A stretch of 45,317 bases of DNA, from assembly GCA_018645985.1 (NCBI GenBank), contig JABGVR010000133.1, forward strand, positions 1 to 45,317, read 5' to 3'. Positions within the stretch are counted from its first letter, which is position 1. The number at the start of each line of letters is the position of its first letter. A program made the translations under genes and the position numbers. This document shows, in pieces, positions 1 through 45,317 of the stretch. The notes below the pieces were generated by a model. That model searched no databases. It was given only the letters and a program-made list of their open reading frames with translations, and had not been told where the DNA came from. This DNA is from Hellea sp. Lineage in GTDB: Bacteria > Pseudomonadota > Alphaproteobacteria > Caulobacterales > Maricaulaceae.

Positions 1-955
1 GGTACTCCCATGTGAAACCAATACCGCCATGAAGCTGTATCGCGTCACCTGCTACTTTAAAATATGCTTCAGTTGCATAGGCTTTTGCTATTAGCACCGC
101 CTCTGTTTTCTCAACTTCAGTCGCCACAGCCGCTGCATAAACAGCTGATTTCGCTGCTTCAATTAAAATAAACATATCTGCACAACGATGTTTTATAGCT
201 TGAAAGCTAGCAATAGACCTTCCAAATTGAACCCTTTGTGAGGCATATTCTAAAGTCATATCTAAACATTTTTGCGCACCACCGATACATTCTGCAGCCA
301 GTGCAATTTGCGATTGAGAAATAATATCTTCAAAGAAATCTAATTCTACAGTTCCAATTAATAAAAAATCAGTATCAGAAACTTTGCTCCAATCAACGTC
401 ACAAAAACTGCGCGTTGGATCCATAGTTTTCTTTGAATTTATTTTAAGACCCGGTGCACTTGCATCTAAATATACAACTTCGATAAGTTTGTTTTTTAAT
501 CGTGATATCAGAATAAAATCAGCCGTATCAGCGTTAGGGGAATTAATACATTTTTTTTCTCTTCCTACATGACCTGAAGAGAAAACACCTTGTATTTCTC
601 CTCTAGCAATTCTTGGCAAATACTCTTTCTTAAATTGAGTTGTTGCAATTTTTGAGATAATATCAACTACTTGTCCACCTGTAGTCAAAAACGGAATGGC
701 GCACAATGAAGCACCTAATTCCTCCATTACAACAACTCGGCCCAAATCATCAAGTCCAGACCCACCAAAATCCTCACTTATTGCAACACCCACCATCCCA
801 AGGTCATGTGAAAAACCACTCCAAGCTTCCTTATCAAAGGCTTTTCCTGACCTATAAATACGCTCAGGCCCTTTTCCGTTTTCATACCACTCCTGTAGAA
901 AACCAGATAAAGCTTCACGTATCATTTCATGATCGCTATTGAAGGGGTACACCAT
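1..955 (-). CDS. acyl-CoA dehydrogenase (FadE-type), C-terminus cut by window start
   Basis: Read by eye, absent from the ORF track: ATG at 955 (minus), open to base 1; MVYPFNSDHEMIREALSGFLQEW...GRSIASFQAIKHRCADM...AIQLHGGIGFTWEY, typical acyl-CoA dehydrogenase motifs. Confidence 0.9.
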   Translation of the reverse strand, partial: MVYPFNSDHEMIREALSGFLQEWYENGKGPERIYRSGKAFDKEAWSGFSHDLGMVGVAISEDFGGSGLDDLGRVVVMEELGASLCAIPFLTTGGQVVDIISKIATTQFKKEYLPRIARGEIQGVFSSGHVGREKKCINSPNADTADFILISRLKNKLIEVVYLDASAPGLKINSKKTMDPTRSFCDVDWSKVSDTDFLLIGTVELDFFEDIISQSQIALAAECIGGAQKCLDMTLEYASQRVQFGRSIASFQAIKHRCADMFILIEAAKSAVYAAAVATEVEKTEAVLIAKAYATEAYFKVAGDAIQLHGGIGFTWEY

Positions 956-956
956 T

Positions 957-1841
957 TTAACTTCCGTAAACTTTTTGGCCAGGCGGAGTGATAGCAACTA
1001 ATTCAGATATTACTTCACCAAGCTCCTCCACATGGTAACGTTCACCTTTATCCTTTATGGGTCCTGTTTTCCATCCCTGGGATATAGAAAGTTTACCACC
1101 AAAGCTCTCAAAACAAATACCGTTAATATTAGAAGACCTTTCACTTACTAAAAAACAAATCAAAGGGGCAACATTTGATGGGTCAAATTTATCAAAACTA
1201 CCATCCTCTGGCACCTTCATCATATCGGCGAATACTTCCTCAGTCATTCCTGTACGTCCTTGAGGCGCAACAGCATTAGCTGTTATCCCATATCTTTTTA
1301 ATTCTGCGGATTGATTTAATGTTAAAGTAAGAATTCCTCCTTTTGCCGCTGAATAGTTTGTTTGGCCAACCGAACCCTGAAGTCCAGCACCTGAACTAGT
1401 ATTAATTATTCGCGCATTGACGTCATTCCCTTCTTTACTTTGTTGACGCCAATATTTTGCTGCGTGGGAACTTATACAAAAGTGCCCTTTTAAATGAACG
1501 CGAATAACTTGATCCCAATCATCCTCAGATAAAGAAGTGAACATACGATCACGATTATTCCCCGCATTATTTATAACTGCATGAAGACTACCGAATTCTT
1601 TAATTGCCATAGCTACGATATCAAATGACTCATCATAACTGGTGATATCATTGGTATTAATAATAGCTCTCCCCCCATTAGAGACAACATCTTCTACAGT
1701 TTTACGTGCAGTATCGGGGTTTATATCATTCACTACAACATTTGCACCTTCTAAACCCAAAGCTAATGCATAGGCTCTGCCAAGGCCCCCACCGGCACCT
1801 GTTATAATTACCGTTCGGTCTTTACAGAAATCAACCATCAT
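957..1841 (-). CDS. SDR family oxidoreductase, probable hydroxyacyl-CoA dehydrogenase of the steroid ring C/D pathway
   Basis: TGAGGGLGRA cofactor motif, NNAG, YSAAKGG; sits between fadA6-like and fadE-like genes. Confidence 0.88.
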   Translation of the reverse strand: MMVDFCKDRTVIITGAGGGLGRAYALALGLEGANVVVNDINPDTARKTVEDVVSNGGRAIINTNDITSYDESFDIVAMAIKEFGSLHAVINNAGNNRDRMFTSLSEDDWDQVIRVHLKGHFCISSHAAKYWRQQSKEGNDVNARIINTSSGAGLQGSVGQTNYSAAKGGILTLTLNQSAELKRYGITANAVAPQGRTGMTEEVFADMMKVPEDGSFDKFDPSNVAPLICFLVSERSSNINGICFESFGGKLSISQGWKTGPIKDKGERYHVEELGEVISELVAITPPGQKVYGS

Positions 1842-2992
1842 TAAAGCCTTTCAATGATTGTTACATTAGCTACACCACCACCTTCACACATTGTTTGAAG
1901 CCCATATCGCACTCCTCGTCTTTCCATTTCATGAAGCAAGGTTGTCATGAGTTTAGTACCTGTCGACCCAAGTGGATGGCCTAAAGAAATTGCTCCCCCA
2001 TTCACATTTGTTTTTTCATGCGGAATATTAGTTTCCTGCATCCATGCCATCGGAACCGATGCAAAGGCTTCATTGCATTCAGCCAGATCGATCTCACTAG
2101 AATTCATTCCTGCACGAAATAATGCACGTTTGGTAGCCGCAATTGGACCTGTAAGCATCAAGATAGGGTCATCCCCCATTACTTCTAAGTGGTGAATTCG
2201 AGCGCGGGGTTTTAGATTATATCTTTTTACAGCATCTGCAGAAGCGAGTAATATTGCAGAAGATCCATCACAGGTTTGACTGGCAACACCTGCAGTAATG
2301 AGGCCATGCGCATCAAAAGCCTCTAATTCAGCCATTCGCTCCATAGACGTATTGGCACGGATAGTTTCATCCTGCTCAAGACCATTAATACTAGATATTT
2401 CTTTATTAAACCAACCAGAATCTCTAGCTTTATCGGCACGTCGGTGACTATTTAATGAAAATTCTTCTAAATCCTTTCTCGAAAATCCCCATCGCTTAGC
2501 TATTTCAGACGCACCATAAAATTGATCAACTGGGGCATCACCAAAACGCTTTAACCAACCAGGAGATGTGTGAAAGGGGTGATCAAATCCTAATTCTCGA
2601 CCCGCTATCATAGATGCCCCTATTGGTATCTTAGACATTGTTTGAACTCCACCTGCTATTACTACATCTTGAGTTCCGCTCATAATAGCCATGGCTGCAA
2701 AATGAACCGCCTGTTGAGATGATCCGCATTGTCTATCTACTGTAACACCGGGAACTACGAGGTCATAACCTGCTACAAGCCAAGCTGTCCGTGCTATATT
2801 ACCTGCTAACGGCCCGACAGTATCCAAACAACCGAATATAACATCATCATATTCGTTTTGAGGAATATTATTTCTTTCTACTATTTCCTTGATCACATGC
2901 GCACCAAGATCAGCACCATGAATGTCTTGTAAGGACCCACGCCTTTTTCCTGTCGGCGTACGAGTTGCATCTATTATATAAGCTTCTGGCAT
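1841..2992 (-). CDS. fadA6: acetyl-CoA C-acyltransferase (thiolase), FadA6-like
   Basis: DATRTPTGKRRGSL, QCGSSQQAVHFAA (nucleophile Cys), NVNGGAISLGHPLGSTG, CEGGG motifs; context with ipd genes. Confidence 0.85.
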   Translation of the reverse strand: MPEAYIIDATRTPTGKRRGSLQDIHGADLGAHVIKEIVERNNIPQNEYDDVIFGCLDTVGPLAGNIARTAWLVAGYDLVVPGVTVDRQCGSSQQAVHFAAMAIMSGTQDVVIAGGVQTMSKIPIGASMIAGRELGFDHPFHTSPGWLKRFGDAPVDQFYGASEIAKRWGFSRKDLEEFSLNSHRRADKARDSGWFNKEISSINGLEQDETIRANTSMERMAELEAFDAHGLITAGVASQTCDGSSAILLASADAVKRYNLKPRARIHHLEVMGDDPILMLTGPIAATKRALFRAGMNSSEIDLAECNEAFASVPMAWMQETNIPHEKTNVNGGAISLGHPLGSTGTKLMTTLLHEMERRGVRYGLQTMCEGGGVANVTIIERL

Positions 2993-3001
2993 ATATTTCT
3001 C

Positions 3002-3898
3002 CTAATTAAAGGTATTACCGGGGCCAAGTTTAGCATCCCCTTGCAATACATATTCCTCTATTTTTTTCATATGGTAGTTTCTATCGCCCCATTCTCCGCA
3101 AAGTGCCCAAACTCGCTTCATGAATAAATGTAAATCCACCTCGTAAGTATAGCCCATCCCCCCATGAACTTGAATTGCAGTTTCTGCAGCCATCATTGCT
3201 GTATCAATTGCAGAAACTTTAGCACTATGAACATTAATTCCACCCTTTATCGCTGCTAATTGAATGATGGGGCGTGTAAACTCAATCTGTGTATATACAT
3301 TAGCTAAGTGGTGTTTAATCGCCTGGAAAGAACCAATAGGCTTTGAAAACTGGTGCCGGTCTTTTGCGTAATCAACGGAAATATCAACCATTCGTTGAGA
3401 CAAACCAATAAGTTGCGCTGCTGAGAGCACTGCCCCGTGATAATTTGCCTTATCACTTTGATCACAAGTACCTTCAACCTTTACTAAATTTCTCAGTGGA
3501 TCAATGGATTTAACAGCAGTGCCGTCTCCAAGGTTATGGTCGATATATTTTCGTAGTTCGGATAACACGGCTAATTGTGAAGACCCAGATATCAATTTTT
3601 CAGGTGAAGCACTAAGAGGAACGGTAATCCCAGCAACCTCAATAAATGGATCTGGTAATCCTGAGTACCCTGCGGCCTCAGCTATAGCCGCCATTAGTAC
3701 TAATGGCTGCCCCATACCTCCATCCTTTTCATGTGCCATCACACCTAAAAGACCAAGTTCAACAAATTGAGGCCATAAACTTTCTACCTTTTGACCCTTA
3801 ACAATTGACCTCATGCGCTCAAAGGTATTTTCACCATCAAAGAAATCCTTAGCGGCATCTATTAAATCTTGCTGGTCAGTTGTAAAACTAAAATCCAT
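3002..3898 (-). CDS. short acyl-CoA dehydrogenase (FadE-type, probable subunit of a heteromeric enzyme)
   Basis: 298 aa; DRHQFSKPIGSFQAIKHHLAN, AIQVHGGMGYTYE; shorter than a canonical ACAD and adjacent to a full-length one. Confidence 0.88.
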   Translation of the reverse strand: MDFSFTTDQQDLIDAAKDFFDGENTFERMRSIVKGQKVESLWPQFVELGLLGVMAHEKDGGMGQPLVLMAAIAEAAGYSGLPDPFIEVAGITVPLSASPEKLISGSSQLAVLSELRKYIDHNLGDGTAVKSIDPLRNLVKVEGTCDQSDKANYHGAVLSAAQLIGLSQRMVDISVDYAKDRHQFSKPIGSFQAIKHHLANVYTQIEFTRPIIQLAAIKGGINVHSAKVSAIDTAMMAAETAIQVHGGMGYTYEVDLHLFMKRVWALCGEWGDRNYHMKKIEEYVLQGDAKLGPGNTFN

Positions 3899-5052
3899 CA
3901 GCGCGGTAACCCCAATACTCGTTCTGCGAGTATATTTCTCTGAATTTCGTTAGTTCCTGCATATATGGGGCCTGCTAAAGAAAACATATAACCATCAAGC
4001 CAACGACCGTTATCAATAGAGTCTAAACCTTCTTCAAGTTCGGCTTGAGCTCCCATAATTGTCATGGCCGTACGATGCAATTGTCTATCCATTTCAGACC
4101 AAAACAGTTTATTTGCACTGGACTCAGAGCTAATTGAGGCCCCTTTCTCCACTCTGGATACTAATTGATAGGTTGCAGCACAAAATCTTTCAGTATCCAC
4201 CCAAGCTTGGATTACTTTCTCACCAATACCACTGGATAGATATTTCTCCCGAGATTTATACAGTTTAACTAATCTAGCCGCAGCAGACTGAAATCTAGCA
4301 GGAGATCTCAATAACAGACCTCTCTCGAAACCTGCAGTTGACATAGCCACCCCCCAGCCACCATGTTCAGGACCAAGTAAGTTTTTGACAGGTACTCTAA
4401 CCTCATCAAAAAAGAGTTCAGCAAAACCTGGATCTCCGTCTAGTTGCGCTATTGGTCTGCGTGTTAGACCATTTGAATTGAGCGGAACAAGTATTTTGGA
4501 TAATCCTTTATGACGACTACTACCGTCTTCGGTGCGGACTAAGGCAAAGCACCAATCAGCAAATACAGCTCGAGATGACCATGTCTTTTGCCCCGTGATA
4601 ATGTAATGGTCCCCGTCTTTTACAGCCTTAGTTCGTATGGCTGCCATGTCTGAACCTGCACCAGGCTCAGACCATGCTTGTGCCCATATTTCTTCACCAC
4701 TAGCCATGGGAGGCAAAAATCGTGTTTTTTGTTCTTCTGTGCCGTATTCCATAATTGTAGGAGCAAGAAGGGAAATACCATTCTGACTGACGCGTAAAGG
4801 AGCGTCTGAACGATAATATTCTTCTTCAAAAATAAGCCATGAGATTAAATCAAGACCCCTGCCTCCGTACTCTTCTGGCCAATTTACATTTCCCCAATTG
4901 TCTTTAGCTAGAACTCTCTCCCAATTGCGATGTTGTTCAAAACCCTCTGCAGTGTCAAAGCTCCTTAGTCTTTTCTTGGGAACATGTGCTGAAAGCCATG
5001 TACGAATTTCCTCACGAAATTCTTTTTGGTTGGATGTAAACTCTATATTCAA
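3898..5052 (-). CDS. acyl-CoA dehydrogenase (FadE-type, full length)
   Basis: AWSEPGAGSDMAAIRTKAVKDGDHYIITGQKTWSS; C-terminal YAGTNEIQRNILAERVLGLPR. Confidence 0.92.
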   Translation of the reverse strand: MNIEFTSNQKEFREEIRTWLSAHVPKKRLRSFDTAEGFEQHRNWERVLAKDNWGNVNWPEEYGGRGLDLISWLIFEEEYYRSDAPLRVSQNGISLLAPTIMEYGTEEQKTRFLPPMASGEEIWAQAWSEPGAGSDMAAIRTKAVKDGDHYIITGQKTWSSRAVFADWCFALVRTEDGSSRHKGLSKILVPLNSNGLTRRPIAQLDGDPGFAELFFDEVRVPVKNLLGPEHGGWGVAMSTAGFERGLLLRSPARFQSAAARLVKLYKSREKYLSSGIGEKVIQAWVDTERFCAATYQLVSRVEKGASISSESSANKLFWSEMDRQLHRTAMTIMGAQAELEEGLDSIDNGRWLDGYMFSLAGPIYAGTNEIQRNILAERVLGLPR

Positions 5053-5055
5053 AGG

Positions 5056-5814
5056 TTATTTCTTTCTGTAGTCAGCTAAATTTCCGGTCTCGACGAAAGC
5101 ATCCCGTGCTTTTTGGCTATCTTCATGCAAATACATTTCATAAGTAAAACCTTGTTCCCATCGATAATTAGCATCAACATCAAATGGTTCAATTCCGTTT
5201 AAAGCTTTTTTAGCTATACGAAGAGCTACTCTAGATTTTTTAGTTAAAATGTGTGCATAATTAAGGGCCTCTTCAACCAGAGATTCATACGGAACTACTT
5301 TTTCTATTCCTCCTAAACGATATGCTTCTTTGGCGGGGATATTTCCCCCAGTCAAAAATGCAGAACGGACTTTTGCAACCCCGAGCATTCGTTGAAGATG
5401 CGATGCACCGCCCATAGCACCACGGTCAATCTCAGGAAGAGCAAAATATGCATCATCAGAAGCGATTACAATGTCAGCTGCTCCACACATAATCACGCCT
5501 CCGCCTATTATAAATTTATGTGCGGCCACAATAACTGGAATTTCACAATGATGAATAGCTTGTCCAGTAAGAAAGTTTCCTTCATTGACTGACACTATTG
5601 CATTAGAATCATTAGCCAGTTCCTTTATGTCTACGCCTGCGCAAAACCCTTTACCTTCGGACCTAATTAATATTACTTTAACATCTGACCTTAAGCCCAA
5701 ATCATTTATAACTTTTGGAATATCATTCCATGTTTTACTATTAAATGCATTAACCGGTGGAAAATCAAAAATAATTTCCGCAATTTCATTTTCAATATGG
5801 GTATGAATTGGCAT
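5056..5814 (-). CDS. echA20: enoyl-CoA hydratase/isomerase family, EchA20-like (ring C/D opening)
   Basis: Crotonase fold; PPVNAFNSKTWNDI, GKGFCAGVDIKE, YRWEQGFTYEMYLHEDSQKARDAFVE resemble EchA20 as recalled. Confidence 0.82.
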   Translation of the reverse strand: MPIHTHIENEIAEIIFDFPPVNAFNSKTWNDIPKVINDLGLRSDVKVILIRSEGKGFCAGVDIKELANDSNAIVSVNEGNFLTGQAIHHCEIPVIVAAHKFIIGGGVIMCGAADIVIASDDAYFALPEIDRGAMGGASHLQRMLGVAKVRSAFLTGGNIPAKEAYRLGGIEKVVPYESLVEEALNYAHILTKKSRVALRIAKKALNGIEPFDVDANYRWEQGFTYEMYLHEDSQKARDAFVETGNLADYRKK

Positions 5815-5815
5815 A

Positions 5816-6874
5816 TTAACTCTCTAATCTTTTTAAACTGAAAGCTGCTGTTTCTATAATATTCTGAATGATTTCAGAACATTTAGGTAGATCGCTAATG
5901 ACACCCGCAACTTGCCCACTTGGTAGAACACCATCATTGGGCACACCTTCCACCATCGCTTTTTGAATAATCATTGGTGCATTTGAAGCCATAAGTGTTT
6001 GGCCAAGCGTCATATCAGTATTCTTTGTCATACCCCAAGCTGTTTTTATAACCTGGGAAACACTCATGCCTGTCTGAGACTTGTATTTTAGACTATTTCC
6101 AACAGCTCTAAATAACAACTCAGCTTTGCTTGAGTCTTCAAGTGTTTTTAAAGTCGGGTTTAAAATCATCCTTTGTGGTAGACCATCTAATTTTTTCGAA
6201 ACAGGTATATTTGTAACCTCTGCTTTCACATACTCCGCTTTAGTTGTATCAGGCGTCGGGCTCTCGGAGCTCATCATGAAACGTGTTCCCATTGCTATAC
6301 CATCAGCACCAAAGGCAAGAGCAGCAGCAAGGCCACGGCCATCTTTAAAACCTCCACAAGCTACTACAGGAACGCCTAAGTTTTGATCTATAACCTGCCC
6401 CAAGAGTAACCATGTAGGCGTTGCCCCAGTATGCCCCCCGCCTTCATGTCCTTGGCAGACCAAAATATCAGCTCCAATTTTTACGGCTTTTTTAGCATGC
6501 CGACTTGAGCCAATTGTTGGAACACATTTTAGTCCAGCATTTTTTACCTTCTCAATAATTTTTGCGGATGGCCCTCTGCCGTAAGAAAGTGCAGTGACAC
6601 CGTAATCTATGCACATGTCGACTATTTTATCTACACCCGGCTGAAAAGCATGGATATTTACTCCAAAAGGCCTCTTAGTTTGGGATTTTATAAATTGAAT
6701 TTCTTTTTCACATTCTTGAGGGGTCATAACTGCAGCAGCTAAAAACCCGAAAGCACCTGCTTCAACACTCGCAGTAACGAGTTGAGATGTAGATACCCAA
6801 CCCATTGCAGTCTGTATTACAGGGTAATCGCAGCCCAACTCTTGTGTCAAAGGGGTATGAAAGGAAGGATGCAT
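5816..6874 (-). CDS. ipdC: nitronate monooxygenase-family flavoprotein, IpdC-like
   Basis: NMO/2-nitropropane dioxygenase fold: PVIQTAMGWVS, CQGHEGGGHTG, ACGGFKDGRGLAAALAFGADGIAMGTRFM; next to ipdAB-like genes. Confidence 0.83.
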   Translation of the reverse strand: MHPSFHTPLTQELGCDYPVIQTAMGWVSTSQLVTASVEAGAFGFLAAAVMTPQECEKEIQFIKSQTKRPFGVNIHAFQPGVDKIVDMCIDYGVTALSYGRGPSAKIIEKVKNAGLKCVPTIGSSRHAKKAVKIGADILVCQGHEGGGHTGATPTWLLLGQVIDQNLGVPVVACGGFKDGRGLAAALAFGADGIAMGTRFMMSSESPTPDTTKAEYVKAEVTNIPVSKKLDGLPQRMILNPTLKTLEDSSKAELLFRAVGNSLKYKSQTGMSVSQVIKTAWGMTKNTDMTLGQTLMASNAPMIIQKAMVEGVPNDGVLPSGQVAGVISDLPKCSEIIQNIIETAAFSLKRLES

Positions 6875-7771
6875 TCAATTCTCTTTATTTTTATTTGACT
6901 TTGCCATTTTCTTTCCATCAAACCCGGCAATGTAATCACCCTTAACGATAGTATTATTAGCATGTGCGAAATGATGGTAACCAAATACCATATCCATGCC
7001 CGAACGTTTCCCTTGAAGGTCTTCGATATGATTGCAAGCCTGTTTGGTTAAAGCCATAGCTAACCGAGGTTGTTGAGATATTTTTTTAGCCCAATCTACT
7101 GTAGCTTGATCTAGCTCACTGCGTGGTACTATCTTGTTAATCATACCTGCAGACAACACGCGTTCAGCAGTCCAGCGCTCTCCAAGCAACAAAAACTCTT
7201 TTGCAAGCCGTATATTAAGCTCGAAAGGATGAGCAAAATATTCTACACCAGGGAAGCCCATCTGCACCACAGGATCCTGGAAAAAAGCGTCATCAGAGGC
7301 TATAATTAAGTCACACACCCAAGCCAGCATCAACCCACCAGCTATGCAACCTCCCTGAACTTGAGCTATTGTAGGCTTTGGCACAGCCCTCCACCGTCTA
7401 CAAAACTCCAGATATACCTCTTGTTCACGGACATAAGCTTTTTCAGCTCCTGGTTTGTTATCATGATTATAATTCATAGAGCGCCTATCATCTCTACCTA
7501 GATGAAAGTCCCGCCCTGGTGTTCCTATGTCATGGCCTGCAGAAAAATGTTTGCCATTAGCCTTTAGAACAATAACTTTTACGCCATCATCCGACGTAGC
7601 CTTCAAAAAAGCATCGTCAAGCGCATAGAGCATCTGAGAGTTTTGGCTATTATGATATTTTGTTCGGTTTAAAGTTAAAAAAGCAATATTATCTTTCTTT
7701 TGATAGATTACTGGGCTTTCCTCTTCATAAACAACATCCACATCGACCTTTGGTATCGTTTCATTATTCAT
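6875..7771 (-). CDS. enoyl-CoA hydratase/isomerase family protein
   Basis: Crotonase motifs: NGKHFSAGHDIGTPGRD, QGGCIAGGLMLAWVCDLIIASDDAFFQDP. Confidence 0.88.
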   Translation of the reverse strand: MNNETIPKVDVDVVYEEESPVIYQKKDNIAFLTLNRTKYHNSQNSQMLYALDDAFLKATSDDGVKVIVLKANGKHFSAGHDIGTPGRDFHLGRDDRRSMNYNHDNKPGAEKAYVREQEVYLEFCRRWRAVPKPTIAQVQGGCIAGGLMLAWVCDLIIASDDAFFQDPVVQMGFPGVEYFAHPFELNIRLAKEFLLLGERWTAERVLSAGMINKIVPRSELDQATVDWAKKISQQPRLAMALTKQACNHIEDLQGKRSGMDMVFGYHHFAHANNTIVKGDYIAGFDGKKMAKSNKNKEN

Positions 7772-8565
7772 TACAACCTCCGTCCATTTGGGTTATCCTT
7801 GAAAATATTTTTACGCAGGTTATTTGGATCTAAACTATCAATTATAGCAAGCTCAATTTCAGTCGGTGCTACAGTCTCAGACAAATCCTTTGGTCTTATT
7901 AACTCAAATCCAGTATTATCCTGCACTTCATCAAAAGTAACCCCTGGATGGAGAGACCTAACACGAATAGCTTTATTTTCACCTTCAAAGTCTAGAACAC
8001 AAAGATTAGTTATTATCCTTCTATGGTCCAGACCTTTAGGAAAAATTCCATTGGGGTATCGTGCAGAGTTATAACCAGCTCCGCTGACCATATCTACTTC
8101 TCCGGGCACAAATGCACGCTTATTGTGGCTTTGAAAAAACATTGATGTTCGGTTATTCACAGTATTTCCGGGTAAACCTCTGACCCCTAGCATTGTTACT
8201 TTCGGTGAGGAATAATCCCCTATGCAGGATAAATTCATTTGCCCATATTGGTCTACCTGAACAGGTCCTACAAAAGCATGTCTATTACCCTTAGCAATCA
8301 AGTCAAATACACGCTCATAACCAATCGCACCCTCCTTAAGTGGCATATAACCATTTCTTGGACCAACAGGTACTGGTTCATGAGCAAAATAATACTCGCC
8401 ATCGCTCATCATTAAACCTGGTAAAAAAGTTTTCTTTGCTAATGACCCTGCAAGCCTTGGCACTAAACCAATTACCGTTGCAAACACCTCTGGTGTTTCA
8501 TCGCGAAAAATATCGGATCCTGCGGTTATACAAAGTTCGGCTAATGAAAATTCAGTCATATGCAT
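7771..8565 (-). CDS. ipdB: CoA-transferase family beta subunit, IpdB-like (ring-opening hydrolase)
   Basis: Adjacent to IpdA-like subunit; FVGPVQVDQYGQMNLSCIGDY, GVRGLPGNTVNNRT. Confidence 0.85.
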   Translation of the reverse strand: MHMTEFSLAELCITAGSDIFRDETPEVFATVIGLVPRLAGSLAKKTFLPGLMMSDGEYYFAHEPVPVGPRNGYMPLKEGAIGYERVFDLIAKGNRHAFVGPVQVDQYGQMNLSCIGDYSSPKVTMLGVRGLPGNTVNNRTSMFFQSHNKRAFVPGEVDMVSGAGYNSARYPNGIFPKGLDHRRIITNLCVLDFEGENKAIRVRSLHPGVTFDEVQDNTGFELIRPKDLSETVAPTEIELAIIDSLDPNNLRKNIFKDNPNGRRL

Positions 8566-8568
8566 TCC

Positions 8569-9447
8569 TTAAAATACTGGAAGCGGTAGCTGTGAAATTT
8601 TTTCCACCCCCCCTACCGACCCAATATAATCTTCACAATTAATAAACTCCTCGACATATTGTGACCAACCCTCTTTAGCCCTTGAGGAATACAATTTTAA
8701 ATGATCAACATCGATACCGTAATCAGGTCCATTGCTAGTGGGGTGGGCACCAAATGGAACCTCAGAAACACCAGCTACCAAGCTTCTTTCTATCGGCATT
8801 CGCATTATCTTATAATCATCGTTAAAACTCGATGTAGGAACAATTTTTTCTGCTGTTAGATATGATACATCCGCAGCACGGCAAAACCACTCATCAAAAA
8901 AAACATCCGGTCCTGATATAAAGCTATTTCCAAGCTTATCTGCTTCCGTAACATGGCATAACGCGACATCTAACTTTATGGCAGGCATGGCTACGTAATT
9001 ATCACTACTGTATGGACTCTGTATAACTTTTATCTCAGGATTATGAGTTAGCACGTCAGTCCCTAGGCCAGCTACACAAGGTAAAAAGTCTAATCGTGCT
9101 GCGGCGGCCTTGAGACCTAACTGAAACATACCTTCATCTACCTCCATTACTTCAAACTCGCCTGCAGAACGTGCACGCCTAAAATGGGCTTCCAGGGGAA
9201 TAACATCGAGAGAAACAAATCCAAATATGAGTTTTTTAATTTTCTTCGCACTTGCAAGCATTCCCACATCGCAGCCGCCATAAGACACGATTGTCAGGTC
9301 TTTGAGGTCCGACTTTACTATTTCCCTAATTAGATGCATTGGCTTACGTCTGGCTCCCCAACCTCCAATACCTATTGTCATACCGTCTTCAATCTGACTC
9401 ACTATTTTCTCGGGAGTCATACACTTATTAATTTCAAAACTACTCAT
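8569..9447 (-). CDS. ipdA: CoA-transferase family alpha subunit, IpdA-like
   Basis: IEDGMTIGIGGWGARRKPMHLIREIVKSDLKDLTIVSYGG...GFVSLD...EVDEGMFQLGLKAAAARLDFLP resembles IpdA as recalled. Confidence 0.87.
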   Translation of the reverse strand: MSSFEINKCMTPEKIVSQIEDGMTIGIGGWGARRKPMHLIREIVKSDLKDLTIVSYGGCDVGMLASAKKIKKLIFGFVSLDVIPLEAHFRRARSAGEFEVMEVDEGMFQLGLKAAAARLDFLPCVAGLGTDVLTHNPEIKVIQSPYSSDNYVAMPAIKLDVALCHVTEADKLGNSFISGPDVFFDEWFCRAADVSYLTAEKIVPTSSFNDDYKIMRMPIERSLVAGVSEVPFGAHPTSNGPDYGIDVDHLKLYSSRAKEGWSQYVEEFINCEDYIGSVGGVEKISQLPLPVF

Positions 9448-9448
9448 A

Positions 9449-10348
9449 TTAACCTACTACTGGAAAATCATACTCATGACCCCAAATATCACCAATTACT
9501 GATTTTGTAGGCTCATAAATATCCCAGTTCTCAATCTGCTTTCCATCATATCCGACTTCAAATCCAATGCCTCCAGGGGCAAAGAAATAAAAACTTATCA
9601 TTTCATCGTTTGCATGTCGGCCTAAAGAAGCAAAAATATGAAGACCCGCTGCTTTTACACGGTCTAAACAGTGACCAACTTCATCCATACTGTTCATTTC
9701 TGCCATTAAATGAATTACTCCAGTCGGATTTGGAAAGTTATAAAGACCAAGTGTATGATGTCGTGGGTTATCACTATGCATAAAATAAATTCGTTGCTCT
9801 GGCATTTCAGGGGCAAAAGCAGGTAAAGTTAAATCATCACTAACGCCAAACCCCATTAGGTCCTCATAAAAACTTATTGTTGTTTCATTTTCAGGTGCCG
9901 GGAGCACCATATGGCCCAACCCCATAGCGCCAGTAATAAATTTTCTTATGCCGTGCCCAGGGAGAAAACTCTTATCAGGGGCACGGCCATAAAAAATTTC
10001 AACAGTATTTCCAGATGGGTCTTTAACAGATACGAAAGCCTCAACAGCTCGGCAATCAGCTTCAGCCTTAGTTCCGCGATAAACATCAATACCCGATCCT
10101 TCAAATAGTTCTATTTGGTTTTCAAAATCAGACTTTGATGAGATCTCATAACCTCCGGCTAAAAATCGATCCTTATTACCTTTTCTGACCATATAGCGGA
10201 AAGGAGCATTATCCATCCTTAGGTATTTAGTGCCAATTTCACCGAAAGAATCTGCTTCCCCAAAACCTAAAATATCTTGAGCAAATTTTGACCATTTTGC
10301 TGGGTCCTGCATTTCCAAGATCACATACCCTAAATTCATTATCCCCAT
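9449..10348 (-). CDS. hsaC: extradiol ring-cleavage dioxygenase, HsaC/BphC-like
   Basis: Two-domain type I extradiol dioxygenase; candidate iron ligands in GLGHMVL, PRHHTLGL and GIGFEVGYDG. Confidence 0.88.
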   Translation of the reverse strand: MGIMNLGYVILEMQDPAKWSKFAQDILGFGEADSFGEIGTKYLRMDNAPFRYMVRKGNKDRFLAGGYEISSKSDFENQIELFEGSGIDVYRGTKAEADCRAVEAFVSVKDPSGNTVEIFYGRAPDKSFLPGHGIRKFITGAMGLGHMVLPAPENETTISFYEDLMGFGVSDDLTLPAFAPEMPEQRIYFMHSDNPRHHTLGLYNFPNPTGVIHLMAEMNSMDEVGHCLDRVKAAGLHIFASLGRHANDEMISFYFFAPGGIGFEVGYDGKQIENWDIYEPTKSVIGDIWGHEYDFPVVG

Positions 10349-10350
10349 AA

Positions 10351-11391
10351 CTACTCCCCCTTGGCCCTTTTTAAATCTAAAGCCACATCAATTATCATGT
10401 CTTCTTGCCCTCCCACCATTCGGCGTTTACCTAGTTCAACAAGAATTTCACGAGTATCCATATCATAGTTTTCTGCAGCTTTTTCTGCATGACGCAAAAA
10501 ACTCGAATATACACCAGCATAACCAAGGGATAATGTTTCTCTGTCCACCCTCACAGGCCTGTCCTGCAAAGGCCGAACCAACTCTTCTGCAGCATCCATC
10601 AGCTTATAAACATCACACCCATGTTTCCAACCTTTCTTATCTATTGCTGCAATAAAAACCTCTAAAGGAGCATTGCCTGCCCCAGCCCCCATAGCAGCAA
10701 GAGAAGCATCAACTCTTCTAGCGCCATTTTGAACAGCAACTATTGAATTTGCTACTCCCAATGAAAGATTATGATGGGCATGAACGCCGCGCTCAGTTTC
10801 AGGTTTAAGTATATCATTATAAGCTTTAAAACGATCCGCATAACCGTCCATATCCAGCGCACCCCCTGAGTCAGTCACATAAATACAAGTAGCTCCATAA
10901 TCTTCCATAAGTTTTGCCTGTTTAGCTAAATATTTTGGTTCCGCCATATGGCTCATCATTAAGAAACCAATAGTATCCATCCCTAAATTTCTAGCCATTT
11001 CAATGTGTTGTCGCGACACATCGGCTTCAGTACAATGTGTTGCAACACGAACTGAGCTAACGCCTAAATCATGAGCACGTTTAAGCTCATCAATTGTGGC
11101 AATTCCAGGTAATATTAAGGTAGTAACTGCAGCATTATTTACCACATCGCACACAGCCTCTATCCACTCCCAATCGGTGTGCGCTCCGAAACCATAATTA
11201 AAAGCTCCTCCATTGAGACCATCACCATGAGCTATCTCTATTGCATCTACGCCTGCTTCATCTAGCGCTTTTGCTATGCTACTGACTTGTTCAAGGGAAT
11301 ATTGATGACGAATAGCATGCATTCCATCACGCAAAGTAACGTCCTGTATATATATATTTTCCATCTCAGGATTATGCAAAATACCTCTCAT
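10351..11391 (-). CDS. hsaF: 4-hydroxy-2-oxovalerate aldolase
   Basis: [50 protein letters not shown]; 4-bp overlap with the aldehyde dehydrogenase gene. Confidence 0.92.
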
Positions 11392-12326
11392 ATTTTTACC
11401 CCAAATTTCTTTCGAGCGATAGCCTCAGCAGTTCCCATTCCAGCTGATGTCATAATATCTAAATTTCCTGCATATTTTGGTAAATAATGCCCAGCACCCT
11501 CTACTTCGAGAAATATTGTTACTTTGGTTCCCTCATAGGTACCTAAACCAGGTATATGAAGCTTATTATTACCTGTATACTTTTCAAATTGAACTTCTTG
11601 CTTCAGCCTGTAGCCAGGAACATATGCCTGGACATCTTTAACCATTTTTGCAACTGATGATTTTATATCTTCCTCACTTGCACCAATTGATAGAACATAT
11701 ACCGTATCTCTCATTATCATCGGTGGTTCAGCAGGATTCAATATTATTATTGCCTTGCCCTTTTGGGCCCCACCAACAACTTCAATCCCTCGCGCAGTTG
11801 CCCGGGTGAATTCATCTATATTAGCTCTTGTGCCTGGGCCTGCTGAGCGTGACGAAACGGAAGCAACAATTTCAGCATAAGGAGTTAATTTAGAAACTCT
11901 ACTTACAGCCGCCACCATGGGTATTGTTGCTTGTCCACCACATGTAACCATATTTACATTTTCTGCATCTAAATGTGCATCCATATTCACAACAGGAACA
12001 CAAAATGGACCTAGTGCTGCCGGAGTAAGGTCAATCATTTGTTTGCCTTCTGAGGCACAGACCATAGCATGTTTAGCATGCGCATATGCGGACGTTGCGT
12101 CGAAAACTAATTTAATATTTTTCCATTCACTTAGTTTTTGGGCCCCCTCAATTCCTTCATGAGTAGTAGGAAACCCCCTCTCTCTGGCAATTGCAAGCCC
12201 CTCGGAATTTGCATCGATGCCGATAACACAAGCAACTTCTAAAATGCTAGAGCTCTCATCTATCTTAATCATCAAATCAGTACCAATATTACCAGAACCA
12301 ATTATAGCAACCTTTACCTTATCCAT
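11388..12326 (-). CDS. hsaG: acetaldehyde/propionaldehyde dehydrogenase (acylating)
   Basis: [36 protein letters not shown] (active-site Cys), [20 protein letters not shown]. Confidence 0.93.
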
Positions 12327-13111
12327 TAGACAAACTCTACTTCACAAGAACCTAAATTAGGGATTTCCATATGCATTTTATCACCTTTAATCACAGGCTC
12401 CAGCGGCACCAATGAGCCAGATAGTATTGTTTCACCAGCTAGAAACGGTATCCCATACTCTCCTAGAGTATTAGCTAGCCATGCAACAGCATTTTCAGGT
12501 GAACCCTGCACAGAAGATCCCATTCCTCGGCTAATAGCAATACCATTTTTTCTGACAACAACCTCGAGCGATGCCATATCAAGATCATTAGGGTTAACCT
12601 TTTTATCTCCCAAAATAAAAACACCACATGATGCGTTATCGGCTACAGTGTCCTGAATTTTTATCTTCCAATCTAAGATACGGCTATCAACAATCTCAAA
12701 GCATGGTTGAATATATTTAGTTGCAGCCAAAACATCTTTACCCGTTATACCAGGACCTTTTAAATCTGTATGTAATTTAAAAGCGATCTCAGCCTCGGCC
12801 CTAGGGGAAATAAGGCAATCAACATTAACCCGCCCATCAAGCACAGCCATTCCATCGGTTAAAAATCCAAAGTCTGGCTGGAAAACGCCCAACATATCCT
12901 GAACTGCCTTTGAAGTTACACCTATTTTTTTGCCAACTATTTTTTCATTATTTTTTACAACCCTCAGGTCTAAAAAAGCTAATGATATTTTGTATGCATC
13001 GTCTATACTAATGCCGGGATGAGTTTCTGTAATTGGGGTCAATGCCTTACCGCTCTTCAAGGCGCTGAATAAGGATGCAGCAATTTTCTTATGTTGCATA
13101 GGAGACAACAT
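12326..13111 (-). CDS. hsaE: 2-hydroxypenta-2,4-dienoate hydratase family
   Basis: [50 protein letters not shown]-like region; MhpD/HsaE family. Confidence 0.9.
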
Positions 13112-13947
13112 TAACCAAACTTTAAAAAGTCGATTGACATAGAATTAAACATTCTTGAATGCTCGATCATAACCCAATGACCACAGGCATTTATTTCTAT
13201 AAAACGTGATTTCAGATTTGACTTTAGACATTTTTCTTTACCTTGTGGTGGCATGAATTCATCATCTGCCCCCCAAAAAGTAAGAATCGGGCAAGTCAAC
13301 TCACTCATCCTCGAACCAAGTTCAGGTGTTCGCATTGTACTAAGCACTTCTTTGGGCTGATCTTTCGCAATTATCCAACGCATGTCTATCAATTCTGGAG
13401 TAATATGCTTCGAGTCATAAGTAAAAAGCCTCATAATATCACCTTGAGTTTTTTTACTAACTCCAGCACTATTTACCTCCATCATTTTTTTAATTCCAGG
13501 CATTGACCAATATGCTGATTGCTCCTCTAGGCACCCCGGACCCATTAAAATTAATTTAGATACAAATTCGGGATTATCTAATGCAATCTGAATGGCAACA
13601 CCTCCTCCAAGTGAATTTCCAATGAAACTGCAGTTCTCCACCCCAAGCTTTTTAAGGGCATTCATCAGAGTAGTACAAAAAAAATCGAGAGTATAATCAC
13701 CCTTATCAGTAGGCTTATCAGAATATCCAAAACCAACTAAATCAGGCATAATTACCCTATAGCCAGCCTTCACAAAGGCATCTTTATTTAAGTGAAAGTT
13801 TGCCCACGCACTATTCCCTGGTCCAGAACCGTGCAAGAATACTATTGGGTGGCCGTTTCTATCTCCAAACTCTAAATAATGTATTCTTACTTGGTCAGCA
13901 TCGATATACTGACCCTCAGGGGGAGCATTCTGTCTTGTAGCCATCAA
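13111..13947 (-). CDS. hsaD: alpha/beta hydrolase, meta-cleavage product hydrolase (HsaD/BphD-like)
   Basis: FLHGSGPGNSAWANF, FIGNSLGGGVAIQIAL (nucleophile Ser), NACGHWVMIEH (catalytic His). Confidence 0.9.
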   Translation of the reverse strand: MMATRQNAPPEGQYIDADQVRIHYLEFGDRNGHPIVFLHGSGPGNSAWANFHLNKDAFVKAGYRVIMPDLVGFGYSDKPTDKGDYTLDFFCTTLMNALKKLGVENCSFIGNSLGGGVAIQIALDNPEFVSKLILMGPGCLEEQSAYWSMPGIKKMMEVNSAGVSKKTQGDIMRLFTYDSKHITPELIDMRWIIAKDQPKEVLSTMRTPELGSRMSELTCPILTFWGADDEFMPPQGKEKCLKSNLKSRFIEINACGHWVMIEHSRMFNSMSIDFLKFG

Positions 13948-15119
13948 ACAAATACATCAGTGCTATTAGCCCCTAAGTGAACAGCACCCAGATTTCTTGC
14001 ATAGCTTATTGGGTTATTGGCCACATGAGCTCGGGCTATATGTATATCATGCCATATGTCTTGAATTGGAGAGTCCCTGTAAACACTTCTTCCACCTGCA
14101 ACATCAAAAAGCATATCTACAGCCTTCATCATGCGCTCAATAACAAGACTTGCTTGGTAGCGATATTTAACCCTATCTTTCATAGGGATTTCTTTGCCCG
14201 TCTGAACGGTTCCCATCATTTCGTCAAAATTTCTGTATAAAATGGCTTCAGTTTCATCAATGAGATTAGACGCCTCCGCTACTCGTCGAGTAACATCGGG
14301 GTCACTTGCTAACCGTGTTACATCTGTGGAACTATTTTGGGCATTGTCAATAAACAACTTCAAAGCGTGTTTTGCGGCCCCTATAGCAGGGGTACATACT
14401 ACTCTCACAAACATTTGAGCCCAAGGAATTGCATACATTTGGTTGTCTTGATAATGCTTGCAATTAAATCCGTCCATCTGATGATGAGTTCTGTATTCTG
14501 GAACAAAAACAGGCTTATCGATGATAATATCGTTTGAGCCGGTTGCCTGCAATCCCATTGCAAACCAAGTATCTTTTATTGAATAGTCAGGTTTTTTAAT
14601 AAGAAATGTTCTGTAATGGATGTTTTCTTGACCCTGGTCAAAAATAAGACCCCCTAGCAGGACCCAATCACAATGACCGGAACCAGAACTCCAGCCCCAC
14701 TGACCTGACAACAAAAAGCCACCATCGGCAGTTTCAACTTTAGCGCCTGCAGGATTGTAAGAAGAACTAATGAGGGTATCTGGACCTGAAGAATAAACAT
14801 CCTCAGCGGCCTTAGGGTCCATAAGTGATAATTGGTAAGCATGCACCGCTATTATACCAGTAGCCCAAGCAGTTCCCATATCTCTTTCAGCTATATCAAC
14901 CGATGCCTTGAAGAACTCTTGCGGCGGGCGCTCTAACCCACCGTATTGCTTTGGTAAAAATGAACGGAAATAACCCGTTTTAGCTAAAGCACTTATCACT
15001 TTAGGGGGTATTTCTCTTTTATCTCTACCTTCGGCAGCACAATCAGTTATAATATCTAAAGCACTGCTCACATCTAGACACTGATCACTTTGAACTGTCT
15101 TCAACGCTGCTTGTCCCAT
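13944..15119 (-). CDS. hsaA: flavin-dependent monooxygenase with acyl-CoA dehydrogenase fold, HsaA-like
   Basis: SALAKTGYFRSFLPKQYGGLERPPQEFFKASVDIAERDMGTAWATGIIAVHAYQ; DVAGGRSVYRDSPIQDIWHDIHIARAHV. Confidence 0.86.
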   Translation of the reverse strand: MGQAALKTVQSDQCLDVSSALDIITDCAAEGRDKREIPPKVISALAKTGYFRSFLPKQYGGLERPPQEFFKASVDIAERDMGTAWATGIIAVHAYQLSLMDPKAAEDVYSSGPDTLISSSYNPAGAKVETADGGFLLSGQWGWSSGSGHCDWVLLGGLIFDQGQENIHYRTFLIKKPDYSIKDTWFAMGLQATGSNDIIIDKPVFVPEYRTHHQMDGFNCKHYQDNQMYAIPWAQMFVRVVCTPAIGAAKHALKLFIDNAQNSSTDVTRLASDPDVTRRVAEASNLIDETEAILYRNFDEMMGTVQTGKEIPMKDRVKYRYQASLVIERMMKAVDMLFDVAGGRSVYRDSPIQDIWHDIHIARAHVANNPISYARNLGAVHLGANSTDVFV

Positions 15120-15143
15120 AATAAACTCCTAGTTAACTACGTA

Positions 15144-15158
15144 AGTCTATCATAGACT
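15144..15158. repeat. perfect 15-bp inverted repeat AGTCTAT-C-ATAGACT upstream of hsaA
   Basis: Read directly; 7-bp arms, 1-nt centre; overlaps the first base of the C-hexamer of site 1. Confidence 0.8.
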
Positions 15159-15226
15159 GCGCATTTTTCAATGGTAATAAATACGCAAAATGAAGTTTTT
15201 ATATAAAATTTTGCCTCATTTGCGTA
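15158..15226 (-). promoter_or_regulatory. tripartite TACGCA element, site 1 (mirrored, C-hexamer toward hsaA)
   Basis: TGCGCA 15158-15163, TACGCA 15182-15187, TGCGTA 15221-15226; start-to-start offsets 24 and 39. Confidence 0.85.
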
Positions 15227-15242
15227 AGAATATGTCCTGAAA

Positions 15243-16757
15243 TTACGTTTTTAACAAAAACTTCATCACTTTACCTGATGCATTTCTGGGCAAATGTTCA
15301 TGAAAACTTATACTTCTTGGTACTTTGTAATTAGCCATATTTTTACGGCACCATTGAATTAATATGTCCTCACTAATTGGCTTCTTTGTGACAACGTGTG
15401 CATGGGTAACCTCCCCAAGCCTATCATTATGCATGCCAACAACAGCAGCCTCAAAAATATCCTTGTGTTTTTGAAGCGCTTTCTCAACTTCAGCCGGATA
15501 AACATTGAAACCTCCTACAATCACCATATCTTTTTTACGGTCTGTGATTCGTAAATACCCATTTTTATCAAGAGTTCCTATATCACCAGTCTTCAACCAG
15601 CCATTATCATCTATTACCTCAGCAGTAGCTTGCGGCATATCAAGATATCCCTTCATAACATTAAAGCCCCTGACACAGATTTCACCAGAATCTCCGCGTT
15701 GAACTATATCGCCTCTATCATTTACCAATTTAACTTCAGTGCCAGGCAATGGCCTGCCGCATGTTGTTGCTATTGTTTCAAAATCGTCACCTTTTTTGCA
15801 TAATGATACAACTCCCGTAGACTCTGTTAAGCCATAAGCAGAAAAAACATCATTGATGCCTAATTTAAAATGCATGTCGCCTATAAGGTCGACGGGTATT
15901 GTCGTTGCTCCTGTTGTAGCAACTCTCAAGCTGGAAATGTCATATTTTGATAAACCAGGGTAATCGAGAAGACTTCGAAAAACAGTGGGAGCGCCTGGCA
16001 TCACAGTTATCTTTGATTTTTGAATAATTCTTAGGACATCCTCAACCTTAAATACAGCTAAAGGGAAAATTGCAGCGCCCCTTATCAAGCAAGATAACCA
16101 TCCAGCCTTGTAGCCAAAACTATGAAAAAAAGGATTTACTATTAGGTACTTATCGTTTTTATTTAGGCCAATAGCATCGGTAAAACTTTCAAAAACTTTT
16201 ATATTTTGTGCGTGAGTTGTCATTGCACCCTTAGGAGTGCCCGTAGTACCGGAAGTAAAAATAATATCCGATATATCTTCTTCATTGCCCTCTTCATTCT
16301 CAAGAGGCTTTACATCACTGTTCAAAAAATCATCAAACTTTTTATGACCGCTACCATCGCGAATTGTTATTATATGCTCCAGATTAGATAAATTATCTTT
16401 GTTAATTAGTTCAGAGTAATTGTGACCTAAAAAATCCCTTACAGTTAATAAAATTTTACAATTTGAACGTTTTAAAATTTCCTCAGCTTCAGTACCTTTA
16501 TATCGAGTATTGAGGGTTACCAAAACTGCACCTACAGCTTGGCCAGCAAGAGCACTAATAATCCATTCTGCACAATTTGGTGCCCATATCGCAAATTTAT
16601 CTCCCCGTGAAAGTCCCATTTCACTCAAAACAGCTGCTGCCTTTCTAACTTTTTCCGCTAGTTCAGCATAAGAAAGGCGCCACCCTAAATCTTCTATTGC
16701 TAATGCATTCGGCTGTTTGATAGCTTGTGCAAATAAAATTCCGGGTATAGTACTCAT
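15243..16757 (-). CDS. fadD3: acyl-CoA synthetase, FadD3-like (HIP-CoA ligase)
   Basis: IIFTSGTTGTPKGAMTTH, YGLTESTG, ITDRKKDMVIVGGFNVYPAEVE; LNTRYKGTEAEEIL resembles FadD3 as recalled. Start moved from 16778 to ATG at 16757 (MSTIPGILF). Confidence 0.82.
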   Translation of the reverse strand: MSTIPGILFAQAIKQPNALAIEDLGWRLSYAELAEKVRKAAAVLSEMGLSRGDKFAIWAPNCAEWIISALAGQAVGAVLVTLNTRYKGTEAEEILKRSNCKILLTVRDFLGHNYSELINKDNLSNLEHIITIRDGSGHKKFDDFLNSDVKPLENEEGNEEDISDIIFTSGTTGTPKGAMTTHAQNIKVFESFTDAIGLNKNDKYLIVNPFFHSFGYKAGWLSCLIRGAAIFPLAVFKVEDVLRIIQKSKITVMPGAPTVFRSLLDYPGLSKYDISSLRVATTGATTIPVDLIGDMHFKLGINDVFSAYGLTESTGVVSLCKKGDDFETIATTCGRPLPGTEVKLVNDRGDIVQRGDSGEICVRGFNVMKGYLDMPQATAEVIDDNGWLKTGDIGTLDKNGYLRITDRKKDMVIVGGFNVYPAEVEKALQKHKDIFEAAVVGMHNDRLGEVTHAHVVTKKPISEDILIQWCRKNMANYKVPRSISFHEHLPRNASGKVMKFLLKT

Positions 16758-16771
16758 ATTATACTCTTTTC

Positions 16772-16840
16772 TACGCAATTACAGAGTTTTACTATACAAA
16801 CCAATGATTTTGCGCAACATAAGACACAAAATATTACGCA
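16772..16840 (+). promoter_or_regulatory. tripartite TACGCA element, site 2 (fadD3-like / SDR divergent promoter)
   Basis: TACGCA 16772-16777, TGCGCA 16811-16816, TACGCA 16835-16840; offsets 39 and 24. Confidence 0.87.
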
Positions 16841-16848
16841 GGCATAAT

Positions 16849-17604
16849 ATGAGCTTCAAAAATAAAACTATTATTATTACAGGTGGTTCAAGAGGTATAG
16901 GTAGAGGAATTTCACAAAGTTTCTCCGAATTAGGCGCAAATATTATAATTTGCGGAAGAAAAGCCCCTAAAAAGTCAGCAAAAAATATCTTCTTTATCGA
17001 GCTAGATATCAGAAATAATGGAGCTGCAGAGAAACTCATAAATTTTGCACTCGATAAAACTGGAAAAATAGATTGTCTAATTAATAATGCTGGCGGAGGA
17101 CCTCCAGTTGAAAGTCACAAAGCTAGCCCAAATTTGACAGAAAAAATAGTCGCGTTAAACTTGCTAGCGCCTATAAATATTTCGCAGGCTGCATACGAAT
17201 CATTAAAAATAACTAATGGTTCAATTATCAATATCTCATCGGTTTCTGCTACTAGAAGCTCTCCGGGGTCTGTCGCGTACGGTGCATCCAAAGCAGGGCT
17301 CATAAATGTTACCACATCATTAGCAATGGAATGGGCTCCTTCGATAAGAGTAAATGCTATTATAGCAGGCTTGATAAAAACAGAGGCCAGTTCTGACCAT
17401 TATGGCGGTGAGAAAGGAATGCAATATCTTGCAGATAATCTACCTATGAAAAGAATGGGTACACCTTACGACATTGCTAAAGCTTGTATTTTTCTGGCAG
17501 ACTCAAATAATAGTTATATTTCCGGCGCATGCCTCGAAGTTTTTGGGGGAGGTGAACCACCTAGTTTTTTGAAAATAGCTAAAGAGGCTAACAAATTAAA
17601 ATGA
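16849..17604 (+). CDS. SDR family oxidoreductase
   Basis: ATG at 16849 (MSFKNKTIIITGGSRGIGRG); INNAGG, YGASKAGL; earlier in-frame start at 16717 would run through the regulatory element. Confidence 0.88.
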   Translation: MSFKNKTIIITGGSRGIGRGISQSFSELGANIIICGRKAPKKSAKNIFFIELDIRNNGAAEKLINFALDKTGKIDCLINNAGGGPPVESHKASPNLTEKIVALNLLAPINISQAAYESLKITNGSIINISSVSATRSSPGSVAYGASKAGLINVTTSLAMEWAPSIRVNAIIAGLIKTEASSDHYGGEKGMQYLADNLPMKRMGTPYDIAKACIFLADSNNSYISGACLEVFGGGEPPSFLKIAKEANKLK

Positions 17605-18083
17605 AGCTAGCCAATCGTATTACTAATATGGAAGCAGAACTTTCCATTCGAAACACAATAGCAAGATATGGTTTAGCTGTAGATTCCGGAGATATAGAAA
17701 CAGCGGTAAATTGCCATACCAAAAATGCCATCTACAAAATAGCAAATCCTAATGCGGGTCGGGGATCAGAAACTCAGGACCTAGAACTTCATGGCCACGA
17801 AGCAATTACGAAAATGCTAAATTCAGAAATACACCAGTCTTTGTTGCCTAGCTGCGCCCATACAGTTGGTCCTCTTGTTGTTAAAATAAAAGGAAACACA
17901 GCAGTTTCATTAGGTTACTCTCGAGTCTATCATGATAGTCAATTAATGCGGTTAGCAGTGAACAAATGGACTATGAAAGAAATTAATGGACAATGGAAAA
18001 TTGACAGCAGAGAAAGTTATATTGTTGGAGATGAAAAGGCTCAGTCACTAATAATAAAAGGCTTACATGATACAGAACTTTAA
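17601..18083 (+). CDS. NTF2/SnoaL-like protein (cone-fold, ketosteroid-isomerase superfamily)
   Basis: EAELSIRNTIARYGLAVDSGDIETAVNCHTKNAIYKI...LHGHEAITKML, W..K.INGQWKI pattern. Confidence 0.75.
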   Translation: MKLANRITNMEAELSIRNTIARYGLAVDSGDIETAVNCHTKNAIYKIANPNAGRGSETQDLELHGHEAITKMLNSEIHQSLLPSCAHTVGPLVVKIKGNTAVSLGYSRVYHDSQLMRLAVNKWTMKEINGQWKIDSRESYIVGDEKAQSLIIKGLHDTEL

Positions 18084-19275
18084 AGGCTGGCACGTACTGG
18101 GTGCGAGCTTTACGACAGCGATGCTGATGGCTGGAGCAACCTTTTACTCCTTCCAACACTTTGTTACTCCTATTGAGTCAGAATTCAGCTTGTCAAGGGA
18201 TCAAGTCAATCTTGGGATGATAGCTTTTTTATTAAGTTCAGCCATCTGGGCTGCGATTGTAGGAAAGTCAATAACAAGGATAAATCCAAAATTATTAGCA
18301 CTGCTGGGAATAACATCGTTTGCTATCGGTTTCTTGGGTTTATCAGTTTCACAGAGTCCAAAACAAATGATACTTATTATATCTCTTCCTGTAGGATTTG
18401 GATTCACCGCATGTGGTCCATTCATTGCCAATACCTTGACCACTAATTGGTTTTACAAAAAACGCGGTCGTGCGCTAGGTATTGCAGCCGTTGCAACTTC
18501 AGCCGGTGGGTTTCTAATACAGCCAATATTTAGCTATTTAATTCATAGCTTTGGCTGGAGATTAGCCCTTGTCTATATGGGCGTAAGCATATCATTAATT
18601 TCAGTCATTTTGATTTCACGTTACTTTATATCAACGCCTGAAGTAGTTGGACAGTTTCCTGACGGAATAAATCAAGTGGTTAAACAAAAAGTAGTAGCTA
18701 AGGAGCCATCAATGATACTCAAAAACAGAGATTTTTGGGTTATTTCACTTGCTTGCGGCTTACTTCTAGCTAGCGACCAAGCGTTACTTGTGTCTCTCAA
18801 ACCATTTGGTGAGAGCTTAGGTTTTACTAACACTCAGGCCACATTAATTCCAACCGTGGTGGCCGGTTCTGCAATAATTGGAAAACTTTTAATAGGGTGG
18901 CTTATTGAACGCATTGATAAACGTTTAGTTTTTGCGCTAGTTTGCCTCTCAAATATTTCTTTTCTCATTGCCGCGATATTTGTTACCAGCTTTTCTACTC
19001 TTATTACTGTTTCAGCTATAGTAGGCATGGCTATAGGTGGTATATATCCCGTCTGGACTGGCATTACCGCAGATACTTTTGGAAGGGTCTATTTTGCACC
19101 TGCTATAGGGATGATGAATATTTTTACTGTTTTATTAGCAGTTATAGCTGTTGGGTTTGTTGGGAATTCATTTGCCAAGCATCAAAACTACGATGAAGCT
19201 TTTACTATACTTATCCCCGTAGCTGTTCTTGCTGCAGTGGTAATGTCTTTTGTAAGAATTAATAAGGAAATATAA
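18067..19275 (+). CDS. MFS transporter (monocarboxylate-porter-like)
   Basis: About 12 hydrophobic segments; ESEFSLSRDQVNLG, NWFYKKRGRALGIA. Confidence 0.85.
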   Translation: MIQNFKGWHVLGASFTTAMLMAGATFYSFQHFVTPIESEFSLSRDQVNLGMIAFLLSSAIWAAIVGKSITRINPKLLALLGITSFAIGFLGLSVSQSPKQMILIISLPVGFGFTACGPFIANTLTTNWFYKKRGRALGIAAVATSAGGFLIQPIFSYLIHSFGWRLALVYMGVSISLISVILISRYFISTPEVVGQFPDGINQVVKQKVVAKEPSMILKNRDFWVISLACGLLLASDQALLVSLKPFGESLGFTNTQATLIPTVVAGSAIIGKLLIGWLIERIDKRLVFALVCLSNISFLIAAIFVTSFSTLITVSAIVGMAIGGIYPVWTGITADTFGRVYFAPAIGMMNIFTVLLAVIAVGFVGNSFAKHQNYDEAFTILIPVAVLAAVVMSFVRINKEI

Positions 19276-20102
19276 TGAATAATAATATACTCACGGAATA
19301 TTCAGATAAAATTCTTACAATAACACTTAACCGTCCCGAAAAGTTAAATGCATTATCACCCAATTTACTACAAGAACTAAAAGCTGAATTAGACGAGGCT
19401 TCCACAAATGATGCAATATCAGTCGTTATTATTAAATCGACTGGAAGAGCTTTTTGCGTTGGTTATGACCTTAATGAAGAAAACTGGATTACTTCACAAT
19501 ATCCAGCAAATTATCCAAAAGGAATAGACATTGAGCTTGATAAAAAAGATATAATGGCATTACTTGATTATTGGATAGAAGTTTGGAAATTTCCAAAACC
19601 TATCATTTGTCAAGTTCAGGGTGCTTGTTTATCAGGAGCGGGTGAATTGTTGGCAGTATCAGATATTGTTATAGCAAGTAAAAAAGCGACTTTTGGACAT
19701 CCCGCAGGTCGTGACTTAGGAATTCCTCCAACTGTATTCTTTTGGCCGTTAACGATAGGCATGCGAAAAACTAAAGAAATGCTTTATACTGCAAAAAGTA
19801 TGGATGCGGATGAAGCTGAGAAACTTGGTCTTATAAATCAAGCTGTAAACCCAGATAATCTTGAAAGTAAAACTAGAAATCTTGCTTTAAACATAGCTAA
19901 AACACCCGTTAATCATTTAATGATACTAAAAAAAGCAACTAATAATTTTTATGATAATATGAATTTAGAGAAGTCAGTGCGTCAGGCATCTGACCTAGAT
20001 GCTGAATTTCATCAAAGCCCCACATTTTTATCATTTTTTAGACTTGTTAGCACAAAAGGAATGAAAGCTGCATTGGCAGAAAGGGCAAGGCTTTTTAATT
20101 AA
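19275..20102 (+). CDS. enoyl-CoA hydratase/isomerase family protein
   Basis: LNRPEKLNALSPNLL, GRAFCVGYDL, QGACLSGAGELLAVSDIVIASKKATFGHPAGRDLG. Confidence 0.9.
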   Translation: MNNNILTEYSDKILTITLNRPEKLNALSPNLLQELKAELDEASTNDAISVVIIKSTGRAFCVGYDLNEENWITSQYPANYPKGIDIELDKKDIMALLDYWIEVWKFPKPIICQVQGACLSGAGELLAVSDIVIASKKATFGHPAGRDLGIPPTVFFWPLTIGMRKTKEMLYTAKSMDADEAEKLGLINQAVNPDNLESKTRNLALNIAKTPVNHLMILKKATNNFYDNMNLEKSVRQASDLDAEFHQSPTFLSFFRLVSTKGMKAALAERARLFN

Positions 20103-20992
20103 ATTGTTGCTGATAAAATGGAGGTGGCCCTATCCGGCATATCAAAAAAAGTTTTATCTCCATCTAAGTAGTTATGTACTAGCCATTTTGCAGATAAGAA
20201 ATCTACATTTGAAAATCCTGATTCTTGTAAAATATTTTCAAGATCATGTTCATAGTATTTGCTTTTCACTGGCTCGCCCATATCAGTCACAACCTTTTGT
20301 AGATAATCGACAGATTTTTCTGATATCCCCCCTTCAAGTACGTAGCTAGGACTTATAAAGTCCATTATCAATTCACTGCCTAGTGGATAGCGGCCAAGTA
20401 CTTTTAGTGTTGCTCTTACAGCCTGGTCGGTTAAGTACATTTGCACTCCAAGCCAAGAAAAAAAAGTAATTCGATCAGTCCTAATATTACCCGCATTAAA
20501 AGCCTCAGATAAAGTCTGTTTTTCAAAATCGAATGCTACAAATTTTAAATTCTCAGGGATTTTAATGTTAGCTTGCTCGAGCTTTTGACGCTTCCAAATT
20601 TGGGTTGAAGGATGATCAACTTCAAAAACCTGAAGCCCCTTGGTCAGATCAAGCCTTCTATAAGCTGTGCTATCAAGTCCTGCGCCTAAAATAACTAATT
20701 GCTTTATATTTCTTTTTTGAGCAAGGAGCAGTTTTTCTTCGACCACTCTACTCCTCATGCAAACAGCGCAATCGATTCTATGCATGAAAATATTTGCAGT
20801 TTCAAAGTCACTTAACCCCTCAAATGTCTTGATTAAATTATCAATAAAGACCTTTGCCTCAGCAGAAGAGACTCCTGCTAAATCAAGAGCTAAGTTATCA
20901 TTAAGAATTTTAGGTTCGGCCGCGCAAGCATTATGGTAGCCTCTCTGCAAAGCAGTCATAAATGCAGTTCGGCTTGGACTTCCCTCAATCAT
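20099..20992 (-). CDS. SAM-dependent methyltransferase (LCM/PPM1-like family)
   Basis: KQLVILGAGLDSTAYRRLDL, FEVDHPSTQIWKRQKL, FFSWLGVQMYLTDQAV. Confidence 0.8.
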   Translation of the reverse strand: MIEGSPSRTAFMTALQRGYHNACAAEPKILNDNLALDLAGVSSAEAKVFIDNLIKTFEGLSDFETANIFMHRIDCAVCMRSRVVEEKLLLAQKRNIKQLVILGAGLDSTAYRRLDLTKGLQVFEVDHPSTQIWKRQKLEQANIKIPENLKFVAFDFEKQTLSEAFNAGNIRTDRITFFSWLGVQMYLTDQAVRATLKVLGRYPLGSELIMDFISPSYVLEGGISEKSVDYLQKVVTDMGEPVKSKYYEHDLENILQESGFSNVDFLSAKWLVHNYLDGDKTFFDMPDRATSILSATI

Positions 20993-22038
20993 ATATAATC
21001 AATGTATCCTTTTGGCCCCGGGGTATAAAGGGTTTTGAAGTCAGGTAAGGACAATTCCATATTACCTTTAAAACTCTCAACAAGTTTGGGGTTTGCAATG
21101 AATGCTCTACCGAAAGATATAGCATCTGCCTCTTTATTCTTTAGAGCACGATTACCCCGCTCCAGATTATAGCTATCATTAAGAATAATGTCACCCTGAA
21201 ATTCAGATGCTAATTTAACGTTATCAACTCCAGCTTTCATGCGTATGACATGCAGATAGCCTACTTTTAACATGTTAGCTTGAGCAATAAGTTCCCTAAA
21301 AGTCTCTTCAGGGTTACAATCTTTAAGGTCATTAAAAGGGTTTCCCGGGCAAATCCGCAGCCCTACACGCCCTGCACCAATTGTTTTAATTAAACCCTCT
21401 AAAACTTCAGTAGTGAATCGCAATCTATTGGAAAGGCTACCGCCATAGATATCTTGACGATGGTTAGTTCCTGTTGAGAGAAATTGTGCGGGCAGATAAC
21501 CACTTGTACAGTGCAATTCAACGCCATCAAAACCAGCAGCAAGTGCATTTTTAGCAGATTTAATATAATCTTTTATGGTTTGTTTGATTTCTACTAATGT
21601 CATTTCTTCAGGAATATCCATTGGAACCATACCCGATATGTCAGAATATATTTCTCCATTTGCACGTATAGCCGATGGCGCTAAGGTACGGGCATTCATT
21701 GCCTTGTTATGATAACTTGCAATACGCCCACAATGCATAATTTGCATCACAATTTTACCTCCTTTGTCATGAACAGCGTCAACAACAGACTTCCAACCTG
21801 ATATTTGCTTATCTGTTACAATTCCTGGAGTTCGGACATAACCCTTACCATCAATATTTGGATAAACACCTTCTGTTATAATTAAGCCAGCCCCTGCTCG
21901 TTGACCATAATAAAGTGCTGTAATTTTCGATGGCGCATCATCTTTGTCTGCACGTGAACGAGTCATGGGTGCCATAACAATCCGATTCTTACAAAATATA
22001 TCACCAATCTTAACCTGATCAAATAATGTAGGCATCAT
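20989..22038 (-). CDS. Old Yellow Enzyme-family FMN ene-reductase
   Basis: LFDQVKIGDIFCKNRIVMAPMTRSRA, QIMHCGRIA, FDGVELHCTSGYLPAQFLS, NHRQDIYGGSLSNRLRF, SFGRAFIANPKLV. Confidence 0.9.
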   Translation of the reverse strand: MMPTLFDQVKIGDIFCKNRIVMAPMTRSRADKDDAPSKITALYYGQRAGAGLIITEGVYPNIDGKGYVRTPGIVTDKQISGWKSVVDAVHDKGGKIVMQIMHCGRIASYHNKAMNARTLAPSAIRANGEIYSDISGMVPMDIPEEMTLVEIKQTIKDYIKSAKNALAAGFDGVELHCTSGYLPAQFLSTGTNHRQDIYGGSLSNRLRFTTEVLEGLIKTIGAGRVGLRICPGNPFNDLKDCNPEETFRELIAQANMLKVGYLHVIRMKAGVDNVKLASEFQGDIILNDSYNLERGNRALKNKEADAISFGRAFIANPKLVESFKGNMELSLPDFKTLYTPGPKGYIDYI

Positions 22039-22673
22039 CTTACTCTTATCTTGGGATCGGGAGAATTACCCCGCATCGTTTTTAAAAACTCTCCGCGTGG
22101 AGCAGGTAAGGCAACCTCAGGTATGTCTTTGTCACTTGGAGGGTTTTTCCAAAATAAATTCCAAGACGGAAAGAGCTCATGATATGCTCCTTTATAATTT
22201 TCGCGATCAGGCCATCGCATTTTATTTTCACCAACTGGTGGAATATTCAAATCTGTAGCGTACCAATAACAGGGCAATCGACGTCTAAAATACCAAGTAT
22301 TGTCTATTCTTTGGTAATTGTCCCAATACATCATTTGCATTATTACCCAATCAATGCCGCCATCTTCCCTAGGGGTTTCATGTTCATTTTTTGAATACAC
22401 AACACCATGTGCTCTATCGGGGTCATCAAATTCTATAATGTGATTGCCAATATGATGGGATGTTCCGGTAAACTGAAAACGCAAAGTGTCATCAAGCCAT
22501 CGTTTTAATGCTTCCCGTCCAGAAGTATTTTTACTTACCCTTATGTCCTCAGCAAATAAATTCACATGCGCGTCCAAATCTCGCATATCCAAAGATAAGG
22601 AATATTTAGAAACTAGCTGTCTAATTGCCTCAAGAGACTCTAATCTATCTACTCTTGCTTCTAAATCGTTCAT
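22035..22673 (-). CDS. NTF2/SnoaL-like protein
   Basis: LEARVDRLESLEAIRQLVSKYSLSLDMRDLDAHVNLFAEDI...W.FRRR pattern. Confidence 0.77.
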   Translation of the reverse strand: MNDLEARVDRLESLEAIRQLVSKYSLSLDMRDLDAHVNLFAEDIRVSKNTSGREALKRWLDDTLRFQFTGTSHHIGNHIIEFDDPDRAHGVVYSKNEHETPREDGGIDWVIMQMMYWDNYQRIDNTWYFRRRLPCYWYATDLNIPPVGENKMRWPDRENYKGAYHELFPSWNLFWKNPPSDKDIPEVALPAPRGEFLKTMRGNSPDPKIRVR

Positions 22674-22708
22674 CGATACTCCAATGCTAATATTTCAACA
22701 TAATAAAC

Positions 22709-22777
22709 TACGCAATTTACTCTATTCTTTTGACTTATAACTTATTTTGCGTATTTTATCTGCATGTTTACTACGCA
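22709..22777 (+). promoter_or_regulatory. tripartite TACGCA element, site 3 (NTF2-OYE-methyltransferase operon / hsaB-like)
   Basis: TACGCA 22709-22714, TGCGTA 22748-22753, TACGCA 22772-22777; offsets 39 and 24. Confidence 0.9.
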
Positions 22778-22785
22778 AATGTATA

Positions 22786-23736
22786 ATGTCCAAGATTAAT
22801 CCAAATAATTTTCGTAATGCACTGGGTCAGTTTGCAACTGGTGTTACCATAGTTACTACGATTGATGACACTGGCCTTCCTGTTGGCGTGACTGCAAGCA
22901 GCTTTAATTCTGTTTCTCTAGATCCCCCTTTAGTTCTATGGTCCTTATCAAAGAATGCAAAGTCTATGCCTGCTTATCAGAATTCTGGAGGCTTTAATGT
23001 ACATGTACTTGCTAGTCATCAAATGGATTTATCCAATAAATTCGCACGTTCAACAGAGGAAAAATTTGAAAATGTGGAGTGGAGTCCTTGTGAGCAGGGG
23101 ATGCCTATTTTAACGGAATACGCTGCTCTATTTAGGTGTAAAACTAATTTTCAATATGAAGGTGGAGACCATATCATCTTTGTCGGAGAGGTAATAAGTT
23201 ACGAAACCAATAATTTACCAGTACTAGTTTTTCACGCTGGGAAATACGCAGATGCAAAACAAAAGTCTGTTAAAGTTGAACCAAGCTCAGCAGGTATTGA
23301 TCTCGGGTTAGGGCAGTTTTCAAACGATTTCTTATTATATCTATTATCTAGAGCACATTTTCAAACAAGTTATCCTGTTAGAAAAGAATGCTTAAGTATG
23401 GGGGTTAGTGAACCGGAATATTTTTGCTTATCATTACTTTCTATGAGCGGGCCAATATCTAGAAAAGATATAGTAAGCCGTTTAGAGCACACGGGTCATC
23501 ACCCTGACTCAGAAATATTTGCGAGGCTAGAACGAAAAAAATACATTGAGTCAAACAGTAATGATATATCTATTTCAAAACAGGGCCGAAAAGTTTTTAT
23601 TACTATTCTAGCTCAATCTAAAGCTCTTGAAGAGCAACTTATTAAACATTTTTCAAATGATGAGCTATTAGAAGCTAACAACTTTCTTAAAAAATTAATT
23701 AAAATTACTGGATCCGACATTCCAGAGCTATGGTAG
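22786..23736 (+). CDS. hsaB: flavin reductase (HsaB/HpaC-type) with C-terminal MarR-like winged-helix domain
   Basis: N-term NPNNFRNALGQFATGVTIVTTIDDTGLPVGVTASSFNSVSLDPPLVLWSL; C-term LLSRAHFQ...PISRKDIVSRLEHTG...LERKKYIESNSNDISISKQGRKVF. Start moved from TTG 22747 to ATG 22786. Confidence 0.82.
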   Translation: MSKINPNNFRNALGQFATGVTIVTTIDDTGLPVGVTASSFNSVSLDPPLVLWSLSKNAKSMPAYQNSGGFNVHVLASHQMDLSNKFARSTEEKFENVEWSPCEQGMPILTEYAALFRCKTNFQYEGGDHIIFVGEVISYETNNLPVLVFHAGKYADAKQKSVKVEPSSAGIDLGLGQFSNDFLLYLLSRAHFQTSYPVRKECLSMGVSEPEYFCLSLLSMSGPISRKDIVSRLEHTGHHPDSEIFARLERKKYIESNSNDISISKQGRKVFITILAQSKALEEQLIKHFSNDELLEANNFLKKLIKITGSDIPELW

Positions 23737-23744
23737 GTATAAAT

Positions 23745-24497
23745 ATGCTTAAAAATAAAGTTGCGTTAATTACTGGCGGAGGCCAGGGCGTAGGCCAAGG
23801 AATAGCTAAATCATTGGCCAAACAAGGCGCGCACATAGTTGTAACAGGAAGGACGTTAGAAAAATGTGACAAAACCGTTGAACTACTCAAGCCTTTCAAT
23901 GTTAATACATTATCTGTTCGGTGCGATGTTAAATCAACAAAAGATTTAGAGAATTGCATTGACCTGACAATAAAAAAATTTGGTCGTTTAGATATTCTCG
24001 TTAATAACGCTCAAGAAGTTGCACGCGGCCCTCTCCTGAATATTTCAGATGCGCAGATTAATGATAATTGGAATTCCGGTCCACTAGCAACGTTTCGCCT
24101 CATGAAAATGGCATATCCTTATCTTGTGGAAAGCAAAGGCAACATTATTAATTTATGTAGCTCTGTAATGAAAAGATGGGATGTTGGTACTTACGGTGTT
24201 TATGCTGCCGTGAAAGCAGCAACCCAACAACTTACGCGGGCGGCGGCTAACGAATGGGGTAAAGATGGTATTAGGGTCAATGCAATAATGCCTCACGCAA
24301 AATCACCCGCATTAGCAGGATGGATGGATGCAAATCCAGTTGAAGCGAAACACTTTCAAAATAGCATACCGCTTGGTTATGTAGGTGATTGCGAGCAAGA
24401 TATAGGTGAATTTGTTGCAATGATGTGTAGTGATGGGGCCCGCTATCTATCAGGACAAACGATAGCACTTGATGGCGGACAGGTTTTTATAGGTTAG
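23745..24497 (+). CDS. SDR family oxidoreductase
   Basis: MLKNKVALITGGGQGVGQGIAKSL, VNNAQE, YGVYAAVKAATQQL; ATG at 23745 preferred to 23730. Confidence 0.88.
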   Translation: MLKNKVALITGGGQGVGQGIAKSLAKQGAHIVVTGRTLEKCDKTVELLKPFNVNTLSVRCDVKSTKDLENCIDLTIKKFGRLDILVNNAQEVARGPLLNISDAQINDNWNSGPLATFRLMKMAYPYLVESKGNIINLCSSVMKRWDVGTYGVYAAVKAATQQLTRAAANEWGKDGIRVNAIMPHAKSPALAGWMDANPVEAKHFQNSIPLGYVGDCEQDIGEFVAMMCSDGARYLSGQTIALDGGQVFIG

Positions 24498-24499
24498 TT

Positions 24500-25216
24500 A
24501 TGTTTAATTTAGATGGACGTAAAGCATTAATAACTGGCGCTGGGCAGGGTATGGGGCTTGGAATTGCAAAAGCTTTAAAGGATGCTGGTGCAGAGGTTTA
24601 TATTAATGATTTGTATAAAGACCGTGCGGAATTTGCGGCTAATAAGGTAGGTGCAACAGCGATCTCAGGGGATATTACTGATGCTAATATTCGAGAAAGC
24701 TTTTTAGAGATAACTAAAGGTGTTGATATTTTAATTAATAACGCCGGTGTACCTGTAGAAATGCCTACCAGTTTAAATCAGGCAGATATGCTTCAGGAAA
24801 ATGACTACCAGAGACAGCTTGACCTTAATTTTAATTCAATACGTGGATTATGTATGCTCTTTTTACCAACTATGAAAAATCAAAAACACGGTAGAATAAT
24901 GATAGTTACATCAGAATCTCATAGATTAGGTTTTTCCATGGGTCTTTCGCACTATGCCGCTGCAAAATCTGCAGCTCTAGGTTATATGCGCCAATTAGCT
25001 GCTGAAGTTGGACATTACGGTGTGACTATTAATGCATTATCTCTTGGATCAATGAATAATTTTGAAGGGCATGAGCGAGCGGCGCAAACCACAATCGTTG
25101 GAAGAGCTGGCACACCAGAAGATGTTGGGGCAGCATCCTTGTACCTTTGTTCAGATGAAGCAAGTTGGATAACTGGACAAACTATTCCCCTTAATGGTGG
25201 AGCATGCACTGCATGA
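24500..25216 (+). CDS. SDR family oxidoreductase
   Basis: GRKALITGAGQGMGLGIAKAL, INNAGVP, YAAAKSAALGYMRQLA. Confidence 0.89.
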   Translation: MFNLDGRKALITGAGQGMGLGIAKALKDAGAEVYINDLYKDRAEFAANKVGATAISGDITDANIRESFLEITKGVDILINNAGVPVEMPTSLNQADMLQENDYQRQLDLNFNSIRGLCMLFLPTMKNQKHGRIMIVTSESHRLGFSMGLSHYAAAKSAALGYMRQLAAEVGHYGVTINALSLGSMNNFEGHERAAQTTIVGRAGTPEDVGAASLYLCSDEASWITGQTIPLNGGACTA

Positions 25217-25503
25217 TATATGTAGATTTATCATTACTAAATCTATTTGGTTTTATTGGTATGCTTGGACTATTAAACCTAAAGACCCCTGTTGAAGAAA
25301 ATCAAAATGGTAAAAATATAAGATTATTTAGTATAACAGGGTTATTAGGCTTAAGCGGGTTTTGGATAAATGGGGCAGGCGCTTTAGGGGCTTTTGGGGC
25401 ATGCAGCTTATGGAACCATCAAATCTTAACTTATAAAAAGCTATCTAATCTAGGGGTCTTTGGAATTTTAGGTTTACCTAATATGCTTTTGTATTTTATT
25501 TGA
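25213..25503 (+). CDS. small glycine/leucine/phenylalanine-rich hydrophobic protein, probably membrane-associated, unknown function
   Basis: ATGA coupling with the upstream SDR stop (ATG 25213, TGA 25214-25216); MIYVDLSLLNLFGFIGMLGLLNL...LFSITGLLGLSGFW...GAGALGAFGACSLW...LGVFGILGLPNMLLYFI. Confidence 0.6.
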   Translation: MIYVDLSLLNLFGFIGMLGLLNLKTPVEENQNGKNIRLFSITGLLGLSGFWINGAGALGAFGACSLWNHQILTYKKLSNLGVFGILGLPNMLLYFI

Positions 25504-25525
25504 ATTTTCGGTAACACATTGTGGT

Positions 25526-25553
25526 AAATAGTAATATCAGGATTGTACTATTT
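25526..25553. terminator. possible weak bidirectional terminator between convergent genes
   Basis: AAATAGTA (25526-25533) / TACTATTT (25546-25553) inverted repeat, 8-bp AT-rich stem, 12-nt loop. Confidence 0.3.
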
Positions 25554-26678
25554 TATCTCAAAAATACGTTCTAGAAATTCAATCTGAATTCTTTTACTTA
25601 TATCATCAGCTTCAGGGTTATTTCCAACAATATACCCCTTACCAAGACAAGACCCCGCTAATTCGCCTAATCCAGCCCTAACCTTTGCGCGTTGACTCCT
25701 GCTCATTTCAGGAGTTGACTGAAATTGTCCAGATTTTCCGTTAACTAAAAAAGTTCCATTTTTATCAAATGAAAACTTACAGTCTTTTACAAAACTTCCT
25801 GAAAAAACTTTTAATGGCTCAGAATTTTCCCAAGCATGTCCTGCACCTGGTATTACATGACTTTCAACACTGCTACCGCCCTTTATAATTTCTTCATAAA
25901 CTTCTTGGCATAGCTCAGGATCAACTGAATTATCGTTATCCCCATGCACAGCTAAATAAGGTGCACCAGTTGTGATTTTATGACCCAATGTTTGATGACA
26001 TGGACCATAAATATCCATGTGCAAAGCAAAACGCGGAATATTTGGGGCCATTATTTTTTTTAAACGCTTATCCAAGACATATCTGGTTCCCATTCCTCCA
26101 TAGCTGTAGCCCGTTATCCCAATACGCGAAGGGTCAATCGCTGGGTGGGTAGAGAGAATTTTCAACGCTGAATATGCGTCTGACATTATGTCTACTTCAG
26201 TTGCTATCATTGTTTTCATTACATAGGGCGTATCTTTCGTAACACCCCTTGGTTCATAATAATCAATAATTAGTGCCGCCATGCCGTGTTCAGAAAAAAG
26301 TTTAGCGTAACCATTTTCTCTACCATTTTTTATCCCGCCAGAACCATGCATAATAATTACTGCAGGAACAGGATTGTCTGCACTAGCACCTGGAGGCATA
26401 AATAGCTCTGACTTTCCTGTGTGCGATTGCAATTGTTCGTAACCATTTAATATTCTGGAAAAATCATAGGGGCTCTTAATAGGGTAATAGATATAACCAG
26501 AATCTTCTTCATCAAGTTTAATTGTCGGTGCAGGGTAATCAGGGAATTTTGGCAATTGTAGAGCATCTAAAGATGCTGGAACGCTTGAAGTTTGCACTTG
26601 TAAATTTGTTGGTTTAGGGTCTTTAGGGCTGCAAGATGCAATAATAAGAAAAACCCCAATTAAAAAATACTGATACAA
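25548..26678 (-). CDS. alpha/beta hydrolase (dienelactone hydrolase-like) lipoprotein
   Basis: Lipobox LIIASC; VIIMHGSGGIKNG, IGITGYSYGGMGTRYVL, PGAGHAWEN. Confidence 0.82.
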   Translation of the reverse strand: MYQYFLIGVFLIIASCSPKDPKPTNLQVQTSSVPASLDALQLPKFPDYPAPTIKLDEEDSGYIYYPIKSPYDFSRILNGYEQLQSHTGKSELFMPPGASADNPVPAVIIMHGSGGIKNGRENGYAKLFSEHGMAALIIDYYEPRGVTKDTPYVMKTMIATEVDIMSDAYSALKILSTHPAIDPSRIGITGYSYGGMGTRYVLDKRLKKIMAPNIPRFALHMDIYGPCHQTLGHKITTGAPYLAVHGDNDNSVDPELCQEVYEEIIKGGSSVESHVIPGAGHAWENSEPLKVFSGSFVKDCKFSFDKNGTFLVNGKSGQFQSTPEMSRSQRAKVRAGLGELAGSCLGKGYIVGNNPEADDISKRIQIEFLERIFEIK

Positions 26679-26687
26679 AATTATCTC

Positions 26688-27836
26688 CTAAAAACTTTCT
26701 TCAGCAAGCCGGGGTTTAGTCAAAAAGATAAAAACTGAAGGTAAAAATGAGCAAAGAATAACTAGCACATAAAGAATATTTTCACTACCTTCTTCTAGAA
26801 GACGACCTGCTATCTTTCCTCCAAATATCATAGAAATACCAAACGACATAGGCACCAATACTACAAGTTTATTTGATATATCAAATCTTACGATAGCAGC
26901 AGTTTGGTACAGACATCCTAATGTGAAACCAAATTCCCATACCCAGCTAGAGATCATAAAAAAAGTGAAATTTTTAGCTGTTAGCAATCCCGTTACGCCC
27001 AGAAGTAGAATTATAAAAGCATACAAATGAGGCATTCGTAAACCAGCTCTAGCACCGATAATAGCGCCTAGAACACCAGCACCGCCGCCAAGCCATTTTA
27101 GAACGCCGAACATCATACCATTTTGAGCATCTGTTGGTGAAAATTTTTGGGCAATAATGTAAAGAAAAAAGAATAATCCTACATTTGCAAGGAGGTATAT
27201 TGTAAATATCATCAGAACTGACCAGCTTGACCCCGATTGACGAAAACTTGGAAAACCTTTAAGTTTTTCAGCTGTCTTAGATGAACTATGTTTAGGAAAT
27301 GCAAACACACCTATTCCCAAAAGCATTGTAAATAAAGCCATGCCAAACATTGCTCCAGTAAAACCTGCCTTAGAAACAAAGAATGCAGGTAGAAAAACAA
27401 GAAAGATTCCTATTGAAAGTAGCTCCACTGACAATCGAGTACCATAAGCACGTTCAGGGTCGGGCATATCAGCCAATACTCGCATTGCTAAGGCAATAGC
27501 AAGAGCACAGAAAAAACCAAAAATTAAAAATCCATAATAAATGTACTCGCCAGGAATCCTCATTGATACCAAAAAAGAAAAAACAACTGCTAAAATTATT
27601 AATAAAGCAGTTTTCTGCCACTGAAAACTATCAACCCAAATTGGGCCCGTTAAAGTTCCTGCAAGATAACCAACACCTGCCATAAGTGATAAATTACCTA
27701 ATTCAGCATTATTAAAGCCAAAGGCCTCCCCAGCTGTTCCTAATAAAATAGGCATTGTATTAAAAACTAATCCGCCTATCGCAGACACCATAGATACAGC
27801 AATGATGATTGTTAAATTAGCTTTCAATAATTTCAC
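26688..27836 (-). CDS. MFS transporter
   Basis: Polytopic hydrophobic protein; GNLSLMAGVGYLAGTLTGPIWVDSF. Confidence 0.8.
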   Translation of the reverse strand: MKLLKANLTIIIAVSMVSAIGGLVFNTMPILLGTAGEAFGFNNAELGNLSLMAGVGYLAGTLTGPIWVDSFQWQKTALLIILAVVFSFLVSMRIPGEYIYYGFLIFGFFCALAIALAMRVLADMPDPERAYGTRLSVELLSIGIFLVFLPAFFVSKAGFTGAMFGMALFTMLLGIGVFAFPKHSSSKTAEKLKGFPSFRQSGSSWSVLMIFTIYLLANVGLFFFLYIIAQKFSPTDAQNGMMFGVLKWLGGGAGVLGAIIGARAGLRMPHLYAFIILLLGVTGLLTAKNFTFFMISSWVWEFGFTLGCLYQTAAIVRFDISNKLVVLVPMSFGISMIFGGKIAGRLLEEGSENILYVLVILCSFLPSVFIFLTKPRLAEESF

Positions 27837-27837
27837 T

Positions 27838-28728
27838 CTAATATACTCTTGCTGGATTAGGTAAATTTGGAGATCCTAACATCTCTCGATGGCTTGGCGG
27901 CTGCTTACCGTTTCGGTCTTTCATTCCATAGCGATTTTGTGCAACTTCCGCGCCGACAAGTGTGTGACCACTAATTTCTTGGGCTTTTGGGTCATTAGCA
28001 ATCGCATGCAGAATATGCCCTGTGAACTGCGGAGTTTCGGCCATTGCTATAAAATCTTTATATTGCTCAGGATGAACTTCGGCAGCAATGAGAGCTCTCT
28101 CTGTCAAAAGAGGACCCATCCATATGGATACAGCTTGAACAGCAAACGGCTCCAAATCTACCGCCATGTCATGAGCAAGTTTATCTAAGCCGGCTTTTTG
28201 GGCACCATAAGCAGGACCATGCATATAACAACTCGCCCCAAAAGAGGAACCCATAGCAATTAAACCACTTTTTTGTTTGGCCATAATCTTAGCTGCGTGC
28301 CAGCTCGCCACATAAGCCGATCGCAGTCCAACATTAAGTATATTTTGAGCATTTAATTCTTTATCCCAAAAAGGCTTTTGCTCTATGAGCTGATGATGAA
28401 TATAAGCTGCATTATTCATTAAAATATCCAGCCTCCCTTGTTCGTCCATAACTTTTTTAAAGAGATCGGCAATCTGGTTATCATCAGCACTGTCACAAAT
28501 AACGGCTATACCTTTACCTCCAACATCATTACACTCCATCGCAGTCTGTTCGACTGTACCCGGTAAGTCAGTTCCGTCCCACCCCTTTGCTTTTCCTACT
28601 ATTTTCGTTCTCCCAGTGACATAAACAGTCATCCCCTTTTCTGCTAGACCCAAAGCAATTCCTTTTCCTGCCCCTCTGCTGGCGCCTGTTACGATTGCAA
28701 CTTTTGGATTTGTCATAACTGTCCCCAT
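27838..28728 (-). CDS. SDR family oxidoreductase
   Basis: KVAIVTGASRGAGKGIALGL, MNNAAY, YGAQKAGLDKLAHDMA; an alternative start at 28716 (MTNPKVAIV) is possible. Confidence 0.88.
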   Translation of the reverse strand: MGTVMTNPKVAIVTGASRGAGKGIALGLAEKGMTVYVTGRTKIVGKAKGWDGTDLPGTVEQTAMECNDVGGKGIAVICDSADDNQIADLFKKVMDEQGRLDILMNNAAYIHHQLIEQKPFWDKELNAQNILNVGLRSAYVASWHAAKIMAKQKSGLIAMGSSFGASCYMHGPAYGAQKAGLDKLAHDMAVDLEPFAVQAVSIWMGPLLTERALIAAEVHPEQYKDFIAMAETPQFTGHILHAIANDPKAQEISGHTLVGAEVAQNRYGMKDRNGKQPPSHREMLGSPNLPNPARVY

Positions 28729-28771
28729 AAATTATATAACACTCAGATAACCAATAACAGAGATGTTAGAA

Positions 28772-28840
28772 TGCGCAATAATTTTGTCATAATTTTACGT
28801 ATTCTGAGAAAAAATAGGTCATTTTCCTTGATTTTGCGTA
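28772..28840 (-). promoter_or_regulatory. tripartite TACGCA element, site 4 (mirrored; SDR operon / KstD-like)
   Basis: TGCGCA 28772-28777, TACGTA 28796-28801, TGCGTA 28835-28840; offsets 24 and 39. Confidence 0.85.
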
Positions 28841-28884
28841 GTTTTTCAAAGAAAATAGCATATAATTTGAAATGAGGGTAAAAT

Positions 28885-30591
28885 ATGAAACCAGATGATA
28901 TGAATTGGCATTCAGACATAGAGCCAAAATTAATATTGAAAACCGAAAGTGATATAATTTGGTCATCAACAGCCGATGTAATTATTGTGGGTTTAGGCGG
29001 GGCTGGAGTAGCAGCTGCTTTGGAGTCAATTGAAACTGGAAATAGCGTATTAGCGATCGATAAATATGAGACAGGTGGTGCTACAAAAGCGAGCGGCGGG
29101 GTAATATATGCAGGAGGCGGAACAAGTTTACAAGTAGAAGCAGGAGTAAAAGATACTGTAGAAAATATGTTTAACTACTTAAAGTTAGAAACTCGTGATA
29201 TAGTTTCAGATCAAACTCTTAAAGATTTTTGTAACAAAAGCGCCCCAACTGTTGATTGGCTAATAGATCATGGTGTAGATTTAAGAAGTACACTATGGAA
29301 GTATAAAACGTCATATCCAGCACCAAAGTATTTTCTATATCACAGTGACAATAGTCTCATAAAAAACTACAAAAAGAACGCTTTTCCTGCTGCTCGTGGT
29401 CACCGTGGTTATGTACCTGAAAAACAGGGAGCGAAAGCAACAAATCTTGGAGGATCTCTTTTTGACCCACTTAAGGCAAGTGCTATAAAAAAAGGATTGA
29501 TAATTCATGACTTTACAGAGGTCAGGCAACTCATAACTAACAAAAAAAATGAGGTGATAGGACTAAAAGCATATCAATTCAATAACAAGATAGAGCTTCA
29601 AGAGTATAAAAAACTCAGAAATAAAGCATTAAAATTATTAGCTCTATTCCCCCCCATTGTGCCGGGGTCTAAATATTTCTTCAAAAAAGCTATGTCATTA
29701 ATGGAAAAGGCAAATGATTTATTAAACAAGAGAAAAGAAATTTACATAAGGAGTAACAAAGGAATAATATTATCTGCTGGAGGGTTTGTTTTTAATAGAA
29801 AAATGGTAGAATATTATGCACCAAAATACAGTGAGGGGTATCCCTTAGGTACTGAAGGCGACAACGGCTCGGGCATTAGACTCGGTCAATCAGTTGGAGG
29901 AATTGCTAAAAATATGGATCGCATGACAGCATGGCGATTTATAAATCCACCAATTTCTTTTGCAAAAGGCATGATAATAAATACTGATGGAAAACGTTTC
30001 ATAAATGAAATGGTCTACGGGGCAACACTTGGTGTTGAAATGACGGAACATCATAATGGGTCAGCATGGATGATTCTGGATAAAAAATTAGTCAAAAAAT
30101 CTTTAAACGATGTCAGCAAAAAGAAAGCATTAGCATTTCAGCGAGCACTCGCAAAACTTAATATCTATTTTGGATCCAAAAAGGCAAATTCTGTTGCTTC
30201 ACTTGCCAAATTAATTGGAATTAATGCTGATAACCTCTTAAAGGAAATAATAGAATACAATAAAATAGCAAAAGGTGAAACTATAGATCCATTTGGTAAA
30301 ACTAAAAATGAAACAGCGGAATTAAGTCTGGATAATATTGTTGCCATCGATATTAGTTTAAATGCAAAACTGTTCCCATGCCCCACCCTCTCTTTGGGTG
30401 GCCTTTCTGTAAACGAAAAAACAGGTTCGGTGCTAAACGAAGAGAGTTTACCCATCAAAGGGCTATATGCAGCAGGAAGAAACGCTGTAGGTGTTGCATC
30501 GTGGTGCTATGTCAGTGGCTTATCCATAGCAGATTGTATTTACTCTGGTCGCCGTGCAGCAACCTCAATTAATTGCAAAAGCGAAAGTTAA
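28885..30591 (+). CDS. FAD-dependent 3-ketosteroid dehydrogenase-like flavoprotein (KstD/fumarate-reductase superfamily)
   Basis: DVIIVGLGGAGVAAALESIETGNSVLAIDKYETGGATKASGGVIYAGGG; C-term GLYAAGRNAVGVASWCYVSGLSIADCIYSGRRAA. Confidence 0.72.
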   Translation: MKPDDMNWHSDIEPKLILKTESDIIWSSTADVIIVGLGGAGVAAALESIETGNSVLAIDKYETGGATKASGGVIYAGGGTSLQVEAGVKDTVENMFNYLKLETRDIVSDQTLKDFCNKSAPTVDWLIDHGVDLRSTLWKYKTSYPAPKYFLYHSDNSLIKNYKKNAFPAARGHRGYVPEKQGAKATNLGGSLFDPLKASAIKKGLIIHDFTEVRQLITNKKNEVIGLKAYQFNNKIELQEYKKLRNKALKLLALFPPIVPGSKYFFKKAMSLMEKANDLLNKRKEIYIRSNKGIILSAGGFVFNRKMVEYYAPKYSEGYPLGTEGDNGSGIRLGQSVGGIAKNMDRMTAWRFINPPISFAKGMIINTDGKRFINEMVYGATLGVEMTEHHNGSAWMILDKKLVKKSLNDVSKKKALAFQRALAKLNIYFGSKKANSVASLAKLIGINADNLLKEIIEYNKIAKGETIDPFGKTKNETAELSLDNIVAIDISLNAKLFPCPTLSLGGLSVNEKTGSVLNEESLPIKGLYAAGRNAVGVASWCYVSGLSIADCIYSGRRAATSINCKSES

Positions 30592-31535
30592 TTACTGCGC
30601 ACAACCCTAAAACCAGTATGTGAAGTGCTCAGCATAAGGTCTTGAGCTTGTCTTGCAGCTGGTCGGTATCGATAGCAATATGACTTTGCACATAGGTATG
30701 AGCCTCCTTTAATTACTCCAACTGGAATAAGTTTCTGGGCTGGGTCATAACCATCAGAATAAGCTTCTTTTAGGTCCCCTGGCGTATGGCTAGGATAATA
30801 AACAGAAGATGTCCACTCCCAAACATTCCCAATCATATCATACAAACCAAAACCATTAGGCGGATAGCTTCCAACAGGGGCAACTCCGATAAACCCGTCG
30901 TCTTTTGTATTAATTACAGGAAAAATACCATCCCAAGTATTGGCTTTATTTTTTAAAGCGCTCCGTTCTGCATCAGGCCAGCTCATAAGAGTACCATCTA
31001 AACCACCGCGGGATGCATATTCCCATTCTGCCTCAGTCGGTATCCTGCCGCCAACCCAAGAAGCGTACGCTTTTGCATCGTCAAGGGTAATATGAACAAC
31101 AGGTTCGTGAGGTTTAAAACTGGCCTTACTTAAACCCTGGGGGTTTTTCCAATTTGCACCAACTTCATAAATCCACCAATTGTTAGATCCAGTGTTTTTG
31201 GGAGCAATAAAAACAGCAGAACCTGGACTCACATTAATACCCGTCTCAATACCCCAGCCAGTTTCTGCTTTAGATACATAACCCGTCTCATTTACAAATT
31301 TTTTAAATTCATAATTAGTTATTTCATGCGACCAAATTTCAAAAGGCTCCACACAAACCTGCACCACTGGCCCCTCTTCCTTGTATACTGTGGACTCCCC
31401 CATACTAAAGCATGCACCCTCAAGTTTAACCCAATCACTTTCAGTGGTTCTCGGGCCCTCAGTGTATTGACTAACTCCATTGCACCCGACAACAGAAAAA
31501 CAAATAATAGAAAAAAAACTTTTCCGCAATTTCAT
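30588..31535 (-). CDS. formylglycine-generating enzyme (SUMF1) family lipoprotein
   Basis: Lipobox-like VVGC; GGRIPTEAEWEYASRGG, NVWEWTSSVYY, GGSYLCAKSYCYRYRPAARQ retains both FGE-type active-site cysteines. Confidence 0.87.
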   Translation of the reverse strand: MKLRKSFFSIICFSVVGCNGVSQYTEGPRTTESDWVKLEGACFSMGESTVYKEEGPVVQVCVEPFEIWSHEITNYEFKKFVNETGYVSKAETGWGIETGINVSPGSAVFIAPKNTGSNNWWIYEVGANWKNPQGLSKASFKPHEPVVHITLDDAKAYASWVGGRIPTEAEWEYASRGGLDGTLMSWPDAERSALKNKANTWDGIFPVINTKDDGFIGVAPVGSYPPNGFGLYDMIGNVWEWTSSVYYPSHTPGDLKEAYSDGYDPAQKLIPVGVIKGGSYLCAKSYCYRYRPAARQAQDLMLSTSHTGFRVVRSN

Positions 31536-31537
31536 CT

Positions 31538-32695
31538 CTACAGGTACTTTTCTATATAATCTTTAAATTTGTTACTTATCGACTCACGGGTTAAACCATA
31601 ATCACTGAGCTTATAGTTATGTTTTTGACGATTTTCACGCTTATTTGCTTTTATCCAGTTTTCCATCATTTCTTTTGTAAGAATATCATCATTTATATGA
31701 ATAGACTTTAACACTTGAGTACCTATTTTTTCAGGCGCCTCAACTAGATCTAAATAATTTATATCAATAAACCTATCATCTGGAATTGAATTTCGGACCT
31801 CTATAAAATTATTTAACCACTCCGAAAGACGGTCCAACCAATAATTACCAATTTCAAAATCTGAAATAATATCAGTATTCATTTTGTAAAGAGTTGACTC
31901 CATACTGCAATAAGATGGAACTGTAGAAACAGGGTCGCGATGAGTCATTATTATTTTAGCCCCAGGGAAATACTTCACAACTGCACCCAAGGACATTAAA
32001 TGACCTGGCGTTTTAAGAATCCAACTTTTATTTTTACGGCTTGGGTCTTGCCACTGCAAAGATTGCAATATTTCTATTAGGTCAGAATAAGATTTACCTG
32101 GGTTTTGATTAGTCAACCAATTTGCATAATCAGGCACAAAGTATGTGCTCTCAAGCATTGAGCTAGAAAAGAGCTGCCCAAGAATGATTACCTCCTCATC
32201 TGCTTGATCAATATCCATTGGATGAATTGACATTAATTCAGGGATTTTTTTTAACATAAAGTTTAAAATATCTTTGGCGATATCTTTCCTTGGAGTAGGG
32301 TCATTATAATCTTCATTTTCTAGCGGTGTATAGTTTTGCGCCTCAAACCATTTTACAGAAGTTAGTTCAGGTGCAGATGCAAGCATACGATGCAACATAG
32401 TACTACCTGTCCTTGGTAGACCAGTCAGTACCGCCTTAACATCAACAGTCTCATCGAGTATTTGCGGGTTCATTTTTATAAGATTTTTATGTCGCAACCT
32501 ATTTACAAGTGCACCTATAATCATTTGTTCAGCACCATAGTAACCCTCACTCGAAAGCCTAGCTTGACTATTAAGTGATTCAATAAACACATCAATATTT
32601 GGAAAAAACCATTCATCCCCAAAATCACTTAAACCCGTAGCTTGTTCAGCCTTTTTAATCAGAGACTCTTTTTTAGGGACCATAATCTTAACCAA
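31538..32695 (-). CDS. sulfotransferase family protein
   Basis: PAPS-binding-type TGLPRTGSTMLHRMLA and MTHRDPVSTVPSYCSM; start may be 32680. Confidence 0.85.
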   Translation of the reverse strand: MVKIMVPKKESLIKKAEQATGLSDFGDEWFFPNIDVFIESLNSQARLSSEGYYGAEQMIIGALVNRLRHKNLIKMNPQILDETVDVKAVLTGLPRTGSTMLHRMLASAPELTSVKWFEAQNYTPLENEDYNDPTPRKDIAKDILNFMLKKIPELMSIHPMDIDQADEEVIILGQLFSSSMLESTYFVPDYANWLTNQNPGKSYSDLIEILQSLQWQDPSRKNKSWILKTPGHLMSLGAVVKYFPGAKIIMTHRDPVSTVPSYCSMESTLYKMNTDIISDFEIGNYWLDRLSEWLNNFIEVRNSIPDDRFIDINYLDLVEAPEKIGTQVLKSIHINDDILTKEMMENWIKANKRENRQKHNYKLSDYGLTRESISNKFKDYIEKYL

Positions 32696-32719
32696 TTCGT
32701 TTTAAAATCATCTTATTAC

Positions 32720-32787
32720 TACGAAATCTAAACAATTTTGAAAGATTTTATTTCATATTCGTAGAAAATTAAGCTAAACTATACGCA
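32720..32787 (+). promoter_or_regulatory. tripartite TACGCA element, site 5 (sulfotransferase / SDR)
   Basis: TACGAA 32720-32725, TTCGTA 32758-32763, TACGCA 32782-32787; offsets 38 and 24. The last base is the A of the SDR ATG. Confidence 0.72.
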
Positions 32788-33566
32788 TGTTACTTCAAGA
32801 TAAAGTTATTATAATCAGTGGTGTTGGAGCTGGCATGGGAAGAAGAATGGCGAAATTAGCTTCTGCAGAAGGGGCTAAGGTAGGTCTCGCTTCAAGAAAT
32901 TCCGCATACATAAAATCAATAGCAAAAGAAATAAAGGACCTAGGTGGGGAAGCTATCGCTTGCTCAACTGATATTACGCGCAGCGAAGATTGTTATAAAC
33001 TAGCAAAGAAAGTTAAAGAGAGATTTGGACGTATCGACGGACTGGTCAATAGTGCCTACCAGCACGGAGATTGGGCAACGACTGATATTGCTGATGTGGA
33101 TAAATGGGCTGATACTTATAATGTTAACTGCATTGGCGCACTCAGGATGGCGCAGGCAGTGCTGCCATATATGAAATCTAATAGCGGTGGCGCAATCGTT
33201 AATGTTTCCACCATGACTACTGTCAATCCATTTCCAGGTGAAGCCTCATATGCGGCAAGCAAGGGAGGGTTAAATGTATTAACCAAGCACATGGCAAAGG
33301 ACTTCGGTCGTTTTGGAATACGTGTCAACTTATGCAGGATGGGATGGATAGGCGGTGCTCCAGTTTATGGGTATATCGATGCGCAAGTAAATAATGGTAG
33401 GAAGCGTGATGATGTCATAAACGAAATAACTGATAGAATACCTTTAGGGATTATACCACCAGAAGAGGATTGCGCCAAAGCCGTTCTCTATTTTGTGTCT
33501 GATTATGCCAGGGTCGTAACGGGGGCAACCCTAGACGTTAATGGTGGCCAGTATATGGCTCCATAA
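32787..33566 (+). CDS. SDR family oxidoreductase
   Basis: MLLQDKVIIISGVGAGMGRRMAKLA, VNSAYQ, YAASKGGLNVLTKHMA. Confidence 0.88.
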   Translation: MLLQDKVIIISGVGAGMGRRMAKLASAEGAKVGLASRNSAYIKSIAKEIKDLGGEAIACSTDITRSEDCYKLAKKVKERFGRIDGLVNSAYQHGDWATTDIADVDKWADTYNVNCIGALRMAQAVLPYMKSNSGGAIVNVSTMTTVNPFPGEASYAASKGGLNVLTKHMAKDFGRFGIRVNLCRMGWIGGAPVYGYIDAQVNNGRKRDDVINEITDRIPLGIIPPEEDCAKAVLYFVSDYARVVTGATLDVNGGQYMAP

Positions 33567-34627
33567 TGAGTGATATAAAAAAATTATGGAGAGAGTTTTG
33601 TAATCAATTAGAGATTTCGGGCGAACATGTTCTGGAATCTAGTCTTGCAACAAATAAATTAGACAAAGCAGAAGGCATTAGATATCTTACCCGTCTCCTA
33701 AGGATAGGCTTAGAGATGCATCTGGAAAATAATAATCCAGAATTTCCAAGTTTTTATCAAGCCTCTCATTCAACTGCTAAAATAGGAGCAGACAATCCCG
33801 ATAATTTTTATCAGAACGCAACCATTTCAAGTTCTTATCAATATAAAATTTCAGGACGCAAAGGTACAGTTCCGATCCTTAGCTTTGGCACAAAAGCTAA
33901 TAGGTACGCCGTTGACGGCACCATGGCATCAACAGGCGAACTCGACATAAGAGACGTTGATTGTGACAGTGATGGGTCTTTTGAGATTATAGCAAGTAAA
34001 GATAAGGTTGATGGGAATTGGCTGCCTTTAGAAGATGACTCCACCATACTAATTGTAAGGCAAACTTTTTTTGATCGAACAAAAGAAGAGATAGCTAAAG
34101 TAGAAATTAATACCATTGATCAATTTAACAAACCTGAACCAATCAGTTTAAAGGGGGTATCAGAATCACTATCTAACGTTTCAAAGTTTATAAAAGGTAC
34201 ATCAAGTTTATTTCTAGATTGGTCATTACTATTTAAAGAACAACATAAAAATAGTCTAAGCACGACTGGACAATCTATGTTTTCAAGAGCTGGTGGTGAT
34301 CCAATGATTTATTACCTTCACGGTTGGTGGGAACTTAATGATAATCAAGCTTTAAAAATATCTTGTAGTGTACCAGATTGTATTGGCTGGAATTTTCAAA
34401 TAAATAATATCTGGATGGAAAGCCTTGATTACAGAAATCATAATATTCACACAAATAATTTTTTAGCAGAAAAAAATACCGATGGTAGTGTCACTATAAT
34501 AGTTTCAAAAAAACCCCAAAAAGGTAATTGGCTTGATACAGCGGCACACAAACAAGGTACAATGCTATGGCGGTGGACAGGAGCGGAAAACTACCCCTTA
34601 CCAAAAGTGGAGATTATAAATGTATGA
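33566..34627 (+). CDS. DUF1214-like protein of unknown function
   Basis: DGNWLPLEDDSTILIVRQTFFDR and KGNWLDTAAHKQGTMLWRWTG resemble DUF1214-type proteins. Confidence 0.65.
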   Translation: MSDIKKLWREFCNQLEISGEHVLESSLATNKLDKAEGIRYLTRLLRIGLEMHLENNNPEFPSFYQASHSTAKIGADNPDNFYQNATISSSYQYKISGRKGTVPILSFGTKANRYAVDGTMASTGELDIRDVDCDSDGSFEIIASKDKVDGNWLPLEDDSTILIVRQTFFDRTKEEIAKVEINTIDQFNKPEPISLKGVSESLSNVSKFIKGTSSLFLDWSLLFKEQHKNSLSTTGQSMFSRAGGDPMIYYLHGWWELNDNQALKISCSVPDCIGWNFQINNIWMESLDYRNHNIHTNNFLAEKNTDGSVTIIVSKKPQKGNWLDTAAHKQGTMLWRWTGAENYPLPKVEIINV

Positions 34628-35090
34628 ATTGGAATTACGAATACAAAAACTTGAGTCAGAGAGTGAAATAAGAAAATTAAAAGCTCGCTATCTAAATGCA
34701 TGTGATACTAAAAATGTTGAAGCAATACGCGATTGCTTTACTTCTGATGCAGAAATTCAATTTCCCCCGCTTGGGAATTTTGACTTAGATGGATTAATCA
34801 AAATATTCCAAGAAGTCGCGGCAACTACACCAATATATGATGTACATCATGCGCATAATGGTGAAATTGAAATCGAGGGTTCTACTGCAAGTGGTAAATG
34901 GAACCTTGGATTTGCAACCTATGATCCACGAAATAATAATTTCCGTATGATGAGTAGTATATATGAAGATCGCTATAGAAAAACAAAGAACGGTTGGCGG
35001 ATTTGCTTTACTAAATCAACACCCAGAACAATAGTTGACGGCTGCCTCCAAGAGGATGGGTTAATTGCGAAATGGAATGAAAATACATAA
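34620..35090 (+). CDS. NTF2/SnoaL-like protein
   Basis: IQKLESESEIRKLKARYLNACDTKNVEAIRDCFTSDAEIQF...YEDRYRKTKNGWRICFTK. Confidence 0.8.
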   Translation: MYELELRIQKLESESEIRKLKARYLNACDTKNVEAIRDCFTSDAEIQFPPLGNFDLDGLIKIFQEVAATTPIYDVHHAHNGEIEIEGSTASGKWNLGFATYDPRNNNFRMMSSIYEDRYRKTKNGWRICFTKSTPRTIVDGCLQEDGLIAKWNENT

Positions 35091-35099
35091 GGAAGAAAA

Positions 35100-35588
35100 A
35101 TGGATAAAAGCTTAAATTATATAGACCCTGATGCTATAGTTGTATCCAAAACTGTACAAATTAGTGCTCCCCCTAGCTTAGTATGGAAAATTTTACTTGA
35201 TATGAAAAACTATAATAAATGGAACCCATTTTGTGTTGAGTGTGAGTCAACTTTAGAAATGGGTGCAGCGGTAAACATGAAGTTAAAGTCATATGTTAAT
35301 TGCGAACCATCGCATTTTAATAATACTGAATATATTTGTGAAATAATCCCTGAAGAAAAAATATCATGGCAACTACCTCATTATGAGGCATGGCCATATC
35401 CAGCACGAAGAGATCAATTTATACAAAAATTAGGTACTAACAAAAGTTCTTACTATTCCACAGATCAATTTTTAGGACCAAATGGCATACATGTCATGAG
35501 ATTTGCAGGGCCATGGGTTAAACAGGCGTTTGATGATACAGCAGATGCATTAAAAGTTTATGCTGAAAACCTGTATAAGCCTAACTAG
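35100..35588 (+). CDS. SRPBCC (START-like) domain protein
   Basis: VSKTVQISAPPSLVWKILLDMKNYNKWNPFCVECES. Confidence 0.8.
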   Translation: MDKSLNYIDPDAIVVSKTVQISAPPSLVWKILLDMKNYNKWNPFCVECESTLEMGAAVNMKLKSYVNCEPSHFNNTEYICEIIPEEKISWQLPHYEAWPYPARRDQFIQKLGTNKSSYYSTDQFLGPNGIHVMRFAGPWVKQAFDDTADALKVYAENLYKPN

Positions 35589-36030
35589 TAATTGGCACAA
35601 AATCCTCTGGAACATTATGAAAATAACTAAGAGATTCATATCTTGAAGCAATTTTCCAACTGCCGTCAATTTTAATTAACTTATCAGAATACCATAGACC
35701 CACAAAAAAAGTATGAGGGTTATTATTTCGTTCTATAACCATAGGGTTAAATAGCATAGTTTTTGACTGAGCAGTTAAACCGCTAACCTCAATCTTTGGT
35801 AAGCCCATCATATGTTGCATCGACGAAAAGGGCTTGAGGGCTCTCTGAAGATAAAGTTTGATCTCTTTTAAATTTCCCTGGATACCGCCAGCTTCCGTAA
35901 AATCGATAATGGCATTATCAGTAAAAATTTTGTCCAATAAGTCCCATTTACGTGTATCTATAGCTTCACAGTAAGACATAAGTATATCTTGGATTTCTAA
36001 ACGGTCAGATATTTCCTGAAGATTATACAT
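35581..36030 (-). CDS. NTF2/SnoaL-like protein
   Basis: ISDRLEIQDILMSYCEAIDTRKWDLLDKIFTDNAIIDF...DGSWKIASRYESLSY. Confidence 0.82.
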   Translation of the reverse strand: MYNLQEISDRLEIQDILMSYCEAIDTRKWDLLDKIFTDNAIIDFTEAGGIQGNLKEIKLYLQRALKPFSSMQHMMGLPKIEVSGLTAQSKTMLFNPMVIERNNNPHTFFVGLWYSDKLIKIDGSWKIASRYESLSYFHNVPEDFVPITS

Positions 36031-36041
36031 TATCAGTAAAT

Positions 36042-36524
36042 CTAAATTTTTTCTAAATGTGGTGTAACAATCTTTGCCACTCTGTTGTCATATTTGACAA
36101 CATCTACAACTACAGAAGTCTCAACTAAACGAACTCCTTCAAAGTCTAATATTTTATTACTAGCCACCTGATGAACCTCAGAGAGACCCTCAAACAAACC
36201 TATTGCTAATATGTCAAAACGCCCTAATAAAATTATGACACCATTAATTTCCGGAAGATTAGCTATTCTTTCTGCTACCTTTTTAATTGAATTCTGCTCA
36301 GCATGTATACCTATATATGCTAGTTGTGGGGTATCAAGATTGGACATGTTGGTGACTGCCGTAAAACGAATGAAATTTTCGTCTTCCAACCTTTTCACGC
36401 GTGAGCGAATGGTACCTTCGGTAAAACCAAGTTGAGTTGCTATTTTCCGGTTTGATAGACGTGCGTCAGTGGATAATAACTGAATAATTTTCTGGTCTAG
36501 GTCATCAATTTTATAATTTGTCAT
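36042..36524 (-). CDS. Lrp/AsnC family transcriptional regulator
   Basis: IDDLDQKIIQLLSTDARLSNRKIATQLGFTEGTIRSRVKRLEDENFI. Confidence 0.93.
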   Translation of the reverse strand: MTNYKIDDLDQKIIQLLSTDARLSNRKIATQLGFTEGTIRSRVKRLEDENFIRFTAVTNMSNLDTPQLAYIGIHAEQNSIKKVAERIANLPEINGVIILLGRFDILAIGLFEGLSEVHQVASNKILDFEGVRLVETSVVVDVVKYDNRVAKIVTPHLEKI

Positions 36525-36533
36525 TTATACCTC

Positions 36534-36998
36534 TTAGATGGGTGCTACATCAAAATCATACTTAATTATATCAACAGCAAAGCTAGGATCTAGGCTTCTC
36601 ACACCCTTTATTTGAGATAGTTTATTTAGTAGAAAATCTGACATTTTATCCATATTAGATAATGTTACTAAGATTTCTATGTCATGTTTACCAGTTACAA
36701 GCTGCACTGAGGCAACCTCCGATAATAGAGCAATGTCTGCGGCCACATCATTTGCGCGCCTTCCTTTAACATCAACACCAATTGGCAATAAAACATTATA
36801 ATCAAATGCAGAAAAATCCGAAACTGCAACAACCTTCATCGCTTTGGATTGTTCCATGCGTCTTATTCGAGTTGTAACCATTGAAGTTGTAACGCCTAGT
36901 TGATCAGCAATTTTTTGATTGCTGGTTCGTCCATCTTTCTTAAGAATCTTTATTATAGCATTATCTAAGTCGCTAAATTGGAAATTATTATCAGACAT
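36534..36998 (-). CDS. Lrp/AsnC family transcriptional regulator
   Basis: FSDLDNAIIKILKKDGRTSNQKIADQLGVTTSMVTTRIRRMEQS. Confidence 0.93.
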   Translation of the reverse strand: MSDNNFQFSDLDNAIIKILKKDGRTSNQKIADQLGVTTSMVTTRIRRMEQSKAMKVVAVSDFSAFDYNVLLPIGVDVKGRRANDVAADIALLSEVASVQLVTGKHDIEILVTLSNMDKMSDFLLNKLSQIKGVRSLDPSFAVDIIKYDFDVAPI

Positions 36999-37083
36999 TA
37001 CATTCCTTATTTTACTTGCTCAAACATTCCAATAAATGGTAGCCGCTCTTAGCTTATAGATAATAAGTCATAAAATGCAATAT

Positions 37084-37152
37084 TGCGTATATATTTGTAT
37101 ATTTTACTCTGCAAACGTATAGATTTGAGTTATGTTTTTCTTCAAATGCGTA
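37084..37152 (-). promoter_or_regulatory. tripartite TACGCA element, site 6 (mirrored; Lrp pair / GMC oxidoreductase)
   Basis: TGCGTA 37084-37089, TCTGCA 37108-37113 (degenerate), TGCGTA 37147-37152; offsets 24 and 39. Confidence 0.72.
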
Positions 37153-37157
37153 ATTTA

Positions 37158-38771
37158 ATGATTAAAGAATTTGATTATATTATTGTGGGAGCAGGTTCTG
37201 CTGGGTGTGTTTTAGCCAATAGACTTAGTAAAAACCCTAACATTACAGTTGCTTTGGTAGAAGCAGGTGGTATCGATATCGATCCATCAATACATATGCC
37301 CATTGGTTATGGAAAAACCCTTCATAACCCAAATCTTTCGTGGAGTCTTAAAACTCAGCCAGAGCCCTTAATGAATGATCGAATTCTGCCATTGCCCCGC
37401 GGAAAAGTATTAGGTGGTTCAAGTTCAATAAATGGAATGATTTATATTCGTGGACATAGAGAGGACTATAACACTTGGGCTAACTTGGGCTGCAATGGCT
37501 GGGGTTGGGAGGACATCCTACCTTATTTTAAAAAATCAGAAAACTACAAATTAGGTAAAAATAGATATCATGGAGAAGATGGCCCTTTAGCCGTTTCAGA
37601 AATTATTGATAAAAATCCAACTAATGACTCAATTATAAAAGCATTTATCGAATACGGCATTTCAGAAAATAACGACTTTAACGGCGATAGCCAAGAAGGG
37701 GCGGGGCATTATGATGTCAATATAAAAGGTGGCAAAAGGTGCTCTACTTCAAATGCTTTTTTGCGACCCGTTAGAAAAAGAAAAAACCTTTCTATTCTCA
37801 CAAATACAAATGTGAATAAAATAAATTTCGATAATAATCGCGCGAGAAGTTTAATTGTTGATAGTCGAAAAAAAATTGAAATACTAAAAGCGAATAGAGA
37901 AATTATTCTTAGTGCAGGTACCTATAAAACCCCTCAACTTTTACAATTATCAGGTATTGGCCCAGCTGAACTTCTAAAGTCTATGGGTATTAAAGTCTTG
38001 GTTAATAGTCCTGAAGTTGGAAAAAACCTCCAAGATCATTACATGGCACCAATGGCTTGGTCACTTAAACCAGGGGTATTCAGCTATAATAATGAATTAA
38101 AAAACTTAAATTTAATTAAAAATATAATAAAATATTATTTTTTTAGAAAAGGCCCAATGACTCTACCTGCTGCATCAGTAGGGGCATTCGTAAAAAGCAA
38201 CGAAAGCCTAGACCGCCCTGATTTACAATTTCATTGCTTGGCTGTAACCGGTGATCTTTCAGCCGCAAGCAGAGGGGAAAATGCAAAATTAACTGAATAT
38301 TCAGGACTTACTATAGGTGGAGCTCAGCTACGGCCAGAGTCCCGTGGTTTTGTACAATGTGCATCAAGTAACCCCGCAGATGACCCTTTGATTGTTCATA
38401 ATTATTTATCTGCTGAAATGGACAGGCATTTAATAATAAAAGCAATGGATATAACTAGAGAGCTGGCAAAAATGCCGGCACTTTCCAAAATAATTGACAA
38501 AGAAAAACTTCCTGGGCGTCAAGTTATTTCCAATGATGAAAAATTAGAATGGCAATTAAACCTTGGAACCACCATGTATCATCCCGTTGGCACCTGTAGA
38601 ATGGGCAGTGACATCGACTCTGTAGTAGACTTGGACCTTCGAGTAAATGGAGTGGATGGGTTACGAGTTGTTGATGCATCGATCATGCCAAGACTCATTT
38701 CAGGCAATACTAATGCAGCTACTATAGCAATAGCTGAAAAAGGTGCGGACATAATAATTAATCAGAAGTGA
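37158..38771 (+). CDS. GMC family FAD-dependent oxidoreductase
   Basis: FDYIIVGAGSAGCVLANRLS, GKVLGGSSSINGMIYIRG, TMYHPVGTCRMG, DASIMPRLISGNTNAATIAIAEKGAD; ATG 37158 preferred. Confidence 0.92.
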   Translation: MIKEFDYIIVGAGSAGCVLANRLSKNPNITVALVEAGGIDIDPSIHMPIGYGKTLHNPNLSWSLKTQPEPLMNDRILPLPRGKVLGGSSSINGMIYIRGHREDYNTWANLGCNGWGWEDILPYFKKSENYKLGKNRYHGEDGPLAVSEIIDKNPTNDSIIKAFIEYGISENNDFNGDSQEGAGHYDVNIKGGKRCSTSNAFLRPVRKRKNLSILTNTNVNKINFDNNRARSLIVDSRKKIEILKANREIILSAGTYKTPQLLQLSGIGPAELLKSMGIKVLVNSPEVGKNLQDHYMAPMAWSLKPGVFSYNNELKNLNLIKNIIKYYFFRKGPMTLPAASVGAFVKSNESLDRPDLQFHCLAVTGDLSAASRGENAKLTEYSGLTIGGAQLRPESRGFVQCASSNPADDPLIVHNYLSAEMDRHLIIKAMDITRELAKMPALSKIIDKEKLPGRQVISNDEKLEWQLNLGTTMYHPVGTCRMGSDIDSVVDLDLRVNGVDGLRVVDASIMPRLISGNTNAATIAIAEKGADIIINQK

Positions 38772-40682
38772 CTATTTCGTCCAGATAGCTGAACTCCATG
38801 CGCGATCCTGGAGAGTAGCTTGCATATTGGGGTTTGGAGGGGTGCCATTACGAACTGCATCCCAAGTACTCCAACGACATTTTGGATTTTCTAAAACACG
38901 AATATAGTAAGCCGAATTCTGGCCTTTTTTGTAATTAGGGTCAGACCAAAGTGCCTTAAGCTCACTGCTTCCTGTCGCATCGTTCGTTTTGCAGTTAGTC
39001 AAATTAACTGTTGCGCCATTATCAGGGCATCGGTTAGTTTGAGGTGATGGTTCTGCACCGCCTGCACAAGAAATATCATAAATTTCTTCACGGTTTTTAG
39101 ACTCATCCGACCAAACCTTTATAATTTGTATTCGTTGTAAGGGATACCCATCTGGGTCCTTAATTGCCCAAGCAATAAAAACTGGGGATTCATTTTTGCT
39201 ATTATAAACTCCTCCCATAGGCGTGCCCTGTTCGTAAGCATCTTCAAGCATTTTAGTCGATGATAAAATCGTATTTTCATAGTTTCCGGCAAAAAACCGA
39301 GCTTTTATACGGGGCCCAGATGTTGCAAAAGTCTCCTTACGTTTCATAGCATCAAATATATCTTCTCTAGTGTTAGACTCAGCCCAGACACCAGCTAAAC
39401 CAGATGCCCCATATGAAGCAGAAGATATAAAAGCCAACTCAGTCTCTTCAGTTGCAACATTATCCCAAGACATTTTACCATCTGGGGGCACTGATCCTCG
39501 ATTAGCAAGATCGGTATCATGTGAGAACTTACCAAAATGCTCCTCTTCTGATAAAGACGGAGCGCTTACGTGAGTATCTGATGATCCAATAAAACCAAAA
39601 GCATATGGATTAGTTCCAATGTCCTGTTCAATACCAATTCCCCTGGACAAAGATTGACGAACAAAACTACCTGGTACTTTTTGACTTTCCTTAGCCATAC
39701 CAACAAGTATTTCATAAAGCTCATGATTTGCGAATTCATCTTCCGGAGATAATAGTGGGTGAGTTTCAGAAGTGCCTTTGACTTGGGTCATTTCTACTAT
39801 TGGCTCATTTTTAAGGCGGTTTTCGGCATAAGCCTTATCAATGAGGGAACCATCAGTGGTTGTCGTTGAGAACATCTCACCATTAGATGCATTAGAGTTG
39901 TGAGGGATAGCTAAAACATCGAATCCCTCATCCCGCTTATCATTCATCCAATTCCATAGGTCCTCAGGATTTGTCGAATCTAGTGTTGAAAATAATCGCT
40001 CTGGAGCCTTATCACGAAAAACTACATTACGATGCAAATTAATGGCTCCAGCATTGTCAGTTATTTTCCCAATAATATTCATATTAGTATATTCATAAGC
40101 AGCAAATGTTGTGAATTTTCCTGGTTCGTAATGCTTTTCTGCTGCGAGAATATTCTCTGCCCAAGCGCTATCTATGAAGTCCCTATCATAAATATCCTCT
40201 ATAGCATTACCAGTTACGATTGTTGTTCCAACCTTTGTAAATGCTTCAATGCGGGCCTCTCTTGAACCCCCAAATATTCCAAAAATTGACTTTGCTGTAT
40301 CTGTTTTGGACAAAGGGTTTCCTCTATCACGCATTGCAGCTAGAACACCCATGTATTCTCCGTGATCTGTTACTCCGTAAAAGTCTAAAGGAGCACCAGA
40401 AATTGTAATATTTTTACCGGCCCCATTATCGATAGTATCTCCCTTTGCAAAACGGTATGCGTCATCAGCATTAGTCCTTGTACCTGTTATAAAGGCATCA
40501 AAAGAGTTTTTTGTATGCACATGTAGGTCACCAAAATAAGCATTTTTTGTGGCTATCTTTTCAACTAAGACTGGGGCTGAGTGAAGCTCAACCTTAGAAA
40601 TTTGTTTTTCTGGTTTTTCTGTGCATCCAGCAGTAACCAATAAACAAAATATAACACTACTTAGATAAAGACTTCTTGACAT
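38772..40682 (-). CDS. DUF3604 (PHP-like) lipoprotein
   Basis: Lipobox LLVTAGC; YFGDLHVHTKNSFDAF, DFYGVTDHGEYMGVLAAMRDRGNPLS, FIGSSDTHVSAP. Confidence 0.83.
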   Translation of the reverse strand: MSRSLYLSSVIFCLLVTAGCTEKPEKQISKVELHSAPVLVEKIATKNAYFGDLHVHTKNSFDAFITGTRTNADDAYRFAKGDTIDNGAGKNITISGAPLDFYGVTDHGEYMGVLAAMRDRGNPLSKTDTAKSIFGIFGGSREARIEAFTKVGTTIVTGNAIEDIYDRDFIDSAWAENILAAEKHYEPGKFTTFAAYEYTNMNIIGKITDNAGAINLHRNVVFRDKAPERLFSTLDSTNPEDLWNWMNDKRDEGFDVLAIPHNSNASNGEMFSTTTTDGSLIDKAYAENRLKNEPIVEMTQVKGTSETHPLLSPEDEFANHELYEILVGMAKESQKVPGSFVRQSLSRGIGIEQDIGTNPYAFGFIGSSDTHVSAPSLSEEEHFGKFSHDTDLANRGSVPPDGKMSWDNVATEETELAFISSASYGASGLAGVWAESNTREDIFDAMKRKETFATSGPRIKARFFAGNYENTILSSTKMLEDAYEQGTPMGGVYNSKNESPVFIAWAIKDPDGYPLQRIQIIKVWSDESKNREEIYDISCAGGAEPSPQTNRCPDNGATVNLTNCKTNDATGSSELKALWSDPNYKKGQNSAYYIRVLENPKCRWSTWDAVRNGTPPNPNMQATLQDRAWSSAIWTK

Positions 40683-40691
40683 AACTCTCTC

Positions 40692-41459
40692 TTAACTTCC
40701 TGTCCAATGTGGTTTTCTTTTTTCCGAAAAAGCTTTAACACCTTCAAGAGCATCATCACTATTACGCCACTTTATGAATTCATCATAACTTTCTTGTTTA
40801 ACTAATGCAGCTTTCAAACTATCCTCTGAGAGCCCTCTTTTTACGGTCATTTTAGATGCCTGAATTGCCAAAGGCGCTCCCTTCAAAATATCATCACAAT
40901 ATTTTTTTACAACATCCATCAACTTATCATGAGTTACTACTTTATTCACGAACCCCATACGCAAACCCTCATCCGCTGTGTACTTTCTTGATGTAAGGAT
41001 AATCTCCATAGCATTTTTTTGTCCTATTTGTCGAGGCAACCTATGAAGGCCTCCACCTAATGCCACTGCACCAACTAAAGGCTCTGGCAAGCCAAACAAA
41101 GATCTCTTAGAGGCTAAGATCAAATCGCAAGCTAATGCTAGCTCAAACCCTCCCCCTAATGCATATCCGTCAACTGCAGCAATGACTGGTTTTACCAAAT
41201 CAAAACGGTTTATCAATCCAGCATATCCACCTCTTGGATAACTACCATTTATACCGTCTTTCAAATCACTTCCGGCGCAGAATGCTTTACCACCCTCGCC
41301 GGAGATTACTGCAACTAATTGATTTTTATCAGATGAAAAATCATCAAATGCAGTATTTAAATCACTATGCATTTCATCAGTAATTGAATTCATTGCCTCA
41401 GGGCGATTAATTTTTATGAACGTGACTGGACCATCACGTAATATATCAATATACTTCAA
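40692..41459 (-). CDS. enoyl-CoA hydratase/isomerase family protein
   Basis: INRPEAMNSITDEMH, GKAFCAGSDLKDG, DGYALGGGFELALACDLILASKRSLFGLPE. Confidence 0.92.
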   Translation of the reverse strand: MKYIDILRDGPVTFIKINRPEAMNSITDEMHSDLNTAFDDFSSDKNQLVAVISGEGGKAFCAGSDLKDGINGSYPRGGYAGLINRFDLVKPVIAAVDGYALGGGFELALACDLILASKRSLFGLPEPLVGAVALGGGLHRLPRQIGQKNAMEIILTSRKYTADEGLRMGFVNKVVTHDKLMDVVKKYCDDILKGAPLAIQASKMTVKRGLSEDSLKAALVKQESYDEFIKWRNSDDALEGVKAFSEKRKPHWTGS

Positions 41460-42572
41460 CTATTCAGTCCTGTTATCCATTTTGAGTTTGGTCATTTGCT
41501 TTTTATCGTTACCCCATTCTGCATAAAATTGTGAAAAGTATTTTCTGAAAGGAAGTATAGGGCCATCCCCATCACATATACTGGGCTTTGGCATATATTT
41601 TTGACGGTCCCATACGACTTTATCTTGATCCAGTTGTTTACAAATTTCACGCCTCATAGCCTTAGCTAGACTGGCCATGGGTCCTTCAGCTTCTGTTTTT
41701 GGCTGAGTAAATGCGAACCTAATATGCGTTCTTTCTTGATCTATTGGAGTTATACCAGCCACCATTAAAGTTTCAGAAATTCCAGAAAACTTAGTCCAAC
41801 TTTGTCCTGCTCCAACAGTCCCATAAGCTATAGTTCCATCTACAACACCTTTTGGGGTTGGCATTTTAGCATCAACACTAGCCGTTCGTTTATGTCCATC
41901 AAATTCAAAATCATAATCAGGGAAATCATTTGTACCATGGATGTATTTAAAATGGGCAGCATCAACGCCATTTTCAGCCATGTTTTGCACAGGCCCATGA
42001 ACAATCCATTCATATTTTTTATAATCAGTCCAGTTTGTATCATAAACTTGTTCAAAAGTTTCTGGCTGCCACTTCGGGGGCTCGTTAAAAGGATGGTACC
42101 AAACTAATATTTGTTTGTTACTTTCTTTGACAATCCATTCTTTTTCACAAGGCCTAGCAGCAGACGGTGGTATTTTTTTTGCATAAGGAACAGCAACAAC
42201 ACTCCCTTTACTATTGTATTCCCAAGCATGAAATGGGCATTCTAATGAGTTTCCTTTAACTCTCCCACCATAACCCATATGAGCACCAAGATGTTTACAA
42301 TACGCATCAATAACCCTAGCCCGGCCATCCTCACCACGCCATAGAACTAAATCTTTACCAAAGTAAAAAAGAGGCTTAACTTCACCCACCAAGAGCTCAT
42401 CTGTGTAAGCTACCATAAACCAACCGAATGGCATCGGTAAGGTATCAAGGTTTCGCTCACTAATTGAAGCACGGTTATCAACTGGATTCATCCGCCATGC
42501 AGTTAAGTCATTACCGCTCAATCCCTCTAACTGAGACCAGACAGCAACGTGAGATGTGGTATTTGAGCTCAT
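41460..42572 (-). CDS. Rieske non-heme iron oxygenase, KshA/DAF-36-like
   Basis: Rieske motif YCKHLGAHMGYGG...CPFHAWEY; catalytic iron motif ENGVDAAHFKYIHG. Confidence 0.82.
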   Translation of the reverse strand: MSSNTTSHVAVWSQLEGLSGNDLTAWRMNPVDNRASISERNLDTLPMPFGWFMVAYTDELLVGEVKPLFYFGKDLVLWRGEDGRARVIDAYCKHLGAHMGYGGRVKGNSLECPFHAWEYNSKGSVVAVPYAKKIPPSAARPCEKEWIVKESNKQILVWYHPFNEPPKWQPETFEQVYDTNWTDYKKYEWIVHGPVQNMAENGVDAAHFKYIHGTNDFPDYDFEFDGHKRTASVDAKMPTPKGVVDGTIAYGTVGAGQSWTKFSGISETLMVAGITPIDQERTHIRFAFTQPKTEAEGPMASLAKAMRREICKQLDQDKVVWDRQKYMPKPSICDGDGPILPFRKYFSQFYAEWGNDKKQMTKLKMDNRTE

Positions 42573-43450
42573 ATTTGATCCTTTAATTTAAAGACTTTTA
42601 TTGCATTCTCTCTCAAAAATTTAGGCCACACATGTGCTTTTAGTGGTACATTCTCCATATCACTAAAAATACGGTCTAAACTTAAACCCATCGGAAAGTA
42701 CCCTGCATAAATAATCTTATCTGCACCCCTGGTATTCGCATATTCAATTATTGCTTTTGGGTAGTGCTTAGGAGCAAAAGCAGATGTTGAATAATACAAA
42801 TTAGGGTATTTTATCATAAGTTTTACAGCCAAATTCTCCCAGGGCTCGGCTCCATGTCGCATTACTATTTTCAAATCAGGGAAAAACCAGCAAACTTCAT
42901 CTAAATGTTCAACTTTCTGAGTATGCATGGGTATTCTAGGACCTGGCACCCCAACGTTTAGGACTATAGGGATATCAAGCTCTACACATGCAGCATAGAG
43001 CGGATACATCCTAGCATCATTTATAGCTATTTGCGGGCATGTCCCTGCAGGGAAAACTGAAGCCGATTTTATATTATATTTCTTATGTAAAAACTTTAAC
43101 CGTTTTACCTCTTTCATTCCATCATTGGGGTTGCACGGCACATCAAAAAAGAAACGCTTTGAATAATTTTTAGCAGCTTGCTCTGAGGTTTTATCATCAT
43201 TGAAACCAACCATAGCCATTTCTATATTATGGGCATTCATCTGCTTAATTGTCCAAGCTACAAAATCTGCTTCATCAGAGCATGGCTCGGGGATATCTTT
43301 AAACATATATTGGGCAGGCATTTTAAACATATCACGGCTCTGCTGGTCGTTTAACAAAGGACGAAAGCTACTATACCAATCCGATCTATCTGCATGAGTT
43401 GGTATACCCAACATTGTATCTATAATTTTTATATCTTTAGGGTAAGTCAT
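42569..43450 (-). CDS. amidohydrolase family (Amidohydro_2-like) protein
   Basis: IIDTMLGIPTHADRSDW, SASVFPAGTCPQIAIND, KIVMRHGAEPWENLAVKLMIKYPNLYYSTSAFAPKHYP. ATG at 43450 chosen because it follows the upstream CDS stop. Confidence 0.77.
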   Translation of the reverse strand: MTYPKDIKIIDTMLGIPTHADRSDWYSSFRPLLNDQQSRDMFKMPAQYMFKDIPEPCSDEADFVAWTIKQMNAHNIEMAMVGFNDDKTSEQAAKNYSKRFFFDVPCNPNDGMKEVKRLKFLHKKYNIKSASVFPAGTCPQIAINDARMYPLYAACVELDIPIVLNVGVPGPRIPMHTQKVEHLDEVCWFFPDLKIVMRHGAEPWENLAVKLMIKYPNLYYSTSAFAPKHYPKAIIEYANTRGADKIIYAGYFPMGLSLDRIFSDMENVPLKAHVWPKFLRENAIKVFKLKDQI

Positions 43451-43451
43451 T

Positions 43452-45098
43452 TTACTTCTGCTCTTTTTTAAATAGCTTTGTATACGTTTCTCTAACTTTA
43501 TTTTTTTCAATTTTTCCCATAGCGTTTAATTCAAAAGGCTTATTTTGTATGATAATTCGCTCTGGTATTTTATACTTAGCTAAATTATTTATTGCAAAGC
43601 TTAAGATATCTTTCTCTGATAAACCATCTTTAGCATAAAGACTAACAATAAGAGCCTCACCCAACCGTGAGTGAGGAATGCCATATGCACAAACCGCTAA
43701 AACATCTTTATGGCGTGCCAGTATTTGTTCAATCTCAGCACAATAGATATTTTCACCGCCTGATATTACCATATCAGTTTTTCTATCAACAATATAAAGA
43801 TAAGCTTGATCATCTATTTTTCCTATATCACCCGTCTTAAACCAATCACGTGACATACAAGCTGCTGTCTCATCAGGTCTATTGAAATAGCCTTGCATTA
43901 GCGTTGCACCCTTGACCCAAATTTCGCCAATTTCGCCATTAGCTAAGCTAACACCTTCGTCATCCGTGATCTGCACATCAAACATGGGAAGTATTTGACC
44001 CGAAGCAGACGGATTAGCAAGGTAAGCTTCGCCAACAGCTTGCGATATTGCTCCGCATGTCTCAGTCATTCCATAACCTGCACCTATAAAAGCTTTTGGA
44101 AATGATTTTTGAATCTGCTCAAGGAGATTAATAGGTAAAGCTTGTCCTCCACAGGACACTGAAACTAATGAAGAAGTATCAAACTTCTCAAAATCTGGAG
44201 AACGAAGTAGATCCCAGTACATTGTTGGAACCCCCCCAAAATTTGATATCTTTTCCTCTTCAATCAACGCGAGGGCCTTTTCAGGTTTCCATCTGTCCAT
44301 TATCACTAATTTTCCACCATTGATTAGTGCAGTCATAAAGATTGCACTGCAACCGCTTGTATGAAATAAGGGAAATATTAAAAGCGACCCACTTTGGGGC
44401 ATCTGAGATTTTAATGTTTCGACATCAATACTATAATTTAGTGCCATTCTTTTAAGCACAGCAGCCATTGCCATCTGAGTATTCATTACACCTGATATAA
44501 AAGCGCCATGAGTAATCACAGCAGCTTTAGCGATACCAGTTGTACCAGAAGTAAAGAACATACATGCAACCTCATCGCTCTCTGTGCGAGTGGCTTTGAA
44601 TTGATTTGATTTCTTTGGAAAATTATCAGCTGATAAATATCTACCTTTATAACCTTCTTTGAGTAGGACATCTAGTCGGGCTTTATCACCAATCACACAA
44701 ACACAATTAGTATCTTCAATAGCTTGAAGCATGGACTCTCCAGTTCCTCGGCTATTTATCAAAACTGCCACTCCGCCAGCATTTATTATGGCGATAAAGG
44801 CAATCATCCATTCAGGCTGGTTCTTCATGCATATCGCTATAGTTTTACCCTTAATCTTTGAGATTTCTTCTGTAAGCCAAAAGCTGAGCCCATCTGCATA
44901 CCCAAATACGTCATCAAAGCTGAGACGAATATCTCCAGAAACTAAAAATTCAATAGCACCATATTTTCTTGCATTATCAAATATAACACTCATATTTTTT
45001 GGTGCATTCTTAAAAATTCGAATTGACCCTTGAGAAATAACCTCGAATTCTCCGCCAGGAGACATTAACTCTTCAACTATTGGATCGGCGTTTACCAT
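43452..45098 (-). CDS. acyl-CoA synthetase (AMP-forming)
   Basis: MFFTSGTTGIAKAAVITHG, GYGMTETCGAI, YIVDRKTDMVISGGENIYCAEIE. Confidence 0.9.
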   Translation of the reverse strand: MVNADPIVEELMSPGGEFEVISQGSIRIFKNAPKNMSVIFDNARKYGAIEFLVSGDIRLSFDDVFGYADGLSFWLTEEISKIKGKTIAICMKNQPEWMIAFIAIINAGGVAVLINSRGTGESMLQAIEDTNCVCVIGDKARLDVLLKEGYKGRYLSADNFPKKSNQFKATRTESDEVACMFFTSGTTGIAKAAVITHGAFISGVMNTQMAMAAVLKRMALNYSIDVETLKSQMPQSGSLLIFPLFHTSGCSAIFMTALINGGKLVIMDRWKPEKALALIEEEKISNFGGVPTMYWDLLRSPDFEKFDTSSLVSVSCGGQALPINLLEQIQKSFPKAFIGAGYGMTETCGAISQAVGEAYLANPSASGQILPMFDVQITDDEGVSLANGEIGEIWVKGATLMQGYFNRPDETAACMSRDWFKTGDIGKIDDQAYLYIVDRKTDMVISGGENIYCAEIEQILARHKDVLAVCAYGIPHSRLGEALIVSLYAKDGLSEKDILSFAINNLAKYKIPERIIIQNKPFELNAMGKIEKNKVRETYTKLFKKEQK

Positions 45099-45139
45099 TT
45101 GTAATTAAAAGCACCCTCGTTTTTTTTTATACCATATAT

Positions 45140-45208
45140 TACGCATTATCGATAATCAACATGGCTTTTCAACAGAAATGCGTATTTTTTATGTTTATTT
45201 TCTACGCA
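45140..45208 (+). promoter_or_regulatory. tripartite TACGCA element, site 7 (CoA ligase operon / SDR)
   Basis: TACGCA 45140-45145, TGCGTA 45179-45184, TACGCA 45203-45208; offsets 39 and 24. Confidence 0.9.
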
Positions 45209-45245
45209 TTCTAAATTATAAGCTCACATACAAAAGGGGACTCTT

Positions 45246-45317
45246 ATGAATGATTTAAAAGATAAAACCGCTATTGTTAGCGGAGGCAGTGATGGCATTG
45301 GGCTTGCAATTGCAAGA
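45246..45317 (+). CDS. SDR family oxidoreductase, N-terminus only (cut by window end)
   Basis: Absent from the ORF track; AAAAGGGGACTCTT upstream, then MNDLKDKTAIVSGGSDGIGLAIAR. Confidence 0.82.
   Translation, partial: MNDLKDKTAIVSGGSDGIGLAIAR

Follow-up and report, generated by a model that had tools for sequence, protein, structure and literature searches.

What is the function of a hexamer that occurs three times, at fixed distances, between two genes at the end of a Hellea contig? In the 45,317-bp stretch of DNA analyzed here (the window), half-site A (TACGCA, 45140–45145, forward strand), half-site B (TGCGTA, inverted, 45179–45184, reverse strand) and half-site C (TACGCA, 45203–45208, forward strand) match the gapped pattern TACGCA-N33-TGCGTA-N18-TACGCA perfectly. 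A and B are 39 bp apart, B and C 24 bp, and A and C 63 bp; A and C are in direct orientation and B is inverted. The element is placed between a CoA-ligase-like gene (43452–45098, reverse strand, start codon at 45098) and an SDR-like gene (45246–45317, forward strand, start codon at 45246, cut by the contig end), its putative left and right targets. The position of the CoA-ligase-like gene beside the element is conserved in another family.

The initial annotation gave these positions and spacings exactly, and the same geometry recurs in this genome and in its relatives. It also placed A and C on the same face of the DNA, in agreement with their distance of 63 bp, or 6.0 helical turns.

Recurrence of the gapped pattern at steroid genes

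Three perfect copies of the pattern are present in this genome: the focal element, a second copy in the window (22709–22777) and a third on contig C113 (4366–4434). With up to three mismatches allowed among the 18 hexamer positions there are 12 matches, nine of which have one to three mismatches, and a control pattern read backwards has none. We also allowed up to two mismatches in a scan of this genome and its relatives, 99 genomes in total. Eleven, including this one, have at least four matches each, two have a single match and the remainder have none, and the control pattern gave isolated single matches. Each of 10 further Hellea-group genomes has multiple copies, and two other alphaproteobacterial families have copies as well. 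When 85,462 named genomes were scanned for exact matches, 32 stretches were returned, mostly from Hellea, Hyphomonadaceae or Caulobacterales, including Hellea balneolensis DSM 19091. We attribute the off-lineage exact matches (Yoonia, Rhodococcus, Chitinophagaceae, Clostridia and Planctomycetota) to chance, since about eight are expected in 264 Gb.

The distances between hexamers are equally distinctive. In 775 kb of element-bearing regions from 12 genomes there are 48 exact hexamer pairs at 24 bp, 42 at 39 bp and 39 at 63 bp, raw counts that are inflated by orthologous, and hence non-independent, copies. About 0.05 pairs are expected per distance and orientation, and neighboring distances hold 0–4. 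Most element-bearing genomes have 6–12 paralogous copies of their own, with spacers that are unrelated between paralogues. Recurrence of the gapped pattern is far from chance.

Within a 9,10-seco steroid-degradation cluster, copies of the element occupy short intergenic regions, most of them between divergent genes. In the window, copies with one mismatch are found upstream of an HsaA-like gene (15158–15226, reverse strand) and between ligase and SDR genes (16772–16840, forward strand). The perfect copy at 22709–22777 is the core of a longer element (22685–22816, forward strand) that has further half-sites in the same register and is located between NTF2-like and HsaB-like genes. Copies with two mismatches separate an SDR gene from an FAD-dependent dehydrogenase gene (28772–28840, reverse strand) and the regulatory gene asnC2 from a GMC-type oxidoreductase gene (37084–37152, reverse strand). 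A degenerate element with four half-sites, TTCGTT-24-TACGAA-38-TTCGTA-24-TACGCA, ends at an SDR start codon (32696–32787, forward strand; upstream half-sites read from the sequence). The gaps between divergent start codons are 91–159 bp long, and the operator takes up much or all of them; it fills the 91-bp gap between the ligase and SDR genes (16757–16849) and the ~112-bp gap before the HsaB-like gene (22673–22786). In several copies, ~15 bp at most separates the element from the start codon on one side or on both.

Family searches of the window detected homologues of HsaA, HsaB, HsaC, HsaD and KshA. The HsaA and HsaD models are the best NCBIfam matches of their proteins, below the equivalog cut-offs. 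The HsaB model ranks third and the HsaC model second, behind related models, and both are likewise below their equivalog cut-offs. The KshA_C Pfam domain is above its cut-off. By family homology, then, the window is classed as a 9,10-seco steroid-degradation cluster. Outside the window, a copy on contig C183 precedes a gene for a TonB-dependent receptor, with more than 100 bp between the element and the start codon, and sulfatase-like genes follow (names read from the translations). Since copies are found at HsaA- and HsaB-like, TonB-receptor and KstD-like genes, the regulon predicted from gene families is steroid uptake and 9,10-seco-type degradation.

Three of these loci have additional features. 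The sulfatase-like genes of contig C183 (locus L040, 1200–6883) are an arylsulfatase-like gene and an alkylsulfatase-like gene with a metallo-beta-lactamase fold; perhaps this locus serves the uptake and desulfation of sulfated steroids. On contig C113 (locus L041, 993–4292) the element is upstream of a KstD-like FAD dehydrogenase gene, named from its translation, with a second arylsulfatase-like gene downstream; the divergent neighbor on the other side is radA. The HsaB-like flavin reductase of the window (22747–23736) has a C-terminal extension, and over its whole length it resembles p-hydroxyphenylacetate hydroxylase reductase (NF045919). The C-terminal part of that reductase is MarR-like.

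Anatomy of the putative operator and its candidate regulators

The number of clear half-sites per run in 71 non-redundant elements is two (23 elements), three (44) or four (4). Among the 54 non-redundant elements with three half-sites, A/T content oscillates with a period of 10.25–10.5 bp from about −26 to +80 relative to A, i.e., over ~106 bp. The power of the A/T signal at 10.5 bp is 0.73; none of 2000 random circular shifts exceeds 0.07. The A/T profile is most nearly mirror-symmetric about two centers, the 39-bp dyad (22.0, r = 0.86) and the 24-bp dyad (53.5, r = 0.75), and the hexamers themselves contribute to these correlations. These two dyads are 31.5 bp apart, which corresponds to three helical turns. 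Because the A/T patches are phased with the CG cores of the hexamers between them, we infer that the patches sit at inward-facing minor grooves, and that the hexamers present their major grooves on the same inner side. This phased A/T signal over ~106 bp is probably the sequence signature of DNA wrapped around an oligomer, most plausibly of four Lrp-type dimers. In the focal copy, the presumed wrapped segment would extend from 45114 to 45220, as projected from the 54-copy average.

Is the element complete with three half-sites? A CG core is enriched 23–24 bp outside A, at −22 or −21, in 25 of the 54 copies; 11 copies have it at one position, and the count of 25 includes the neighboring base. 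The slot beyond C is much less enriched (7 of 54), and the control mean for both slots is 2.7 per position. This asymmetry suggests that the full operator probably has four half-sites spaced 24-39-24, with the weak outer one on the A side. In the focal element, this symmetry predicts the position of a possible degenerate half-site, CTCGTT (45116–45121, reverse strand), 24 bp outside A. An indefinite repeat array is rejected, because clear half-sites end after two to four and the slot beyond C is little enriched.

Each half-site may be part of a larger box. A weak second half at +9 would give a 15-bp Lrp-like box, TACGCAWWWTGCGTA, with centers 30 and 33 bp apart, and its enrichment is slight. 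Each box would then have a strong TACGCA half, an A/T center and a weakly enriched opposite half. With an enrichment this weak, we do not build on a perfect 15-bp palindromic box for each hexamer.

Of the structures proposed in the initial annotation, oligomer wrapping in a higher-order complex agrees best with the data: paralogues, species and families all keep the same spacing, and the A/T patches are phased over the whole element. The variant in which two dimers share a half-site did not hold up. One composite operator, in which the fourth half-site is weak, has symmetry axes at both the 39-bp and the 24-bp dyad, and so needs no sharing. Lrp-family dimers bind to one face of the DNA at intervals of two or three turns, and higher oligomers wrap DNA (PMC2995911, PMC3584215, PMC7830388). 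The helical phase of Lrp/AsnC operators is found here in dyads that recur every 31.5 bp and in the 63 bp between A and C, base-exact in most copies.

Two adjacent genes in the window encode Lrp/AsnC-family regulators, AsnC1 (36042–36524, reverse strand) and AsnC2 (36534–36998, reverse strand). They are ~34% identical to each other and are the sole dedicated regulators in the window. The AsnC-type HTH (PF13404) and RAM (PF01037, AsnC_trans_reg) domains are above cut-offs in both proteins, and solved members of the Lrp/AsnC family match them by sequence, with E-values down to 7e-19. The recognition helix of AsnC1, TEGTIR-x-R-[VL]-KRL, is nearly invariant over three families while that of AsnC2 drifts, which suggests that AsnC1 reads TACGCA; AsnC2 is its candidate partner.

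Orthologues of the pair were found in genomes G000–G003, G005, G006, G009, G010, G024, G035, G039 and G056, and every genome found with the pair carries the element or its 24-bp half. G024 is the one relative with the pair and no match to the 69-bp pattern; its cluster contains four copies of the 24-bp dyad, two of them 62 bp apart and thus spaced 24-38-24. In three element-free genomes of the same genus (G004, G007 and G008) the pair was not found, and there were distant AsnC relatives at most. Relatives of AsnC1 and AsnC2 were also absent from the stretches (up to 8 kb) fetched around the off-lineage exact matches. In the second family, the pair is present in one genus only, with 69–71% identity for AsnC2, and all element matches with at most one mismatch fall in that genus. 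The synteny is as here: AsnC1, AsnC2, KshA-like, amidohydrolase, ligase, element and SDR, an order read in G488. In one 56%-complete assembly of this genus (G485) the element is present and the pair was not detected. In the third family, where the pair is 51–55% identical, a TTCGTA-18-TACGCA dyad is conserved between two species and separates an HsaA-like gene from an acyl-CoA dehydrogenase/thiolase operon. The proposed link between the AsnC pair and the element is drawn from their co-occurrence in three families and from the operator anatomy.

Two side observations concern these families. In the second-family genus (locus L159, 7255–7323, with orthologues in G248, G484, G485 and G486) the spacers, as well as the hexamers, are nearly identical between species, perhaps due to core promoters inside the element. 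In the third-family genomes G343 and G422 (loci L136 and L133), the pair adjoins cysQ-like and sulfate-assimilation-like genes; in G343, the pair and the steroid-gene element are on different contigs.

Proposed mode of action and its alternatives

In our view, the element is likely to serve a dedicated steroid-catabolism regulon of Hellea-type Alphaproteobacteria as its operator, and to be read by AsnC1 and AsnC2 in a wrapped, promoter-occluding complex that steroid relieves. Each TACGCA would be the strong half of one Lrp-type dimer contact. There would be four contacts, spaced 24-39-24 bp and with one usually degenerate, and with axes every 31.5 bp all recognition major grooves would point to the same face. 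Some 105–110 bp of DNA with phased A/T patches could then be wrapped around four dimers in an octamer-like particle. This complex would most likely occlude promoters, and a steroid or steroid-CoA ligand would loosen it to turn the regulon on. Where divergent start codons leave no space beyond the operator, the promoters have to be within it, and occlusion with relief by steroid or steroid-CoA would be the simplest mechanism.

In this proposal we infer that the AsnC pair binds the element, that the DNA is wrapped, that the proteins form heteromers and an octamer, and that they act as a repressor under control of the ligand. In support are the fixed geometry, the near-zero controls, the copies at steroid-gene and TonB-receptor promoters, the co-occurrence with the AsnC pair, the A/T phasing and the two-dyad symmetry. 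Several points weigh against it. The AsnC pair is inside the element-bearing cluster, so co-occurrence could mean that the whole cluster was inherited together. Strong conservation is limited to one half of each supposed dimer site, the second half being weak. Sharp hexamers such as these are unusual for Lrp-type sites, most of which have been described as degenerate. The TonB-receptor copy, with its greater distance from the start codon, suits occlusion less well, and the incomplete G485 assembly has the element without a detected AsnC pair.

We tentatively suggest, as a possibility with somewhat less than even chances, that the complex is a hetero-oligomer. AsnC1 would read TACGCA, AsnC2 would serve as a near-nonspecific second contact and/or as the steroid sensor, and four alternating heterodimers would wrap ~108 bp.

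Could the same AsnC complex on the same operator be mainly an activator or a dual regulator, with wrapping that positions RNA polymerase? Wrapped Lrp-family complexes can activate, repress or do both (PMC2995911), and the distance of more than 100 bp upstream of the TonB-receptor gene would suit this role. In several copies, however, the proximity of the element to one or both start codons leaves no room for an outside promoter, and we regard a mainly activating or dual role as somewhat unlikely.

It is less probable still that the operator belongs to a different oligomerizing regulator (TetR, MarR or another HTH protein, encoded elsewhere), with the AsnC pair a mere neighbor. Steroid genes elsewhere are controlled by the TetR regulators KstR and KstR2, the LuxR-like TeiR and the LysR-type HsdR (PMC8399759), and by AraC and TetR regulators in Caenibius (PMC12882949). 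This reading is also favored by the extra region that the HsaB-like reductase has beyond its flavin-reductase domain, and by a TetR-like ORF near the AsnC pair in G343. Nonetheless, the window contains no dedicated regulator other than the AsnC pair, this pair follows the element through three families, and dyads three turns apart with A/T phasing over ~106 bp suit Lrp/AsnC wrapping, unlike a single TetR or MarR dimer.

The initial annotation also allowed that TGCGTA-N18-TACGCA might be a −35/−10 pair. The 18-bp spacing is indeed near that of promoter hexamers, but the pair is a perfect inverted repeat with a third half-site at a fixed distance, it occurs in either orientation relative to the genes, and its hexamers are unlike those of sigma-70. 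A search for sigma-70 promoters (TTGACA-like and TATAAT-like hexamers 16–18 bp apart) did not call B and C as promoter hexamers in any of three elements; the promoter-like matches nearby are other sequences, at shuffle level and with no excess over shuffles. Hence, we reject this reading as very improbable. A mobile, recombination or RNA element (hairpin, attachment site or repeat family) is the least credible explanation, since, despite inverted repeats recurring at fixed distances in intergenic DNA, paralogue spacers are unrelated apart from A/T phasing, unlike those of a mobile repeat, the copies are at orthologous and functionally coherent promoters, and an Rfam search of the window matched no family.

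Relation to known systems and significance

The closest parallel to the proposed AsnC1/AsnC2 operator is that of Ss-LrpB from Sulfolobus solfataricus, which recognizes a 15-bp box, TTGCAAAATTTGCAA, with an A/T center and wraps ~100 bp around three dimers (PMC4046817, PMC2995911). Both operators have multiple regularly spaced sites; cooperative dimer binding and ~100 bp of wrapped DNA are described for Ss-LrpB, and the A/T phasing suggests wrapping here. They differ in that Ss-LrpB has full-palindrome boxes and three dimers, whereas here each supposed box has one strong half-site, the spacing alternates between 24 and 39 bp, the geometry is exact regulon-wide and the pathway is that of steroids. 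The octamers of FL11, LrpA and CopR are tetramers of dimers with outward DNA-binding domains and with wrapped DNA or footprints at helical-turn intervals (PMC7830388). In these homo-oligomers the effectors are amino acids or metals; the system proposed here has two paralogues in tandem, which would probably respond to a steroid-type effector. In the bile-salt cluster of Sphingobium sp. Chol11, two contiguous Lrp/AsnC genes lie, by annotation, inside a steroid catabolic cluster, with no described operator or function (PMC12882949).

A literature search on Lrp/AsnC regulators and steroid degradation found nothing on operators. In actinobacterial sterol catabolism, the operators of KstR and KstR2 are short single palindromes read by TetR dimers. 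Like the system proposed here, KstR and KstR2 provide dedicated control of steroid degradation, as repressors; bile-acid-degrading Proteobacteria are stated to lack homologues of them, and regulation in these bacteria is largely unknown according to the same review (PMC8399759). Lrp/AsnC wrapping is itself known. What would be new here is that such control serves a steroid regulon, with a pair of tandem regulators and with half-sites whose geometry is unusually rigid.

With more than 50 copies, a fixed geometry and phased A/T patches, the elements are an unusually clean natural data set for tests of Lrp/AsnC oligomer wrapping. If the hetero-oligomer proposal is true, the operator encodes a protein–DNA particle with single-base precision, throughout a whole regulon and in three bacterial families, and this particle senses a steroid rather than an amino acid. 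For the named strain Hellea balneolensis DSM 19091, our analysis supplies a concrete operator, a candidate regulator pair and a list of targets (ring-cleavage enzymes, a side-chain ligase and a TonB receptor).
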